From: Brachyspira suanatina
GTDB taxonomy: Bacteria; Spirochaetota; Brachyspiria; Brachyspirales; Brachyspiraceae
Direction of reading: 5' to 3'
DNA: 64,000 bases
Assembly: GCF_001049755.1 (NCBI RefSeq)
Contig: NZ_CVLB01000001.1
Coordinates: 496,001 to 560,000, forward strand
In this document: one piece after another, positions 1-64,000 of the stretch
Layout: every line of letters starts with the position of its first letter
Numbering within the stretch: the first letter of the stretch is position 1
Program-made: the position numbers and the translations under genes
Notes under the pieces: model-generated
What the model was told of the DNA's origin: nothing
Database searches by the model: none
What the model saw: only the letters and a program-made list of their open reading frames with translations

Positions 1-474
1 TTTAGTGTTATTATAAAATTCATCGGCTTCTTTATCACTTATTTCTGTATTATTAACCACAAGTCCGTATAAATTTTCCATAGCTATTTGTTTTTTTATG
101 GAATTTTTATATTCTTCATAAGATATACCTTCAGACATTAATTGTTTTTCAAACTGACTAGCAGTTAAATTATATTGTTTAGCAATAGTTTCTAATCTTC
201 TTTTTACATCATTTTCTTCTATAACAAAATTATTTTCTTTAAGTTTCAGATACATTACTCTTTCTTCAACTAAATCTTTATAAACCATATCATCTGTAAT
301 TTTTTGACCTATAGATCTAGCTTGTAATGTTAAAAAAGTTTTTCTGCTTAAAAAATCTTCATAAGTAATTGGCATAGAACCTACTATACCTACTATACTA
401 TTAACAACATCATTAAATAAAAGATTACTTTGTATAAAGATAAAAGATAATATAAAAACTATTATTTTTCTCAT
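1..474 (-). CDS. SurA-like periplasmic chaperone / peptidyl-prolyl isomerase, N-terminal part
   Basis: The gene runs off the left edge, so only the first 158 residues are present. It starts MRKIIVFILSFIFIQS, a typical signal peptide, followed by a helical region (GSMPITYEDFL ... LVEERVMYLKLKENN ... QLMSEGISYEEYKNSIKKQI) matching the SurA N-terminal chaperone domain. In that family the protein escorts outer-membrane proteins through the periplasm and usually carries a C-terminal parvulin-type isomerase domain, which would lie outside the window. Transcription is leftward, with no visible operon partner upstream. The family call is inferred from the residue pattern; SurA and other SurA_N proteins cannot be separated from this fragment. 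Confidence 0.75.
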   Translation of the reverse strand, partial: MRKIIVFILSFIFIQSNLLFNDVVNSIVGIVGSMPITYEDFLSRKTFLTLQARSIGQKITDDMVYKDLVEERVMYLKLKENNFVIEENDVKRRLETIAKQYNLTASQFEKQLMSEGISYEEYKNSIKKQIAMENLYGLVVNNTEISDKEADEFYNNTK

Positions 475-560
475 ATAAATTTTAATCCTTAATAATTATT
501 GCATGTATATAAACCGTTTAAAAAGAATATCATTAAAATAGCTTATATGCAAGTATATTT

Positions 561-2024
561 TTAATCATTTAAATAGAATGAAAGTATATTCTTAAATGAT
601 TTTATATTGTATTTTATATCGTAAATATCTCTTATACTTTTTATCTTTTGCCAAACGTATCTAGGAGTAAATGACAAATTATAAAAATATTCAATGTATT
701 TAAATATTTGCTCATCATCCATATTTAATTTCATAATACTTTTTCTCATATCATAATCAAACCAATTTTTTGTTTTTATAAGATCATTTTCGTCGCAATA
801 TTTGAATAATTTGGTTCCGGGATATGGTATAAAAAGTGAAATATTCATAGAATTAATATATCCATTAAGCATTAAATCTTTTACGATATTGAATGTATTT
901 ATTATATCTTCTTCTGTTTCCCAAGGATAACCTATTTTTACCATTATATCTGTGAATAATCCTGCTCTTTTAGCTAATTTTATAGATTCTATAACATTTT
1001 CTACAGAGTTATCTGTAATACCTAGTTTTTCTATAGTTTTTGTATTTCCTGATGGTAAGTTAAAAATTATAGTTTTGAATCCTGATTTTTTCATCATTTT
1101 ATAATCTTGATATTCTAATATTCCAAGATAGATATAACAGTCTAAATAAACTTTTTTATTAAGTTTTCTTTCTTTCATAGTTTCGCAGAATAATGAAAGC
1201 CATTCTCCGGTAGGAAAATAAACACTTGTATCTAATATTTCTTTTATTCCGTATCTTTTATTTAGATATTCTATTTCATCTATAACGTTTATAGGATTTC
1301 TCACCCTTACATTATCAAAAATAACATTAGAAGAATTACTGTTGTAATTATTATATGAAGATCCTCTTGCTGACATTATAAATGTACCCGGTGTTTTTTT
1401 GAAGTATTCATTTGTTTTGGAATATAGCTTCCAATTTGTGAGATTTCTATCTATAAATGGAAGTCTGTCTAAAGATTCTTCAAGCTCAAATTTTCCAGTA
1501 TTTCTTATATTTCCATTAGATGTTCTGTAGTATATTCCTTTATTTAATTTTTCACCATTGTTTATATGATTAACCAAATTTAAAAGAAGAAAGTCATAAT
1601 CTCCGCCAGTTAATATAAAATCGGTTTTGGATTTCTGCATACTTTCTTCAGGCAAAGCAGTAACATGATCTCCCGCTAAAACTATATATATATTTTCATA
1701 TTTTTCTTTTATTGATTCTATAGTATCCCAAATATAATTAATGATAGGAGTTTTTACTTCAAAAAATATTAAATCAGGAGCTATATTATCTATATCATTA
1801 AACCAATCTATAGTTGTAATATTAGATGCTATTGTATCTAAAAATATAACATTAATTCCATTATTTTTTAATAAAGTAGCGGCGTAAGAAGGCAGCATAG
1901 GATATGAATATGATGGATTTTTTAACCATTGAAATTGTCTATTTAAAGATATTAACGGATATCCATTATTATATTCAAAAGGCGGATATGTTATACAAAC
2001 TTTTTTAATTTCTTTTTTTTTCAT
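561..2024 (-). CDS. Radical-SAM/B12-binding-like protein lacking the cluster cysteines
   Basis: The 487-residue protein has the layout of B12-binding-domain radical SAM enzymes. Residues about 8-160 form a Rossmann-like cobalamin-binding region (ITYPPFEYNNGYPLI, LAGDHVTALPEE, TGGDYDFLL). Residues about 210-440 form a radical SAM TIM barrel, including RNPINVIDEIEYLNKRYGIKEI and IGYPWETEEDI. Where the CxxxCxxC motif should follow ARG (residues 219-221), the sequence reads SSYNNYNSNSSN: every cluster cysteine is replaced, so a normal radical SAM [4Fe-4S] site cannot form there. The rest of the frame is intact, which argues against simple decay. It lies 19 bp downstream of the Cys-cluster gene and is probably co-transcribed with it. 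The substrate is unknown. Confidence 0.85.
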   Translation of the reverse strand: MKKKEIKKVCITYPPFEYNNGYPLISLNRQFQWLKNPSYSYPMLPSYAATLLKNNGINVIFLDTIASNITTIDWFNDIDNIAPDLIFFEVKTPIINYIWDTIESIKEKYENIYIVLAGDHVTALPEESMQKSKTDFILTGGDYDFLLLNLVNHINNGEKLNKGIYYRTSNGNIRNTGKFELEESLDRLPFIDRNLTNWKLYSKTNEYFKKTPGTFIMSARGSSYNNYNSNSSNVIFDNVRVRNPINVIDEIEYLNKRYGIKEILDTSVYFPTGEWLSLFCETMKERKLNKKVYLDCYIYLGILEYQDYKMMKKSGFKTIIFNLPSGNTKTIEKLGITDNSVENVIESIKLAKRAGLFTDIMVKIGYPWETEEDIINTFNIVKDLMLNGYINSMNISLFIPYPGTKLFKYCDENDLIKTKNWFDYDMRKSIMKLNMDDEQIFKYIEYFYNLSFTPRYVWQKIKSIRDIYDIKYNIKSFKNILSFYLND

Positions 2025-2043
2025 CTTTTTTATAAAAAATATA

Positions 2044-2484
2044 TTATTTAGTTTTTTTAGCTACTTTTTTCTTTGTAGATGAAGATTTTTTCTTAATTAT
2101 TTTATTTTCATATACATATTTTTCTAATTCGTATTGATCATCAAATATTACATCATACCATTCTTCATATCTTTCGCATTTAGGCGGACTATGTTTTGAG
2201 CAAATTTCATTTCTATTTTCATAGTTTTTGCAAAGGTATGTTTTTTTATCTAAATATCTGCATTCGCTTCTTATCATATGATACCAAGTATTTTCATATA
2301 TAAATATAAATGAATGTCTGAAATGCAAATACCATTTTAAAGTATTAAGTTCGCTTTCATTTTTAGGCGGAGATATTTCCATAACCAAATCATGGCAGCA
2401 TAATGAATTGCAGTCAGCACATAATTTTTCACTTACTTTTTCTTTTCTATTTTTTAATAAACTATCTGAAGGTATAACTTTCAA
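2044..2484 (-). CDS. YkgJ-family cysteine-cluster (putative metal/Fe-S binding) protein
   Basis: This 146-residue protein carries the YkgJ-type cysteine pattern: CADCNSLCC near residues 22-30, then CRYLDKKTYLCKNYENR and CSKHSPPKC. Members of the family are thought to bind zinc or an Fe-S cluster, but their reaction is generally unknown. The C-terminus is a lysine/serine-rich tail (KKKSSSTKKKVAKKTK) that could bind nucleic acid or be disordered. It sits 19 bp upstream of the radical-SAM-like gene and 63 bp downstream of marR, all leftward, so the three may form one transcript. The family assignment is good; any partnership with the neighbouring cysteine-less protein is inference. Confidence 0.8.
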   Translation of the reverse strand: MKVIPSDSLLKNRKEKVSEKLCADCNSLCCHDLVMEISPPKNESELNTLKWYLHFRHSFIFIYENTWYHMIRSECRYLDKKTYLCKNYENRNEICSKHSPPKCERYEEWYDVIFDDQYELEKYVYENKIIKKKSSSTKKKVAKKTK

Positions 2485-2547
2485 AATAAAACCACCTTTT
2501 TTGTGAATATACTTAATTATAATAATAATTAAATTAAATTCAATATT

Positions 2548-2988
2548 TTAATTATTAAAATAATTTTCCATAAATGTCATAAGTTTTTTCTGAGGCTCTA
2601 CATAATTTTTTATTTCATCCTCTGTAAGACATTTAAGCATTTGCATATCTAATTTTTCTAATTCTTTTAATATAGGTTCAGCAAAAGTTAAGCCTTTTTT
2701 TGTTAAACTTATTAATCTGTTTCTTTTATCTTTTGGATTAATCTTTTTTTTGATATAGCCTTTCTTCTCAAAATTATCCAATATAGAACATACAGTCTGC
2801 TTTGGAACAGATAGTTTTTCTGTGATAGTATTCTGTACACATTCTCCGCTGTTATAGATTATAAATAAACTGAATAAAGCCAAATCTGTAATGCCATACT
2901 GTTTAGCCCATAAGTAATAAAATCTATTAGAAGTATACCAAAAATCATATATGACTTCCATATATTTTTTTATATCTTCATTTTTCAT
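2548..2988 (-). CDS. MarR-family transcriptional regulator
   Basis: The 146 residues match the MarR winged-helix fold. The recognition helix region is VQNTITEKLSVPKQTVCSILDNFEKKGYI, followed by the wing NPKDKRNRLISLTKKG, and the ends form the helical dimer interface. MarR proteins are usually dimeric repressors of nearby genes and release DNA on binding small phenolic or related ligands. It is first in a leftward group with the YkgJ-like and radical-SAM-like genes, which are its most likely targets. No clear palindromic operator was picked out upstream of the start. The length is normal for the family. Confidence 0.9.
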   Translation of the reverse strand: MKNEDIKKYMEVIYDFWYTSNRFYYLWAKQYGITDLALFSLFIIYNSGECVQNTITEKLSVPKQTVCSILDNFEKKGYIKKKINPKDKRNRLISLTKKGLTFAEPILKELEKLDMQMLKCLTEDEIKNYVEPQKKLMTFMENYFNN

Positions 2989-3066
2989 AATTTTATCCCA
3001 TTCTTTAATATATTTTTATTAATATTAAACATAAATTGAAAATAAAACAAGACAGCTTTTTATAAA

Positions 3067-3100
3067 AAAAGAGTTTGAAATTTTCATCTCAAACTCTTTT
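3067..3100 (-). terminator. Rho-independent terminator after the GH2 gene
   Basis: A perfect 12-bp inverted repeat (AAAAGAGTTTGA at 3067-3078, complement at 3089-3100) has a 10-nt loop. Read leftward it is followed by a run of T. It lies between the end of the glycosidase gene and the marR promoter region, so it fits termination of the leftward glycosidase transcript. Confidence 0.8.
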
Positions 3101-3106
3101 ATTATC

Positions 3107-3156
3107 AATAAAAATTGTTCGCTGATAGTGTCTGCCAGATGCTCACAATTTTTATT
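3107..3156. repeat. Second inverted repeat downstream of the GH2 gene
   Basis: A perfect 12-bp inverted repeat (AATAAAAATTGT at 3107-3118, complement at 3145-3156) encloses a 26-nt, relatively GC-rich loop. It is immediately beside the terminator at 3067-3100. It could be a 3'-end stabilising hairpin or a regulatory site; the sequence alone does not decide. Confidence 0.5.
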
Positions 3157-3179
3157 TTGTTATTATTATAAAAATTGTT

Positions 3180-5405
3180 TTATATTACTTTTATTTCTAT
3201 TGTTTCTTCTTTTACTCTTTTATTTTTTACTGTAACTTTTATGCTTCCTTTAGATTTGTTGGTTTTTACCCAGAAAGAATAATAACCGCCTTCAAGTACA
3301 GGTGTATCATTTCCTATTAATTCTCCAGCTCCCTTTACCTCTATAGTAATAGCCTCATTAATATATGGAAGTCTGTTTCCAATACCATCAACTGCTTTGA
3401 CAGTTATTCTTGTTGCATCCCAAGCAGAGCCATTACTTACAGCATTAATTTCATTATCATCTGCTTTTACTTCCAAGGCTTTGAAAGTAGGGTTGTTCAA
3501 ATAATTTTTTTCTATAACAGGTTTACCGCCTATATATCCTATTAATTTCATATCTCCCCAACCCATATCGCTTACGCCAGGTATATTTACTTCCATTTTT
3601 ATTATGACAGGAGCATGTTTTAATCCCTGATATTTACCTGTTGCTGGATACTCTTTTGCCATTAATTCATCTCTATAATAAATTTCTACATAATCGCAAT
3701 TTGTAGCAACCATTAAAGGAGATATTCCGCCTATAGCTCTTTCTCCTCTAGCATATATAGTTATAGGTTCTAATATTATTTCATTTTTTGTACTCATTTG
3801 AGATGAATATGCAGAAGCAGCCAATTTAGGATTTCTAAACATATCATAAACACCATGATAACATATTCTATCTCCAGATCCAAAATTATAATGAGTATGA
3901 TAATCGAAAGCACACCATCCTGTAGAACCAGAAATATGTCTGTCTATAGCAACAGCATTGATTATTTCAAAATGTCTTTTAGTATGTTCTATTAATCTTT
4001 CCTCACAGTCCTGCATTTTTGTAGGGAACATATGTCCGTTATATTCTGTTATCATATATGGAACATTTTTATCTAATTTAGTTACGAATTTTGGTGCTCT
4101 TATAGGATCTGCAACACCGTCATAATTGAAATCATTCATAGTATATACATCTTCTAAAAGCTCACTTCCAACTAAATATCTTACTCCGCCTGTTTGTCTT
4201 GTTTTATCAAGTTCATGGGCTTTTTTATTAGTTTCTTTATAGAAGCTATGATTATCCTGACTTTCATTTATTCTTACTCCCCATATTATTATGGAAGCAT
4301 GATGAAAATCTCTTTCTATCATATCTTTTACATTTTCTATAGAAACACTCTGCCATTTTTTATCGCCTATATGCTGCCATCCTGGAATTTCTTCAAATAC
4401 CATTAATCCTATTTCATCGCATCTGTCTAAAAAATGTCTTGAAGCAGGGTAGTGTGAAGAGCGTACTATATTAAGACCTAAATCAAATTTTAATATATCA
4501 GCATCTTTTTTCTGCATTCTTTCAGGCATAGCATAACCTACATAAGGGAAGCTTTGATGTCTGTTCAATCCTCTCAATTTTACTCTTTTATCATTTAAGA
4601 AAAATCCGTTTTCTGTGAATTTAACATCTCTAAATCCTATTTTTATAGAAACGCTATCTTCATTAGGCAGAGATACTTCTAATCTATAAAGTCTTGGATT
4701 ATCCATATCCCATAATTCTATTCTATCAGAATCTATATGCTCATCTATTTTTATATCAGTAAATAATTCATCTTTTTTTAGTGTTACTTCTTTTTTTATT
4801 TCGCATATATGATATTCTCTATTATACAAGTTAATAGCAATCGTTTCTTTAACACTTTCTTTTTTACTATTTCTTATTCTTATTTTTCCTGTTATATTTT
4901 GATTAGCAAGACCTGTAAGCATAACATTTTCTATTGATACATCATCAACGATTATAATTTGAACTTCTCTGTATATTCCGCCATAGCATAAATAATCTAT
5001 TTCATTTCCGAAAGGAGGTATATCCTCTCTTTCTGTGCTATCTAGTTTTACAGCTATAATATTTTCACCGTCTTTTAATTCATCTGTGATATCATATACA
5101 AAAGGTAAATATCCGCCTTTATGCTCTCCAAAGCTTTTTTCATTAACAAATACTTCACAAGCGGCCATAGCAGCTTCAAAATTGATTAATACTCTTTTAC
5201 CTTGTAATTTTGATTTATCATATTTAAAAGTGTTTTGATATCCTGATATTAGCCAAGTGTCTGATTCATCAAAATAATGAAGAGGTATTTCAGCAACTGT
5301 ATGAGGCAATGTGATATTTTCTCCATTTAATTTTTCAATTTTTATATTATCATTCCATTCTTTTGTAAATTTCCAATTTGTATTAAAATTGATTATTTCT
5401 CTCAT
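3180..5405 (-). CDS. Glycoside hydrolase family 2 (beta-galactosidase/glucuronidase type)
   Basis: The 741-residue protein has the GH2 order: N-terminal sugar-binding domain (about 1-155), immunoglobulin-like domain (about 155-262), catalytic TIM barrel (about 263-560) and C-terminal beta domains. The barrel holds KLRGLNRHQSFP, the acid/base glutamate in IIWGVRINES (E381) and the nucleophile in MITEYNGH (E454). No signal peptide is visible, so it should act in the cytoplasm on imported oligosaccharides or glycosides. No dedicated transporter sits beside it. It is a single-gene unit ending at the hairpin at 3067-3100. Which sugar it removes (galactose, glucuronic acid or another) cannot be told from motifs alone. 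Confidence 0.92.
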   Translation of the reverse strand: MREIINFNTNWKFTKEWNDNIKIEKLNGENITLPHTVAEIPLHYFDESDTWLISGYQNTFKYDKSKLQGKRVLINFEAAMAACEVFVNEKSFGEHKGGYLPFVYDITDELKDGENIIAVKLDSTEREDIPPFGNEIDYLCYGGIYREVQIIIVDDVSIENVMLTGLANQNITGKIRIRNSKKESVKETIAINLYNREYHICEIKKEVTLKKDELFTDIKIDEHIDSDRIELWDMDNPRLYRLEVSLPNEDSVSIKIGFRDVKFTENGFFLNDKRVKLRGLNRHQSFPYVGYAMPERMQKKDADILKFDLGLNIVRSSHYPASRHFLDRCDEIGLMVFEEIPGWQHIGDKKWQSVSIENVKDMIERDFHHASIIIWGVRINESQDNHSFYKETNKKAHELDKTRQTGGVRYLVGSELLEDVYTMNDFNYDGVADPIRAPKFVTKLDKNVPYMITEYNGHMFPTKMQDCEERLIEHTKRHFEIINAVAIDRHISGSTGWCAFDYHTHYNFGSGDRICYHGVYDMFRNPKLAASAYSSQMSTKNEIILEPITIYARGERAIGGISPLMVATNCDYVEIYYRDELMAKEYPATGKYQGLKHAPVIIKMEVNIPGVSDMGWGDMKLIGYIGGKPVIEKNYLNNPTFKALEVKADDNEINAVSNGSAWDATRITVKAVDGIGNRLPYINEAITIEVKGAGELIGNDTPVLEGGYYSFWVKTNKSKGSIKVTVKNKRVKEETIEIKVI

Positions 5406-5723
5406 TTTGGTATATACTCCAATGTTTTGTGATATGCAATTTTATATTTAAAAAAATAAAAATCAATGAAAGTTTTTACAAAAATTATTATTTATTGTTT
5501 TATATTACTTGATCAAATATTACTGTATGAAGTCTTAAAGATGCTGAAAATAAATTCTTACAATGTATTTTTCACATATAATTATTAAAAAATATATAAT
5601 ATTATTTAAAAATAAATAGAGTATTAAGTAGAAAAAGAATTCTATATTAGATATAGTATAATTTTATAGCAGTAAATAATGTATTGGTATATTTAATAAT
5701 TGAATATAATTTTGTTATTTATT
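5406..5723. other. AT-rich intergenic region
   Basis: This 318-bp stretch separates two leftward genes. It contains the putative ribosome binding sequence GGAG about 10 bases upstream of the glycosidase start. Otherwise I see only AT-rich DNA with no ORF, RNA gene or clear terminator. Confidence 0.5.
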
Positions 5724-6155
5724 TTATGCGTATGTATCTACATTATTGCCTTTACTAGAAGAGCTGGCTATTGCTGCTTTTGTAACACCGCCTGAAACAT
5801 AAACTCTTTTACATTCAGGGCATATATTAGTAGTTAATGTTACATTTTGGAAAATTACTTCTCCGCCGCTTTTTTCTGCTGATCTCTGATTATTGGCAAC
5901 ATGTTCCTGTTCATGTGATGCTACCATAGAAGGAGCACTTGAAGGATCTATTTTAGTAGGAGTTTTAAAAGATACGCCTATATCATTAGAACCATCTTGA
6001 TATGTTCTTGATGCACAAGTTTTACATACTCCAACTTCGCTTATAGGAGTTTTTTGGCTTGCTTCCTGAACAATATTATTGATATTATTGTTATTATTTC
6101 TTATATTATTAGTGTTTCTTATATAAGGAGCATTATTACGAATACTTATTTCCAT
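5724..6155 (-). CDS. Small SprA-related putative metallopeptidase with HExxH motif
   Basis: This 143-residue protein matches the small SprA-related family found in many anaerobes. The core reads CKTC (44-47), TYQDGSNDIGVSFKTPT, then the HExxH-type site SHEQEHVANNQ (H81, E82, H85), and a second cysteine pair CPEC (112-115) followed by KRVYVSGGVTKA. The motif suggests zinc binding and perhaps peptidase activity, but to my knowledge no member has a well-defined reaction. The first 30 residues are asparagine-rich and probably disordered. No signal peptide is present. It stands alone between the glycosidase and a divergently transcribed ankyrin gene. Confidence 0.75.
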   Translation of the reverse strand: MEISIRNNAPYIRNTNNIRNNNNNINNIVQEASQKTPISEVGVCKTCASRTYQDGSNDIGVSFKTPTKIDPSSAPSMVASHEQEHVANNQRSAEKSGGEVIFQNVTLTTNICPECKRVYVSGGVTKAAIASSSSKGNNVDTYA

Positions 6156-6363
6156 AAATTACACCTCTTAAATATTTAATTCTACCCCTATATTTGAATT
6201 ATAAACCTATAAAAATAAATATCAATACATATTATATTCATAATTGCTGTTATGTTTACTAATTATAGAATTTTTATTATAATTTCAGTAAATTTTTTAT
6301 TTTATAAGTATAGTTTCATTATTTCCGATAATAGAAACGGTATTTTATAACTTGGATTTTATA

Positions 6364-7437
6364 ATGAAAAAAATAATTGCATTATTATTTATAATATTTA
6401 ATACTTCTTTAGTATTTGCTCAAAATGATGAGTTAATGGAATCTATAAAAAATAATGATATAGATAAAGTAAAAATATTATTAAGAGAGGGCATTAACTT
6501 AGATTTATACAATATCAATTATGGTATGAGTCCTTTAATGTATGCGGCTCAACTTGGCAATGAAGAAATAGTTCAGGAATTATTAGATTTCGGTGCTAAA
6601 GATTTTGACTTTGCTTTTTATGTGGCATGTGCCGAAGGTTATTGGAATATAGCAGAAGATATAATGAAGTCTGGTGCTAGTAATTATAATATTGCATTGT
6701 CTTATGCTGCCATAGGCGGACAATTAGATATAGTAGAAAAACTTATTGATTTAGGTGCTAAAGATCTTAATCCGGCATTGGTATCTGCATGCGAAGGTAA
6801 TCATTTAGAGGTTGTAAAATATTTAATAGGTAAGGGTGCTAATGTTAATACTAGGGCATATATAGAAGTATATAGAAATTATAAAGGTGCTGAGAGAAAA
6901 TCACCATTAACAGCATCAACTAATATTGATATAATAAAAGAATTAGTAAATGCAGGGGCAACTAATTTAAATGAAGCTGTAATATATAATGCTGAAACTA
7001 TATCAACAAATTTTGACAGTTCTTATTCTACTGCAATATTAAATGAATATATCAATTTAGGTGCCGATGTGAATTCTATGAGTACAAATGATGGAAAGAC
7101 GCTTCTTATGTATTTGATAGAAAAAAGGCAATTAGATTTTGAATTGATAAAAAAAGTTATAGAGCTTGGTGCTGATGTTAATGCACGCGATAGGAATGGA
7201 AATACTGTTTTAATAAGGGCGGTAATGTATGAATATGAAGCTCCTATTCAGGATAGTAATTTGAATAAAAAAGTATACAGAACTATTGGTACTCCTATAA
7301 ATGTGATAGAAGAACTTTTGAAAGCAGGGGCAAGTCCTACCGACAGAAACAGTTATGGAAATACCGCATATAGATTGGCGGCAAGAAAGAAAAGAGATGA
7401 TATAATAAAACTTTTTGATGAATATTTAAAAAGATAA
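6364..7437 (+). CDS. Exported ankyrin-repeat protein
   Basis: I chose the ATG at 6364 over the in-frame TTG at 6352 because it begins a clean signal peptide (MKKIIALLFIIFNTSLVFAQ, cleavage expected near AQ). The mature part is built of about nine to ten ankyrin-type units of roughly 33 residues, with motifs such as SPLMYAAQLGNEEIVQELLDFGA, LVSACEGNHLEVVKYLI and GANVNTRA. Ankyrin repeats are protein-binding scaffolds; this copy should act in the periplasm or at the envelope. The partner is unknown. A tandem pair of inverted-repeat elements begins immediately downstream. Confidence 0.88.
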   Translation: MKKIIALLFIIFNTSLVFAQNDELMESIKNNDIDKVKILLREGINLDLYNINYGMSPLMYAAQLGNEEIVQELLDFGAKDFDFAFYVACAEGYWNIAEDIMKSGASNYNIALSYAAIGGQLDIVEKLIDLGAKDLNPALVSACEGNHLEVVKYLIGKGANVNTRAYIEVYRNYKGAERKSPLTASTNIDIIKELVNAGATNLNEAVIYNAETISTNFDSSYSTAILNEYINLGADVNSMSTNDGKTLLMYLIEKRQLDFELIKKVIELGADVNARDRNGNTVLIRAVMYEYEAPIQDSNLNKKVYRTIGTPINVIEELLKAGASPTDRNSYGNTAYRLAARKKRDDIIKLFDEYLKR

Positions 7438-7446
7438 TTATTTGTA

Positions 7447-7823
7447 TATACCTAAACAACTATATTTTGTCAAAAATAAATTTATATTTTTGTTTTTATA
7501 TCTGGGGCTTTGCCCCCGCTCTGCGTACCCGTAGGGTAACACCCCACTTCTTTTGCGACGGAAGGAAGTGCCTGCGACCATAGGAAGTCCTTTAGGGTGG
7601 TATTGCCACATACGCAGTACGCCTTCGGTGAGAAGCTATATCCTCGACAAGCTCGGATACGCTTCGAGAAAGGCTACACATAGGCTTTAATTTAATAGGT
7701 TATCTTACATACAATATAATTTTAGTATGATTTAGTACTAATTTTATATCTTGCACTTTTTGCAACTTTTTGCGGCGGGAAAAAGTTGACTAAAAAATGA
7801 CAAACTTAAAAATTTTCAGTATA
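7447..7823. repeat. Inverted-repeat element A (type 1, MITE-like)
   Basis: About 377 bp of non-coding DNA is bounded by TATACCTAAACAA...TTTGTCA on the left and, in reverse complement, TATACTGAAAA...TTTGTCA on the right. The interior holds GC-rich, hairpin-forming modules unlike the surrounding AT-rich DNA (the CACTTC...GAAGTG stem near 7545-7570, GGATACGCTTCGAG near 7654) and the palindrome TTAGTACTAA near 7733. Modules recur in the elements at 7822, 12826 and 24978. No ORF or transposase is present, so it would be non-autonomous if mobile. Its right end overlaps the left end of element B at TA (7822-7823). Confidence 0.65.
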
Positions 7824-8139
7824 TACCTAAACAATTATATTTTGTCAAAAATTATTTTCTTATTTTATTATTTGTTGGGACTAGCCCCCACACCCCCACT
7901 TCTTTTGCGACGGAAGGAAGTGCCTGTGGTATTGCCACAAAGAAGCAAAAGGGCTATATTTTAGCTTAAATTAATAGTTTATATTAATTTAAAAACAAAA
8001 TTAGTATGATTTAGTACTAATTTTACATTTGCGTTTTCGCGAAGCGTATCCGAAGGATAAAAACTTTGACGAAGTCCGCAGAGCGTGTGCGGCAAAAAAG
8101 TAGATAATACATCTGCCAAAATATAGTTGTTTAGCTATA
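7822..8139. repeat. Inverted-repeat element B (type 1, MITE-like)
   Basis: This is a 318-bp non-coding element. The left end TATACCTAAACAA...TTTTGTCAA and the right end read in reverse, TATAGCTAAACAA...TTTTGGCA, match over about 25 positions, the clearest terminal repeats in this tandem. It shares with element A the CACTTC...GAAGTG hairpin module and the TTAGTACTAA palindrome. Its right half, reversed, matches the left half of element D (24978-25357) almost base for base over about 75 bp, including CGGACTTCGTCAAAG. It lies just downstream of the leftward DUF285-DUF4132 gene. Confidence 0.7.
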
Positions 8140-8155
8140 TTATAATTTTATATAA

Positions 8156-10774
8156 TCAAAATAAATCTGTTAATCTAAAATCCAATATCATAAGAATTAA
8201 TAAAGTATAAATAAATCTTTCTGATACTTTTTCATTATTCTCATTATAGAATTTAATATTTATTTTTACTTTATTTTTATAATCAATATTATCTTCAGCA
8301 TCTATTATTATATCAAAATTGTCTCCATTATTTATTTTTAAATTATATTCTTTAACTGTTCCATAGTCCATATAACTAGGGAGCATTGAATACCTATCAC
8401 CGAAAGCCTTAAAAGTACCATAAGCTATTTCAATGTTTTGTAATTTGTTTATTTCATTTTCCAAATTATTTTTATCTAATTTTATTATGCTTAATTGATT
8501 AATTGGCTGAAGTAATTCATAATCTTCTAATTGTTTTTTCCATTTTGTAATAGTTTCTTCATTCATTTCTATAGGACTTGCTAAACCTATAAAACTGTCA
8601 TCATTAATTTTAATTTCTTCATCATCACAATTTGAATAGCTTCCGTCACCTGCATATCTGAATGTAGTTAAAAACAAATTATCTTTATCATATAAATTCC
8701 AAATAAGTGAAGAAGAAAATTTATTCATTAAAGGATTATCAATAAATATTTCTTTGAAAAGTTTATAATTATATTTCTTTTCATACATTAATGATTTATA
8801 CAATTTTAAAGAAAGTTTTTTTATAATATCAGGAATTTCTTTTTTTATGTATTTAATTTCTTCTTTTATAGATGATGTAAAATCTTTGGGTACAGATTTT
8901 AAGAGTTTATTATTTTTTATATCAAATACATTCACAGAATAATCACTATTTAAAATCAATTTATAATCATCATTGATAATTTTTTCGCCTTTTAAATCAA
9001 ATTCGAAATTTGAAGTAAATTTCAATTCCAAATCTTCAAGTGATAAATGTTTTTCTTTTGATATTTCTTTTAATAAATGTAATGCCGAACTGCGTATTTC
9101 ATGTTTTTTAGCTTTTGAATAAATATCATACAATAGTTTTATAGCATAATCAGTAATCTCTGTAATTTCTATTGAAGACAAAATCATTAAGAAGAATTTA
9201 GAATCTTTTTCTTTCTTGTATATTTCTCTTAAGGCCTCATCACCGCCATACAAACTATAAATAATTGCTGTGGTTTCCTTGTATGTTTCTTTATAAATAT
9301 TTTTAGCAAAAGTCATAAAACTTTCTTTATCAAGTAAATTAATAATAGAATCTATTTCAATCAAATGATAAATATCTCTTTTTAATTCTAAATATTTTAA
9401 GTATATATATTTTATCACTTTTATATCAACTTCTCTCGATTTATCTTTTATTAATACATTACAATTTTCTATATAAGAAACTTTTGCCTCATCTTTTTTC
9501 TTTAATTTTTTATTAATACTTTCTTCATACTTTTCAATATTACAAAATAATTCATAATTAAGAAATTCTTTTAAATCATTATAATAAAGATTTTCTAATC
9601 TTGTTTTAACAGCTTTGATTTTTTTATTATTACTTTTTGATGCTATTTCATAAATTTCTTTTATATTTTTTTCTAAAACAGTTAAAACATTAATATTAGA
9701 AAAAGTATATAAATATAAAATCCATTTCAAACTTAAACTACTAACTGCACTATCATCAAAAATATTATCGATTATAACTTTATCATTAAGCTCCCAAGTA
9801 TTAAGAGAATCATATTCTTTAAAACCGCTATTATAAAACATAGCAACCATAGCATTAACATTGCTTACATTCCATTTATCTAAAGGCTTATTAAAACTTT
9901 TAGCTTTCCAAAACATAGAATTCATACTTTTTACATTTGAAGTATCCCATTTATCTAAATCCTGATTAAAACTTTTACATCCTTCAAACATGTCGCTCAT
10001 ATTTTCAACCTTTGATATATCCCAATCATTTAAAGGCTGATTGAAATTATGACAATCTCTAAACATAGCCGTTAAATGTCTTACCTTTGATATGTTCCAT
10101 TTATTCAAAGGCTGATTAAAATTTTCACACCCATTAAACATTTCTATTACTATTGCCAAGCTAGATGTATTCCAATTATTTATATTCTGATTAAAATTAG
10201 TACAGTCCTTAAATATTCCATTCATATATTCAATATTTGAAGTATCCCACTTATCTAAAGGCTGATTAAATTCTTTACATCCCTCAAACATATAAATTGC
10301 ATTTTTTATTTTTGACATATTGAAATGATTTACACTCTGATTAAAATTAGTACAGTTTCTAAACATATATTCAGTGTTTTCTAAATTAGAAGTTTTCCAT
10401 TTACTCAAAGGCTGATTAAAATTTTTACAACCATTAAACATGCCCCGCATATTGATAACATTTGATACATTCCACTCAGAAATATTTTGATTAAAATTTA
10501 TGCAGTTATAAAATAAATCTCCCATATTATTAACATTAGAAACATTCCATTTTCCTATATCTTCATTAAAACTATAACAATTATAAAACATTCCTCTCAT
10601 ACTGGTAACTTTATTAACATTCCAATTTCCTATGCCTGAAAAATCTTTTCTTCTTTCAAAAGAGAACAGTCCGCTCATATCGGTGATTAAGCTTGTATCA
10701 ATATCACCCAAGTAAATATTTTCATCTTGTACTAACTTTTGTAGTTCTTCTCTTGTTTGAGGTTTGTATTTCAT
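8156..10774 (-). CDS. DUF285 (BspA-like) repeat protein fused to a DUF4132 domain
   Basis: The 872-residue protein starts with about a dozen 25-residue DUF285 repeats (roughly 30-325; pattern FNQPLDKWDTSNV..M..MF.GC). A long helical region follows (about 330-640). The C-terminal part matches the DUF4132 domain, with TTFRYAGDGSYSN, FIGLASPIEMNEETITKWKKQLEDYELLQPINQL near 700-770. DUF285 proteins are often called surface proteins, but no signal peptide, lipobox or anchor is visible here, so location is open. DUF4132 is known from WGR/MolR-type proteins and has no settled function. The ribosome site AAGGAAAC sits correctly before the ATG. It is the largest of three neighbouring DUF285 genes. Confidence 0.85.
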   Translation of the reverse strand: MKYKPQTREELQKLVQDENIYLGDIDTSLITDMSGLFSFERRKDFSGIGNWNVNKVTSMRGMFYNCYSFNEDIGKWNVSNVNNMGDLFYNCINFNQNISEWNVSNVINMRGMFNGCKNFNQPLSKWKTSNLENTEYMFRNCTNFNQSVNHFNMSKIKNAIYMFEGCKEFNQPLDKWDTSNIEYMNGIFKDCTNFNQNINNWNTSSLAIVIEMFNGCENFNQPLNKWNISKVRHLTAMFRDCHNFNQPLNDWDISKVENMSDMFEGCKSFNQDLDKWDTSNVKSMNSMFWKAKSFNKPLDKWNVSNVNAMVAMFYNSGFKEYDSLNTWELNDKVIIDNIFDDSAVSSLSLKWILYLYTFSNINVLTVLEKNIKEIYEIASKSNNKKIKAVKTRLENLYYNDLKEFLNYELFCNIEKYEESINKKLKKKDEAKVSYIENCNVLIKDKSREVDIKVIKYIYLKYLELKRDIYHLIEIDSIINLLDKESFMTFAKNIYKETYKETTAIIYSLYGGDEALREIYKKEKDSKFFLMILSSIEITEITDYAIKLLYDIYSKAKKHEIRSSALHLLKEISKEKHLSLEDLELKFTSNFEFDLKGEKIINDDYKLILNSDYSVNVFDIKNNKLLKSVPKDFTSSIKEEIKYIKKEIPDIIKKLSLKLYKSLMYEKKYNYKLFKEIFIDNPLMNKFSSSLIWNLYDKDNLFLTTFRYAGDGSYSNCDDEEIKINDDSFIGLASPIEMNEETITKWKKQLEDYELLQPINQLSIIKLDKNNLENEINKLQNIEIAYGTFKAFGDRYSMLPSYMDYGTVKEYNLKINNGDNFDIIIDAEDNIDYKNKVKINIKFYNENNEKVSERFIYTLLILMILDFRLTDLF

Positions 10775-10984
10775 TATTATGTTTCCTTGTTGTTTTTTAT
10801 AAATTTCATATTCTTTGATATATTTTTCAATTTTAAAATTATAGTATTTTATACAAATAATTTTTTTATCTCAACTTTTTCAGTGGTATATACTCTGCAT
10901 ACTTCGTCAAAGAACCATACGAAGTACGACTACGGCAGGTGAAAGTGCAAATTAACAAGTTATATATAATCTTGATATAATTTC
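10775..10984. other. Duplicated upstream region with element remnant
   Basis: The roughly 110 bp before the DUF285-DUF4132 gene (10775-10885) closely resembles the stretch before the next DUF285 gene (12737-12842), including the ribosome site and the tract leading to TCTCAACTTTTTC. After that comes a short GC-richer piece resembling the inverted-repeat elements (ACTTCGTCAAAG near 10899). The similarity suggests gene duplication that carried the promoter region, with a truncated element attached. Confidence 0.5.
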
Positions 10985-12736
10985 TTATTTTTCTACATAC
11001 CAAGAAGGAGGATTATTTTCTATAGGCGAATCAATAAAAGCATATTTCATATTAATATTTTCTCCTAACTCCCAAGATTCTAAATCCTGATTAAAATTAA
11101 TACAATAGGCAAAGGCAAATGATATATCTTTAATATTAGACATATTCCATTTGTATAAAGGCTGATTGAAACTTGAAGCCCCTTTAAACATTCCGTGTAT
11201 AGATTCAATATTACTCATATCCCAATCATTCAAAGGCTGATTAAAACTTTTAGCTTCCTCAAACATAGAATATAATTTTTTTACTTTGCTTATATTCCAT
11301 TTGGAAATATCCTGATTAAATGAATATGCATTTTCAAACATATATTCCATACTCTCAACATTAGATACATTCCAATTACTTAAATCACTGTCAAAACTTG
11401 AACAATCAGTAAACATAAAAGCCATATACTTTACATTAGAAACGTCCCAATTGTTTAATGGCTGATTAAAAAGTTCACAGCCAGAAAACATATGTTCCAT
11501 ATTAACAACTTTGGATACATTCCAATTATTAATATTATGATTAAAATGCAAAGCTCCTCTAAACATGTTATGCATATCTTCTACATTTGATGTATCCCAA
11601 GTTTCTATTCCGTCAAATTTTTTAAGTTTTGAGTTCTGAAATAATCCTGACATATCAGTTATTAAGCTAGTATCTATTTTATTAAATTTTACTTTTTCTT
11701 TTATCAATTTTAATAATTCCACTTTGTCTTTAGGTTTATACTTTTCATTATCTTTTAATTCTAATTTGTTAGATTTTGATTTTTTATATTCTGATATAAT
11801 ACTATCTTTATTTTCAATTAGTTCTTTTAATTCATCATAATAAGTATTTTCAAGTTTATTAATAAAATCTTTAAGTTTATTATATTTAATAACTTCTTTA
11901 TACACTTCTTTTATATCACAGTTTTCAAGCATATTTAAAAGTTTTTTCCTATCATTTACTTTTTTAGATATAAAATAAATATTTAATATGGATTTTATGT
12001 CTTTAAAAGAAGAAGCACCCAAAAAAAATTCCCAAATAGAACAGCCTTCATTAATGATCCAATTTTCTATAGAATAATTAAAACTTTCAGCACCGCTAAA
12101 CATATGAGCCATTCTTCTTACATTAGAAACATTCCAATTATTTATATCCTGATTGAAACTTCTAGCTCCCTCAAACATAGCAGTCATATCTTCTACTTTA
12201 TTTACATTCCAATTATTAAGAGGCTGATTAAAATTATATGCCTTTGCAAACATACTCTGCATATTTTCAACATTAGAAGTGTTCCAATTATTTAAAGGCT
12301 GATTGAAATTTATAGCCTTATAAAACATACAGCTCATAGTAAATACTTTAGAAGTATTCCATTTATCAAGAGGCATATTAAAACTTTCAGCTTCAGAAAA
12401 CATAAACTCTATATCTTTTACATTAGAAACGTCCCAGTCATTTAAAGGCTGATTAAATTTTTTAGCACTTGCAAACATACCTGACATATTAGTAACTTTT
12501 GAAACATTCCAATTATTTATGTTTGAATTAAAATAAGAAGCTCCCATAAACATTTCAGACATATCTGTAACATTAGAAGTATCCCAAGTTTCTATGCCAT
12601 CAAAATTTTCTCTCTTGCTATTTGCAAATAAACATTTCATATCGGTAATTAAACTTGTATCAATATTTCCTAAATATATATTTTCATCTTTCAATAATCC
12701 TTTTAATTCGTCTTTTGTCTGAGGTTTGTATTTCAT
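10985..12736 (-). CDS. DUF285 (BspA-like) protein with two repeat blocks
   Basis: The 583 residues contain two blocks of DUF285 repeats (about 25-250 and 375-570), each opening with the same cap (KPQTKDELKGLL...IDTSLITDM; KPKDKVELLKLI...IDTSLITDM). Between them is a roughly 100-residue charged helical linker containing KLENTYYDELKEL. That linker resembles the segment after the repeats in the DUF285-DUF4132 protein (RLENLYYNDLKEF), so the genes share ancestry beyond the repeats. The C-terminal ending SPIENNPPSWY is shared with the paralogue at 13382-15154. No signal peptide is visible. Function unknown; repeat proteins of this type are usually assumed to bind other proteins. Confidence 0.85.
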   Translation of the reverse strand: MKYKPQTKDELKGLLKDENIYLGNIDTSLITDMKCLFANSKRENFDGIETWDTSNVTDMSEMFMGASYFNSNINNWNVSKVTNMSGMFASAKKFNQPLNDWDVSNVKDIEFMFSEAESFNMPLDKWNTSKVFTMSCMFYKAINFNQPLNNWNTSNVENMQSMFAKAYNFNQPLNNWNVNKVEDMTAMFEGARSFNQDINNWNVSNVRRMAHMFSGAESFNYSIENWIINEGCSIWEFFLGASSFKDIKSILNIYFISKKVNDRKKLLNMLENCDIKEVYKEVIKYNKLKDFINKLENTYYDELKELIENKDSIISEYKKSKSNKLELKDNEKYKPKDKVELLKLIKEKVKFNKIDTSLITDMSGLFQNSKLKKFDGIETWDTSNVEDMHNMFRGALHFNHNINNWNVSKVVNMEHMFSGCELFNQPLNNWDVSNVKYMAFMFTDCSSFDSDLSNWNVSNVESMEYMFENAYSFNQDISKWNISKVKKLYSMFEEAKSFNQPLNDWDMSNIESIHGMFKGASSFNQPLYKWNMSNIKDISFAFAYCINFNQDLESWELGENINMKYAFIDSPIENNPPSWYVEK

Positions 12737-12825
12737 TATTATGTTCCTTATTGTTTTTTATTATTCTATATTCTTATGTGTATTTTTCAATTGTAAAATT
12801 AGAGTATTTTACATAAATAATTTTT

Positions 12826-13080
12826 TATCTCAACTTTTTCTGGACTTCGTTAAAGTTGATGCCATAGGCATGCTTCGCGAAAATTTAATTGCTACACTTT
12901 ATATTAAAAATATACCTATTAAATATAATATATAACCTATAAAAATGCAGTTCTTTTGGTTCTCGCCGCAGGCGGGCTTCGCCTATACCAATAAAAGAAC
13001 TGGGGGTGTGGGGGCTAGTCCCCACAAATAACCTAAATTTAAAATTGTGTTTTTTGACAAACTCTAAAATTTTCAGTATA
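12826..13080. repeat. Inverted-repeat element C (type 1, left end missing)
   Basis: The right end, reversed, reads TATACTGAAAA...TTTGTCAAAA. The interior matches element D in order: CGGACTTCGTCAAAG-like module, a tract with ATATACCTATTAAAT, then a GC-rich hairpin and GGGGCTAGTCCCC near 13010-13023. The left terminal repeat is not recognisable where expected, and the left boundary is my estimate; the homologous region before the DUF285-DUF4132 gene also seems truncated. The last two bases (13079-13080, TA) are shared with element E. Confidence 0.5.
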
Positions 13081-13340
13081 TACCTAAACAATTTTAAATT
13101 GTCAATTTTTAGTTTTTTATCAATGTTATTATAACTTATAAATAATATGAAATATTAGCATATAGTAGCAAAATATGTTTTAAATGTAATATAAAATTAT
13201 ATATTTGTAAAATAATGAGTAATCAGCCGCACGTATAGTTTGCTATCCATAATGATTTGCAGTACCGTGCGGAAAGCCTCCGCGAAGCGTACCCAATGGG
13301 TATAGGCGAATAGTTGGCAAAATGAAATCATTTCAGTATA
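13079..13340. repeat. Inverted-repeat element E (type 2, MITE-like)
   Basis: This 262-bp non-coding element has ends TATACCTAAACAA...TTGTCAA and, reversed, TATACTGAAAT...TTTGCCAACTATTCGCC. Its interior differs from type 1: an AT-rich left half, then TAATCAGCCGCACGTATAG, GCTATCCATAATGATTT and GTGCGGAAAG. The same interior is found in element F (29104-29344), so these two form a second type sharing the end sequence with type 1. It follows element C head to tail with a common TA. Confidence 0.65.
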
Positions 13341-13381
13341 TACAATTTATAAAGTATATTACAATCCAGTATAAATAACTT

Positions 13382-15154
13382 TTAATTTTTATACCAAGAA
13401 GGAGGATTATTTTCTATAGGAGAATCAATAAAAGCATATTTTATACTAACATTTTCTCCTAACTTCCAAGATTCTAAATTCTGATTAAAACTTTTAGTAA
13501 AACAAAACATTAACGACATATATTTTACATTAGATACATTCCACTTGTCTAAAGCACTATTAAAATTAACAGCTCCTTGAAACATACAGCTCATATTTTC
13601 TACATTAGATACATTCCAGTCATTAATATTTTGATTAAAATTTTTAGTATAATAAAACATTTTAGACATATCTTTTACATTACTTACATTCCATTTGTAT
13701 AATGGCTGATTAAAACTTTCACAATTAGAAAGCATACCTTCCATATTAACAACTGATGACACATTCCAATCATTAAGCGGATAATTAAACTTTTTACATT
13801 TCTTAAACATATAACTCATATTTTCTACTTTTGAAACGTCCCAGCTCTCAATATTATGATTAAAACCTGATGCTCCCTCAAACATACTTTCCATATTCAC
13901 TACATTAGATACGTTCCAACTTTCTATACCGTCAAACTTTTTTAATTTGGAACCTTTAAAAAGATTACTCATATCTGTTATTAAAGAAGTGTCTATTTTA
14001 TCAAGTTTTGTTTTCTCTGCTATTAGTTTTATTAATTCATTTTTGTTTTTTGGCTGATACATTTTAGTTTGTTTACTATCTTTTTTATCTTTTTTTGTTT
14101 CTAATTTCTTTTCTGATTTTTCTAATTCTTTATATTCCTTTATAATTTCTTCTTTACTATCAACTAGTTCTTTTAATTCATCATAACAAGTATTTTCTAA
14201 CTTTTTTAGAATATCAGCTACAGATTTTTTATTATATTTTAATCCGATTTTATAAACTTCTTTTTTATCAAATTTACTTATAATTTTTTCAAGATTTGAT
14301 ATAGCAGACTTTGAGCTTTGAAAAGAATATATTTTTAAAATTAAATTCAATGAAACATTATTAAAAATTCTGTCGAATTCTTTAACATTTTTAAAATTCC
14401 AGTTTTTAATATTATCCTGATTAAAAGATGAAGCATTAAGAAATGCTTGATTCATATATTCTATTTTTTCTGTTTTCCAACTGTTTAAATCCTGATTAAA
14501 TGAAGAGCAATTACAAAACATATTTATTATATTTTTTAAATTAGAAGTATTCCAATTATTAAGAGGCTGATTAAAATTAGAAGCTCTTTCAAACATATTA
14601 TCCATAAATTCTACATTAAAAACGTCCCAATTATTTAAAGGCTGATTAAATCTTGAAGCTCCAAAAAACATACCGTTCATACAGTCAACTTTAGAAGTAT
14701 TCCAATTATCCAAAGGTTCATTAAATATTATACAGCCGTAAAACATTTCTCTCATACTTTCCACATTAGAAACGTCCCAGCTATTTATATTTTGATTAAA
14801 ATTTTCAGCATTCTTAAACATCTCCATCATGTATTTAACATTTGAAGTATTCCATTTATCTAAAGGCTGATTGAAACTTTTAGCACCGCAAAACATAGCA
14901 GACATAACTGTAACATTGGATACATCCCAATTATTTATATTATGATTAAAATTAACTGCATTTTTGAACATTCCGCCCATACTTGTTACATGAGAAACGT
15001 CCCAAGTTTCTATACCTGAAAAATCTTCTCTTATATTATTAAAAAACAATGTACTCATATCAGTTATTAAACTTGTATTAATATCGCCTAAATATATATT
15101 TTCATCTTTTAACAATTCTTTTAATTCATCTTTTGTCTGAGGTTTATATTTCAT
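13382..15154 (-). CDS. DUF285 (BspA-like) protein with two repeat blocks
   Basis: The 590-residue paralogue of the protein at 10985-12736 has the same plan: cap KPQTKDELKELL, a first DUF285 block (about 25-260), a charged helical linker (about 270-370, with KLENTCYDELKELVD), a second cap and block (about 372-575), and the shared ending SPIENNPPSWY. No signal peptide or membrane segment is seen. Its start lies only 20 bp after the recF stop on the same strand, so it is probably transcribed with recF, unlike its two paralogues which have their own upstream regions. Function unknown. Confidence 0.85.
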   Translation of the reverse strand: MKYKPQTKDELKELLKDENIYLGDINTSLITDMSTLFFNNIREDFSGIETWDVSHVTSMGGMFKNAVNFNHNINNWDVSNVTVMSAMFCGAKSFNQPLDKWNTSNVKYMMEMFKNAENFNQNINSWDVSNVESMREMFYGCIIFNEPLDNWNTSKVDCMNGMFFGASRFNQPLNNWDVFNVEFMDNMFERASNFNQPLNNWNTSNLKNIINMFCNCSSFNQDLNSWKTEKIEYMNQAFLNASSFNQDNIKNWNFKNVKEFDRIFNNVSLNLILKIYSFQSSKSAISNLEKIISKFDKKEVYKIGLKYNKKSVADILKKLENTCYDELKELVDSKEEIIKEYKELEKSEKKLETKKDKKDSKQTKMYQPKNKNELIKLIAEKTKLDKIDTSLITDMSNLFKGSKLKKFDGIESWNVSNVVNMESMFEGASGFNHNIESWDVSKVENMSYMFKKCKKFNYPLNDWNVSSVVNMEGMLSNCESFNQPLYKWNVSNVKDMSKMFYYTKNFNQNINDWNVSNVENMSCMFQGAVNFNSALDKWNVSNVKYMSLMFCFTKSFNQNLESWKLGENVSIKYAFIDSPIENNPPSWYKN

Positions 15155-15174
15155 TTTTAGATCCTCTATAATTT

Positions 15175-16242
15175 TTACATTCTTATATTTGGTATATCAA
15201 ATACTTTTCCGTTTTCAAAGTTTTTCACTTTCTCTTTTTCTGTTACTGTTATGAATACCTGTCCCAAAGTTTTTATATATTCAAGTATATTATCGCGTCT
15301 TGTATTATCAAGTTCAAGCATGGCATCATCTATTAGTAGAATAGGGCGTTTTTTCCTGTACTCTGATAATATTTTTTCACTTGCCAATTTCATTATAAGA
15401 GTGAACATTCTTTTTTCGCCCTGTGATGAGAATTTCTTTGATAATGAATCTTTATAGAAGAATTGATACTCTGCTCTGTGTATACCGAAATAGGTTGTAC
15501 GCATTCTTATTTGTTCTTGTAATGTGCTTTCTAGTTTTTTTATATATTCGCTTTCATTATTTATATCTTCTATTGTAGATTGATATTTTATTGCATAAGG
15601 GTTTTCATTATGAAATATATTTTTATAAATTTCATTCATGTTTTCTTCTAAAATTTTAGAATATTTTTTATTTTCATTAGCTATATAAATTGAAAGTTTT
15701 GCCATGTCGCTATTATAAATATATGCTTCATTAGGCTTTGTACTTAAACAAATATTTCTCATTTTTAAAAGCTTATTATATTTGATTAAGCATTGTAAAT
15801 ATTCTAATGATATTGTTGATATAAGCATATTAAAATAATCGCGTCTTAATTTTGGTTCTGCTATTACCAAATCTGTATCATTGGGAAGGAATATAACATA
15901 AAGTATTTTTCCTATTAAATCTTTTCTTGATGATACTTCTTTTTTATCTATAAATACTTTTTTTATTTTTTTTTGATATGCTATTTCTATATTAGTGTCA
16001 TAATTAAGTTCATCTTCTCTAAAAACACCGCGTAAAAAATAATTATCATTACCATTTTTTACAAGTTCCCTGTCAAGTCTGGTTCTAAATGATACTCCAT
16101 TTCCAAGCATATATATTGCTTCAAGTATATTAGTTTTGCCGGAGCCATTATGACCATAAAGTACATTAATTTTATCAGAAAATTCAAATATATTTTCATT
16201 GTAGTTTCTAAAAGAACGTAATGTAAGTTCTTTAAGTATCAT
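15175..16242 (-). CDS. recF: DNA replication/repair protein RecF
   Basis: The 355-residue protein has all RecF hallmarks: N-terminal LTLRSFRNY, Walker A GHNGSGKTN (residues 30-38), the signature SQGEKRMFTLIMKLA, and Walker B PILLIDDAMLELD. RecF is an SMC-like ATPase that, with RecO and RecR, loads RecA at single-strand gaps. In many bacteria it lies beside dnaA and dnaN; here it is between metK and a DUF285 gene, so the classic origin context is absent. The length is normal. Confidence 0.95.
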   Translation of the reverse strand: MILKELTLRSFRNYNENIFEFSDKINVLYGHNGSGKTNILEAIYMLGNGVSFRTRLDRELVKNGNDNYFLRGVFREDELNYDTNIEIAYQKKIKKVFIDKKEVSSRKDLIGKILYVIFLPNDTDLVIAEPKLRRDYFNMLISTISLEYLQCLIKYNKLLKMRNICLSTKPNEAYIYNSDMAKLSIYIANENKKYSKILEENMNEIYKNIFHNENPYAIKYQSTIEDINNESEYIKKLESTLQEQIRMRTTYFGIHRAEYQFFYKDSLSKKFSSQGEKRMFTLIMKLASEKILSEYRKKRPILLIDDAMLELDNTRRDNILEYIKTLGQVFITVTEKEKVKNFENGKVFDIPNIRM

Positions 16243-16340
16243 TTTGTAAGCCTTTAATATTATAGTGAAAAGTATTATATATTAAAATATTAAAAATAGT
16301 AGTGTTTTATATTATTAAGTTTTTTAAAAATAAAAAATAA

Positions 16341-16370
16341 GGCTTGTCAATATATAAATATTAACAAGCC
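16341..16370 (-). terminator. Rho-independent terminator of metK
   Basis: An inverted repeat (GGCTTGT at 16341-16347, ACAAGCC at 16364-16370, extended inward by AATAT/ATATT with one mismatch) is followed, read leftward, by a T-rich tract. It lies between the metK stop and recF, so the two genes are separate transcripts. Confidence 0.75.
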
Positions 16371-16413
16371 CTGAATGTTTAAAACTTTTTATATTTTATT
16401 TTCTTAAAAGTAA

Positions 16414-17598
16414 TTATTTAGCATTAGCAAACAAATCTTTTATATCTGTTTTTTCCCAAGTGAACTCTGGAAGCTCTCTGCCGAAATGTCCATAAGCAGT
16501 AGTTTTTTCGTAGATAGGTCTTCTTAAATCTAATCTTTTGATTATACCTGCAGGAGTTAAATCAAGTTCTTTAGCAACTATATTCGCTAATACTTCATCA
16601 TGTACTTTTGCTGTACCGAAAGTATTAACATATACAGATAAAGGCTCAGGAACACCAATTGCATAAGCAAACTGTACTAATGCTCTGTCAGCTATACCAG
16701 AAGCAACAATATTTTTAGCAACATACCTAGCCATATAACAAGCACTTCTGTCTACTTTTGTAGGATCTTTACCAGAGAAAGCTCCGCCGCCATGAGCACC
16801 ATGTCCGCCGTAACTGTCTACGATGATTTTTCTTCCTGTTAATCCGCAGTCTCCCATAGGTCCGCCAACTACGAATGAACCTGTTGGGTTAATATAATAT
16901 TTTGTGTTTTCATCAAGCATATTAGCCGGACATATTTCATTAATAACATATTTTTTAATGTCAGCTTCTATCTGCTTATGATCAACACCAGCAGCATGCT
17001 GAGTAGAAATAACAACAGCTTCTATTCTTGCAGCTTTACCGTCTTTATATTCAACAGTAACCTGACTTTTTCCGTCTGGTCTTAAATAGTCAACTACTTT
17101 GTCTTTTCTAATCTTAGTTAAACGTTCTGCCAATCTATGGGCTAAATGTATAGTTAAAGGCATGAATGTTTCAGTTTCATTTATAGCATAACCGAACATT
17201 ATACCCTGGTCGCCTGCACCCTCAGAAACATTTGATGATTCAGAATTGAATAATCCTTTTCCGGCACTAACTCCCATATCTATATCTGGAGACTGTTCTG
17301 CAATAGACTCCATGACAGCACAAGTATCAGCGTCAAAACCCATATCGCTGCTTGTGTATCCTATTCGCCTTACGGTATCTCTAGCGATTTTTTGATAATC
17401 CAATTTAGCTTTTGTAGTGATTTCTCCGGCAATCATGATCATTCCAGTTTTTGCCAAAGTTTCACATGCAACTCTAGAATTAGGATCTTGTTTTAAACAT
17501 TCGTCTAAGACCGCATCGCTTACGGCATCGCAGATCTTATCAGGATGGCCTTCTGTTACCGACTCAGAAGAGAAATAATAATTCTTTATCTCTGCCAT
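16414..17598 (-). CDS. metK: S-adenosylmethionine synthase
   Basis: The 394 residues follow the MetK family end to end: [20 protein letters not shown] at the N-terminus, [12 protein letters not shown], the [16 protein letters not shown] loop and a C-terminal YGHFGR. It makes S-adenosylmethionine from methionine and ATP in the cytoplasm, supplying methyl donors for enzymes such as the methyltransferase near 61.3 kb. It is an independent unit with its own terminator. No SAM riboswitch is recognisable in the short leader. Confidence 0.97.
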
Positions 17599-17751
17599 AG
17601 TTTTACCTCTTTTTAAAATATAATCATGTTATTGTATATTGGTTAACATAAATAGTCAAGGAATTATTTGATAATTATTACAAATTAGTATAAATAACTA
17701 TAAAACTATTATTATATATAGTATTATTTTTATGTTATCATACATATCAAA

Positions 17752-18738
17752 CTATGGTATTATCAAAAATCTGGTTGTAGAAAGTATAATACTCAGGCAT
17801 AAGCAAAGAAAAGCTATTATAATAAATGGTTTATAAAGTTCATCATACTGAATCAAGTCATCATCTAATATAGGCTTTTTTTCTAATCTGTCTATTGTAT
17901 TATAAACATTATCTAAAGCGGAAGCGTTTTTAGCATTGAAATATTTACCGCCTGTAGTAGCTGCTATATCTATTAAAGATTCTTCATTGAGTGTAAAATC
18001 TGCCCTTATTCTTCTTTTACCATAGCTAGGATCATCATAAGTAACCCAAGCATGACTTCCATTGGCATCACCTATACCTATTGTATATATTTTTATGTTG
18101 AAATTTGATGCTATTTCAGAGGCTAGTTTAGGATCTATTTCTCCAGAGTTATTTTCACCGTCTGTAAGAAGTATTATGATTTTTTCATTATCTTCTTTTA
18201 CACTTCTAAGCATATCAACAGCAGTAGCTATTCCAAGCCCTATTGATGTAGAACCTTCTTCATCTATTTCTATTTTTTTTATTTCTTCTTCCAATGAAGT
18301 ATAGTCAAATGTAGCAGGTGAAAGCACAGAAGCACGTAAAGCAAATGATACTAAACTTATTTTATCAAAATTTCTCTTTTTTATAAAGTCTATCATAGTT
18401 TTTTTTGAAGCTTCAAGCCTTGTAGGCATCATATCTTCAGCCATCATAGAAGGAGAAACGTCTACTACAAGAGAAATATAAATACCTTCTCCATTAATAT
18501 CTGATAGATGTGAAACTTTTGCAGGACGTGCTAAACCTATTATAGAAAAAGCAAGTGCCAAAATAATAAGCATAAATGGGATATCTTTAACATAATATCT
18601 TGATTTTAATACTTTAGACATACTTACTCTTGGATGTTTTACAGAATAAGAATGATTCTTTCTTGTTTGTATATATAAAAATATTATAATAGGTAAAGTT
18701 AGCAGTAAGAATAAAAATTTCGGAGATACAAAAGTCAT
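17752..18738 (-). CDS. BatA-like VWA-domain membrane protein
   Basis: The 328-residue protein has two N-terminal membrane segments (about 5-22 and 53-70), a von Willebrand A domain (about 85-280) with the MIDAS motif DVSPS (93-97), and a final membrane segment. RARPAK-like and SPxxMxAEDMMPTR features place it with the BatA/BatB (aerotolerance) family, which in spirochaetes and Bacteroidetes normally belongs to a moxR-DUF58-bat operon. None of those partners is adjacent here: its neighbours are metK and nadR. The VWA domain should face the periplasm and bind a partner through a divalent metal. Confidence 0.85.
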   Translation of the reverse strand: MTFVSPKFLFLLLTLPIIIFLYIQTRKNHSYSVKHPRVSMSKVLKSRYYVKDIPFMLIILALAFSIIGLARPAKVSHLSDINGEGIYISLVVDVSPSMMAEDMMPTRLEASKKTMIDFIKKRNFDKISLVSFALRASVLSPATFDYTSLEEEIKKIEIDEEGSTSIGLGIATAVDMLRSVKEDNEKIIILLTDGENNSGEIDPKLASEIASNFNIKIYTIGIGDANGSHAWVTYDDPSYGKRRIRADFTLNEESLIDIAATTGGKYFNAKNASALDNVYNTIDRLEKKPILDDDLIQYDELYKPFIIIAFLCLCLSIILSTTRFLIIP

Positions 18739-18917
18739 TTACACATTTTCCTAATCATAATTTTAATATTAAAACATAATAAATAAAGCAAAGTAATATT
18801 TGCTAAATTATTATACTAAAATACGGATAAAAGTAAAGTATCATATAGCCAATAGATGTATATTTAAATTAAATGTAATAATAAAAATATATGCAAATAA
18901 TTTATGAAAATATCATT

Positions 18918-19925
18918 TTATTTTTCTAATAATTTATTTACTATATAAACAGATTTTTTAAATCTTGACTGATAATCTCCATTTATAGAATAGTATTTTA
19001 TATTTAAATTATGGAGTATATCTTTTATTTTATTGCTGTATTTAATTCTGTCATTCTTTATTACTTCGCTTCTGTCGCCGTCCTGAACAAAATCAACATC
19101 AGGCTCTAAAAATAGTATAGCATCATATTTATTTATATGTATAATAGCCTTTGCAAGTCTTTCATTATCAATAATATTTTCATCTTCTAAGAAATGCATA
19201 TAAAAATTTGTAATTATAGCATCAGTATCAACAAATAATATTTTATTGCTGCTTTCTATTGATTTTATTTCATTTAATTTATGAGTAAGAAGTATTTCCG
19301 TAAAATCTTCTGAAAGCATGAGTAAATCAGTACCAGATTTTTCGGATAATTCTCTGCCTGCTTCTTCTATATAGTTGGTATTATAGTAATTTGCTAAATT
19401 AATTGTGAGAGTGGATTTTCCTGTGCTTTCGCTCCCTAATAATAGAACTTTTTTTGTATAATAAGGCTTTACTATATTAGGCAAATAATCCCAGTATTTA
19501 TAAACATTTTCTCTAATTTTTGAAGAACTTATTTCATTTCTCTCTATAAATATTAACTCTGAATCTTTATAATATCTTGTATAAAAAGAATCTTTATTTT
19601 TATAATCATCTCCGCAAAATACAGCATCGATTTTTTCACCTATAGCATTTTTTATTTTTATAGAATCTTCTTCCCAAAAATCTTCTGTATATTCTTCTTT
19701 TGTATTTGCATTATCTTCTATAAATATAATCTTCACATTTCCAATATGCTTTGTTAATTGATAAAGCCAGCGGTATCTTATTTTTTTATCAATTTCATTT
19801 CTGTTATTACCTACAGCCAAAACAATATAAAGTTTTTTACATTGATTAGCAGCTTCTATTATGCATCTTACATGCCCAAGATGAAGAGGATTGAAAGAAC
19901 CTCCGTACATTCCTACACTATACAT
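18918..19925 (-). CDS. nadR: NadR-type bifunctional NMN adenylyltransferase / ribosylnicotinamide kinase
   Basis: The 335 residues contain two domains. The first (about 1-155) is a nucleotidyltransferase with GGSFNPLHLGH (8-18) and ISSSKIREN (132-140). The second (about 158-335) is a P-loop kinase with GSESTGKST (164-172). NadR phosphorylates nicotinamide riboside and then adenylylates NMN to NAD. The N-terminal helix-turn-helix repressor domain of the enterobacterial protein is absent, so this one should be purely enzymatic. It begins 12 bp after pnuC, its substrate's transporter, so the pair forms an NAD salvage operon. Confidence 0.92.
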   Translation of the reverse strand: MYSVGMYGGSFNPLHLGHVRCIIEAANQCKKLYIVLAVGNNRNEIDKKIRYRWLYQLTKHIGNVKIIFIEDNANTKEEYTEDFWEEDSIKIKNAIGEKIDAVFCGDDYKNKDSFYTRYYKDSELIFIERNEISSSKIRENVYKYWDYLPNIVKPYYTKKVLLLGSESTGKSTLTINLANYYNTNYIEEAGRELSEKSGTDLLMLSEDFTEILLTHKLNEIKSIESSNKILFVDTDAIITNFYMHFLEDENIIDNERLAKAIIHINKYDAILFLEPDVDFVQDGDRSEVIKNDRIKYSNKIKDILHNLNIKYYSINGDYQSRFKKSVYIVNKLLEK

Positions 19926-19937
19926 AAAAACTCCAAA

Positions 19938-20624
19938 TTATTTTTGTAAATTAGCTTCTCTATACCATTTAATAAACATAAACACAGCATTAATTAAATA
20001 AACACTCCACATAAGCAAAGTTGCTATATTATCTCCGCCGCTTGAGAAATTAATATACCATATAGAAATATTTAAAATGTTTACTAATATCCACATTATC
20101 CATTGTTCTGTACATCTCTTTACGCATAGTATCTGAGCAGTTACAGCAAATACAGTACTTGCACTATCAACAAATGGAAGCGAACCGCCTAATTTTTTTA
20201 ATATAAGTCCGTAAATAAATATTGATATAAAAGATAAAGCAAATATTATTATTTTAAATTTATTATTTAATTTTGTTTTTATTACTTCTTGGCTTTCACT
20301 ATTTATATTTTTGCTCCATAATACAAAACCAACTATATTCATAGGTATATAATAAAATACATTGAGCATAAACTCACCGTAATATTTTGCATTAAAAGCT
20401 ATAATAGAATAAAGAATAGTATTGACCATTCCAAATATATATGAAGATAATTTTCCTTTACCAGTAAGTATAACGCATAATATACCGCTTATTGATGATA
20501 CTATACCAATAATGTTTTCTTTCCAATAAATAGAAAGCGATAATATTATAGCGCTTGCAATTATAATCCATATAACTTCTATGGCTTTCCAATTTTGAAG
20601 TTCATTTTTTATGAAGTTTTTCAT
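19938..20624 (-). CDS. pnuC: Nicotinamide riboside transporter PnuC
   Basis: The 228-residue membrane protein has about seven hydrophobic segments and the PnuC patterns ISGILCVILTGKGKLSSYIFG and CTEQWIMWILVN. PnuC facilitates uptake of nicotinamide riboside across the inner membrane, with trapping by phosphorylation. The gene lies 12 bp upstream of nadR on the same strand, the standard coupling of uptake and kinase. I do not see a recognisable NAD or NiaR regulatory element in the 125 bp upstream. Confidence 0.93.
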   Translation of the reverse strand: MKNFIKNELQNWKAIEVIWIIIASAIILSLSIYWKENIIGIVSSISGILCVILTGKGKLSSYIFGMVNTILYSIIAFNAKYYGEFMLNVFYYIPMNIVGFVLWSKNINSESQEVIKTKLNNKFKIIIFALSFISIFIYGLILKKLGGSLPFVDSASTVFAVTAQILCVKRCTEQWIMWILVNILNISIWYINFSSGGDNIATLLMWSVYLINAVFMFIKWYREANLQK

Positions 20625-20750
20625 TATAGTTTTTTATTTTTACAATTTTTTGATTTATTTTATACTTATAGTTTATAAAGTCAATAATTGCTCAAATAAT
20701 ATTTATAGTATAATATATGAAAAATAATAAAAGTATTTTTAGGTTTTATA

Positions 20751-22707
20751 ATGGCTTCAAATAAAAATAGTAAGGCAAAACAATTCAATATAAAAAAACA
20801 TAATAGAAGATATATAATTGAAAAATATAATACATCTTCAAAATATGATTCATATGAAAGTAGTATAAATAAACGCTATGATAATTATTATATTCTTCAT
20901 TCTCTAGAAAATATAGTAAATAAAATTAATGCACTTAAAAAAGAAAATAATGATATAAAAGTATTATTAGTATCAATGAATTCAGGAAAGTCTACACAAT
21001 TAAAAAAAGGAAAGTATAAATATATAGAAATAGAGTTTGATAAAAATTTGCATTATAAAGAAAAAGATTCTGATTATACAGATGATATTTATTTATTTTT
21101 ATATGAAAATAAAATTTGCTTTTTTGAAATAGGCGTATTTTTAGAATTATACAATAATTTAAAATCTTATGAACAATTTAAATATACTCATTCTTCACAA
21201 GCTTTCTATATTTATCAAATAATTAATAAAATAATAAGCCCTTATAAATTAATATATGATAATTACCGCTTTTTAAATAAAGAAATAAGTTATAAAGATA
21301 TTATAAAAAATATAAAAGAAAATGATTTTGAACTTATAATCAAATATAGAGAAATTGAAAGATTAAAGAAAGTGATGCAGGAATATTTTGATGATAATAA
21401 TAAAGAAGATACTACTCCAATTCTTCCTTCATATGGATTGTATAAAGAAGATAAGAAAAAGATACTAGATATTATACATTAGAAAGTTTAATAGTTTTAG
21501 ATGAAATATTAAGAATATATAAAGATATAAAAACTACAGATTTTGTATTTATTAGGAATATAAGCTATTTAGATGATGCTGAAGATATAGCAAAAGAAAT
21601 ATTTAATTTTGATAAAATACTTAAATTAGAGATGTACAGCAGAAGTGAAAAATATATAAAAGGAATTTGTTTAAATATAAGCGATGATAAAGAAAGACAA
21701 AAAGAAATAAAGAAAATTGATATAAAAAATATACTTAATAATTTTGAAACTATAAAAATAAATGACTTAGAGAATATAATATTTTATTTGTATGATACAA
21801 TACTTAGTCTGATAGGAGATAATAAGAACTATAATATAAAAGAAGATGAACAGGTACAAAAAGGCATTTTATATTATGACAGTGTTTTTCATTACTTACA
21901 ATATTTTATAGGATATTTATTTAATAAAGAAATTATAAATGAAGAAGAGTATGTAAAAATAATAGAGCTTTATATTTATAAATATAATACACTTAGAAAT
22001 CATAATATTTATAGATTTTACAAATTTTATTTAAATAACGAAACAGCAAAAAAGTATAATATAGAAAATTACGGTATTATTAATTATTATGTTTACTATT
22101 ATCAAAATGAAGAAAAAATAGTTAAAAATTATTCAATATATGATTATAAAGAAATATACATTTATTATTATAAGTTTATATTGATGAGTATTGCATACAA
22201 TATTGTAGGCTATCATAGAGATGAAAAAGCTTATATAAAAACTAGAATAGAAATAAAAGAAGAGAGAGAAAAAATCCAGATAATATAATATTAAATTTAG
22301 AAAATACCTATAAAGAAGAGTTTAAAAAAATAAAAAATTATATTAATAAGTTTAATATAATGCTTAATAATTTATACTTTATTAATATTATTGATTATGA
22401 AGAGTATAAGAAATATAATTGCTTTAAGTTGGAAGAATTAATAAATTATATTTGTGATTTAATCCAAGATGAAGAAAAATTTATAAATATAGAAGAAAGT
22501 ATAAAAGAATTTGAAGTATATAAATTAATAATAAAAGAAATAGAACCAATAAAAGAAAGTAAAATTATATATGATAGATATAAATTATTTTATTTATTTT
22601 TAGAAGAAGAATATAAATTAAGCTGTGAAGAATTATCAGACATAATAAGAAAAATCAATAATTTCTATAATATATACAAACAGATAGAAATTCCTATAAA
22701 AAATTAA
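20751..22707 (+). pseudogene. Unrecognised long gene split by two frameshifts
   Basis: Three consecutive frames (20751-21482, then open from about 21455 to 22288, then from about 22261 to 22707) join into one protein of about 650 residues if one base is restored at each junction. Each shift is in the same direction, as expected for single-base deletions. The likely sites are the A5 run at 21456-21460 and the A6 run at 22269-22274. The protein is rich in Lys, Asn, Ile and Tyr, without signal peptide or obvious membrane segments. I recognise no family; GKST near residue 105 lacks a proper Walker A context. Homopolymer sequencing error or phase variation are alternatives to true decay. Confidence 0.7.
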
Positions 22708-22786
22708 AAAAACTTATTAATTTCAATTCAATTGACCTCCATACAAACATGTAAAATTACAAAAAAATCAAAACTGTTAGTATATA

Positions 22787-22833
22787 ACCATACTTATATG
22801 TATCAATATAAAAACTTTACATATAAGTATGGT
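22787..22833. promoter_or_regulatory. Perfect 16-bp inverted repeat upstream of MerR-like gene
   Basis: ACCATACTTATATGTA at 22787-22802 is repeated exactly as its complement at 22818-22833, with a 15-bp AT-rich spacer. The core ACCATACTTA recurs at 23686-23695, right at the end of the MerR-like gene. The arrangement around a regulator gene suggests operator sites for that regulator; a transcript hairpin is the alternative. Confidence 0.5.
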
Positions 22834-22939
22834 AAGGTATAAGAAAATAAAATTAATATTATTTAATGAATTGTATAATATTAATTTAATATTTTGTAAA
22901 AATGTTCTTTCAAAATTTAATTATTGGGTAATTGACTGT

Positions 22940-23686
22940 ATGGCTAAAAGAGATGAAAACAACAATATAGATAAAAATGCTAAGAGAGACATAAACAATT
23001 TTGATTTATATTATTTTATAAAAAATAAAAAATATTACTTGCCAAGATATTCATTTATTTTGAAAAGCAAAAAAAGATTAATGTCTATAGGAGAATTTTT
23101 AAATCTTTTGGAAGAAAATAATATAAAGAATATGAGCATTAATTTATTAAGAGAATGGGATAATAAAGAACTTCTTCTAGCATATAGAGTTGAAAAAGGA
23201 ATGATTAGAACAGAAAGCAGATACTATATAGTGGAGCATATTGATATTGTAAAAGAGATAGTGAAACTAAAATCCTACGGGCTTGAAATAAGAGAGATAG
23301 AAAAGGTTATTTTTGAAAATAAATCTTTTGAAATACTTTTCCTATCAAAAATAATAAAAAATAAAGAGTTATTTATGAAGATGAAAGACATAATAAATAA
23401 TATAGAAGAGATTGAAAACAAATTAGCAGTTTCGCTTTGTAATGAAATTAAAACAATTTTCAATATTAATGATGATGATTTTAAAGACACTTTTAATGAT
23501 AAATATTTAAACACTATATTGAATGATTATAAAAAGAGCAATTTAAATACTGATGAATCAAGCATATTATTATTATCTTTAATACTTTTAAGTTTGTATA
23601 ATTCTTATGATAATAATTCTTTTGACAAGAAAAAATTCTCTAAACAGTTTTATAAAATCATTAGTGAAAATAAAAATCATACCTAA
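22940..23686 (+). CDS. MerR-like DNA-binding protein
   Basis: Residues about 45-120 resemble a MerR winged helix: MSIGEFLNLLEENN, SINLLREWDNKELL, RTESRYYIVEHIDIVKEIVKLKSYGLEIREIEKVI. The remainder (about 120-248) is helical and not recognised; a typical MerR effector domain is not evident. I prefer the ATG at 22940, because the upstream in-frame ATG at 22829 lies inside the inverted repeat and adds a hydrophobic stretch unusual for this family; no strong ribosome site supports either. It sits between two broken genes. Autoregulation through the inverted repeat is inference. Confidence 0.6.
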   Translation: MAKRDENNNIDKNAKRDINNFDLYYFIKNKKYYLPRYSFILKSKKRLMSIGEFLNLLEENNIKNMSINLLREWDNKELLLAYRVEKGMIRTESRYYIVEHIDIVKEIVKLKSYGLEIREIEKVIFENKSFEILFLSKIIKNKELFMKMKDIINNIEEIENKLAVSLCNEIKTIFNINDDDFKDTFNDKYLNTILNDYKKSNLNTDESSILLLSLILLSLYNSYDNNSFDKKKFSKQFYKIISENKNHT

Positions 23687-23841
23687 CCATACTTAGGTGC
23701 ATACTTTATTGATTAATAACATTGAATAAAGAGCAAATATATTTAATATAGATAAACGCTTTAAAACATTTGATAATTTAATTAAAGATTATAAAAAATC
23801 TTTAATTGTTATAAATAAAAAATATTTAAGGAGCAACTAAA

Positions 23842-24726
23842 ATGAAAAAACAATTATTCAAATTTCTTTTATGCCTCACAGCAGTAATATTTGCAGTAAG
23901 CTGCGGAGGAAATAATGATTCCCCTACAAATCCAACTCAAGGAGAATTTACTGTTAATTTTGAGTCTTATCCAGAACCAGCAGACAAAACAATAGGAACT
24001 TCATCAGAAAAAACTTCTTTCACAAAAGAATGAAAAATTAGATGTTATCCTGGTACAGATGCTAAAGTTGAGATAAGTAAAGTTACACCTGTTACAGCAT
24101 CTGGAAGCGTGTCATTAGAGCCTGCAGATTTTGAAGTATTAACTCCTACAGTATCAGCAACAGCAAATGAAATAAGAATAGTATTATCTGCATCAGGAAT
24201 TGAAAAAGTAAAAAAAGCAACAGCTGGACAAGTATCTGAATATACATTTACATTCTTATTCACAAGAACATCAGATAATAAAACAGCTACATCAGAAACT
24301 AAATTAAATATTGTTAATATAGATATAATAAATCAAACTGATATAGAAACAGCAATGAAAAATGCATAAGATGGTGATACAGGAAAAGGAAATCTAGTTG
24401 TAGGTACAGGACCTAAATGGGTATTTAGTTTATCTAGTTTTACACTAAATAAAACTTCAGGATTTACAGCTACAGCTCAAAGTACTTCTGGAAGTATGTA
24501 TGTTAGTAGTGCTGAAAGTGCTATTACTTTGCAAGCTAAAGCAACAGGTTTTTTATTTAGTGCTAAAGGAAAAAAAGATACTGAAAAGCAAGCAACACTT
24601 ACAATTACTGTAAAACTTAACAATAGCGGATATATGCTTGATGATGCTATAAATTATGTAGCAACAGACTGTTTCAAATTAATTTTAAGTATTGGACAAA
24701 CAGACGGAACTTGGAAGCAGCTATAA
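23842..24726 (+). pseudogene. Lipoprotein gene interrupted by two in-frame stops
   Basis: A good ribosome site (AAGGAG) precedes MKKQLFKFLLCLTAVIFAVSCGG, a lipoprotein signal with lipobox AVSC. The same frame continues to 24726 but is broken by TGA at 24031-24033 and TAA at 24367-24369. Without the stops it would encode about 294 residues with beta-rich, Ser/Thr-rich sequence like a surface lipoprotein; I do not recognise a family. Both stops could come from a single base change (for example TGG to TGA and CAA to TAA). Retention of one frame over about 690 bp after the first stop suggests recent inactivation. Confidence 0.8.
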
Positions 24727-24750
24727 ATTAAATCAATCAATATTCTAATA

Positions 24751-24787
24751 AAAGCCTGTCTTAATATTTTATTATGATAGGTTTTTT
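24751..24787 (+). terminator. Probable terminator of the broken lipoprotein gene
   Basis: A short stem (CCTGTC with GATAGG, one G-T pair) flanked by A-rich and T-rich tracts (TTTTTTT from about 24780) follows the lipoprotein frame by about 25 bp. This suits rho-independent termination on the plus strand. The 190 bp after it (to 24977) contain no ORF. Confidence 0.55.
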
Positions 24788-24977
24788 TATATCTATAAAG
24801 TCGTATTACCACACGCTGAACTAGCTATAAAAATAAAATCAATCAATAATTAAACATTTACTATAAATTTAAATTCTGCTTACCGCGTGCTGTTAAAGCT
24901 CTCAAATTTAAAAAACGCTTGGGTGGGCATGCTTTTTCTTAATTGGCTGTAAATTCTTTACAATTTTATATCTAGTA

Positions 24978-25357
24978 TATACTGAAACAAATATATTTTG
25001 TAAATTTTGATATTTTTTTTAGATGTATTATCAACTTTTTTGACGCACACGCTCTGCGGACTTCGTCAAAGTTTTTATCCTTCGGATACGCTTTGCCAAA
25101 AACGCAATTACTAGAACTTTATATTAAATATATACTTATTAAATATAGGATATAACCTAAATTTAGACCATAAATGCAGTTTTTCGCAAAGCGTATCCGA
25201 GCCTGTCGAGGATATAGGTTCTCGCCTGCCGAAGGCACGCACAGCGAGGTGGGCTGTGCCTTATATCAATAAAAGAACTGGGGGTTCGGTGGCTAGTCCC
25301 CGAAAATAATAAAAATATAAAAACTATTTTTTGACAAAGTATATTTGTTTAGGTATA
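24978..25357. repeat. Inverted-repeat element D (type 1, most complete)
   Basis: A 380-bp non-coding element has ends TATACTGAAACAAATAT...TTTTGTAAA and, reversed, TATACCTAAACAAATAT...TTTGTCAAA, which agree over about 25-30 positions. Its left half matches element B reversed over about 75 bp, and its order of modules matches element C, including GGGG.CTAGTCCCC near 25280-25300. It ends 35 bp before pheA, so the pheA-aroK promoter must lie in or overlap the element, or come from upstream. Confidence 0.72.
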
Positions 25358-25392
25358 ATCTTAAATATTAAAAACTATAAAAGGACATAACT

Positions 25393-26517
25393 ATGCTTAA
25401 TGATGAATTACAGGAATTAAGAAAAGATATTGATAGAATAGATAAGCAAATAGTAAATTTGATAGATGAAAGAATGAAAGTAAGCTTGAAAGTAGGGGAG
25501 ACAAAAAAGAAATATAATGCCCCTATATTCGATCCAAAAAGAGAAAAAGAAGTTATAGCAAAAAAAATAGAATTGCTTGAAAATAAAGAATTGTCTAGTT
25601 TAATTACTACTATTTATAATGATATAATGTATACATCAAAACAGCTTCAGAAACATTTGATTGATGAATGTAATAGTAAAGAAGATAAAAAAGAAGATGA
25701 TAAAGAAAATATAAAATACGATGAAAAGATAGTGTATCAGGGCAGAGAGGGCGGAAACGGACATGAAGCTGCTTTAAAATTTTTCGGAGAGAATGCTAAA
25801 CTAATAAAGAAAGAACATTTTGATGATGTGCTTGAGAGTATAAGAAGCGGAGAATGTTATTATGGAGTTTTGCCTTTAGAAAATTCTTCTACAGGAATGG
25901 TTAATGAAGTTTTGGATATACTTGCAGATTATAATTGTAAAATAGTAGGTGAGGTTTATCTTCCTATAGAATACGGACTTATGGCAAAAAAAAGTGCTAA
26001 TATAAAGGATATTAAAAAAGTTATATCTCATCATCAGGCTTTGAAGCAATGTTCTAATTTTATAAAAGAAAATAATTTTGAAGAGATGACAGCATCTAAT
26101 ACAGCAGAAGCAGCATTCATAGTTTCTAATGGAGATGATAAAGAATTGGCTTCAATTTCTAATAAGCATGCTTGTAAAATTTATGATTTAGAAATGCTAG
26201 AAGAGAATGTTGAAAATATTAAAGGAAATACAACCCGTTTTATTATAGTTGCTAATTATGATAATGCTTTGAAAAAAGGCAATAAGATGACTATAAGATT
26301 CTTACTTCCTCATGAAAACGGCAGTTTGGCAGATTCTTTGAATAAATTGAAAAGTTTTAATTTAACTTCTATAGTAAGCCGTCCGCATATTGAAAGAAAA
26401 TGGCAGTATTATTTTTATATTGATATGACAGGTGATTTTGAAAAAAGTAAAGAAGAATTTGAAGAGTTCAAAAACAGTGTAGAAAATTTAATTGTTTTAG
26501 GTGTGTATAATGAATAA
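25393..26517 (+). CDS. pheA: Bifunctional chorismate mutase / prephenate dehydratase
   Basis: The 374 residues comprise an AroQ-type chorismate mutase (about 1-90: LRKDIDRIDKQIVNLIDERM), a prephenate dehydratase domain (about 115-295: YQGREGGNGHEAALKFFG, NSSTGMVNEVLDIL, NTTRFIIV) and a C-terminal ACT domain (about 298-374: ENGSLADSLNKLKSFNLTSI, SRPHIERKWQYYFYID). It converts chorismate to phenylpyruvate for phenylalanine, with feedback through the ACT domain expected from the family. The dehydratase TRF motif is present. It overlaps aroK by 8 bp, giving a small aromatic amino acid operon immediately behind element D. Confidence 0.95.
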   Translation: MLNDELQELRKDIDRIDKQIVNLIDERMKVSLKVGETKKKYNAPIFDPKREKEVIAKKIELLENKELSSLITTIYNDIMYTSKQLQKHLIDECNSKEDKKEDDKENIKYDEKIVYQGREGGNGHEAALKFFGENAKLIKKEHFDDVLESIRSGECYYGVLPLENSSTGMVNEVLDILADYNCKIVGEVYLPIEYGLMAKKSANIKDIKKVISHHQALKQCSNFIKENNFEEMTASNTAEAAFIVSNGDDKELASISNKHACKIYDLEMLEENVENIKGNTTRFIIVANYDNALKKGNKMTIRFLLPHENGSLADSLNKLKSFNLTSIVSRPHIERKWQYYFYIDMTGDFEKSKEEFEEFKNSVENLIVLGVYNE

Positions 26518-27037
26518 TATAAAAAATAATAATATTATATTTATCGTAGGTTTACCCGGATGCGGAAAAAGTGCATTATCAAAAATGCTTGCTGAAAAAT
26601 TAAATTATGATTTGTACGATATGGATTCTTTTATAGAGCATAAAGAGGGCAGAACTATAACAAATATTTTTGCTGAAAATGGAGAGCCTTATTTTAGAAA
26701 TATTGAAAGCGAAGTTCTTGAGGAATTAAGCAATTTAAATAATGCCGTTATATCCACAGGAGGCGGTATTGTTCTAGCTCAAAAAAATAGAAACATCATG
26801 AAAGATAAAGGATTAACTATTTTTATAGATAGAAATCCTGATATTATACTTGAAAATATTGACCCTAGAGAAAGACCTCTTCTAGCTAAAGATAAAAATA
26901 AATTATTAGAATTATCTAAACAAAGAGATAGTTTATACAGAGAATCAGCACATATTATATTCACACATAATACTTGGGAAGATAATATTGATAATACTTT
27001 TAAAAAATTTTATGATTGTATCATTAATTATATTTAA
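26510..27037 (+). CDS. aroK: Shikimate kinase
   Basis: About 175 residues with Walker A GLPGCGKSALSK, the shikimate-binding region YDMDSFIEHKEGRTI and EPYFRNIESEVL, STGGGIVL, and the lid RERPLLAKD. It phosphorylates shikimate in the pathway to chorismate, the substrate of the neighbouring PheA. I chose the ATG at 26510, which overlaps the pheA stop by 8 bp and suggests translational coupling, over the GTG at 26501. The length is typical. Confidence 0.93.
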   Translation: MNNIKNNNIIFIVGLPGCGKSALSKMLAEKLNYDLYDMDSFIEHKEGRTITNIFAENGEPYFRNIESEVLEELSNLNNAVISTGGGIVLAQKNRNIMKDKGLTIFIDRNPDIILENIDPRERPLLAKDKNKLLELSKQRDSLYRESAHIIFTHNTWEDNIDNTFKKFYDCIINYI

Positions 27038-27125
27038 AAATTACTATTGATAAAAACAAAAAGAAGTATTATATTATTTTATTTATATAGCAAATTATAT
27101 ATTATAATAATGTTAGGATTAAAAT

Positions 27126-27824
27126 ATGATAGCCGTTTTCGTTAATATGATAGCTGTACTTGTTGGTTCTCTTATAGGTTTTGCATTCAAAAATAAATTA
27201 TCAAAAAGGTATGAAGAGCCTGTTTTTATTGCTGCCGGTATAATATCTCTTACTATAGGTATAACTATGGCTATAACTACAAAGCATATATTAATATTTG
27301 CAGTGTCAATTATGCTTGGAGGAGTTACTGGTACATTTTTTAGGATAGAAGAAAAAATAGAATTATTCGGAGAGTTTTTAAAAAATAAATTTGCTTTCAA
27401 AGAGAATTCAGGAAATTTTGCTTTAGGTTTTCTTACTTCTTCAATACTTTTTTGTTCAGGTTCAATGTCTATAGTAGGTTCATTTCAGGCAGGAACTCAA
27501 GGCGTATATGATTTAATATTTACAAAAAGCGTAATAGACGGATTTGTTGCAGTATTTATGTCTACAGTTTATGGTATAGGTGTTGCTTTTTCAATAATAA
27601 GCATATTTGTTTATCAAGGAGCTTTGACTATACTTTCATCTTTTTTAGAGCCTTATGTTTCTGAAACTATGCTTAATGAAGTTTCCGCTGTAGGAGGTGC
27701 TACTGTTATGATGATAGGAATAAATTTATTGAAATTAGCCAAAATAAAAACAGGAGATTTCCTTCCTGCATTAATTTATTCTATTTTACTTGTTTTACTT
27801 ATACCTTATATTCAATTTTTATGA
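27126..27824 (+). CDS. DUF554-family membrane protein
   Basis: This 232-residue protein has about six to seven hydrophobic segments and the DUF554 patterns: N-terminal VNMIAVLVGSLIGFAF, GITMAI, LGGVTGTFFRIEEKIE, and the central LGFLTSSILFCSGSMSIVGSFQAG followed by KSVIDGF. The family is widespread in anaerobes and is probably a small-molecule or ion transporter, but its substrate is not established. It lies 88 bp after aroK and 45 bp before a conserved unknown gene in the same direction. Confidence 0.9.
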   Translation: MIAVFVNMIAVLVGSLIGFAFKNKLSKRYEEPVFIAAGIISLTIGITMAITTKHILIFAVSIMLGGVTGTFFRIEEKIELFGEFLKNKFAFKENSGNFALGFLTSSILFCSGSMSIVGSFQAGTQGVYDLIFTKSVIDGFVAVFMSTVYGIGVAFSIISIFVYQGALTILSSFLEPYVSETMLNEVSAVGGATVMMIGINLLKLAKIKTGDFLPALIYSILLVLLIPYIQFL

Positions 27825-27869
27825 TATAATATATTAATATGATATTATAAATGTTAGGAGATATTATCA

Positions 27870-28994
27870 ATGGAAGACATAGTAAAAGAGTATATTGACT
27901 ACACTAAGCAAAAATCAAATATTGAAGAGGTAGCAAATAAAAAACTTGTATCTCAAAATGAAAAATTTTTAAAATTAAAAGAATATGTAAAAGAAAATCA
28001 TGATAAAGAATTGGATATATGCAGACAAATAGCATCAGAATTTGAAAATATGGATATACTAAAATCATATTATGCTGCTAATTTTGTAGGACATTCACTT
28101 CATCATGAAGATATAATAGATGATGAAATAGGAAAAAATATTATTAATTTATTTTTTAGAAATATAGATAATGCCTGCCGTTTCATAGAAAATGCCGCTC
28201 AGCTTTATAATGTAGATGAAGATGATCTTACCGATGATGATATAGCCCGTATTAATATAGATATTATGTACAGACTTGATTATAAACCTTTAGAGGCATT
28301 TATTGGAATTGATATGATGATACCTCCTGTTATGACAGTTATATGTTCTAATCAGGATTTAAGAAAATATTTTATAAATTTAGGACTTGAGGATCATATA
28401 GAATATTTGGAAGGTTATGTTAATGCTTTATCTTATGTACATATTGGTATAGAGGCTTGCTATAAAACAAAAATTTTAGTTCTTTCTCCTAAAGTACAGA
28501 GAGGTTTTTATATAGAGGCTTCAGATATGAGCAATGGCTACTATCTTATAACTTTATTAGAAGCAGAATTATATAAAAAAGGATTATTAAAAAGATACGG
28601 TATAGATAATTATGAGTTTAATGAAACTATTTATAATATAGCCGCTGGAAATGAGCATCCTCAGGAATTAATGGAAGCAGAGGCACATCAGCAATACTAT
28701 ACTATATATGCACTTCAAAAAGACGGTACTTATAATATTGAAGATGAGAACGGAGAATTGGATTGCTACAAAATATTATACAGCGATATGTCTCCAGAAG
28801 AAATTCCTGATTTGGACGGCACTCATATATTGATTATGGATAGTGAAGGAATGTGGACAAAACCTGTAAAATGGGATATAAGCTACTTCACAAAACCTCA
28901 TCAGAAATTGAAACCTTATGTAAAAATACTAGATGAGATATCAGATGAAGAATATAATAGTTGGATAGAAAAAATAAAGAATTCTAATTCATAA
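27870..28994 (+). CDS. Conserved-looking protein of unknown function
   Basis: I recognise no domain in these 374 residues. The sequence is acidic and soluble, with no signal peptide or membrane segment. The N-terminal half looks helical (SYYAANFVGHSLHHEDIIDDEIG), and the C-terminal part is rich in Asp, Glu and aromatic residues (SDMSPEEIPDLDGTHILIMDSEGMWTKP). The frame is long and complete, has GGAG before its ATG and a strong terminator after its stop, so it is very likely expressed. It may be transcribed with the DUF554 gene. Confidence 0.75.
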   Translation: MEDIVKEYIDYTKQKSNIEEVANKKLVSQNEKFLKLKEYVKENHDKELDICRQIASEFENMDILKSYYAANFVGHSLHHEDIIDDEIGKNIINLFFRNIDNACRFIENAAQLYNVDEDDLTDDDIARINIDIMYRLDYKPLEAFIGIDMMIPPVMTVICSNQDLRKYFINLGLEDHIEYLEGYVNALSYVHIGIEACYKTKILVLSPKVQRGFYIEASDMSNGYYLITLLEAELYKKGLLKRYGIDNYEFNETIYNIAAGNEHPQELMEAEAHQQYYTIYALQKDGTYNIEDENGELDCYKILYSDMSPEEIPDLDGTHILIMDSEGMWTKPVKWDISYFTKPHQKLKPYVKILDEISDEEYNSWIEKIKNSNS

Positions 28995-29032
28995 AAAATA
29001 TAGTTATGTTATAACTTTTAAAGCTATAAAGG

Positions 29033-29066
29033 ATCAGCTGATAATTTAGTTGTCAGCTGATTTTTT
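29033..29066 (+). terminator. Rho-independent terminator
   Basis: The stem ATCAGCTGA (29033-29041) pairs with TCAGCTGAT (29053-29061), followed by TTTTTT. It lies 40 bp after the stop of the unknown gene ending at 28994. Confidence 0.85.
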
Positions 29067-29103
29067 ATTATATAAATAAAAAAATAACGGTTTATATTTT
29101 ATA

Positions 29104-29344
29104 TATACCTGAACAACTATATTTTGTCAATTTTTCTTTTTTATTAATATAAATTATTATTTTTTATAAAATAAAAGATTATCTAATATTGTTTAAATAT
29201 GTTTTATCTGTAATATAAATTATTAATTTTTGTACAATAATAAGTAATCAGCCGCACGTATAGTTGGCTATCCATAATGATTTACAATACAGTGCGGAAA
29301 GACCCTATGGCGAATAGTTGACAAAGTTAAAAATTTTCAGTATA
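29104..29344. repeat. Inverted-repeat element F (type 2, MITE-like)
   Basis: A 241-bp element with ends TATACCTGAACAA...TTTTGTCAA and, reversed, TATACTGAAAA...TTTGTCAACTATTCGCC. Its interior repeats that of element E: TAATCAGCCGCACGTATAG, GCTATCCATAATGATTT and GTGCGGAAAG in the same order and spacing. It lies between two convergent genes, so it does not interrupt either. Confidence 0.68.
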
Positions 29345-29386
29345 AAACTTATTTTATTATTATTTAAATTTTATATTTATTAGTTT

Positions 29387-29797
29387 TTATCTTATAGAAG
29401 TTTTGAATTCAGCTGTAAATGTGGAATCTTGATTATCTTTTACTGTTACTTTAGCATCATAAACAGCAGATGGAAGATATTTTCCATTTTTATCAAGTCC
29501 AGACCATATACAAGTAGCTGTTTTTTTGGAAGCGTCAATAGTTAAATCTTTTGAGTCCATTAAATCGCCGTTTTGAGAGTATATTTCTACTTTAGCACTT
29601 ATAATTTCTCCACTATTAATAGAAACTTTATAAGTAGTATTCTCTTTAGACGGACTAAATGGGTTAGGATAATTATAAAACTCAGAAATGCTTGAGCTAG
29701 GTTTATTAGGCGAGCATGAAATATAAAGGAAAGCTAAAAGAAGTATTATTAAAATATTTCTTTTAGCTGTCCATATTTTTAATAAATTACTTATCAT
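29387..29797 (-). CDS. Small lipoprotein with FlgD-like Ig fold
   Basis: The 136-residue protein has an N-terminal hydrophobic stretch ending in the lipobox-like LYISCSP (Cys about 28), so it is probably lipidated. The mature part has YNYPNPFSPSKENTTYKVSI and VEIYSQNGDLMDSKDL, then WSGLDKNGKYLPSAVYDAKVTV. This is the pattern of the FlgD C-terminal Ig-like domain, seen in many secreted proteins. It starts 8 bp after the EIIA/zinc-ribbon gene and is probably co-transcribed, though a functional tie is not obvious. Confidence 0.72.
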   Translation of the reverse strand: MISNLLKIWTAKRNILIILLLAFLYISCSPNKPSSSISEFYNYPNPFSPSKENTTYKVSINSGEIISAKVEIYSQNGDLMDSKDLTIDASKKTATCIWSGLDKNGKYLPSAVYDAKVTVKDNQDSTFTAEFKTSIR

Positions 29798-29805
29798 TAA
29801 TGTTA

Positions 29806-30624
29806 TCAGTCAGTAGTGAATAATATTCTTCCGCAGTGGAAACACATAATAATTTGATTTTGTCTTCTAACTTCATTAACAGTCATTTTAGGTATAGCTA
29901 CATTACAAGCACTGCATTTGTAATTTTCAATTTTAGCTAAAGCCTCGCCTTTATTTTCTTTGATTCTCTTATAATTTTCTAAAACAGCTACATCAATTTT
30001 GCTAAGAATAGTATCTTTATATTTTTTATACTCTTCTAAAACAACATCAGATTTTTGCTGAGAGTGAGTAGAGCTATAAAGTTCATAAGCTTTAATTTGT
30101 ATTTCAGCTCTTTCAAGTTCGATTAAGAATTTGATTTGTTTTTCAGCTTCAAATTTTTCATCTAATTTTTTGAATGATTCTAAAACGCCAGCAAGTTCAT
30201 CATAGCTTTTAGTAGCCATTACTTTATCAAGTATTTCTTTTTGGTTAACTAAGAAGAAAATTTGAGAAAGATTTAAAAGGTAATCCTGAGGGTTATCAAG
30301 ATCTGAAAGTATTGCAAATACAAGTTTAACAGGGCTTTTTTCATCAGAGTCTGAATCATAGTTAATTTCATTTTTTAAGAAACCAACGAATATATCAGTT
30401 CTTCCATAACCTTGTATTCTTCCATGAGGAACAGCAACCCCGTTTCCAATATTAGTAGTGTATTCATCTTCACGTTTTTTGAATGCATCAAAGATAGCAT
30501 CTGCAGATGCAGAAGCAACTGGTGCAATTTTTTCACTTAACGCTCTAAAAAGTGATTCTTTGTCTTTTGATTCCAAATCTTCAAATACATGTTCTTTTGT
30601 GATTTTGTCAATTATTTTGAGCAT
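29806..30624 (-). CDS. PTS EIIA (PtsN/fructose type) domain fused to a C4 zinc ribbon
   Basis: Residues about 1-150 are a type 2 PTS EIIA domain with the phosphorylation motif GVAVPHGR (H67). A coiled-coil region (about 155-235) follows, and a zinc ribbon closes the protein with CSAC (about 236-239) and CFHC near residue 262. EIIA domains of this type take phosphate from HPr or NPr and often regulate other proteins rather than import sugar. The coiled-coil plus C4 ribbon half resembles zf-RING_7-like proteins. No EIIB or EIIC gene is nearby, so a regulatory role is more likely than transport. Confidence 0.8.
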   Translation of the reverse strand: MLKIIDKITKEHVFEDLESKDKESLFRALSEKIAPVASASADAIFDAFKKREDEYTTNIGNGVAVPHGRIQGYGRTDIFVGFLKNEINYDSDSDEKSPVKLVFAILSDLDNPQDYLLNLSQIFFLVNQKEILDKVMATKSYDELAGVLESFKKLDEKFEAEKQIKFLIELERAEIQIKAYELYSSTHSQQKSDVVLEEYKKYKDTILSKIDVAVLENYKRIKENKGEALAKIENYKCSACNVAIPKMTVNEVRRQNQIIMCFHCGRILFTTD

Positions 30625-30711
30625 ACAATCTCCTAGTTTTATACATATTCTAATATTATATGATAGTATATAAAAAATATCAACTTTATTTTTATATACT
30701 AAACCCTAATT

Positions 30712-32802
30712 TTATTCTCCGCTTCCAAGCAATGCTTTTCTTTCCTCTATAACCTTATCGGCCAAAGGACCTGTAAGCTCTTGATAGTGAGAATGTTCCA
30801 TTTCAAAAGTACCTCTTCCTGAAGTAGATGCTTTCATTTCTATAGAATAAGTAAGCATTTCAGATAGCGGCACTTCGGCTTTAATCATTTGTATTGTATT
30901 AGATGCTGCCTCCATACCCAAAATTTTGCCTCTTTTACCTGTAAGTTCATTCATTATAGAACCAGTAAACTCTTCAGGTACATAGACTGTAACTTTCATC
31001 ACAGGCTCTAATAATACAGGGCTTGCATTTTTGAATGCTTCTTTTGCTGCCATAGAACCTGCTATTCTAAATGACAATTCGTTAGAGTCTACATCATGGT
31101 ATTTACCGTCAAATAGTCTTACTTTAATATCAACCATAGGATATTTACCCAAAGGACCTTGTGCTAATGCATCCTGTATACCTTTTTCTACTCCCGGTAT
31201 ATACTGTTTAGGTATAGCTCCTCCAAATATATCGTTTATAAATTCAAAACCGCCGTCACGTGGCAGAGGTGAAACTTCTAAATGAACTTCTCCAAATTGT
31301 CCGCTTCCTCCGGATTGTTTTTTATGTCTATATTGAGCCTGAGCCTGTTTTCTTATAGTTTCTCTATAAGCTACTCTAGGAACACTTTGTTCTATTTCTG
31401 CTTTAGTAAGAGATACTACTCTTTCTAATGCTAATTTTACCTGTAAAGCCCCCATAGCTTTAATAATAGTTTCTTTAGTTTCGCTGTCATACTCTACATT
31501 GAATGTTAAATCTTCCTGAGCTATAGTGTCAAGAACTTCAAGAGCTTTTATATCATTTTTCAATATTTTAATAGCTGTAAAGTATATAGGCTGAGGTATT
31601 TTAAGAGGTAAGAACTGGAATGGAGCTGAAGGAGCACTTATAGTGTCTGCTGTTCGGCAGTCTGAAAGTTTTGCTAATACTCCTATATCTCCGGAAGTAA
31701 TTGTATCTGCCTCAATTTGTTTTTTTCCTCTAGCTATATATATATGTGAAACTTTTTCTTTCTTTCCTGTTCTGGAATTGTATATTTCATCTCCGCTTTT
31801 TATACTTCCTGAACGAACTTTAAAGAATGATATTCTTCCTGCATATTGGTCTATTGTAGTTTTAAATACAAATGCTGCAAAAGGATTATTATCGCCTAAT
31901 ATAGTTCTTGTTGCAGGTTCATTAGTTAAAAGATCAGTACCGTCTGTAACAGGTACATAGGAAGGAGAAGGCATATATCTGATAATAGTATCAAGTAAAG
32001 CTCCCATACCTATATCTCTTATAGATGTACCGAAAAGTATAGGTACTACTTTATATTGAAGTATAGATTTTGTTAAAGCTTCAATATATTCTTCATCTGT
32101 AAATTTACCGCCATCTAAATACCTTTCCATAAGACTGTCATCAACTTCGCATACTAATTCTTTTAATCTGTCGCGTGTTGCTCTGTACTCTTCATAATAC
32201 TCTTCAGGTATTTCTGCTTCTACAATTTTTCCATGCTCATCTCTAAAAAATGCTTTATGATAAATAACATCTATTATACCTTTAAAATCTTTACCATTAC
32301 CCATAGGTATTTGTATGGGAACTACAGGCGGTTCTTTAAAGTTATTTTCGATTTTCTCCAATAAAGCTTTATGATCAACCATTTCTTTATCTATTTTATT
32401 GATAAATACTATTCTAGGTCTTCTGAAATTATTAGCCATTTGCCAATGTTTTTCAGTTTCTATTTGTATACCGAATTCTGCATCTATAACAACAATACAA
32501 GATTCAGCTACTCTTAAAGCAGGATTAATTTCACCGCTGAAATCACCAGCCCCAGGAATGTCCAGCAAATTAATTTTATGATCTTTCCATTCTATAAAAC
32601 TTAAAGAAGTACGTATAGACATTTTTTGTTTAATTTCTTCGTCTGTATAGTCACTGACTGTAGTTCCTCTTTCGATTTCACCTTTTTTATCTATAGATTT
32701 AGCTCTATAGAGTAAGGCTTCATTCAAACTAGTTTTACCGCTTCCTACATGCCCTAGAAGTGCAACATTACGAATACTTTCTGGGTTATAAATTTTTCCC
32801 AT
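30712..32802 (-). CDS. Elongation factor G-like GTPase (EF-G paralogue)
   Basis: About 696 residues have the full EF-G domain set: GTPase with Walker A GHVGSGKTS, DIPGAGDF in place of the usual DTPGHVDF, and NKID; domain II; and domains III-V with QSGGSGQFGEVHLEVSPL and GRGTFEMEHSHYQ. In canonical EF-G the His of DTPGH is the catalytic residue; here it is Ala. Such paralogues are common in spirochaetes and their role is poorly defined. I start at the ATG at 32802 because AAAGGAGG lies 7 bases before it; the upstream ATG at 32808 is too close to that site. Confidence 0.88.
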   Translation of the reverse strand: MGKIYNPESIRNVALLGHVGSGKTSLNEALLYRAKSIDKKGEIERGTTVSDYTDEEIKQKMSIRTSLSFIEWKDHKINLLDIPGAGDFSGEINPALRVAESCIVVIDAEFGIQIETEKHWQMANNFRRPRIVFINKIDKEMVDHKALLEKIENNFKEPPVVPIQIPMGNGKDFKGIIDVIYHKAFFRDEHGKIVEAEIPEEYYEEYRATRDRLKELVCEVDDSLMERYLDGGKFTDEEYIEALTKSILQYKVVPILFGTSIRDIGMGALLDTIIRYMPSPSYVPVTDGTDLLTNEPATRTILGDNNPFAAFVFKTTIDQYAGRISFFKVRSGSIKSGDEIYNSRTGKKEKVSHIYIARGKKQIEADTITSGDIGVLAKLSDCRTADTISAPSAPFQFLPLKIPQPIYFTAIKILKNDIKALEVLDTIAQEDLTFNVEYDSETKETIIKAMGALQVKLALERVVSLTKAEIEQSVPRVAYRETIRKQAQAQYRHKKQSGGSGQFGEVHLEVSPLPRDGGFEFINDIFGGAIPKQYIPGVEKGIQDALAQGPLGKYPMVDIKVRLFDGKYHDVDSNELSFRIAGSMAAKEAFKNASPVLLEPVMKVTVYVPEEFTGSIMNELTGKRGKILGMEAASNTIQMIKAEVPLSEMLTYSIEMKASTSGRGTFEMEHSHYQELTGPLADKVIEERKALLGSGE

Positions 32803-33100
32803 AAACATTCCTCCTTTGGTAACAGAAATTGTTTTGATATAATAGATTATTTATTATATTATTTGATTTGTTTCTAAAGAAGCTTAAAGAATAAGCTGAT
32901 TCATAGAAAACTAAGTAATGCATGATAACTCAAGTATAGTAAAAAAAATATCAAAAATCAAATTTTATATACTATTTTTAATATTAAACAATAATGAATA
33001 AATTGTTAATAAATACTAATTTTTATTTATTATGCTTGCTATATATTTAAAATATATTTATATATAATATAAAATCAGTAAATTAATCAGGAAATAGATT

Positions 33101-34423
33101 ATGTATACAAATTCGTTAAGGCAAATTAATTTCAGACTTTTTATTGTTCTTATGATACAAGCTTTGATGCCTTCTATATATTCAACATTTAGAATATATT
33201 TGCTTGACAGCTATCCAAGTGCAAGTGGTATAAATATTGCATCTCAGCAAATGTGGCTTGGAATCATATATGAGGTATTTGAAGAAGCTATAATAGCACC
33301 TCTTTTTTTCTTCTTCGGTAAGATAAAAGATAAAGATTCATTAGAGCAAAAATATATATTTATAAATAAAGTCAGAAGTTCTATATTGATAATAACTTTT
33401 ATATATATAATAATGGCTTTTATTATAAATGTATTTGCCGGCAATTTAGTTACTGTTATGAAGCAGCAGACAGAACTTTATGCGCAAACTACCACATATA
33501 TAAGATTAGAATCTTTAGCTAATATTGCTGTTGTATTATTTCATTTGGTAATAATAGTTCATACTGCTTTGGAAAATTATAAATCTATTTTTGTAATAAC
33601 TACTATAAAAATGTTTTTAACTATTATCCTTGATATAGTTTTTGTTTCTCAATATCCTATATCATTAAATTTCGGAGTTAATGGAATAGCTTATAATAAT
33701 ATAATATCAAATTTAATTTCTATAATAATAGCTTTAATACTATTAAGTAAATGCGGATATAATATTTTTGATAAAATAAAAGTTCAATTCTTATGGAATA
33801 AAAAAGTAAGTTCATTAAATGTAATATCAGGACTTGAATCATTTTATAGAAATTTGATTTACAGCATAGTACTTGTAAGAATGATTAATATTGTAGGAGA
33901 GCAGGGTAATTATTGGGTGGCAAATTCATTCTATTGGGCTTGGCTTTTGATACCTATAAATCAAATAGGCACATTAATAAGAACAGATTTATCTAAGGAT
34001 CATAACAGAAGCTTAAAGCCTTATGTTCTTCTTACAACTATATGCGTTCTTATATGGATAGCATTAATACCTACATATAAGTATTTTATGAAGTATATAA
34101 TGAATGCACAGAATCTTGAATCTGTTATGTCATTGATTATGATACTATTTCCTTTTTATATATTCTATGCATATTATAATATCATATCTAATTTATTGTA
34201 CGCTATAGGACAGATTAAATATATGCTTTTTCAGTCTTTTATAGTTAATACTTTTTTCAATATACCATATTTTATTTTGTATTTAAAAGGTGCTTATGAG
34301 ATTACACTTTTGAATATCACTTTAAGATTCGGGCTTGCCATTTTAATATCTACAGTGATTATATATATAATTTATTTTACTAAAATAAGAAAAATTTTAA
34401 AATTAGAAAAACATAATATTTGA
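33101..34423 (+). CDS. MATE-family efflux transporter
   Basis: The 440-residue membrane protein has about 12 hydrophobic segments arranged in two halves, as in MATE transporters. Supporting patterns include ETTYIRLESLANIAVVLFH-like helix 4 region and the second-half ANSFYWAWLLIPINQIG. MATE proteins export drugs or metabolites using a sodium or proton gradient. It is a single gene, bounded downstream by a bidirectional hairpin. The substrate is unknown, and the sequence is somewhat divergent, so a related MOP-superfamily function is possible. Confidence 0.8.
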   Translation: MYTNSLRQINFRLFIVLMIQALMPSIYSTFRIYLLDSYPSASGINIASQQMWLGIIYEVFEEAIIAPLFFFFGKIKDKDSLEQKYIFINKVRSSILIITFIYIIMAFIINVFAGNLVTVMKQQTELYAQTTTYIRLESLANIAVVLFHLVIIVHTALENYKSIFVITTIKMFLTIILDIVFVSQYPISLNFGVNGIAYNNIISNLISIIIALILLSKCGYNIFDKIKVQFLWNKKVSSLNVISGLESFYRNLIYSIVLVRMINIVGEQGNYWVANSFYWAWLLIPINQIGTLIRTDLSKDHNRSLKPYVLLTTICVLIWIALIPTYKYFMKYIMNAQNLESVMSLIMILFPFYIFYAYYNIISNLLYAIGQIKYMLFQSFIVNTFFNIPYFILYLKGAYEITLLNITLRFGLAILISTVIIYIIYFTKIRKILKLEKHNI

Positions 34424-34431
34424 ATATAAAA

Positions 34432-34476
34432 AAATTACTGCATTTACTATCATAAAAATAATGAATGCAGTAATTT
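34432..34476. terminator. Bidirectional terminator
   Basis: The stem AAATTACTGCATT (34432-34444) pairs with AATGCAGTAATTT (34464-34476). It lies between the converging MATE and amidohydrolase genes, with A-rich sequence on the left side and T-rich on the right, so it could stop transcription from both. Confidence 0.75.
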
Positions 34477-34500
34477 GTTATTTTTATTTTGTTTAATCAT

Positions 34501-36195
34501 TTATAAAGCAGTATTTTTCTTATATAATGTTTTTCCTTCTTTAATAGTTTCAATTACTTCTATATCTTTTATCTTCATAGGATCGCATGTAATAGGATTA
34601 TCGCTTAATATTACTAAATCAGCCAATTTTCCTTCTTCAATAGTTCCTTTTAAATCTTCTTCTTTATTTTGATAAGCTGCATTAATGGTAATAGCTTTTA
34701 AAGCTTCATAAGGCGTAACTTTTTGATTATCTCCTAGTAATACGCCGTTTTTTGTTATTCTATTAACTGCACACCAAATAGTTTCAAGCATATCCGGTTT
34801 TATTACAGGTGTGTCCTGATGATATGTGAAAGCTAGATTATTATTCAATGCTGTTTTAGAAGCACTTATTTGAGATGCTCTTTCCATTCCCAAATTTTCT
34901 ATATGTACATCGCCCCAATGATAAACATGTGCTACGAATATTGAAGGTATGATATTTAGATTTGACATTGATGTATATTGTTCATCTCTTATAATTTGGC
35001 TATGAACTAAAACTGCTCTGTAATTGTTAGTGGTATTTCTTCTTTGCATAACATTGCTGAATGCATTTATATACTGATCTGCTGCTGCATCTCCGTTACA
35101 ATGGGCCTGAAGCTGCATTTCATCATCTAATGCTTTTTCAACGTATTTTTCTACTGCCGCATTACTATATATTCCATATCCTCTGTATCTTGCTGGTCCG
35201 CTTACATAAGGCTGTTCTAGCCATGCAGTTTTTGCCTGAGGAGAACCGTCTAAAAATATTTTATAGCCTCCTATTTTAAATCTATTGCTGTACTTTCCTA
35301 CCATTTCTTTATTAGTTTCTACTATAGAGTCAGAATTTTTTAAATCTATAAATCCTATAATATCTATTCTAAATCTATTATTCTTTATCATATTATTTAC
35401 AAGAGGAAATTCAGCAGTTGATAATAAAGCATCCTGTGCTGTTGTAATACCGTATCCTAAATAAACATCTTCAGCTTGATTTACAAATCTCATTAAATCT
35501 TCATCTGTCAATTCAAAGTTAATAGTATTGGCATAATGTAAAAAAGCTGTTTCTTCCATATATCCTGTAGGCTTTCTGCTGTCAGGATATCTCTCTATTA
35601 CTCCGCCTTCTATATCCGGTGTATTTTCATCAACTCCAAACTCTTCCAATGCTTTTGAATTCATTGCTCCTACATGTCCTGAAGCATGAGTTATAAATAT
35701 TGGGTGGGTATCAGAAATTTTATCTAAATCATCTCTATTAGGATTTTTATTATCAGGAAGTAAATTATTATCATAACCAAATCCCACAACCCAAGCATCT
35801 TGTTTTAATTTATTTATTTCTATATAATTAGTGATCCTTTGAGCTATTTCAAGTAAATTAGTAGAGCCTGTTAAATCTACTGTAGTGAGGGCTTGAGCAA
35901 ATCTAACCAAATGGCTGTGAGAATCTATAAATCCGGGCATTAAAGTTTTACCCTGCAAATCTACTACTTCGGCATATACATTGTTCAAAATACTTTTTTC
36001 ATCTTCTTCTGTATAAGCTACTTTCATTATTGTATTATCTCTTACTTCTATAGCCCTAGCATAAACAGCTTCATCGCCTTTCATAGTAATTATATTTCCA
36101 TTATGATAAACTTTTATTTTATGAGTAATTTTATCATAACATGAAATTGATAATACAGATAAAATCATTAATAATAAAAAATATAATTTTTTCAT
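34501..36195 (-). CDS. Amidohydrolase-3 (YtcJ-like) lipoprotein
   Basis: The 564 residues begin with a lipoprotein signal (MKKLYFLLLMILSVLSISC, Cys 19). The mature protein is an amidohydrolase of the YtcJ type: beta-sandwich with GNIITMKGDEAVYARAIEV, MPGFIDSHSHL with metal-binding histidines, THASGHVGAMNSKAL, a central LQAHCNGDAAADQYI and a C-terminal LKGTIEEGKLADLVILSDNP. These metal-dependent hydrolases act on amide bonds of varied substrates. Lipid anchoring puts it outside the cytoplasm, unlike most relatives. The natural substrate is unknown. Confidence 0.88.
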   Translation of the reverse strand: MKKLYFLLLMILSVLSISCYDKITHKIKVYHNGNIITMKGDEAVYARAIEVRDNTIMKVAYTEEDEKSILNNVYAEVVDLQGKTLMPGFIDSHSHLVRFAQALTTVDLTGSTNLLEIAQRITNYIEINKLKQDAWVVGFGYDNNLLPDNKNPNRDDLDKISDTHPIFITHASGHVGAMNSKALEEFGVDENTPDIEGGVIERYPDSRKPTGYMEETAFLHYANTINFELTDEDLMRFVNQAEDVYLGYGITTAQDALLSTAEFPLVNNMIKNNRFRIDIIGFIDLKNSDSIVETNKEMVGKYSNRFKIGGYKIFLDGSPQAKTAWLEQPYVSGPARYRGYGIYSNAAVEKYVEKALDDEMQLQAHCNGDAAADQYINAFSNVMQRRNTTNNYRAVLVHSQIIRDEQYTSMSNLNIIPSIFVAHVYHWGDVHIENLGMERASQISASKTALNNNLAFTYHQDTPVIKPDMLETIWCAVNRITKNGVLLGDNQKVTPYEALKAITINAAYQNKEEDLKGTIEEGKLADLVILSDNPITCDPMKIKDIEVIETIKEGKTLYKKNTAL

Positions 36196-36364
36196 TTTAA
36201 AGCCTTAAATAAGTTGTGATTAATATTATAACATTAATGTAAAAATTAAAAACACTTAATTACCTTATATAATAGAAATTAATTAAAAAATTATGAACTA
36301 TTTATTATTTAAGTTTTTATTTTTATATTAAAATATTATATTTTATTAATAAGGAGTTTATAAG

Positions 36365-36970
36365 ATGAAAATATTAATAACGGGCTTTGAACCTTTTGAT
36401 AAAGAAATAATTAATCCTTCTTGGGAGACAGTTAATAGTTTACATAATATTATAGAGGGTAATGAAATAATTAAATTAAAACTTCCTACTGTATTTAAAA
36501 AGTCTTATAATAAACTTTTTGGGAATTTAGAAAATATTAAACCTGATATAGTTATATGTGTGGGGCAGGCTGGCGGAAGATATGAAATATCATTGGAAAG
36601 AGTGGCTATCAATATAGATGATGCTAGAATAAAAGACAATGAAGGAAATCAGCCTATGGATGAAATTATATTTAATGACGGAGAGAATGCTTATTTTTCT
36701 ACGCTTCCTATAAAAAGAATAAAAGAAGAATTAAATAAAATTTCTATACCAGCTGCTATTTCAAATACTGCAGGTACTTTTGTATGCAATCATATAATCT
36801 ATTCTTTGTTATACTACATAAAAAAGAATGATTTAAATATTAAAGGCGGATTTATACATGTTCCTTATATAATAGAACAAATACTAGATAAGCCTAATAC
36901 TCCATACATGACTAAAGATATGATAGTAAAAGCTCTTGAAGTAATAATAAAAACTTCTGTATTATATTAA
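36365..36970 (+). CDS. pcp: Pyrrolidone-carboxylate peptidase
   Basis: The 201 residues match cysteine peptidase family C15: GFEPFDKEIINPSWE at the N-terminus, catalytic Glu in YEISLERVAIN (E78), Cys in NTAGTFVCNHIIYSLL (C141) and His in GGFIHVPYI (H165). It removes N-terminal pyroglutamate from peptides in the cytoplasm. AAGGAG lies just before the start. It stands between a divergent amidohydrolase and purL in the same direction, with 108 bp before purL. Confidence 0.94.
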   Translation: MKILITGFEPFDKEIINPSWETVNSLHNIIEGNEIIKLKLPTVFKKSYNKLFGNLENIKPDIVICVGQAGGRYEISLERVAINIDDARIKDNEGNQPMDEIIFNDGENAYFSTLPIKRIKEELNKISIPAAISNTAGTFVCNHIIYSLLYYIKKNDLNIKGGFIHVPYIIEQILDKPNTPYMTKDMIVKALEVIIKTSVLY

Positions 36971-37078
36971 ATAAAATCTGTTATACGCTTTTCAACTTAT
37001 ATTATAAGAAGTATTGATATAATAACCATTGCATATATAATCATTATATTAAAAATTTAAAATTAGGAAATTATATCA

Positions 37079-40000
37079 ATGAACTATCGTATTTTCATCG
37101 AAAAAAAAGACGGCTTTAATTTGGAAGCTAAAAGATTAGAAAATCAATTAAAAGAAAATTTCAAAATAAAATGTAATGTAAGACTTCTCAATGTTTATGA
37201 TATTTTTAATATTGAAGAAAATCAGTTAAATAATTCAATTAAAGTAATATTTTCAGAACCTCCTACTGATAAAATTGTTGAAAAAAAAGATTTTGATGGT
37301 TTAAAACATTTCGCAGTTGAATATTTACCTGGACAATTCGATCAGAGAGCAGATTCAGCATTACAATGCTTGAAACTTATTTATAATGATATAGAAGATA
37401 TAACTATAGTAAGCGGAAAAGTTGTCATTTTTGACGGTAATATAGATGACAGTACAATAGAAAAAATAAAAAAATTCTATATTAACCCAGTGGAAAGCAG
37501 AGAAAAAGATTTAAACAAATTAGAAATAGAACCTCATCAAAAAGCTGATGATATTAAAGATGTAGAAAATTTCATTAATTTAAATATAGATGAACTTCAT
37601 AAATATAGAGATACTCTTGATTTGGCAATGACTTATAAGGATATAGAGTTCGTACAAAATTATTTCAAAAATGAAGAGAAAAGAAACCCAACAGAAACAG
37701 AAATAAAAGTACTTGATACATATTGGTCAGATCACTGCCGCCATACAACATTCATGACAAAAATCAATGATGTAAAATTAGAGAATGATAAGAGTAATTT
37801 TTCAGAAGTTATACTTAATGCCATTAATAAATATCATGATATGAGAAAAGAGCTTTACGGAGAAGATGTTGATAGTAAAAGAGATATTAATTTAATGGAC
37901 ATGGCAACAGTATCTGCTAAATACATAAAGAAAAAAGGAAAACTTGAAGATTTAGAAATTTCAGATGAGATAAATGCATGTTCTATTTATATAGATGTTG
38001 ATGCCGTTGATGAGAACGGAAAAAACAAAACAGAAAAATATTTATTAATGTTTAAAAACGAAACTCATAATCACCCTACAGAAATAGAACCTTTCGGAGG
38101 AGCTTCTACTTGTTTGGGAGGAGCTATAAGAGACCCTCTTTCTGGAAGAAGCTATGTATATCAGGCGATAAGAGTTACAGGAAGTGCTAATCCATTAGAA
38201 AAGCTAGAAGATACTTTAGCAGGAAAACTTCCTCAAAAGAAAATCACAACAACTGCAGCATCAGGATATTCTTCTTATGGTAATCAAATAGGTCTTACAA
38301 CTTGTTTAGTTAATGAAGTATATGATGAAGGATATAAAGCAAAAAGACTTGAAGTAGGTGCTGTTGTAGGTGCAGTTCCTGTAAACTATGTTCGCAGAGA
38401 AAAACCAAAAGCAGGCGATATAGTTATAGTGCTTGGAGGAAGAACAGGAAGAGACGGATGCGGCGGTGCTACAGGTTCATCAAAAAGTCATACTGATACA
38501 TCTTTAAGACTTTGCGGTGCTGAAGTACAAAAAGGTAATGCCCCAGAAGAAAGAAAAATACAAAGATTATTCAGAAATAAAAAGGTTACTAAATTAATAA
38601 AAAAATGTAATGACTTCGGTGCAGGCGGTGTTTCTGTTGCTATAGGTGAATTATCAGATGGAATTGACATTAATCTTGATGTGCTGCCTGTTAAATATTT
38701 AGGATTAAACGGCACTGAACTTGCAATATCAGAATCTCAGGAAAGAATGGCTGTTGTTGTTGAAAGTAAAGATGCAGATACATTTATAAAACTTGCCAAT
38801 GAAGAAAATATTGAAGCTACAAAGGTTGCCACTATAACAGATACTAACAGACTTGTAATGTATTTGAAAGGCAAAAAGATTGTAGATATAAGCCGTAAGT
38901 TTTTAGATACAAACGGAGCTAAACAAGAAACTAATGCTGTACTTAGAAATATAGATTTTGAAAATAATCCTTTCAGCACAAAGAATGCATGTTCTTTAAC
39001 ATCTCATTGGTTTAATATGATAGAGGATTTGAATGTAGCTTCTCAAAAAGGACTTATTGAAATGTTTGACTCATCAATAGGAGCAACAACTGTATTAATG
39101 CCTTTCGGCGGAAAATACCAAATGACCCCAAGCGATGTAAGCATTCAAAAAATACCTATATTCGATAATAATGCTAAAGAAATAAATACTGCTTCTGCTA
39201 TATCTTGGGGTTATAATCCTTCTATAATGAAATGGTCAGAGTTTCATGGCGGTATATATTCTGTAATAGAATCAATGTCAAAACTTGTTTCTATTGGTGC
39301 TGATTATAAAAATATAAGATTATCATTCCAAGAATATTTTGAGAAATTAGGAAATGATGCTAAAAAATGGGGTAAAGTTTATTCTGCATTGCTTGGTACA
39401 ATATATGCTCAAACAGAATTTGATATACCAGCTATAGGCGGAAAAGACTCTATGAGCGGTACTTTTAATAATATATCAGTTCCTTCAACTTTAATATCAT
39501 TTGCAGTATCAACTGTAAACTCTAAAGATGTTATATCTCACGAATTCAAATCTGCTAATAATTATGTTTACTTAATAAAACATGATATGCTAGAAAATTA
39601 TATGCCTAATATTTCCGAAATAAAAGAAAATTTTGAATTCATACATCAAAACATAAAAGACAAAAAAATATTATCAGCTTATACTATTAAATTCGGAGGT
39701 ATTGCTGAAGCTTTAACAAAAATGTCTTTCGGTAACAGAATAGGTGTTGATATAAAAGATGAGCTTTATTTCTTTAATTTAATGCCTGCTTCATTTATAG
39801 TAGAAACTAAAAATGAATTAAATTATAAAAATGCTGTACTTATAGGAAAAACTATAAATGAATACAAAATAAAAGTATGCGGTGAAACTGTAGATTTAGA
39901 GGAAATAGAAAAATTATGGCTTGATAAATTATCTCCAGTATTCCCTTATAAAACTTATGAGGACATAGAAACTTACCAGCTAGCTGAATATAAAAGAGAA

Positions 40001-40825
40001 GCACCATTTATATGCAAGAATAAAACAGCTAAGCCTAATGTATTAATAGCGGCATTCTTGGGTACTAACTGCGAATATGATACTCAAAAAGCATTCTCTG
40101 ATGCAGGAGCTGACACTGATATTTTTGTATTTAGAAACATTAAACCAGAATACATAAAAGAATCTATTGAAGAGATGTCTAAAAAAATAGATAATTCTCA
40201 AATATTTATGATTCCGGGAGGATTCAGTGCTGCAGATGAGCCTGACGGTTCAGGAAAGTTTATTTCTGCAATACTTACAAATGAGAAAATTAAAAATTCT
40301 ATACATAAATTATTAGAACGCGATGGGCTTGTATTGGGTATATGTAATGGTTTCCAAGCATTAATAAAATCAGGACTTCTTCCCTATGGAAAAATAGGAA
40401 ACATTACAGAAAACTCTCCAACTCTTACATTCAATAAAATAGGAAGACATATTTCCCAAATGGTAACAACAAAGGTAGTATCAAATAATTCTCCTTGGCT
40501 TTATAATATACCAGTAGGAAGTGAATTAGTTGTTCCTGTTTCTCATGGTGAGGGAAGATTCTTTGCTGATGAAAATACAGTAAAAGAGTTAATCAAAAAA
40601 GGACAAGTTGCTACTCAATATGTTAATTTAGAATCAAAGCCTACTAATGAGTTTAGATTCAATCCTAATGGTTCAGTTTATGCTATCGAAGGTATAATTT
40701 CAGAGGACGGAAAAGTATTGGGTAAAATGGGGCATAGTGAAAGATACGGAAACAATTTATACAAAAACATCATTACAAAGGATATTTATAACATCTTTGA
40801 AAATGGCGTAAATTATTTCAAATAA
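37079..40825 (+). CDS. purL: Phosphoribosylformylglycinamidine synthase, single-chain
   Basis: The 1248-residue protein combines PurS-, PurL- and PurQ-like parts. The synthase region holds YWSDHCRHTTF, FKNETHNHPTEIEPFGGA, GGRTGRDGCGGATGSS and IPAIGGKDSMSGTF. The glutaminase at the C-terminus has MIPGGFSAAD, GICNGFQALI (catalytic Cys near 1090) and MGHSERYGNN (His, Glu). It converts FGAR to FGAM with glutamine and ATP, the fourth step of purine synthesis. At about 1250 residues it is the shorter clostridial type rather than the 1300-residue proteobacterial type. No other pur gene is adjacent. Confidence 0.96.
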   Translation: MNYRIFIEKKDGFNLEAKRLENQLKENFKIKCNVRLLNVYDIFNIEENQLNNSIKVIFSEPPTDKIVEKKDFDGLKHFAVEYLPGQFDQRADSALQCLKLIYNDIEDITIVSGKVVIFDGNIDDSTIEKIKKFYINPVESREKDLNKLEIEPHQKADDIKDVENFINLNIDELHKYRDTLDLAMTYKDIEFVQNYFKNEEKRNPTETEIKVLDTYWSDHCRHTTFMTKINDVKLENDKSNFSEVILNAINKYHDMRKELYGEDVDSKRDINLMDMATVSAKYIKKKGKLEDLEISDEINACSIYIDVDAVDENGKNKTEKYLLMFKNETHNHPTEIEPFGGASTCLGGAIRDPLSGRSYVYQAIRVTGSANPLEKLEDTLAGKLPQKKITTTAASGYSSYGNQIGLTTCLVNEVYDEGYKAKRLEVGAVVGAVPVNYVRREKPKAGDIVIVLGGRTGRDGCGGATGSSKSHTDTSLRLCGAEVQKGNAPEERKIQRLFRNKKVTKLIKKCNDFGAGGVSVAIGELSDGIDINLDVLPVKYLGLNGTELAISESQERMAVVVESKDADTFIKLANEENIEATKVATITDTNRLVMYLKGKKIVDISRKFLDTNGAKQETNAVLRNIDFENNPFSTKNACSLTSHWFNMIEDLNVASQKGLIEMFDSSIGATTVLMPFGGKYQMTPSDVSIQKIPIFDNNAKEINTASAISWGYNPSIMKWSEFHGGIYSVIESMSKLVSIGADYKNIRLSFQEYFEKLGNDAKKWGKVYSALLGTIYAQTEFDIPAIGGKDSMSGTFNNISVPSTLISFAVSTVNSKDVISHEFKSANNYVYLIKHDMLENYMPNISEIKENFEFIHQNIKDKKILSAYTIKFGGIAEALTKMSFGNRIGVDIKDELYFFNLMPASFIVETKNELNYKNAVLIGKTINEYKIKVCGETVDLEEIEKLWLDKLSPVFPYKTYEDIETYQLAEYKREAPFICKNKTAKPNVLIAAFLGTNCEYDTQKAFSDAGADTDIFVFRNIKPEYIKESIEEMSKKIDNSQIFMIPGGFSAADEPDGSGKFISAILTNEKIKNSIHKLLERDGLVLGICNGFQALIKSGLLPYGKIGNITENSPTLTFNKIGRHISQMVTTKVVSNNSPWLYNIPVGSELVVPVSHGEGRFFADENTVKELIKKGQVATQYVNLESKPTNEFRFNPNGSVYAIEGIISEDGKVLGKMGHSERYGNNLYKNIITKDIYNIFENGVNYFK

Positions 40826-40848
40826 AAATATCTAAACTTATAAAAAAT

Positions 40849-40883
40849 AAAGCTGTAGTCTTTTATAAAGATTACAGCTTTTT
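40849..40883 (+). terminator. Rho-independent terminator of purL
   Basis: The arm AAAGCTGTAGTCTT (40849-40862) pairs with AAGATTACAGCTTT (40868-40881) with one mismatch, followed by a short T run, 24 bp after the purL stop. Confidence 0.8.
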
Positions 40884-41063
40884 ATTATTAATAGTGAAAA
40901 TATGTGTAATTTACATAATTCAATATCAATCAATAAAAAAGTATATATAATTTAATATCTAAAATATTATCAATATATTGAATATTAATATTTTTTATTA
41001 TAATATATAAGAAAGGTATTTTTTATTAATAAAAAGTTATAAATCATATTCAAGGATAGTATA

Positions 41064-41879
41064 ATGAATATTTCAGATATATCAAAAGATAAAATTAAAT
41101 TAATAGCTACAGATTTAGATGGTACTTTACTTAATGATAAAAAAGAAATTGGTGATTATACTAAAAAAATATTAAATATACTTATGAATGATTATAAAAT
41201 AGAACTTGTATTATCAAGCGGCAGACCTTATGAAGGAATCATAAATTATAATAAAATTTTAGAAAATGATAATTGTTCAATAATTTTTAACGGAGCTAAT
41301 ATAGTTGATAAAGAAGGCAAAGTTATATATAAAAAAACTATTGAAGAAAATGCCTGCAGATCTATAATAAATATGTCAGCAAAATATGATGTATGCATAC
41401 ATGTTTATGATAATGGTAAATATATAGTATCAAAGGAAGATTTTCCTATAAAGTCTTATGTACAAAAAGATCAGTCTCTTCCTGCAGTTTACGGCTTAAA
41501 TAATATAAATAATTATGTATTTGATAAGATGCTTATTTTGGGAGATAGGGGAATTTTAGATAATCTTAAAAGCGAAATAGATTCTCAGTTTGATGTGCAT
41601 TCTTGTTTTTCTGGTCCTTTTTCTTTAGAGATAACTTCAAAAGGTACTAATAAAGGTAATGCTTTAAAATGGATTTGTAATAATAAAGGTATAGATATAA
41701 AAGACATTATTTCATTTGGAGATAATTTTAATGATGTTGAAATGGTTGAGTATGCAGGTGTTGGAGTTGCTATGGCAAATGCTGAAGAAGAGTTAAAACA
41801 AAAAGCTGATTATATTGCTCTTTCAAATGATGAAGATGGAGTAGGTAAATTTTTAAGCAATATTTTTTCAATACAATGA
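41064..41879 (+). CDS. Cof-type HAD phosphatase
   Basis: The 271 residues follow the Cof/YidA HAD subfamily: motif I ATDLDGTLL, motif II VLSSGRP, a C2-type cap in the middle, motif III Lys in SKGTNKGNALKWI, and motif IV SFGDNFNDVEMV. These cytoplasmic magnesium-dependent phosphatases act on sugar phosphates, pyridoxal phosphate or flavin precursors; specificity cannot be read from motifs. It is followed 18 bp later by an M20 peptidase and is likely co-transcribed. Confidence 0.92.
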   Translation: MNISDISKDKIKLIATDLDGTLLNDKKEIGDYTKKILNILMNDYKIELVLSSGRPYEGIINYNKILENDNCSIIFNGANIVDKEGKVIYKKTIEENACRSIINMSAKYDVCIHVYDNGKYIVSKEDFPIKSYVQKDQSLPAVYGLNNINNYVFDKMLILGDRGILDNLKSEIDSQFDVHSCFSGPFSLEITSKGTNKGNALKWICNNKGIDIKDIISFGDNFNDVEMVEYAGVGVAMANAEEELKQKADYIALSNDEDGVGKFLSNIFSIQ

Positions 41880-41897
41880 TATGGTTATTTATATATT

Positions 41898-43124
41898 ATG
41901 AAAGAATTAGATTTTATAAAGAATAAAATAAAAAATATAAAAGAAGAATTAATAAATATAAGACGGGATATACATTCTCATCCTGAATTATCAAATGAAG
42001 AGTTTAGAACTATGGATATAGTATCTAAATATTTGACATTTCATAATATAAAGCATAGAACAAAAATCGCAGGTACAGGTATTATAGCTGATATTGAAGG
42101 CATTGATAAAAGTTTTACCGTTGCTTTTAGAGCAGATATTGATGCTCTTCCTATAGAGGATTTAAAATATTGTGATTATTCTTCTAAAAATAAAGGTATT
42201 TGTCATGCTTGCGGACATGATGTGCATACAGCTATTAATATGGGTATAGCAAATATATTTTCAAATAATAATGAAAATAAAGAAAAAATTATACCTCCTT
42301 GTAATGTGAGATTAATATTTCAGCCTGCAGAAGAAACTACAGGCGGAGCTTTACGCATGATAAAAGAGAATGCTTTAGAAAATGTTAATGTCATATATGG
42401 GCTTCATGTTTCATCTAATGCTGATATTGGATATATACAGATAAATGATAATATAGTTAATGCAAGCTGCCTAGATTTTATAATAAAAGTTTATGGAAAA
42501 AGCAGTCATGGAGCTAATCCTTCAGGCGGTGTGGATGCTATAGTTATTGCATCAAAAATAATAAATGATTTACAAACTGTAATAAGCAGGAATATACCTG
42601 CAGAAGATAGTGCAGTCATTACAATTGGTACTATTAATGGAGGAACAGCTACAAATATAATATGTGATTATGTTGAAATTACAGGTACTATAAGAGCTTT
42701 AAAAGAAAGCATTATGGATAAAATAAAATCAAGAATAAAAAAGATAGTAAAGTTTATATCTAATTCTTTTGATGGGGATGCTGAGTTTATAGAAACCGTT
42801 TATTTTGCATCTCTTGTAAATTGGAAAGATGCATCAAGTATTGTAAGAGAGAATGCTTTGTATTCTTTAGGTGAAAATAAAGTATTGGAATTAAGTCCTT
42901 CTTTAGGTGCTGAAGATTTTTCTTTCTTTGTACAGAATAAACCAGGAGCATTTTTTTATATAGGTGCTAAAAATGAAAAGAAAGGAATAACACATAAAGC
43001 ACATAATGGATTATTTGATGTAGATGAAAATTGTATAGAAATAGGATTGATGCTTCAAATAATGAATCTATATAAAAGTTATTCAAAAAAAGACTTGTTC
43101 TATATTGGAAAAGAAAGAAATTAA
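41898..43124 (+). CDS. M20-family amidohydrolase (N-acyl-amino-acid/hippurate type)
   Basis: The 408 residues match the M20D aminoacylase group: IRRDIHSHPELSNEEFRT, RADIDALPIED, CHACGHDVHTA (metal ligands C105, H107), FQPAEETTGGALRMI, GLHVSS, a dimerisation domain with KSSHGANPSGGVDAI, and LGAEDFSFFVQNKPGAFFYIG. It hydrolyses N-acyl or N-acetyl amino acids using a metal bound by Cys and His residues. There is no signal peptide. The position 18 bp after the HAD phosphatase suggests one transcript, but no shared pathway is evident. Confidence 0.92.
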   Translation: MKELDFIKNKIKNIKEELINIRRDIHSHPELSNEEFRTMDIVSKYLTFHNIKHRTKIAGTGIIADIEGIDKSFTVAFRADIDALPIEDLKYCDYSSKNKGICHACGHDVHTAINMGIANIFSNNNENKEKIIPPCNVRLIFQPAEETTGGALRMIKENALENVNVIYGLHVSSNADIGYIQINDNIVNASCLDFIIKVYGKSSHGANPSGGVDAIVIASKIINDLQTVISRNIPAEDSAVITIGTINGGTATNIICDYVEITGTIRALKESIMDKIKSRIKKIVKFISNSFDGDAEFIETVYFASLVNWKDASSIVRENALYSLGENKVLELSPSLGAEDFSFFVQNKPGAFFYIGAKNEKKGITHKAHNGLFDVDENCIEIGLMLQIMNLYKSYSKKDLFYIGKERN

Positions 43125-43250
43125 TTAGTATTTATTTTTTATCACTAAAATATATTTATATTATATATTTTATTAAATAAAAAATAATTGTATAAAAAAA
43201 GATATATTATATAATAATTAGTCAATATTTTAGTTTTTATGGAATTATAT

Positions 43251-44993
43251 ATGAAAAATATAAAATTAAAAAATAATAGTTTTTATTTGATTTCTTTATT
43301 ATTAATAATTTTGCTTTATTATTTTATTACTCAGTTACTATTTCCTATGTTTTCAGTAATGAAAATGAATTTCAGTATTATTGATATATTGTATATTTAT
43401 TTATTTTCAATAATATCCTATATTCTATCGGACAAAAATAATTATATTTCTTACTTTTTTATAATAGTTGCTGTATTTTCTTTTTTTGCTATAGAACCAT
43501 TAGGAATTACTATAGAGGCTAAGCCTTTATTTTTTACTGATATGCCGGATTTATATCCTTCTCTTATAGAAGTACTTCCATTATACATGAAAATCATAAC
43601 AATATCTGCAACTACTTTGTATTTTGGGCTTTTATTTGCCTATGCTTTATATTTTATATATAGATTGATTAAAATGTATAAAATAAATATTAAGAAAGCT
43701 GTTATAATGACTTTAATAGTGGCAGCTGTAACTTATATATCATTTTTTAGAAATATAAAAATAGATTCTATATATGTTGATTATATTAATATAGCTAATA
43801 AGTATGGTATTATTAATACTATAAGTTATAGAATATCTTATGATAAATTTATGAAAGTAGATTCAGATATAGAAAATGTACAAGAAGCAATTAATATATT
43901 AAAAGAAGCACAGAGTAAAAGAGATATATCACATTTAATGCTTTCTTATGATACTGATAAAAAGAGAGATGTATTTGTAATATTTTTAGAATCTTTTTAT
44001 GATTATGAACATTTTCTGCCTTTAATGGATAAAGATCCTTTTCCTAAAGAATATAGAGAATGGGCAAGCAATTCTACTAAAGTAGGACCTAATGATGGTT
44101 ACGGAAGCTTATTTGCTAGAACTTCGGGACTCACAGGAACTTCTCCTATATTTCCTAAAAAACAAAAAACACCTATATATACAGCTTTGCCTTATTTAAT
44201 GAAAGATAACGGATATTATACTATAGCTTTAGAGGAATCAGATGTAACATATTATCTTGATGCTTTATTTCCTAATATTGGTATAGATGAAGTTGTATTT
44301 AAATTGGGACTTACAAATATAAAAAATTATATAAAAACAAATGATTTTGATAAGCCTATATTTGTAACAGGATTTACATTTATGGGACATGCTGGAAGTC
44401 ATGTTGAAAATGATTTAGATGTATACGAAAACAATAAAAGCTTTATGGACAAAATAGATAAAAGAGATATACCTGTATTAGTTGAAACAATGGAAAATTC
44501 TGCATTAACTGCTAAAGATATAATAGATACAAAAAACGCTATATTAGAAAAATATCCTGATGCTTTAATAATATTTAAACATGATCATTTGTATCCGTAT
44601 TTAAAAACTATAATACATAATTCAAACATAGATGATTCAATAAAAGAAGATTTCTTTAATTCTTATGATATTTCTCCTTTACTAATATGGAATGGTACTA
44701 ATGGATATTATAGATTTGAAGAGAATGGATTTCCTCCAGAAAATATACCTATGTTTGTTGCTGTAAATACAGGAGCTAATTATACGAATTCTATAATATC
44801 ATTATTGTATAAAGATAAGACAGATGACATCATTAGATTCTATAATTCTTTTTATACTAATGATAATGGAAAGATAGTTAGATTAGAAATAGATAGGAAC
44901 AGTTTATCATATAAACAGAACAATGCTCAAAGAATATTATCTCAGGATTTATTCAGAGGAAAAAAGTATTTTTATGAATGTATAAATAATTGA
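43251..44993 (+). CDS. LTA-synthase/sulfatase-like membrane protein
   Basis: About 580 residues: five hydrophobic segments near the N-terminus (about 10-165) then a large extracytoplasmic domain of the alkaline phosphatase superfamily. FVIFLESFYDYEHF supplies the first metal-site Glu, with TGFTFMGHAGSH and a late IIFKHDHLYPYL containing Asp-His. In LTA synthases and MdoB-like phosphoglycerol transferases the nucleophilic Thr lies in a GxT...EF motif; the corresponding place here is GYGSLFARTSG, without that Thr or the Glu before Phe. I start at the ATG at 43251 because GGA precedes it by 7 bases. Substrate unknown; activity is uncertain. Confidence 0.78.
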   Translation: MKNIKLKNNSFYLISLLLIILLYYFITQLLFPMFSVMKMNFSIIDILYIYLFSIISYILSDKNNYISYFFIIVAVFSFFAIEPLGITIEAKPLFFTDMPDLYPSLIEVLPLYMKIITISATTLYFGLLFAYALYFIYRLIKMYKINIKKAVIMTLIVAAVTYISFFRNIKIDSIYVDYINIANKYGIINTISYRISYDKFMKVDSDIENVQEAINILKEAQSKRDISHLMLSYDTDKKRDVFVIFLESFYDYEHFLPLMDKDPFPKEYREWASNSTKVGPNDGYGSLFARTSGLTGTSPIFPKKQKTPIYTALPYLMKDNGYYTIALEESDVTYYLDALFPNIGIDEVVFKLGLTNIKNYIKTNDFDKPIFVTGFTFMGHAGSHVENDLDVYENNKSFMDKIDKRDIPVLVETMENSALTAKDIIDTKNAILEKYPDALIIFKHDHLYPYLKTIIHNSNIDDSIKEDFFNSYDISPLLIWNGTNGYYRFEENGFPPENIPMFVAVNTGANYTNSIISLLYKDKTDDIIRFYNSFYTNDNGKIVRLEIDRNSLSYKQNNAQRILSQDLFRGKKYFYECINN

Positions 44994-45003
44994 TTCTTTA
45001 TAA

Positions 45004-45040
45004 AAATAAGGACGGACAAATAATTGTCAGCCCTTATTAT
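45004..45040. terminator. Probable terminator between converging genes
   Basis: An imperfect inverted repeat (AATAAGG...GACAA with TTGTC...CCTTATT, two mismatches) lies just after the LTA-synthase-like gene and before the end of the leftward PepSY-like pseudogene. It could serve either strand. Confidence 0.55.
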
Positions 45041-45055
45041 TATTTTACTTTGTTA

Positions 45056-45453
45056 TTAGTCTAATTTATATCCTACAATTTTACCATTGTTATCAACACA
45101 AACTTCTCTGTTATTTCCCAATTTTAATTTGTAGCTTAAATATTATTTGCTTATTTCTAATACAGGTACTTGAGGGTATTTTGTATTTATCGGTTGATTA
45201 TTTCCAGATACATCAGTCCAATTTCCTTGTCTATCAAAATCAATTTCTAAACAGCTAGCTAATTCTACTTTGTATGATTGTCTATCCTATTCAGCATAAA
45301 CTATTTTATCATTTGAAAAATTAGCTTTTACAAATTCCTGTGCATTTTTTTGAAGCTGATTTGCTTGTATTGACATGTTAGCAGCAAAAGAACTAACTAC
45401 AGACAATATTATATAGATGCCACTAAAATAATTTGTTTGAAATGTTTTCTTAT
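45056..45453 (-). pseudogene. Degenerate copy of the adjacent PepSY-like protein gene
   Basis: Read leftward, this region encodes a broken paralogue of the protein at 45657-46094. Shared segments include ANQLQKNAQEFVKANF, DRQSYKVELAS, EIDFDRQGNWTDVSGNN and VLEISK. Damage includes: ATA in place of the start ATG (45451-45453) although AGGAG remains upstream, a frameshift in the signal-peptide part, TAG in place of a Gln codon (AE-stop-DRQ), TAA after VLEISK, and a deletion of about 18 codons before TKYPQ. It is clearly dead, the remains of a tandem duplication. Confidence 0.85.
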
Positions 45454-45602
45454 AAAATAACTCCTTTTATTTTTTCGTTATACTTATATGATAGTACATA
45501 AAAAACTGATCGTTAATTTATTTTACAATATTTTCGAATAAAATTTACTTAAAGTATTAAAAAGTAAATATTTGTATATTTTGTAAATAATTTTTGATAA
45601 AC

Positions 45603-45639
45603 AAAAAAAGCCGGCATATATGAATATACCGGCTTTTTT
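45603..45639. terminator. Strong rho-independent terminator
   Basis: AAAAAAGCCGG (45604-45614) pairs perfectly with CCGGCTTTTTT (45629-45639), with further pairing inside. It follows the leftward PepSY-like gene by 18 bp and has T runs on both strands. Confidence 0.88.
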
Positions 45640-45656
45640 AATGATTTTTTATGCTA

Positions 45657-46094
45657 TTAATCTAATTTATCGCCTGTTATTTGTCCGTTATTAGATACAT
45701 AAACTTCTCTGTTATTTGCTAATTTTAATTTATAGCTATTATATTCTTTGCTTATTTCTAGAACTTCAATTTGAGGATATTTTGCTTGTACACTCTTTAA
45801 TACTGCTGTAGGTATAAACTGAGTAGGTATAGGTCTGTTATTTCCAGATACATCAGTCCAATTTCCTTGTCTGTCAAAATCAATTTCTACACCACTAGCT
45901 AATTCTACTTTGTATGATTGTCTGTCCTGTTCTGCATAAACTATTTGATCATTTGGGAAATTAGTTTTCACAAAAGTTTGAGCATTTTGAGGTAATTGAT
46001 TAGCTTGTATAGGCATATCCTCTGCTGTTAAAACTAAACTTGAAATCATCATTAAAGATGCTATAGAGATGAAAAGTTTTAATTTTTTTGTCAT
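45657..46094 (-). CDS. Exported PepSY-like (beta-lactamase-inhibitor-like fold) protein
   Basis: The 145-residue protein has a signal peptide (first about 24 residues, ending LVLTAED) and two PepSY-like repeats: VKTNFPNDQIVYAEQDRQSYKVELASGVEIDFDRQGNWTDVSG and VQAKYPQIEVLEISKEYNSYKLKLANNREVYVSNNGQI. This two-repeat form is the PepSY-like family known mainly from Bacteroidetes, periplasmic proteins with no settled function. It is a single gene with good AGGAG and a strong terminator; a dead copy lies downstream. Confidence 0.85.
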   Translation of the reverse strand: MTKKLKLFISIASLMMISSLVLTAEDMPIQANQLPQNAQTFVKTNFPNDQIVYAEQDRQSYKVELASGVEIDFDRQGNWTDVSGNNRPIPTQFIPTAVLKSVQAKYPQIEVLEISKEYNSYKLKLANNREVYVSNNGQITGDKLD

Positions 46095-46245
46095 ACGCTT
46101 CTCCTATTTTTGAAATCCTTTTGTAATATTAAAACTCATATATTTTTTTTATGTAAAATATTATTTATAAACAATATTATTTTTTTTACAATTTTAAATA
46201 AATTTTGATTATAATTTTATAAAAAATAATTTACAAAAAAAAATA

Positions 46246-46273
46246 TTGACTTTTTGTAAAAAAATATTAAATT
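46246..46273 (+). promoter_or_regulatory. Possible promoter of the zinc-ribbon gene
   Basis: TTGACT at 46246-46251 and TAAATT at 46268-46273 have a 16-bp spacer, about 30 bp before the ATG at 46303. This resembles a housekeeping sigma promoter, but AT-rich DNA gives many chance matches. Confidence 0.35.
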
Positions 46274-46302
46274 CTTTTAAGATATAGCAAAAAGGAGGAA
46301 GT

Positions 46303-46542
46303 ATGGCTCATAACATTATAGATGGATATAGAAAAATAGAAGGTAATTATCCAACCTATAGAGAATATTTAATACATTTCTACTGTAAAGATTGTTCTAA
46401 TTTTTGGGCAGTAGATGATAAAGAAATTAATATATCAGAAGATGATGATATTTCTCAAATTGATGATATAATTGAAGATTCAGTATCACATTGTCCAATA
46501 TGCGGATCTACAAACATAACAAGGAGCAATAATAATAATTAA
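46303..46542 (+). CDS. Small zinc-ribbon-like protein
   Basis: The 79-residue protein contains two CxxC pairs, FYCKDCSNFW (about 27-36) and HCPICGSTNI near 63-72, separated by an acidic stretch (EDDDISQIDDIIED). The arrangement suggests one four-cysteine zinc site. AAAGGAGG sits ideally before the ATG. No family name is clear; small proteins of this sort often bind other proteins or nucleic acid. It is a single-gene unit followed by a hairpin terminator. Confidence 0.75.
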   Translation: MAHNIIDGYRKIEGNYPTYREYLIHFYCKDCSNFWAVDDKEINISEDDDISQIDDIIEDSVSHCPICGSTNITRSNNNN

Positions 46543-46557
46543 TAAATAAAAAATATT

Positions 46558-46589
46558 AGAGAAGGTATTATTATATATCTTCTCTTTTA
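46558..46589 (+). terminator. Terminator of the zinc-ribbon gene
   Basis: AGAGAAG (46558-46564) pairs with CTTCTCT (46579-46585), followed by TTTT. Its right arm overlaps the last codons of the leftward ankyrin gene. Confidence 0.65.
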
Positions 46590-47044
46590 TTTTCTATAAA
46601 GTCAACGATTTCTTTGCATCCAAGATCTTGAGCTATATTAAGTGCATCTTTATCGTCTTCATTTTTTATTCTTAAATCAGCACCGTTTTCTATAAGCATT
46701 TGAGTGGCTTTTATATTATTGTTTTTTACAGCTATTATTAAAGCAGTGTCTCCTCTCACATCTATGTCATTAATATTGGCGCCATTTTTTATTAGATAAT
46801 CAATAGTTTCTATAGCCCCATCTTCAGCAGCATACATTAAAGGTGTCTTATTACTAAAATCTTTTGAATTAATATTAACTCCGGAAGCTATTAATCTTTT
46901 AATCTTTGAAAGATCTCCATATAAACAAGCTATATGTATATTTTCTGAGCTTTCTATTTTGATATTTTTAGTTATTTTTTTCATAATAGGCCATAATATA
47001 ACTATGGCTACTATTACGACTATGATGATAGTGTTGAAATTCAT
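46571..47044 (-). CDS. Membrane-anchored ankyrin-repeat protein
   Basis: About 157 residues begin with a hydrophobic anchor (FNTIIIVVIVAIVILWPIM) and continue with four ankyrin units: NIHIACLYGDLSKIKRLIASG, TPLMYAAEDGAIETIDYLIKNGA, TALIIAVKNNNIKATQMLIENGA and DALNIAQDLGCKEIVDFIE. I use the ATG at 47044; the in-frame TTG at 47056 would overlap the likely ribosome site. The repeats could face either side of the membrane; positive charges after the anchor (KKITKNIK) favour the cytoplasm. Partner unknown. Confidence 0.82.
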   Translation of the reverse strand: MNFNTIIIVVIVAIVILWPIMKKITKNIKIESSENIHIACLYGDLSKIKRLIASGVNINSKDFSNKTPLMYAAEDGAIETIDYLIKNGANINDIDVRGDTALIIAVKNNNIKATQMLIENGADLRIKNEDDKDALNIAQDLGCKEIVDFIENKREDI

Positions 47045-47122
47045 TGTTATTTCCAATTTATATAAAATTATATACCCGTAATATGTTTATAAAACAATAT
47101 AGAATTATTATAGTAAAAGCTA

Positions 47123-48568
47123 TTATTTTTTTAAATAAATAATTTTGCCTTCCTCATTTTTAGTATCTATAACTATATCTTTTCCTTTCAACTGCATAGC
47201 AGAGTCATATATAACATAAGGTATATTTAACGATTTTAAAAGTATAGCAGCATGTGATACAGCACTTCCATTGATAGAAATTACACCTTTTATATTTTGT
47301 CCTATCTCTGTTACAATAGAAGCATATATATTATCTACCATCAATATTATATCATCTTCTTCGGGCATATTAATTTTTATATCTAATAAATATTTTAAAA
47401 CTTGATGCAGTATATCTTCTATATCATATTTTCTTTCTTTTATGTATCCGTCATCTAAAGAATCAAAGCTTTTGAATATATTTCTCATTACTTTATTATA
47501 TGAGTAAGCAGCTGAATATTTTTTATTATCTATTAAATCATATACTTCTTTTAAAACATAATCATCAAATAGCATTGATATATAAGTTTCAAATATTAGA
47601 TATTCATTATTTTGAAGATTTTTTTCTTCTATAATGGTTTTTTGTTCTAGAAGATCTTTTTTTACATTTTCTATTGATTGATTAAATTTATCTTTTTCTG
47701 CCTGCGTATCTTTTATATATTCTTTTTTTACATTGATACCAAAATACATATATGTGGCTTTACCGCTTACATGTCCATCTGAAACTACAATGGCATTATT
47801 ATCGATATTTTTTTGATGAACAGTTTTCTTTTTAGTTTCGAATTTTCCATTCACTAGATATTCAAATCTTTCTAAAACTTGATCAGCATCAGGACCTTTT
47901 GCATATATTTCCATTACATCTCCATATTCTATATTCAATAACGTTACTTTAGTGATACTATCCGCTGATACAGGCGGCTTATGCTTAGTTTTATTAGAAA
48001 TATATACCTCACTTTTTGAGTTAGCTATCAAATTGATAAACATAAAAACAGGTCTGGCATGAAAACCATTTTCCAATAATATTTTATATTCTCCTTTGAC
48101 ATAATCTTTAAATTCTATATCATCTAATACTTCATTATTTATAGTATAATCGACTTTATCTTTAACATATGATATTTTAGGAGTAAGACTTTCTAGAGAT
48201 TCATTGATAACTTCATCTATATTTTTACCTAATGAAGCTTGTATAGCGGCATTTATTCCGCCTTCTATGAAAGGTGCTGATGTAATTCTAACATTTGAAG
48301 ACTTTTCTTCATCCAACATAGATATTGCAAGTTCTGAACTTATCAAAGCACTTCCCAAGTCACAAAATATTATAACTCCATCATCTGAATATACATTTTC
48401 TATTGCATTAAAAACATCAACAGCATCTGTACCAACTTCTTGATGATTATCTCCAGCTCCTCCAGAGAATGATATTTTTATATTATTAGCATTAGTAACT
48501 TCTTTTATATATTCTGCTGTAGTTCTAGCAAGTTGATAGCTATGTGAAACAAATATTAAACTAACCAC
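47123..48568 (-). CDS. dhaM: PTS-dependent dihydroxyacetone kinase phosphoryl donor DhaM
   Basis: The 481 residues carry three PTS domains in order. First, an EIIA-mannose-type domain (about 1-130; VSHS with H9, FCDLGSALIS). Second, an HPr domain (about 158-245; NGFHARPV, H170). Third, an enzyme I N-terminal-like domain (about 260-481; GSAVSHAAILL, H439). DhaM passes phosphate from the general PTS to DhaL-bound ADP, so the kinase uses phosphoenolpyruvate rather than ATP. This is the long, E. coli-like form; many bacteria have only the EIIA part. It is the last gene of dhaK-dhaL-dhaM, 23 bp after dhaL. Confidence 0.93.
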   Translation of the reverse strand: MVSLIFVSHSYQLARTTAEYIKEVTNANNIKISFSGGAGDNHQEVGTDAVDVFNAIENVYSDDGVIIFCDLGSALISSELAISMLDEEKSSNVRITSAPFIEGGINAAIQASLGKNIDEVINESLESLTPKISYVKDKVDYTINNEVLDDIEFKDYVKGEYKILLENGFHARPVFMFINLIANSKSEVYISNKTKHKPPVSADSITKVTLLNIEYGDVMEIYAKGPDADQVLERFEYLVNGKFETKKKTVHQKNIDNNAIVVSDGHVSGKATYMYFGINVKKEYIKDTQAEKDKFNQSIENVKKDLLEQKTIIEEKNLQNNEYLIFETYISMLFDDYVLKEVYDLIDNKKYSAAYSYNKVMRNIFKSFDSLDDGYIKERKYDIEDILHQVLKYLLDIKINMPEEDDIILMVDNIYASIVTEIGQNIKGVISINGSAVSHAAILLKSLNIPYVIYDSAMQLKGKDIVIDTKNEEGKIIYLKK

Positions 48569-48591
48569 ATTAATTCCTTTTAATATATTTT

Positions 48592-49203
48592 TTATAAAAT
48601 ATTTATTAATTCTTTTATCATCATAAATGAAGAGGTAGCTCCAGGATCCTGATGTCCTGCACTCCTTTCAGCTAAATAACTAGCTCTTCCTTTAGTAGCA
48701 ATCATATCTATAGTAGATTTCATTCCATTTTCTGCTGATATTAATACTTTACTTTTAAAATCTTCTATACTTTCATTATTTTCTTTCATAGCATTTAATG
48801 CAGGAAAGAGAGTATCAAGCATAGTTTTTTCACCTTCTTTGGATTTTCCTAATGCGGATATGGCATTTGTACCTTTATTAAATATTTCTGTTATATCTTT
48901 CAAAGTTAATTCTTCTTTATTAGTAGAAGCTATACTTGCATTAAGGAAGAATGTACCATACAAAGGTCCTGAAGCTCCGCCTACATTTTTTATGAGAAGT
49001 GTGGCAGTTTGCTTGAATATAGCTGATATTGCAGAATCATTATTTTTTAAAGCATCTCTAACACAACCAAAACCTCTGCTTATATTTATTCCATGATCAG
49101 CATCCCCTATATCTGCATCTAATTTAGTAAGATAATCTTTATTTTCATCATATACAAGAGATAGATTAATAAGCCATTCTTTTATTTTTGTATTATTGCA
49201 CAT
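48592..49203 (-). CDS. dhaL: Dihydroxyacetone kinase ADP-binding subunit DhaL
   Basis: The 203 residues contain the DhaL nucleotide and magnesium motif LDADIGDADHGINISRGF near residues 28-45, then NVGGASGPLYGTFFL and a C-terminal SYLAERSAGHQDPGATSS. DhaL holds an ADP that is rephosphorylated by DhaM and transfers phosphate to dihydroxyacetone on DhaK. It lies 24 bp after dhaK. The length fits the subunit (about 210). Confidence 0.95.
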   Translation of the reverse strand: MCNNTKIKEWLINLSLVYDENKDYLTKLDADIGDADHGINISRGFGCVRDALKNNDSAISAIFKQTATLLIKNVGGASGPLYGTFFLNASIASTNKEELTLKDITEIFNKGTNAISALGKSKEGEKTMLDTLFPALNAMKENNESIEDFKSKVLISAENGMKSTIDMIATKGRASYLAERSAGHQDPGATSSFMMIKELINIL

Positions 49204-49227
49204 AAATATCTCCTTTATAAATGATTA

Positions 49228-50223
49228 TTAAATGCCCCATCTTAGAGCTGCAGTATATACAGGATAATCCCAAAGTTTTAATATATCATCATTAACTTTC
49301 ATTAAGCTTATAGAAGCACCTGCCATATCTATAGAAGTAACATAATTACCTATTAAATTTCTTACTATTTTTATTCCTTTTTTTTCAGCTATTTTAACAA
49401 CATCATTATATAATATGTAAAGTTCCATCAAAGGAGTGGCTCCCATACCATTAACCATACAAATTACTTCATCACCATTTTTATATGGTATATCAGAGCA
49501 TATAGCTTCCATCATTATTTCTGCTATTTCAGAAGATGTTTTTATACTTGTTCTTTCTCTTCCAGGTTCTCCATGTATTCCGATGCCCATTTCTATTTCA
49601 TTATCAGATATATCAAATGTGGGGTTTCCAACAGCAGGAACTGTACATGAAGTTAGAGCCATGCCCATAGAACGTGCATTTTTCTTACAATAATTAGCAT
49701 ACTCTAAAACTTTATCTATATTATCCCCTTTTTCGGCAGAAGCACCGCAAATTTTTTCAAAAAATACAGTTGCTCCGACTCCTCTTCTTCCTGTAGTATA
49801 TAAACTGTTCTTTACAGATACATCATCATCTATGATAATACTTCTTGCATCAATACCTTCAGCTTTGCATAAATCTTCAGCCATTTGGAAATTCATAACA
49901 TCGCCTGTGTAATTTTTAACTAAAAATATAATTCCTTTATCATTATTTATTGTTTTTGCTGCTTCTTCCATTTGATCAGGAGTAGGAGAGGTAAATATTT
50001 CTCCAGGACAAGCAGCATCAAGCATACCATATCCTACAAATCCGGCATGTAAAGGTTCATGTCCGGATCCTCCGCCTGAAATTAGGGATACTTTATTATT
50101 TTTATTGGCTCTAATTACATATATAGGATCATAATTAACTTTTAATATATTAGAATATGCTTTTTGCATACCTTGAAGTTCTTCTAATATTATGTTATCT
50201 ACATTATTAATAATTTTTTTCAT
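49228..50223 (-). CDS. dhaK: Dihydroxyacetone kinase substrate-binding subunit DhaK
   Basis: The 331 residues match DhaK: SLISGGGSGHEPLHAGFVGYGMLDAACPG, where GSGHEP carries the His that binds dihydroxyacetone as a hemiaminal, then VKNYTGDVMNF, GIGIHGEPGRE and MVNGMGATPLMELYI. It presents dihydroxyacetone for phosphorylation to DHAP, feeding glycolysis together with the pfkA-encoded step. It is first in the leftward dhaKLM operon; no dhaR or dhaS regulator lies beside it. Confidence 0.95.
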   Translation of the reverse strand: MKKIINNVDNIILEELQGMQKAYSNILKVNYDPIYVIRANKNNKVSLISGGGSGHEPLHAGFVGYGMLDAACPGEIFTSPTPDQMEEAAKTINNDKGIIFLVKNYTGDVMNFQMAEDLCKAEGIDARSIIIDDDVSVKNSLYTTGRRGVGATVFFEKICGASAEKGDNIDKVLEYANYCKKNARSMGMALTSCTVPAVGNPTFDISDNEIEMGIGIHGEPGRERTSIKTSSEIAEIMMEAICSDIPYKNGDEVICMVNGMGATPLMELYILYNDVVKIAEKKGIKIVRNLIGNYVTSIDMAGASISLMKVNDDILKLWDYPVYTAALRWGI

Positions 50224-50483
50224 GAGTACCCCATTATTTTTTATTTTTATAATATATTATGTTACTTATATATTATAAAACACATAGATCTTTTTGCAAT
50301 AGATATACAAAGAATTTGTTTATAATTAGTTTAAAAATTAATTATGAAGCAAGGATTTGTATTATATGAAAAATACAGTATTTTTATATATGATTATTTT
50401 TTTATAAATTTCTTAAATTTGCTTGCAATTATTGAATAATAATAGTATTATTAGTGGAAGTTAATATATTAAGGGGTTGTATA

Positions 50484-51197
50484 ATGCTCAAGAAAATATT
50501 TATCGTAACATTAATGTTTGCATTTTCTTTATCATCTGTTTTTGCTCAAGATACTACTACCACAACTACTACTGATACAGGAACTACAGGCAATAAGCCA
50601 AGAGAACAATTAGCTCAAAATTTTGTGGATGCCTTGGCTGCTCAAGATGAAAAACTTTTAATTTCTGCTATAGAAGGCGGCAGTCCTCAAGTTAAAGCTA
50701 TGTGTTTCAAAGCTTTAAGTGAAAAAGGTGCTAGTTCTGAAAATTTATTAGCAGCAATTAACAGATATGTAAGCTATGGTTTAAATGCACCATCTAGCCA
50801 GAACTCTGATTCTATGGTTCGTTATCAAGCTTTACAAGCTGCTAAATCAGCTAAATCAGAAACTTCTGTAGAATATATATCACAAATGTTATATTCTGAA
50901 CAGGAAACTTCTAATATTATAGCTGCTGCTCAAGCTTTAGGAGAAATAGGAAGTTCTAAAGGTGTAGCTGCTTTACTTTTCCAATTAAGATTGGCTAAAA
51001 CTCAAGCTATAGTTTATGAAGTTGTTGTTGCTTTAGGTAAAATAGGTGATCAGGCTGCTTTAAGCGATTTGATAGATTTGGCTCAAAATGACCAATATTT
51101 TATCGTTGTTAGACAAGCTGCTGTTGATGCTATAAAAAATATCAAACCTTCAACAGGTGGCGGAAACACAACTACTACTGATACTGCAGCTCAGTAA
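50484..51197 (+). CDS. Exported HEAT-repeat protein
   Basis: I start at the ATG at 50484, preceded by AAGGGG, not at the upstream in-frame GTG near 50454. The protein has a signal peptide (MLKKIFIVTLMFAFSLSSVFAQ), a threonine-rich stretch (DTTTTTTTDTGTTG), then HEAT-type helical repeats (AAQALGEIGSSKGVAALLFQL, VALGKIGDQAALSDLIDLAQ, VRQAAVDAIKNI) and a second Thr-rich tail. It should be periplasmic and act as a binding scaffold. It has a strong terminator and no operon partner. Confidence 0.85.
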   Translation: MLKKIFIVTLMFAFSLSSVFAQDTTTTTTTDTGTTGNKPREQLAQNFVDALAAQDEKLLISAIEGGSPQVKAMCFKALSEKGASSENLLAAINRYVSYGLNAPSSQNSDSMVRYQALQAAKSAKSETSVEYISQMLYSEQETSNIIAAAQALGEIGSSKGVAALLFQLRLAKTQAIVYEVVVALGKIGDQAALSDLIDLAQNDQYFIVVRQAAVDAIKNIKPSTGGGNTTTTDTAAQ

Positions 51198-51233
51198 TAT
51201 TAGTAAATAAAAACATTAATTTAATTTTGAATA

Positions 51234-51266
51234 AAAAAAGTCTGTCTAATTTAGGCAGACTTTTTT
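51234..51266 (+). terminator. Rho-independent terminator
   Basis: AAAAAAGTCTG (51234-51244) pairs with CAGACTTTTTT (51256-51266), 37 bp after the HEAT-repeat gene. Confidence 0.88.
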
Positions 51267-51453
51267 ATTTGTTTTTTATAAAATAAATAAAAAATAATTA
51301 TTTCTAAAAATAGAATATATATTATTATTTTTTTTATTACTGAAAAAATATTATTTTGCGATAATATAATAATTAACAAATATATTGATAAATTAGAGTT
51401 TTGCTGTATAATACAGCATTCTTTTATTGTAATAAATATTTAAAGGATTTTTA

Positions 51454-52452
51454 ATGATAAAAGTTGATAATATAGTTAAATATTATGGAGAACATATAGC
51501 ATTAAAAGGGGTATCCTATACTATAAATAAGGGAGAAATAGTAGGATTTTTAGGGCCTAATGGAGCTGGTAAAAGCACTATGATGCGTATAATTACAGGT
51601 TATCTTCCAGCTACAAGCGGATACGTTTATTTAGATGATTATGAAGTTTATGATAACCCTATAGAAATTAAAAAAAGAATAGGTTATATGCCTGAAAATG
51701 TTTCGCTATATACTGAAATGACAGTTATAGATTATCTTAGATTCTGTGCCAAACTTAAAGGCATACCAAGGAAACATATAAAGACTGCATTAGAAAATAC
51801 TATAGAAATAACAGGACTTACAAAATACAGAAATAGAATAATAGGACATTTATCAAAAGGTTATAAACAGCGTACAGGAATAGCACAGGCAATAATACAT
51901 GATCCTGAAGTTTTAATATTAGATGAACCTACAAGCGGTTTGGATCCTAATCAGTTAATAGAAGTAAGATCATTAATAAAAAGTTTAGGCGGAACAAGAA
52001 CTGTTATACTTTCTACCCATATATTGAGCGAAGTAGAAGATACTTGTGAAAGAGCTTTAATTATAGATAGCGGAGAATTAATAGCTGAAGATACTATTGA
52101 AGGTTTGAAAATGGCTATGGACAGAGAAATATTAGGCGGTAATATAGAACTTAAAGTAGCAGGAAGATATAATGATGCTCTTTTATGTGTTAGAGAAGTT
52201 AATGGAGTTGTGCAGGCAGAAGCTAATTCTTATGGTGATATTCTTATTGAGTGTGAGAGAGGAAATGATTCAAGAGCGGCAATAGTTAAGCATTTGGTTA
52301 ATAATAATTTTGATGTTTTAGAGATAAGAGCTAAAGAAAGGTCATTAGAAGAGGTATTCATTTACTTTACTGATAAAAAGAAAAATGAAGATTTTGATAA
52401 ATCTAAATATATCAGAGATGCCGTTTTGAGTGCAGAAAATAATGAAGAATAA
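51454..52452 (+). CDS. ABC transporter ATP-binding protein (GldA-like)
   Basis: The 332 residues contain Walker A GPNGAGKST (34-42), signature LSKGYKQRTGIAQ, Walker B VLILDEPTSGLDPNQ and the switch His in LSTHIL, followed by a C-terminal extension with the form of ABC-2 exporters. The overall sequence, especially NPIEIKKRIGYMPENVSLYTEMTVIDYLRF, is close to the GldA/NosF-like group. With the permease 36 bp downstream it should form an exporter. The substrate is unknown. Confidence 0.92.
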   Translation: MIKVDNIVKYYGEHIALKGVSYTINKGEIVGFLGPNGAGKSTMMRIITGYLPATSGYVYLDDYEVYDNPIEIKKRIGYMPENVSLYTEMTVIDYLRFCAKLKGIPRKHIKTALENTIEITGLTKYRNRIIGHLSKGYKQRTGIAQAIIHDPEVLILDEPTSGLDPNQLIEVRSLIKSLGGTRTVILSTHILSEVEDTCERALIIDSGELIAEDTIEGLKMAMDREILGGNIELKVAGRYNDALLCVREVNGVVQAEANSYGDILIECERGNDSRAAIVKHLVNNNFDVLEIRAKERSLEEVFIYFTDKKKNEDFDKSKYIRDAVLSAENNEE

Positions 52453-52488
52453 ATATAAAAATAAACAATTAATAAGAGGTTAATATAA

Positions 52489-53196
52489 ATGAGAAATATA
52501 TATGTTGTATTTTCAAGAGAAATTCAATCCTTTTATGTATCGCCATTATATTATATATTAGGATTTATATATCTTGCTTTGACAGGATACTTTTTTACTA
52601 TAGAAATTTATTATAGCAGATTGGCTGTTATGGAAAACACTATGTATAATATTGGATTTTTTACAATATTATTTCTTTCTATTCTCTGTATGAAGCTTAT
52701 AGCAGAGGAAAGAGCTTCAGGAACTTTTGAACTTATAATGACAGCGCCTATTACTTCACTTCAGTATGTTTTAGGTAAATATTTATCTGTATTGGTTGTA
52801 TATGCTTCACTTCTTGTTATGACTTTTGTTTATCCTATACTTCTTATGGTATTTGGTAAACCTGATATAGGTGTAATATTCAGCGGATATTTAGGATTAT
52901 TTCTTTTAGGTACTGCTATACTTGGATTAGGACTTATAGCAACAAGCATATCTAAAAGTCAGTTAGTAGCTGCTATTTTGGGCGTATCTATGGGTATATT
53001 TGCCTATATAATAAATTGGCTTAGTGAAATGTTTACAGGGGCAAGCAAGATATTGAATGCTATTTCTATAACTACATACTTTTCTGATTTTACTAAAGGT
53101 ATGATAGATATACAGAATGTTATATTCTTTTTAATTTGGGCTGTTGCATGCATATCAATATCTACTATGTTTGTAGAATCTTATAAATGGCAATAA
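52489..53196 (+). CDS. ABC-2 permease (GldF-like)
   Basis: The 235-residue protein has about six membrane segments and the GldF-like features FSREIQSFYVSPLYYILGFIYLALTGYFF and MKLIAEERASGTFELIMTAPITSLQYVLGKYLS. It is the membrane half of the transporter with the upstream ATPase. In related loci a GldG-like gene with a large extracytoplasmic domain follows; here the next gene, 24 bp later, is an ankyrin protein instead. Confidence 0.9.
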   Translation: MRNIYVVFSREIQSFYVSPLYYILGFIYLALTGYFFTIEIYYSRLAVMENTMYNIGFFTILFLSILCMKLIAEERASGTFELIMTAPITSLQYVLGKYLSVLVVYASLLVMTFVYPILLMVFGKPDIGVIFSGYLGLFLLGTAILGLGLIATSISKSQLVAAILGVSMGIFAYIINWLSEMFTGASKILNAISITTYFSDFTKGMIDIQNVIFFLIWAVACISISTMFVESYKWQ

Positions 53197-53220
53197 TTTT
53201 ATTAAAAGGGCTTTATCAAA

Positions 53221-53796
53221 ATGGCTGATATAGTTGAGTATGTAAAAAACAATGATATAGATAATGTTAAGAAATGTTTAGAGTCTGATAATACTTTGGC
53301 GGATGCCAGAGATGAAGAATCTAAATTTACATTACTTATGATTTGTGCTAAGAAAGGTTATTTTGATATAGCCAAACTTTTAGTAGAAGAAGGTGCCAAT
53401 TTAAATGCTAGAAGCAGAACTGGAATAACAGCTTTAATGTTTGCCTGTGCTGAGAAGCAAGTTAAAATAGCCGAGTATTTAATAGACAGCGGTGCTGATG
53501 TTAATTTAAAAGATAGACCATTATTTTCTGCTTTGCTTTATGCAGTACTTACAAAAGAGTACAATATAATAAAAGCATTAGTTGAAGCTGGTGCTGATGT
53601 TAATGTTAAAAATTTTAAACTTGTAACACCTTTAATGTTTGCTGCTGGAATAAATGATATAGAAACGATGAAATTATTAATAGAAAATGGTGCTGATATA
53701 GAGCATAAAAATAAAGATGGTGAAAGAGCTTTAGAATTTGCTATTCGTAAAGAGCAGAAAGAAGCAGCAGATTATTTAAAAACTGTTTCTAAATAA
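53221..53796 (+). CDS. Cytoplasmic ankyrin-repeat protein
   Basis: The 191 residues form about five to six ankyrin units (TLLMICAKKGYFDIAKLLVEEGA, TALMFACAEKQVKIAEYLIDSGA, SALLYAVLTKEYNIIKALVEAGA, TPLMFAAGINDIETMKLLIENGA). There is no signal peptide or membrane segment. It follows the ABC permease by 24 bp with a ribosome site (AAAAGGG), so it is likely part of the same operon and may bind the transporter or its cargo. Its last 21 bp overlap the opposite-strand membrane protein gene. Confidence 0.88.
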   Translation: MADIVEYVKNNDIDNVKKCLESDNTLADARDEESKFTLLMICAKKGYFDIAKLLVEEGANLNARSRTGITALMFACAEKQVKIAEYLIDSGADVNLKDRPLFSALLYAVLTKEYNIIKALVEAGADVNVKNFKLVTPLMFAAGINDIETMKLLIENGADIEHKNKDGERALEFAIRKEQKEAADYLKTVSK

Positions 53797-54179
53797 TTTA
53801 AAAGGTATATTTCTATTACTTATAAAAATACAAATAATAGAAATAATTATACTTTCTAATATTAAAGAAAAAGTAAATATTATATTTCCAAGATACACTT
53901 GATTATCTTTATCCATAAATGTATTTAAATCTGTTCCATAAGTATTTATTCTATATAAAAGACTAATAAGAAAATAAGCACTAATTATTATATTAATAGA
54001 TACAAATAAAATTATATGAAGTTTATCTAATAGTTTTTTGTCTATATTGAAGAATTTAATCAAAAAAACATTTATTATTTTTACAAAATAATATAAAAGA
54101 ATAAAGAATAATAAAATTACCAAACTTTGTGCTATTAGTATGGGCTAAACATTATTAATTCAAATATAGCTGTATTCAT
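53776..54179 (-). pseudogene. Small three-segment membrane protein, probably frameshifted near its start
   Basis: The main leftward frame (53776 to about 54138) encodes a hydrophobic protein with three membrane segments (LLFFILLYYFVKIINVFLI, HIILFVSINIIISAYFLISL, IIFTFSLILESIIISIICIF). It has no ATG of its own; only TTG at 54123. A different frame just upstream starts at the ATG at 54179 and reads MNTAIFELIMFSPY-stop. Adding one base at the GGG run 54142-54144 joins them as MNTAIFELIMFSPILIAQSLVILLFF, which looks like a natural N-terminus. I therefore regard it as a frameshifted gene; use of TTG, or a sequencing error, is the alternative. Confidence 0.55.
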
Positions 54180-54282
54180 ATTTTTATTATACCTTGTATG
54201 TGTATTTTGTCAATTATAAAATATTTAACATAATTCTATATAATCCGTTATATATATTTGTAAATTTATTACGGATATTGTT

Positions 54283-55059
54283 ATGCAAAAATATTTAATT
54301 TTAATATTTATAATATTAAGCAGTTTTTTATATTCAGAGTATATAGGAAATGTCAATGAATATGATATTAATAAAGATGAAGATAAAATTTTTATATATG
54401 TTCAGCAAGGTAATTATGATGAAGTAAAAAAATTGTTAGATGATGGAGCTGATCCTAATATATTAGATAGTCATAAAATATCACCTTTAATGATTGCTTC
54501 TTTTAATGGATTTATAGATATAGTTAATATACTTATAGAAAATGATGCTGATGTGAATATAGTTAATGATTTTGGATATAGTTCTGTTATGGCTGCTGCC
54601 GCTGCAGGGAATTATGATATTTTTAATATATTACTAAACAATGGTGCGGATGTAAAACAAATTAATAATGATGGAAATAATCTATTAATAGAGGCATGTT
54701 TTTCAAAAAATATTGATATATTAAAAAAGATATTAGAACTTAATATAGATATAAATCATCAAAATGATATGGGATATACTGCTTTAATACAGGCTGTTAT
54801 CAATGATTATAAAGATGCCATTAGTATTTTATTAGATAATGATGCTGATATTAATATTTCAAGTAATGATGGTAAAAATGCCCTAATGTTTGCAATTATC
54901 AGAGAAAATATTGATATAATTGATATTTTACTTAAGAATAGTCCAAATATTAATTATGAAGATAATGATTCAAATACTGCTTTAGATTATGCTTATGATA
55001 CTGGTAATGAAAAAATTATTAATATGATCAAAGAATATTACGAGAATAATAAGATTTAA
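54283..55059 (+). CDS. Exported ankyrin-repeat protein
   Basis: The 258 residues begin with a signal peptide (MQKYLILIFIILSSFLYSEY) and contain about six ankyrin units, such as SPLMIASFNGFIDIVNILIENDA, SSVMAAAAAGNYDIFNILLNNGA, TALIQAVINDYKDAISILLDNDA and NALMFAIIRENIDIIDILLKN. It should lie in the periplasm as a protein-binding scaffold. It starts 80 bp or so before the TPR gene, in the same direction. Partner unknown. Confidence 0.88.
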   Translation: MQKYLILIFIILSSFLYSEYIGNVNEYDINKDEDKIFIYVQQGNYDEVKKLLDDGADPNILDSHKISPLMIASFNGFIDIVNILIENDADVNIVNDFGYSSVMAAAAAGNYDIFNILLNNGADVKQINNDGNNLLIEACFSKNIDILKKILELNIDINHQNDMGYTALIQAVINDYKDAISILLDNDADINISSNDGKNALMFAIIRENIDIIDILLKNSPNINYEDNDSNTALDYAYDTGNEKIINMIKEYYENNKI

Positions 55060-55142
55060 AAAAATACTACTAAGTTATCATATTTATTTGTTTTTATGAA
55101 ATGCAATCCGATAAATAATCTACTTAATATCGGGATTTTTGC

Positions 55143-56726
55143 ATGGAAGAAGAGCATAATTTTATAAGAAATGAAGAAAATTATGAACCTGAAATAGAAA
55201 AATCCTCTTCAAATGGTGTTATGTTAACAGCTTTATTCCTGATTTTATTAATTGCTGGAATATGCTATTGGATATATAGCTCAAATACATATACTAAATT
55301 CTATTCATATAAAAATGATATACAAACTAATACTCAATTAAGTAATAAAAATGATATTCTAAATAGAAATAATATAAAGAAAAATTTGGATTATTTACTA
55401 GAGATAAAATATAAAGAATATATTGCTCCTCATGTTAATAGCTTCAATTCAATTATAGATAATAGCGGATTATTGAATATAGATACTAGAACTATATCTA
55501 TTATATTTGCAGGTACTGTACTTACTATTATTGCTTCTATGTTTTTGTTTAGGGGGAATAATTCTAAGGTCTTGGAAAGTGAAGATTCAGATATTCGTTT
55601 TTTTGATAAGGATAATAAAAATAATGATAATGAAGATAATAAAAATGAAAGTATTAATAAATTGGATACATCAGGAATCATTAATTCTTTAGATGATGAC
55701 AAAAAAATTATTGATACAAATAATGACGGAGATAAACTTGTATTAAAAAATAATTACTATAAATATAATAAAAACGCAGACAATGTATATTGGAATGTTG
55801 TAAAGAAAAATAAGAATGATGAAAATTTAAATATAAATGAACTATCTCTTATGGCTTTAAGAGAAGTTGAAAACGGAAATGATGATAATGCTATAAATAT
55901 TTATACAAAAATATTGAGTTTTGATGATGATAATATAGCAGTATTAAAAAGCAGAGCATTACTATTTAATAAAAAATATGAAGAGACTTCTGAGGATAAA
56001 TATTTTGATGCTGCTTTGAAAGACTATAATAAAATAATAGATATTAACAGTTTTAATGGGTACAGCAATACTGACACATTTAAAGACAGGTCTGTTCTTT
56101 ATACAAAAAAATATCATTATACATCTAATGAGAATTATTTTAATTTGGCTTTAAATGATTATAATAAGGTAGTTGTTGATAATAATGATAAAGAAGATTT
56201 AAGTACATTGCTTATATATTCAGATCTTTATAATGAAAAATATAAAAATACTAAAGATAAAAAATATTTTAAAATGTCTTTAGATAATTATAATAAAGCG
56301 CTTACTATAGATGAAAATAATACTTCTATATATATAAATAGAGGATGGTTATATTTAACAGATTATAAAATTTGTAATGATATAGAAAGTTTAGATAATG
56401 CTGAAAAAGATATAAAGCATGGGCTTAATTTAGAAAAAGATAATTTTTACCTTTTAAATAACAGCGGTATAACTTCTCTTTATAAATACAAATTAGAAAA
56501 ACAAGTAAAAGATTTAAAAGAATCAGAATATAGTTTTTTGAAATCTATTAAAAATAATAAATCAAATTCTGTTTTGGCTGAAAGTTATTATTATTTATCA
56601 TTGGTTTATGATGAATATTCAAAACTTACAACTATTACTGCAGAGAAGATGAAAGAATATACAGAAAAAAGTAAGCGTTATTTTGAAGAATCAAGAAAAT
56701 TAGGATACTCTAATGCTAATAAATAA
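55143..56726 (+). CDS. TPR-repeat membrane protein
   Basis: The 527 residues have two membrane segments (about 26-45 and 118-138) with a short loop between, then an acidic, Asn/Asp-rich linker (about 145-230), then TPR repeats to the C-terminus (NIYTKILSFDDDNIAVLKSRALLFNKKYEE, LKDYNKIIDINSFNG, ALTIDENNTSIYINRGWLYL). TPR arrays mediate protein assembly. The TPR part should be cytoplasmic if both ends are inside. No family name beyond TPR is clear. Confidence 0.82.
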   Translation: MEEEHNFIRNEENYEPEIEKSSSNGVMLTALFLILLIAGICYWIYSSNTYTKFYSYKNDIQTNTQLSNKNDILNRNNIKKNLDYLLEIKYKEYIAPHVNSFNSIIDNSGLLNIDTRTISIIFAGTVLTIIASMFLFRGNNSKVLESEDSDIRFFDKDNKNNDNEDNKNESINKLDTSGIINSLDDDKKIIDTNNDGDKLVLKNNYYKYNKNADNVYWNVVKKNKNDENLNINELSLMALREVENGNDDNAINIYTKILSFDDDNIAVLKSRALLFNKKYEETSEDKYFDAALKDYNKIIDINSFNGYSNTDTFKDRSVLYTKKYHYTSNENYFNLALNDYNKVVVDNNDKEDLSTLLIYSDLYNEKYKNTKDKKYFKMSLDNYNKALTIDENNTSIYINRGWLYLTDYKICNDIESLDNAEKDIKHGLNLEKDNFYLLNNSGITSLYKYKLEKQVKDLKESEYSFLKSIKNNKSNSVLAESYYYLSLVYDEYSKLTTITAEKMKEYTEKSKRYFEESRKLGYSNANK

Positions 56727-56797
56727 ATTTATTAAATGCCAATAAATTTTATAAGTATTAGTTAAGCAAATTATTTTTTATTTTAGAATTCATAAAG

Positions 56798-64000: not shown

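Follow-up and report, generated by a model that had tools for sequence, protein, structure and literature searches.

Radical SAM proteins make up one of the largest enzyme superfamilies, which is defined by its cluster cysteines. One gene of Brachyspira suanatina, lying in the 64,000-nucleotide stretch of DNA that we analysed (the window), encodes a protein with the fold of this superfamily and none of these cysteines. We asked whether this gene is decaying or misread, or whether it encodes a pseudoenzyme with a function of its own. The features on which the answer draws are listed in Table 1.

Table 1. Features of the locus and of the intact paralogue
Feature	Position	Strand	Details
Cys-less B12-domain/radical-SAM-fold protein, putative pseudoenzyme	561..2024	(-)	487 aa; PF04055, PF02310, AlphaFold2, Foldseek
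N-terminal Rossmann (B12-binding-type) domain	1425..2024	(-)	residues ~1-200; conserved G118-D119-H120 and G140-G141
Former [4Fe-4S] loop	1326..1370	(-)	residues 219-233; ARGSSYNNYNSNSSN replacing GRDCWHHRCTFCSWT
YkgJ-like CxxCxxxCC protein	2044..2484	(-)	146 aa, TTG start; PF03692 28.7 bits; immediately upstream of the Cys-less gene
MarR-type regulator gene (named from sequence only)	2548..2988	(-)	upstream neighbour in most Brachyspira
Intact paralogue, B12-binding-domain radical SAM protein (example)	G000:C1:1754424-1755866		RDCWHHRCTFCSWT

A radical SAM fold without cluster ligands

The open reading frame starts with ATG and contains no internal stops. Pfam recognised the radical SAM barrel (PF04055, 34.2 bits against a cut-off of 29.5), in an alignment that begins downstream of the cluster loop. 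The B12-binding domain model PF02310 scored 30.0 bits in the window protein and 32.9 bits in the genome frame (cut-off 32.1), and 30.0-34.9 bits across the window protein and one orthologue. The top NCBIfam matches, HpnJ (TIGR03471) and BchE (TIGR02026), aligned over nearly the full length. Both are cobalamin-dependent, non-methylating radical SAM enzymes. Membership in either family was rejected, as the scores of 99.5 bits for HpnJ and 84.2 bits for BchE fall far below the curated equivalog cut-offs of 577.6 and 481.35.

AlphaFold2 gave a two-domain model of the Cys-less protein (pLDDT 87.9, pTM 0.89) and a model of an intact paralogue encoded elsewhere in the genome (pLDDT 90.5, pTM 0.90), with a confidence in the former cluster loop of 68 versus 77-85 in the paralogue. 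The best solved structures retrieved by Foldseek were alike for the two proteins, namely AprD4, MgmA, OxsB and TsrM. The predicted fold is therefore the one known from cobalamin-type radical SAM proteins, except that its cluster site has been erased. The partial TIM barrel of the superfamily is thus present (PF04055 above its cut-off, AlphaFold2 and Foldseek), as is the N-terminal Rossmann cobalamin-type domain of the cobalamin-dependent enzymes (PF02310, and a model that shows the strands and helices of a Rossmann fold). The three-cysteine [4Fe-4S] site is absent, with none of the three ligands in any of 25 Brachyspira orthologues.

The DNA of the loop (gca aga gga tct tca tat aat aat tac aac agt aat tct tct aat) has no Cys codon and is translated as A219-R-G-S222-S-Y-N-N-Y227-N-S-N230-S-S232-N. 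Each of the ligand positions 222, 227 and 230 is Cys in all 23 cysteine-bearing homologues of the alignment; the 25 orthologues have Ser, Ala or Gly at 222, Tyr, Phe or His at 227, and Asn, Ala, Ser or Val at 230. Within the loop no substitute triad of ligand cysteines was found in the 25 orthologues, and the sole Cys, at residue 229 in five rows, aligns with a Phe position and not with a ligand position. Four cysteines are conserved in the clade (C10, C280, C296 and C410), the last three of which are common to intact homologues; because all four lie outside the loop, we rejected them as a replacement set of ligands.

The original prediction was made from the sequence of this stretch, and held that CxxxCxxC had been replaced with no cysteine remaining and that a Cys-rich YkgJ-like protein was encoded just upstream. 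The loop DNA and the aligned ligand positions confirm the replacement, and the PF03692 match confirms the neighbour. The structure prediction that it had called for yielded a confident two-domain model in which the fold is predicted to be intact.

Fixation of the loss and purifying selection in Brachyspira

Whole-genome searches covered 26 genomes of the genus. An orthologue was present in 25 of them, at 54-100% identity, and every one had an intact frame and lacked all three ligand cysteines. The whole locus was missing from the remaining genome, G005, a fragmented assembly that is 88% complete. Pairwise Nei-Gojobori dN/dS in the Cys-less clade had a median of 0.14 and fell to 0.04-0.11 in the closest pairs. 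The former loop is about as constrained as the remaining protein (pN/pS 0.22 versus 0.24-0.26); it is thus not free to vary and is subject to constraints specific to it.

As the loss is common to 25 separate genome assemblies, it did not arise by chance, and it dates back to the root of the genus or further. The idea that the gene is a pseudogene in the making, or that the missing cysteines reflect a sequencing or assembly error, draws on the faster evolution of the Cys-less gene relative to the intact paralogue. However, the separate assemblies, the intact frames, a dN/dS far below 1 and the age of the loss leave this idea with a negligible probability, and we rejected it on the alignment and dN/dS. 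Fixation under purifying selection, a check suggested with the original prediction, was borne out (25/25 Cys-less, dN/dS about 0.04-0.14). This result excludes intact orthologues combined with neutral decay of the present copy, and the same loss in 25 orthologues excludes a sequencing correction that restores the cysteines, the two outcomes that had been named as speaking against the prediction.

An intact-type paralogue, ~48% identical to the Cys-less protein over the full length, was found in all 26 genomes. Its motif was intact in each of the 16 sequences read (with K for R in one), and in G013 the paralogue is seen only as an N-terminal fragment at a contig end. The paralogue resembles the Cys-less protein in its two-domain architecture and predicted fold. 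Unlike the Cys-less protein, it has CX3CX2C, W232, G268, E324, H359 and Q394; its gene evolves 2-3 times more slowly (dN/dS 0.042 against the median of 0.14) and has no YkgJ-like neighbour. The two genes co-occur in 25 of the 26 genomes and are never adjacent.

Clade-wide loss of catalytic residues, a kept fold and purifying selection, which together mark a pseudoenzyme, were all found here. A clade-wide pseudoenzyme inside a superfamily that is defined by its cluster is thus well supported by these comparisons, and we have very little doubt that the protein has a selected function.

Changes in the barrel and the Rossmann domain

Among residues conserved in Cys-bearing homologues, the Cys-less clade has lost 15 of 52 in the barrel; in the Rossmann domain it has lost 2 of 51 and retained 49. 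With motif windows that were picked with the alignment in view, after seeing the data, losses were commoner at barrel motif positions than at Rossmann positions (Fisher p = 1.4e-4), and their enrichment in the windows versus the remaining barrel was non-significant (Fisher p = 0.13). Residue 232, two past the last Cys, is Trp in 23/23 Cys-bearing homologues of the set and Ser in 25/25 orthologues. It occupies the position of TokK W215, a residue in contact with both the amino group of SAM and an acetamide of cobalamin (PMC9692996). The strand-end residues D266, G268, E324, H359, T361, M363, Q394 and T396 are also replaced; for this list the homologues and the threshold differed slightly from those behind the count of 15 in 52.

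At the strand ends single new residues have become fixed, namely D359 (His in intact homologues), M361, K363 and N394 (Gln in intact homologues). Over the whole protein, 84 positions are fixed in at least 24 of the 25 Cys-less sequences and are, in intact homologues, either variable or occupied by another residue; G221, N226, N228, S232, N233, D359, K363 and N394 are among them. We read the barrel changes as a coherent loss of the cluster/SAM side. Viperin is destabilised when its three cysteines are removed (PMC3283665). A superfamily member that lacks them naturally and is conserved would thus have had to change elsewhere to compensate, and the large number of newly fixed residues in this clade agrees with this.

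From what is known of the family, a protein missing the three cysteines would form no site-differentiated [4Fe-4S] cluster and would not cleave SAM to the 5'-deoxyadenosyl radical, and hence would have no radical SAM chemistry. The loss of this chemistry had been predicted at the outset; the disappearance, along with the cysteines, of W232 and of further residues at the barrel strand ends adds support, and we regard a protein without radical chemistry as almost certain.

Relatives in other genera and the origin of the Cys-less gene

Two relatives from other genera of the family, each downstream of the same YkgJ-like gene, keep the cysteines: L058 of G043 (RDCWHHKCTFCSWT), directly downstream, and L103 of G045 (RGCFHNKCTFCRSS). 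L103 (2444-3868) combines an intact CX3CX2C with Ser for the otherwise invariant Trp two past the last Cys, and has a changed strand-2 motif (IDSSLTL) and a long branch. G045 also encodes a second, distant intact subfamily member (L106:2960-4393, GRGCGHKSGCGICTFCIWQHALW) with a longer cluster loop that resembles those of Actinomycetota and FCPU426 loci. A second Cys-less relative, with an intact 484-aa frame, occurs in G044, from another genus of the family (L104:4491-5936, RYYKCNKSTNSSLP). The G044 genome is 98% complete and has neither a YkgJ-like gene nor an intact close paralogue.

In a tree with long branches left out, L058 was sister to the Cys-less clade (support 99/92). A tree uniting both Brachyspira paralogues was not rejected (p-AU 0.158), and by plain identity L058 is nearer the intact paralogue (71%). 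C10 is found in L058, L103, L104 and all 25 Cys-less proteins and is Tyr in the intact Brachyspira paralogues, a distribution that favours a duplication older than the split from L058. Because L058, beside the same YkgJ-like gene, keeps the cysteines, the ancestor of the gene at this locus most simply, and very probably, carried the cluster ligands, whichever age of the duplication is right. The losses in L104 and Brachyspira require two changes on the best tree, and a one-clade tree was not rejected (p-AU 0.43). Given L104, the cysteines were lost either before Brachyspira arose or on two occasions, and the L104 loss is possibly an independent event.

Members of the intact family recur by glycosyltransferase-like and other glycan- or lipid-type genes (L059, L062, L064-L066 and L055-L057), a hint to the class of substrate. 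Outside Brachyspira their neighbours resemble, judged from sequence only, glycosyltransferases, methyltransferases and epimerases, which weakly suggests that the ancestral enzyme worked in glycoconjugate or lipid synthesis. No close relative was found on a plasmid; among the matches listed, those on plasmids were distant, with less than 25% identity. One of them, a full-length radical SAM relative (24% identity, H1-H3), is carried by a 27-kb plasmid of Lawsonia intracellularis, another pig gut bacterium.

The YkgJ-like neighbour

In the window 19 bp separate the stop codon of the YkgJ-like gene from the ATG of the Cys-less gene. Throughout Brachyspira the Cys-less gene lies downstream of the YkgJ-like gene with a gap of a few to 29 bp, as taken from the genome comparison, in which minus-strand gaps are overstated by 2 bp. 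The YkgJ-like gene is adjacent in 25 Brachyspira genomes and in two other genera. Eight cysteines are invariant in 27/27 YkgJ-like sequences, none has been gained, and dN/dS is 0.042. Since this constraint is unrelaxed where the neighbour has lost its cluster, the role of the YkgJ-like protein would not simply be to serve that cluster, and a dedicated donor to the radical SAM cluster is not favoured for the same reason.

YkgJ-type proteins with 26-35% identity occur in many other spirochaetes, mostly in genomes where the search found no close relative of the Cys-less radical SAM gene. The pairing is therefore a trait at the level of the family. In G044 a Cys-less relative occurs without a YkgJ-like gene, so YkgJ is not always needed. 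A sequence search returned no solved structure of a YkgJ relative. The MarR-type gene is not directly upstream in the B. pilosicoli-like group or in the other genera. Farther along the window, a 143-aa protein (5724-6155, minus strand) has two CxxC pairs (CKTCASRTY and CPECKRVY) and a stretch, SHEQEHVANN, that resembles a metalloprotease helix.

Candidate functions of the Cys-less protein

In the Brachyspira lineage, a gene directly downstream of a YkgJ-like gene, with relatives in the same position that still have CX3CX2C, has lost its three cluster ligands and the SAM/cobalamin-bridging Trp; an intact paralogue was retained elsewhere in the genome, and purifying selection maintains the changed protein in 25 of the 26 genomes. 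We propose that its product is a non-catalytic scaffold that most likely binds cobalamin or a cobalamin-like ligand through the preserved Rossmann domain and acts with the eight-Cys YkgJ-like protein encoded next to it, in which the putative metal site has not changed. We lean towards this reading as a whole, that is, a pseudoenzyme derived from cobalamin-dependent radical SAM enzymes, fixed in the genus, that acts non-catalytically through its Rossmann domain and the YkgJ-like protein. The chance that the protein acts with the YkgJ-like protein appears to us about even.

The best structural match, AprD4, acts as a diol dehydratase; the presence of a Rossmann domain is therefore no proof that cobalamin is used. 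In OxsB, TsrM and TokK the residue under the cobalt sits in the loop past Rossmann strand 3 (PMC13331322). The residue past this strand is Lys or Arg in 20 of the Cys-less rows and Thr or Ala in five, the latter being the B. pilosicoli-like sublineage. This change speaks against cobalamin binding, as does the PF02310 score of the window protein, 30.0 bits, under the cut-off. Only two other PF02310 matches occur in the genome, an 874-aa open frame (a strong match) and the intact paralogue, and the only cobalamin-riboswitch match (G000:C1:1455849-1455992) scored 23.4 bits, below the Rfam gathering score of 31.5. Retention of cobalamin binding only, which the original prediction named as a possibility beside a structural role, is plausible, and we put the probability that the protein binds cobalamin slightly short of even. 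It is rather improbable that the protein works without cluster and SAM as a cobalamin carrier or sensor and, together with the YkgJ-like protein, hands over corrinoid or reads its state; if true, the fold would have gained a new kind of use, and a YkgJ-like protein would have been assigned a function.

Three other explanations keep the gene functional and give the protein a different task. In many duplicated enzyme/pseudoenzyme pairs the pseudoenzyme partner serves as a subunit, and the Cys-less copy could be a non-catalytic heteromer subunit of the RDCWHHRCTFCSWT paralogue that tunes its stability or substrate choice. The joint presence of the two genes in 25 of the 26 genomes, their identity along the full length and their agreeing predicted folds would fit such a complex. 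However, the genes are never adjacent, the nearly complete G044 genome keeps a Cys-less relative without an intact close paralogue, and G005 has the paralogue and not the Cys-less gene (a weak point, given the state of that assembly), so we consider the heteromer unlikely. We are more doubtful that the emptied pocket was rebuilt for a non-radical reaction, such as methyl transfer from methylcobalamin without radical cleavage of SAM or chemistry involving D359, K363 and N394. These residues and M361 are newly fixed in the former pocket strands, and the cobalamin radical SAM protein TsrM, which transfers a methyl group without a 5'-deoxyadenosyl radical (PMC13331322), is a precedent; yet TsrM still carries a cluster, no new catalytic site is recognisable in the Cys-less protein, and the intact paralogue is under 2-3 times stronger overall constraint.

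The strict adjacency of the two genes, and the eight YkgJ cysteines that stayed invariant after the ligand loss, would also suit a metal site supplied in trans, in which an Fe or Fe-S centre of the YkgJ-like protein would come to lie where the cluster used to be and the pair would still bind SAM. We find this highly improbable, as the SAM-side barrel residues have changed too (W232, G268, E324, H359 and Q394), the YkgJ-like gene also pairs with relatives bearing their own cysteines and shows no Cys gain, and G044 has no YkgJ.

The non-catalytic pseudoenzyme that we favour has several consequences. The Cys-less clade allows a direct test of what the scaffold of Rossmann domain and barrel can do once radical chemistry is gone, and its protein is a natural negative control for the intact paralogue. 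The gene pair provides a way into the YkgJ (CxxCxxCC) proteins, which are poorly understood. If annotated automatically as a "radical SAM protein", one gene in nearly every Brachyspira genome would be credited with misleading chemistry. Our literature search, which covered few subscription journals, found no report of a clade-wide, selected loss of all three cysteines in a cobalamin-type member, and this case is not described in the literature found on radical SAM pseudoenzymes, missing CX3CX2C or Brachyspira.

Comparison with known systems

The heme chaperone HemW is a member of a different subfamily that has no N-terminal Rossmann B12 domain, and it keeps the cluster motif, unlike the Cys-less protein. 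Chaperones of the HemW type are a precedent for a tetrapyrrole-carrier role on a radical SAM fold, and the cluster is reportedly not required for their heme binding (discussion in PMC10320005). The closest structural counterparts are the top Foldseek matches, AprD4 (6fd2), MgmA (9ccb), OxsB (5ul3/5ul4), TsrM (6wte) and TokK (7kdx), which match with TMq values of 0.61-0.74 at 12-17% sequence identity. All of them have a cluster, unlike the Cys-less protein, and TokK has Trp where the Cys-less clade has Ser.
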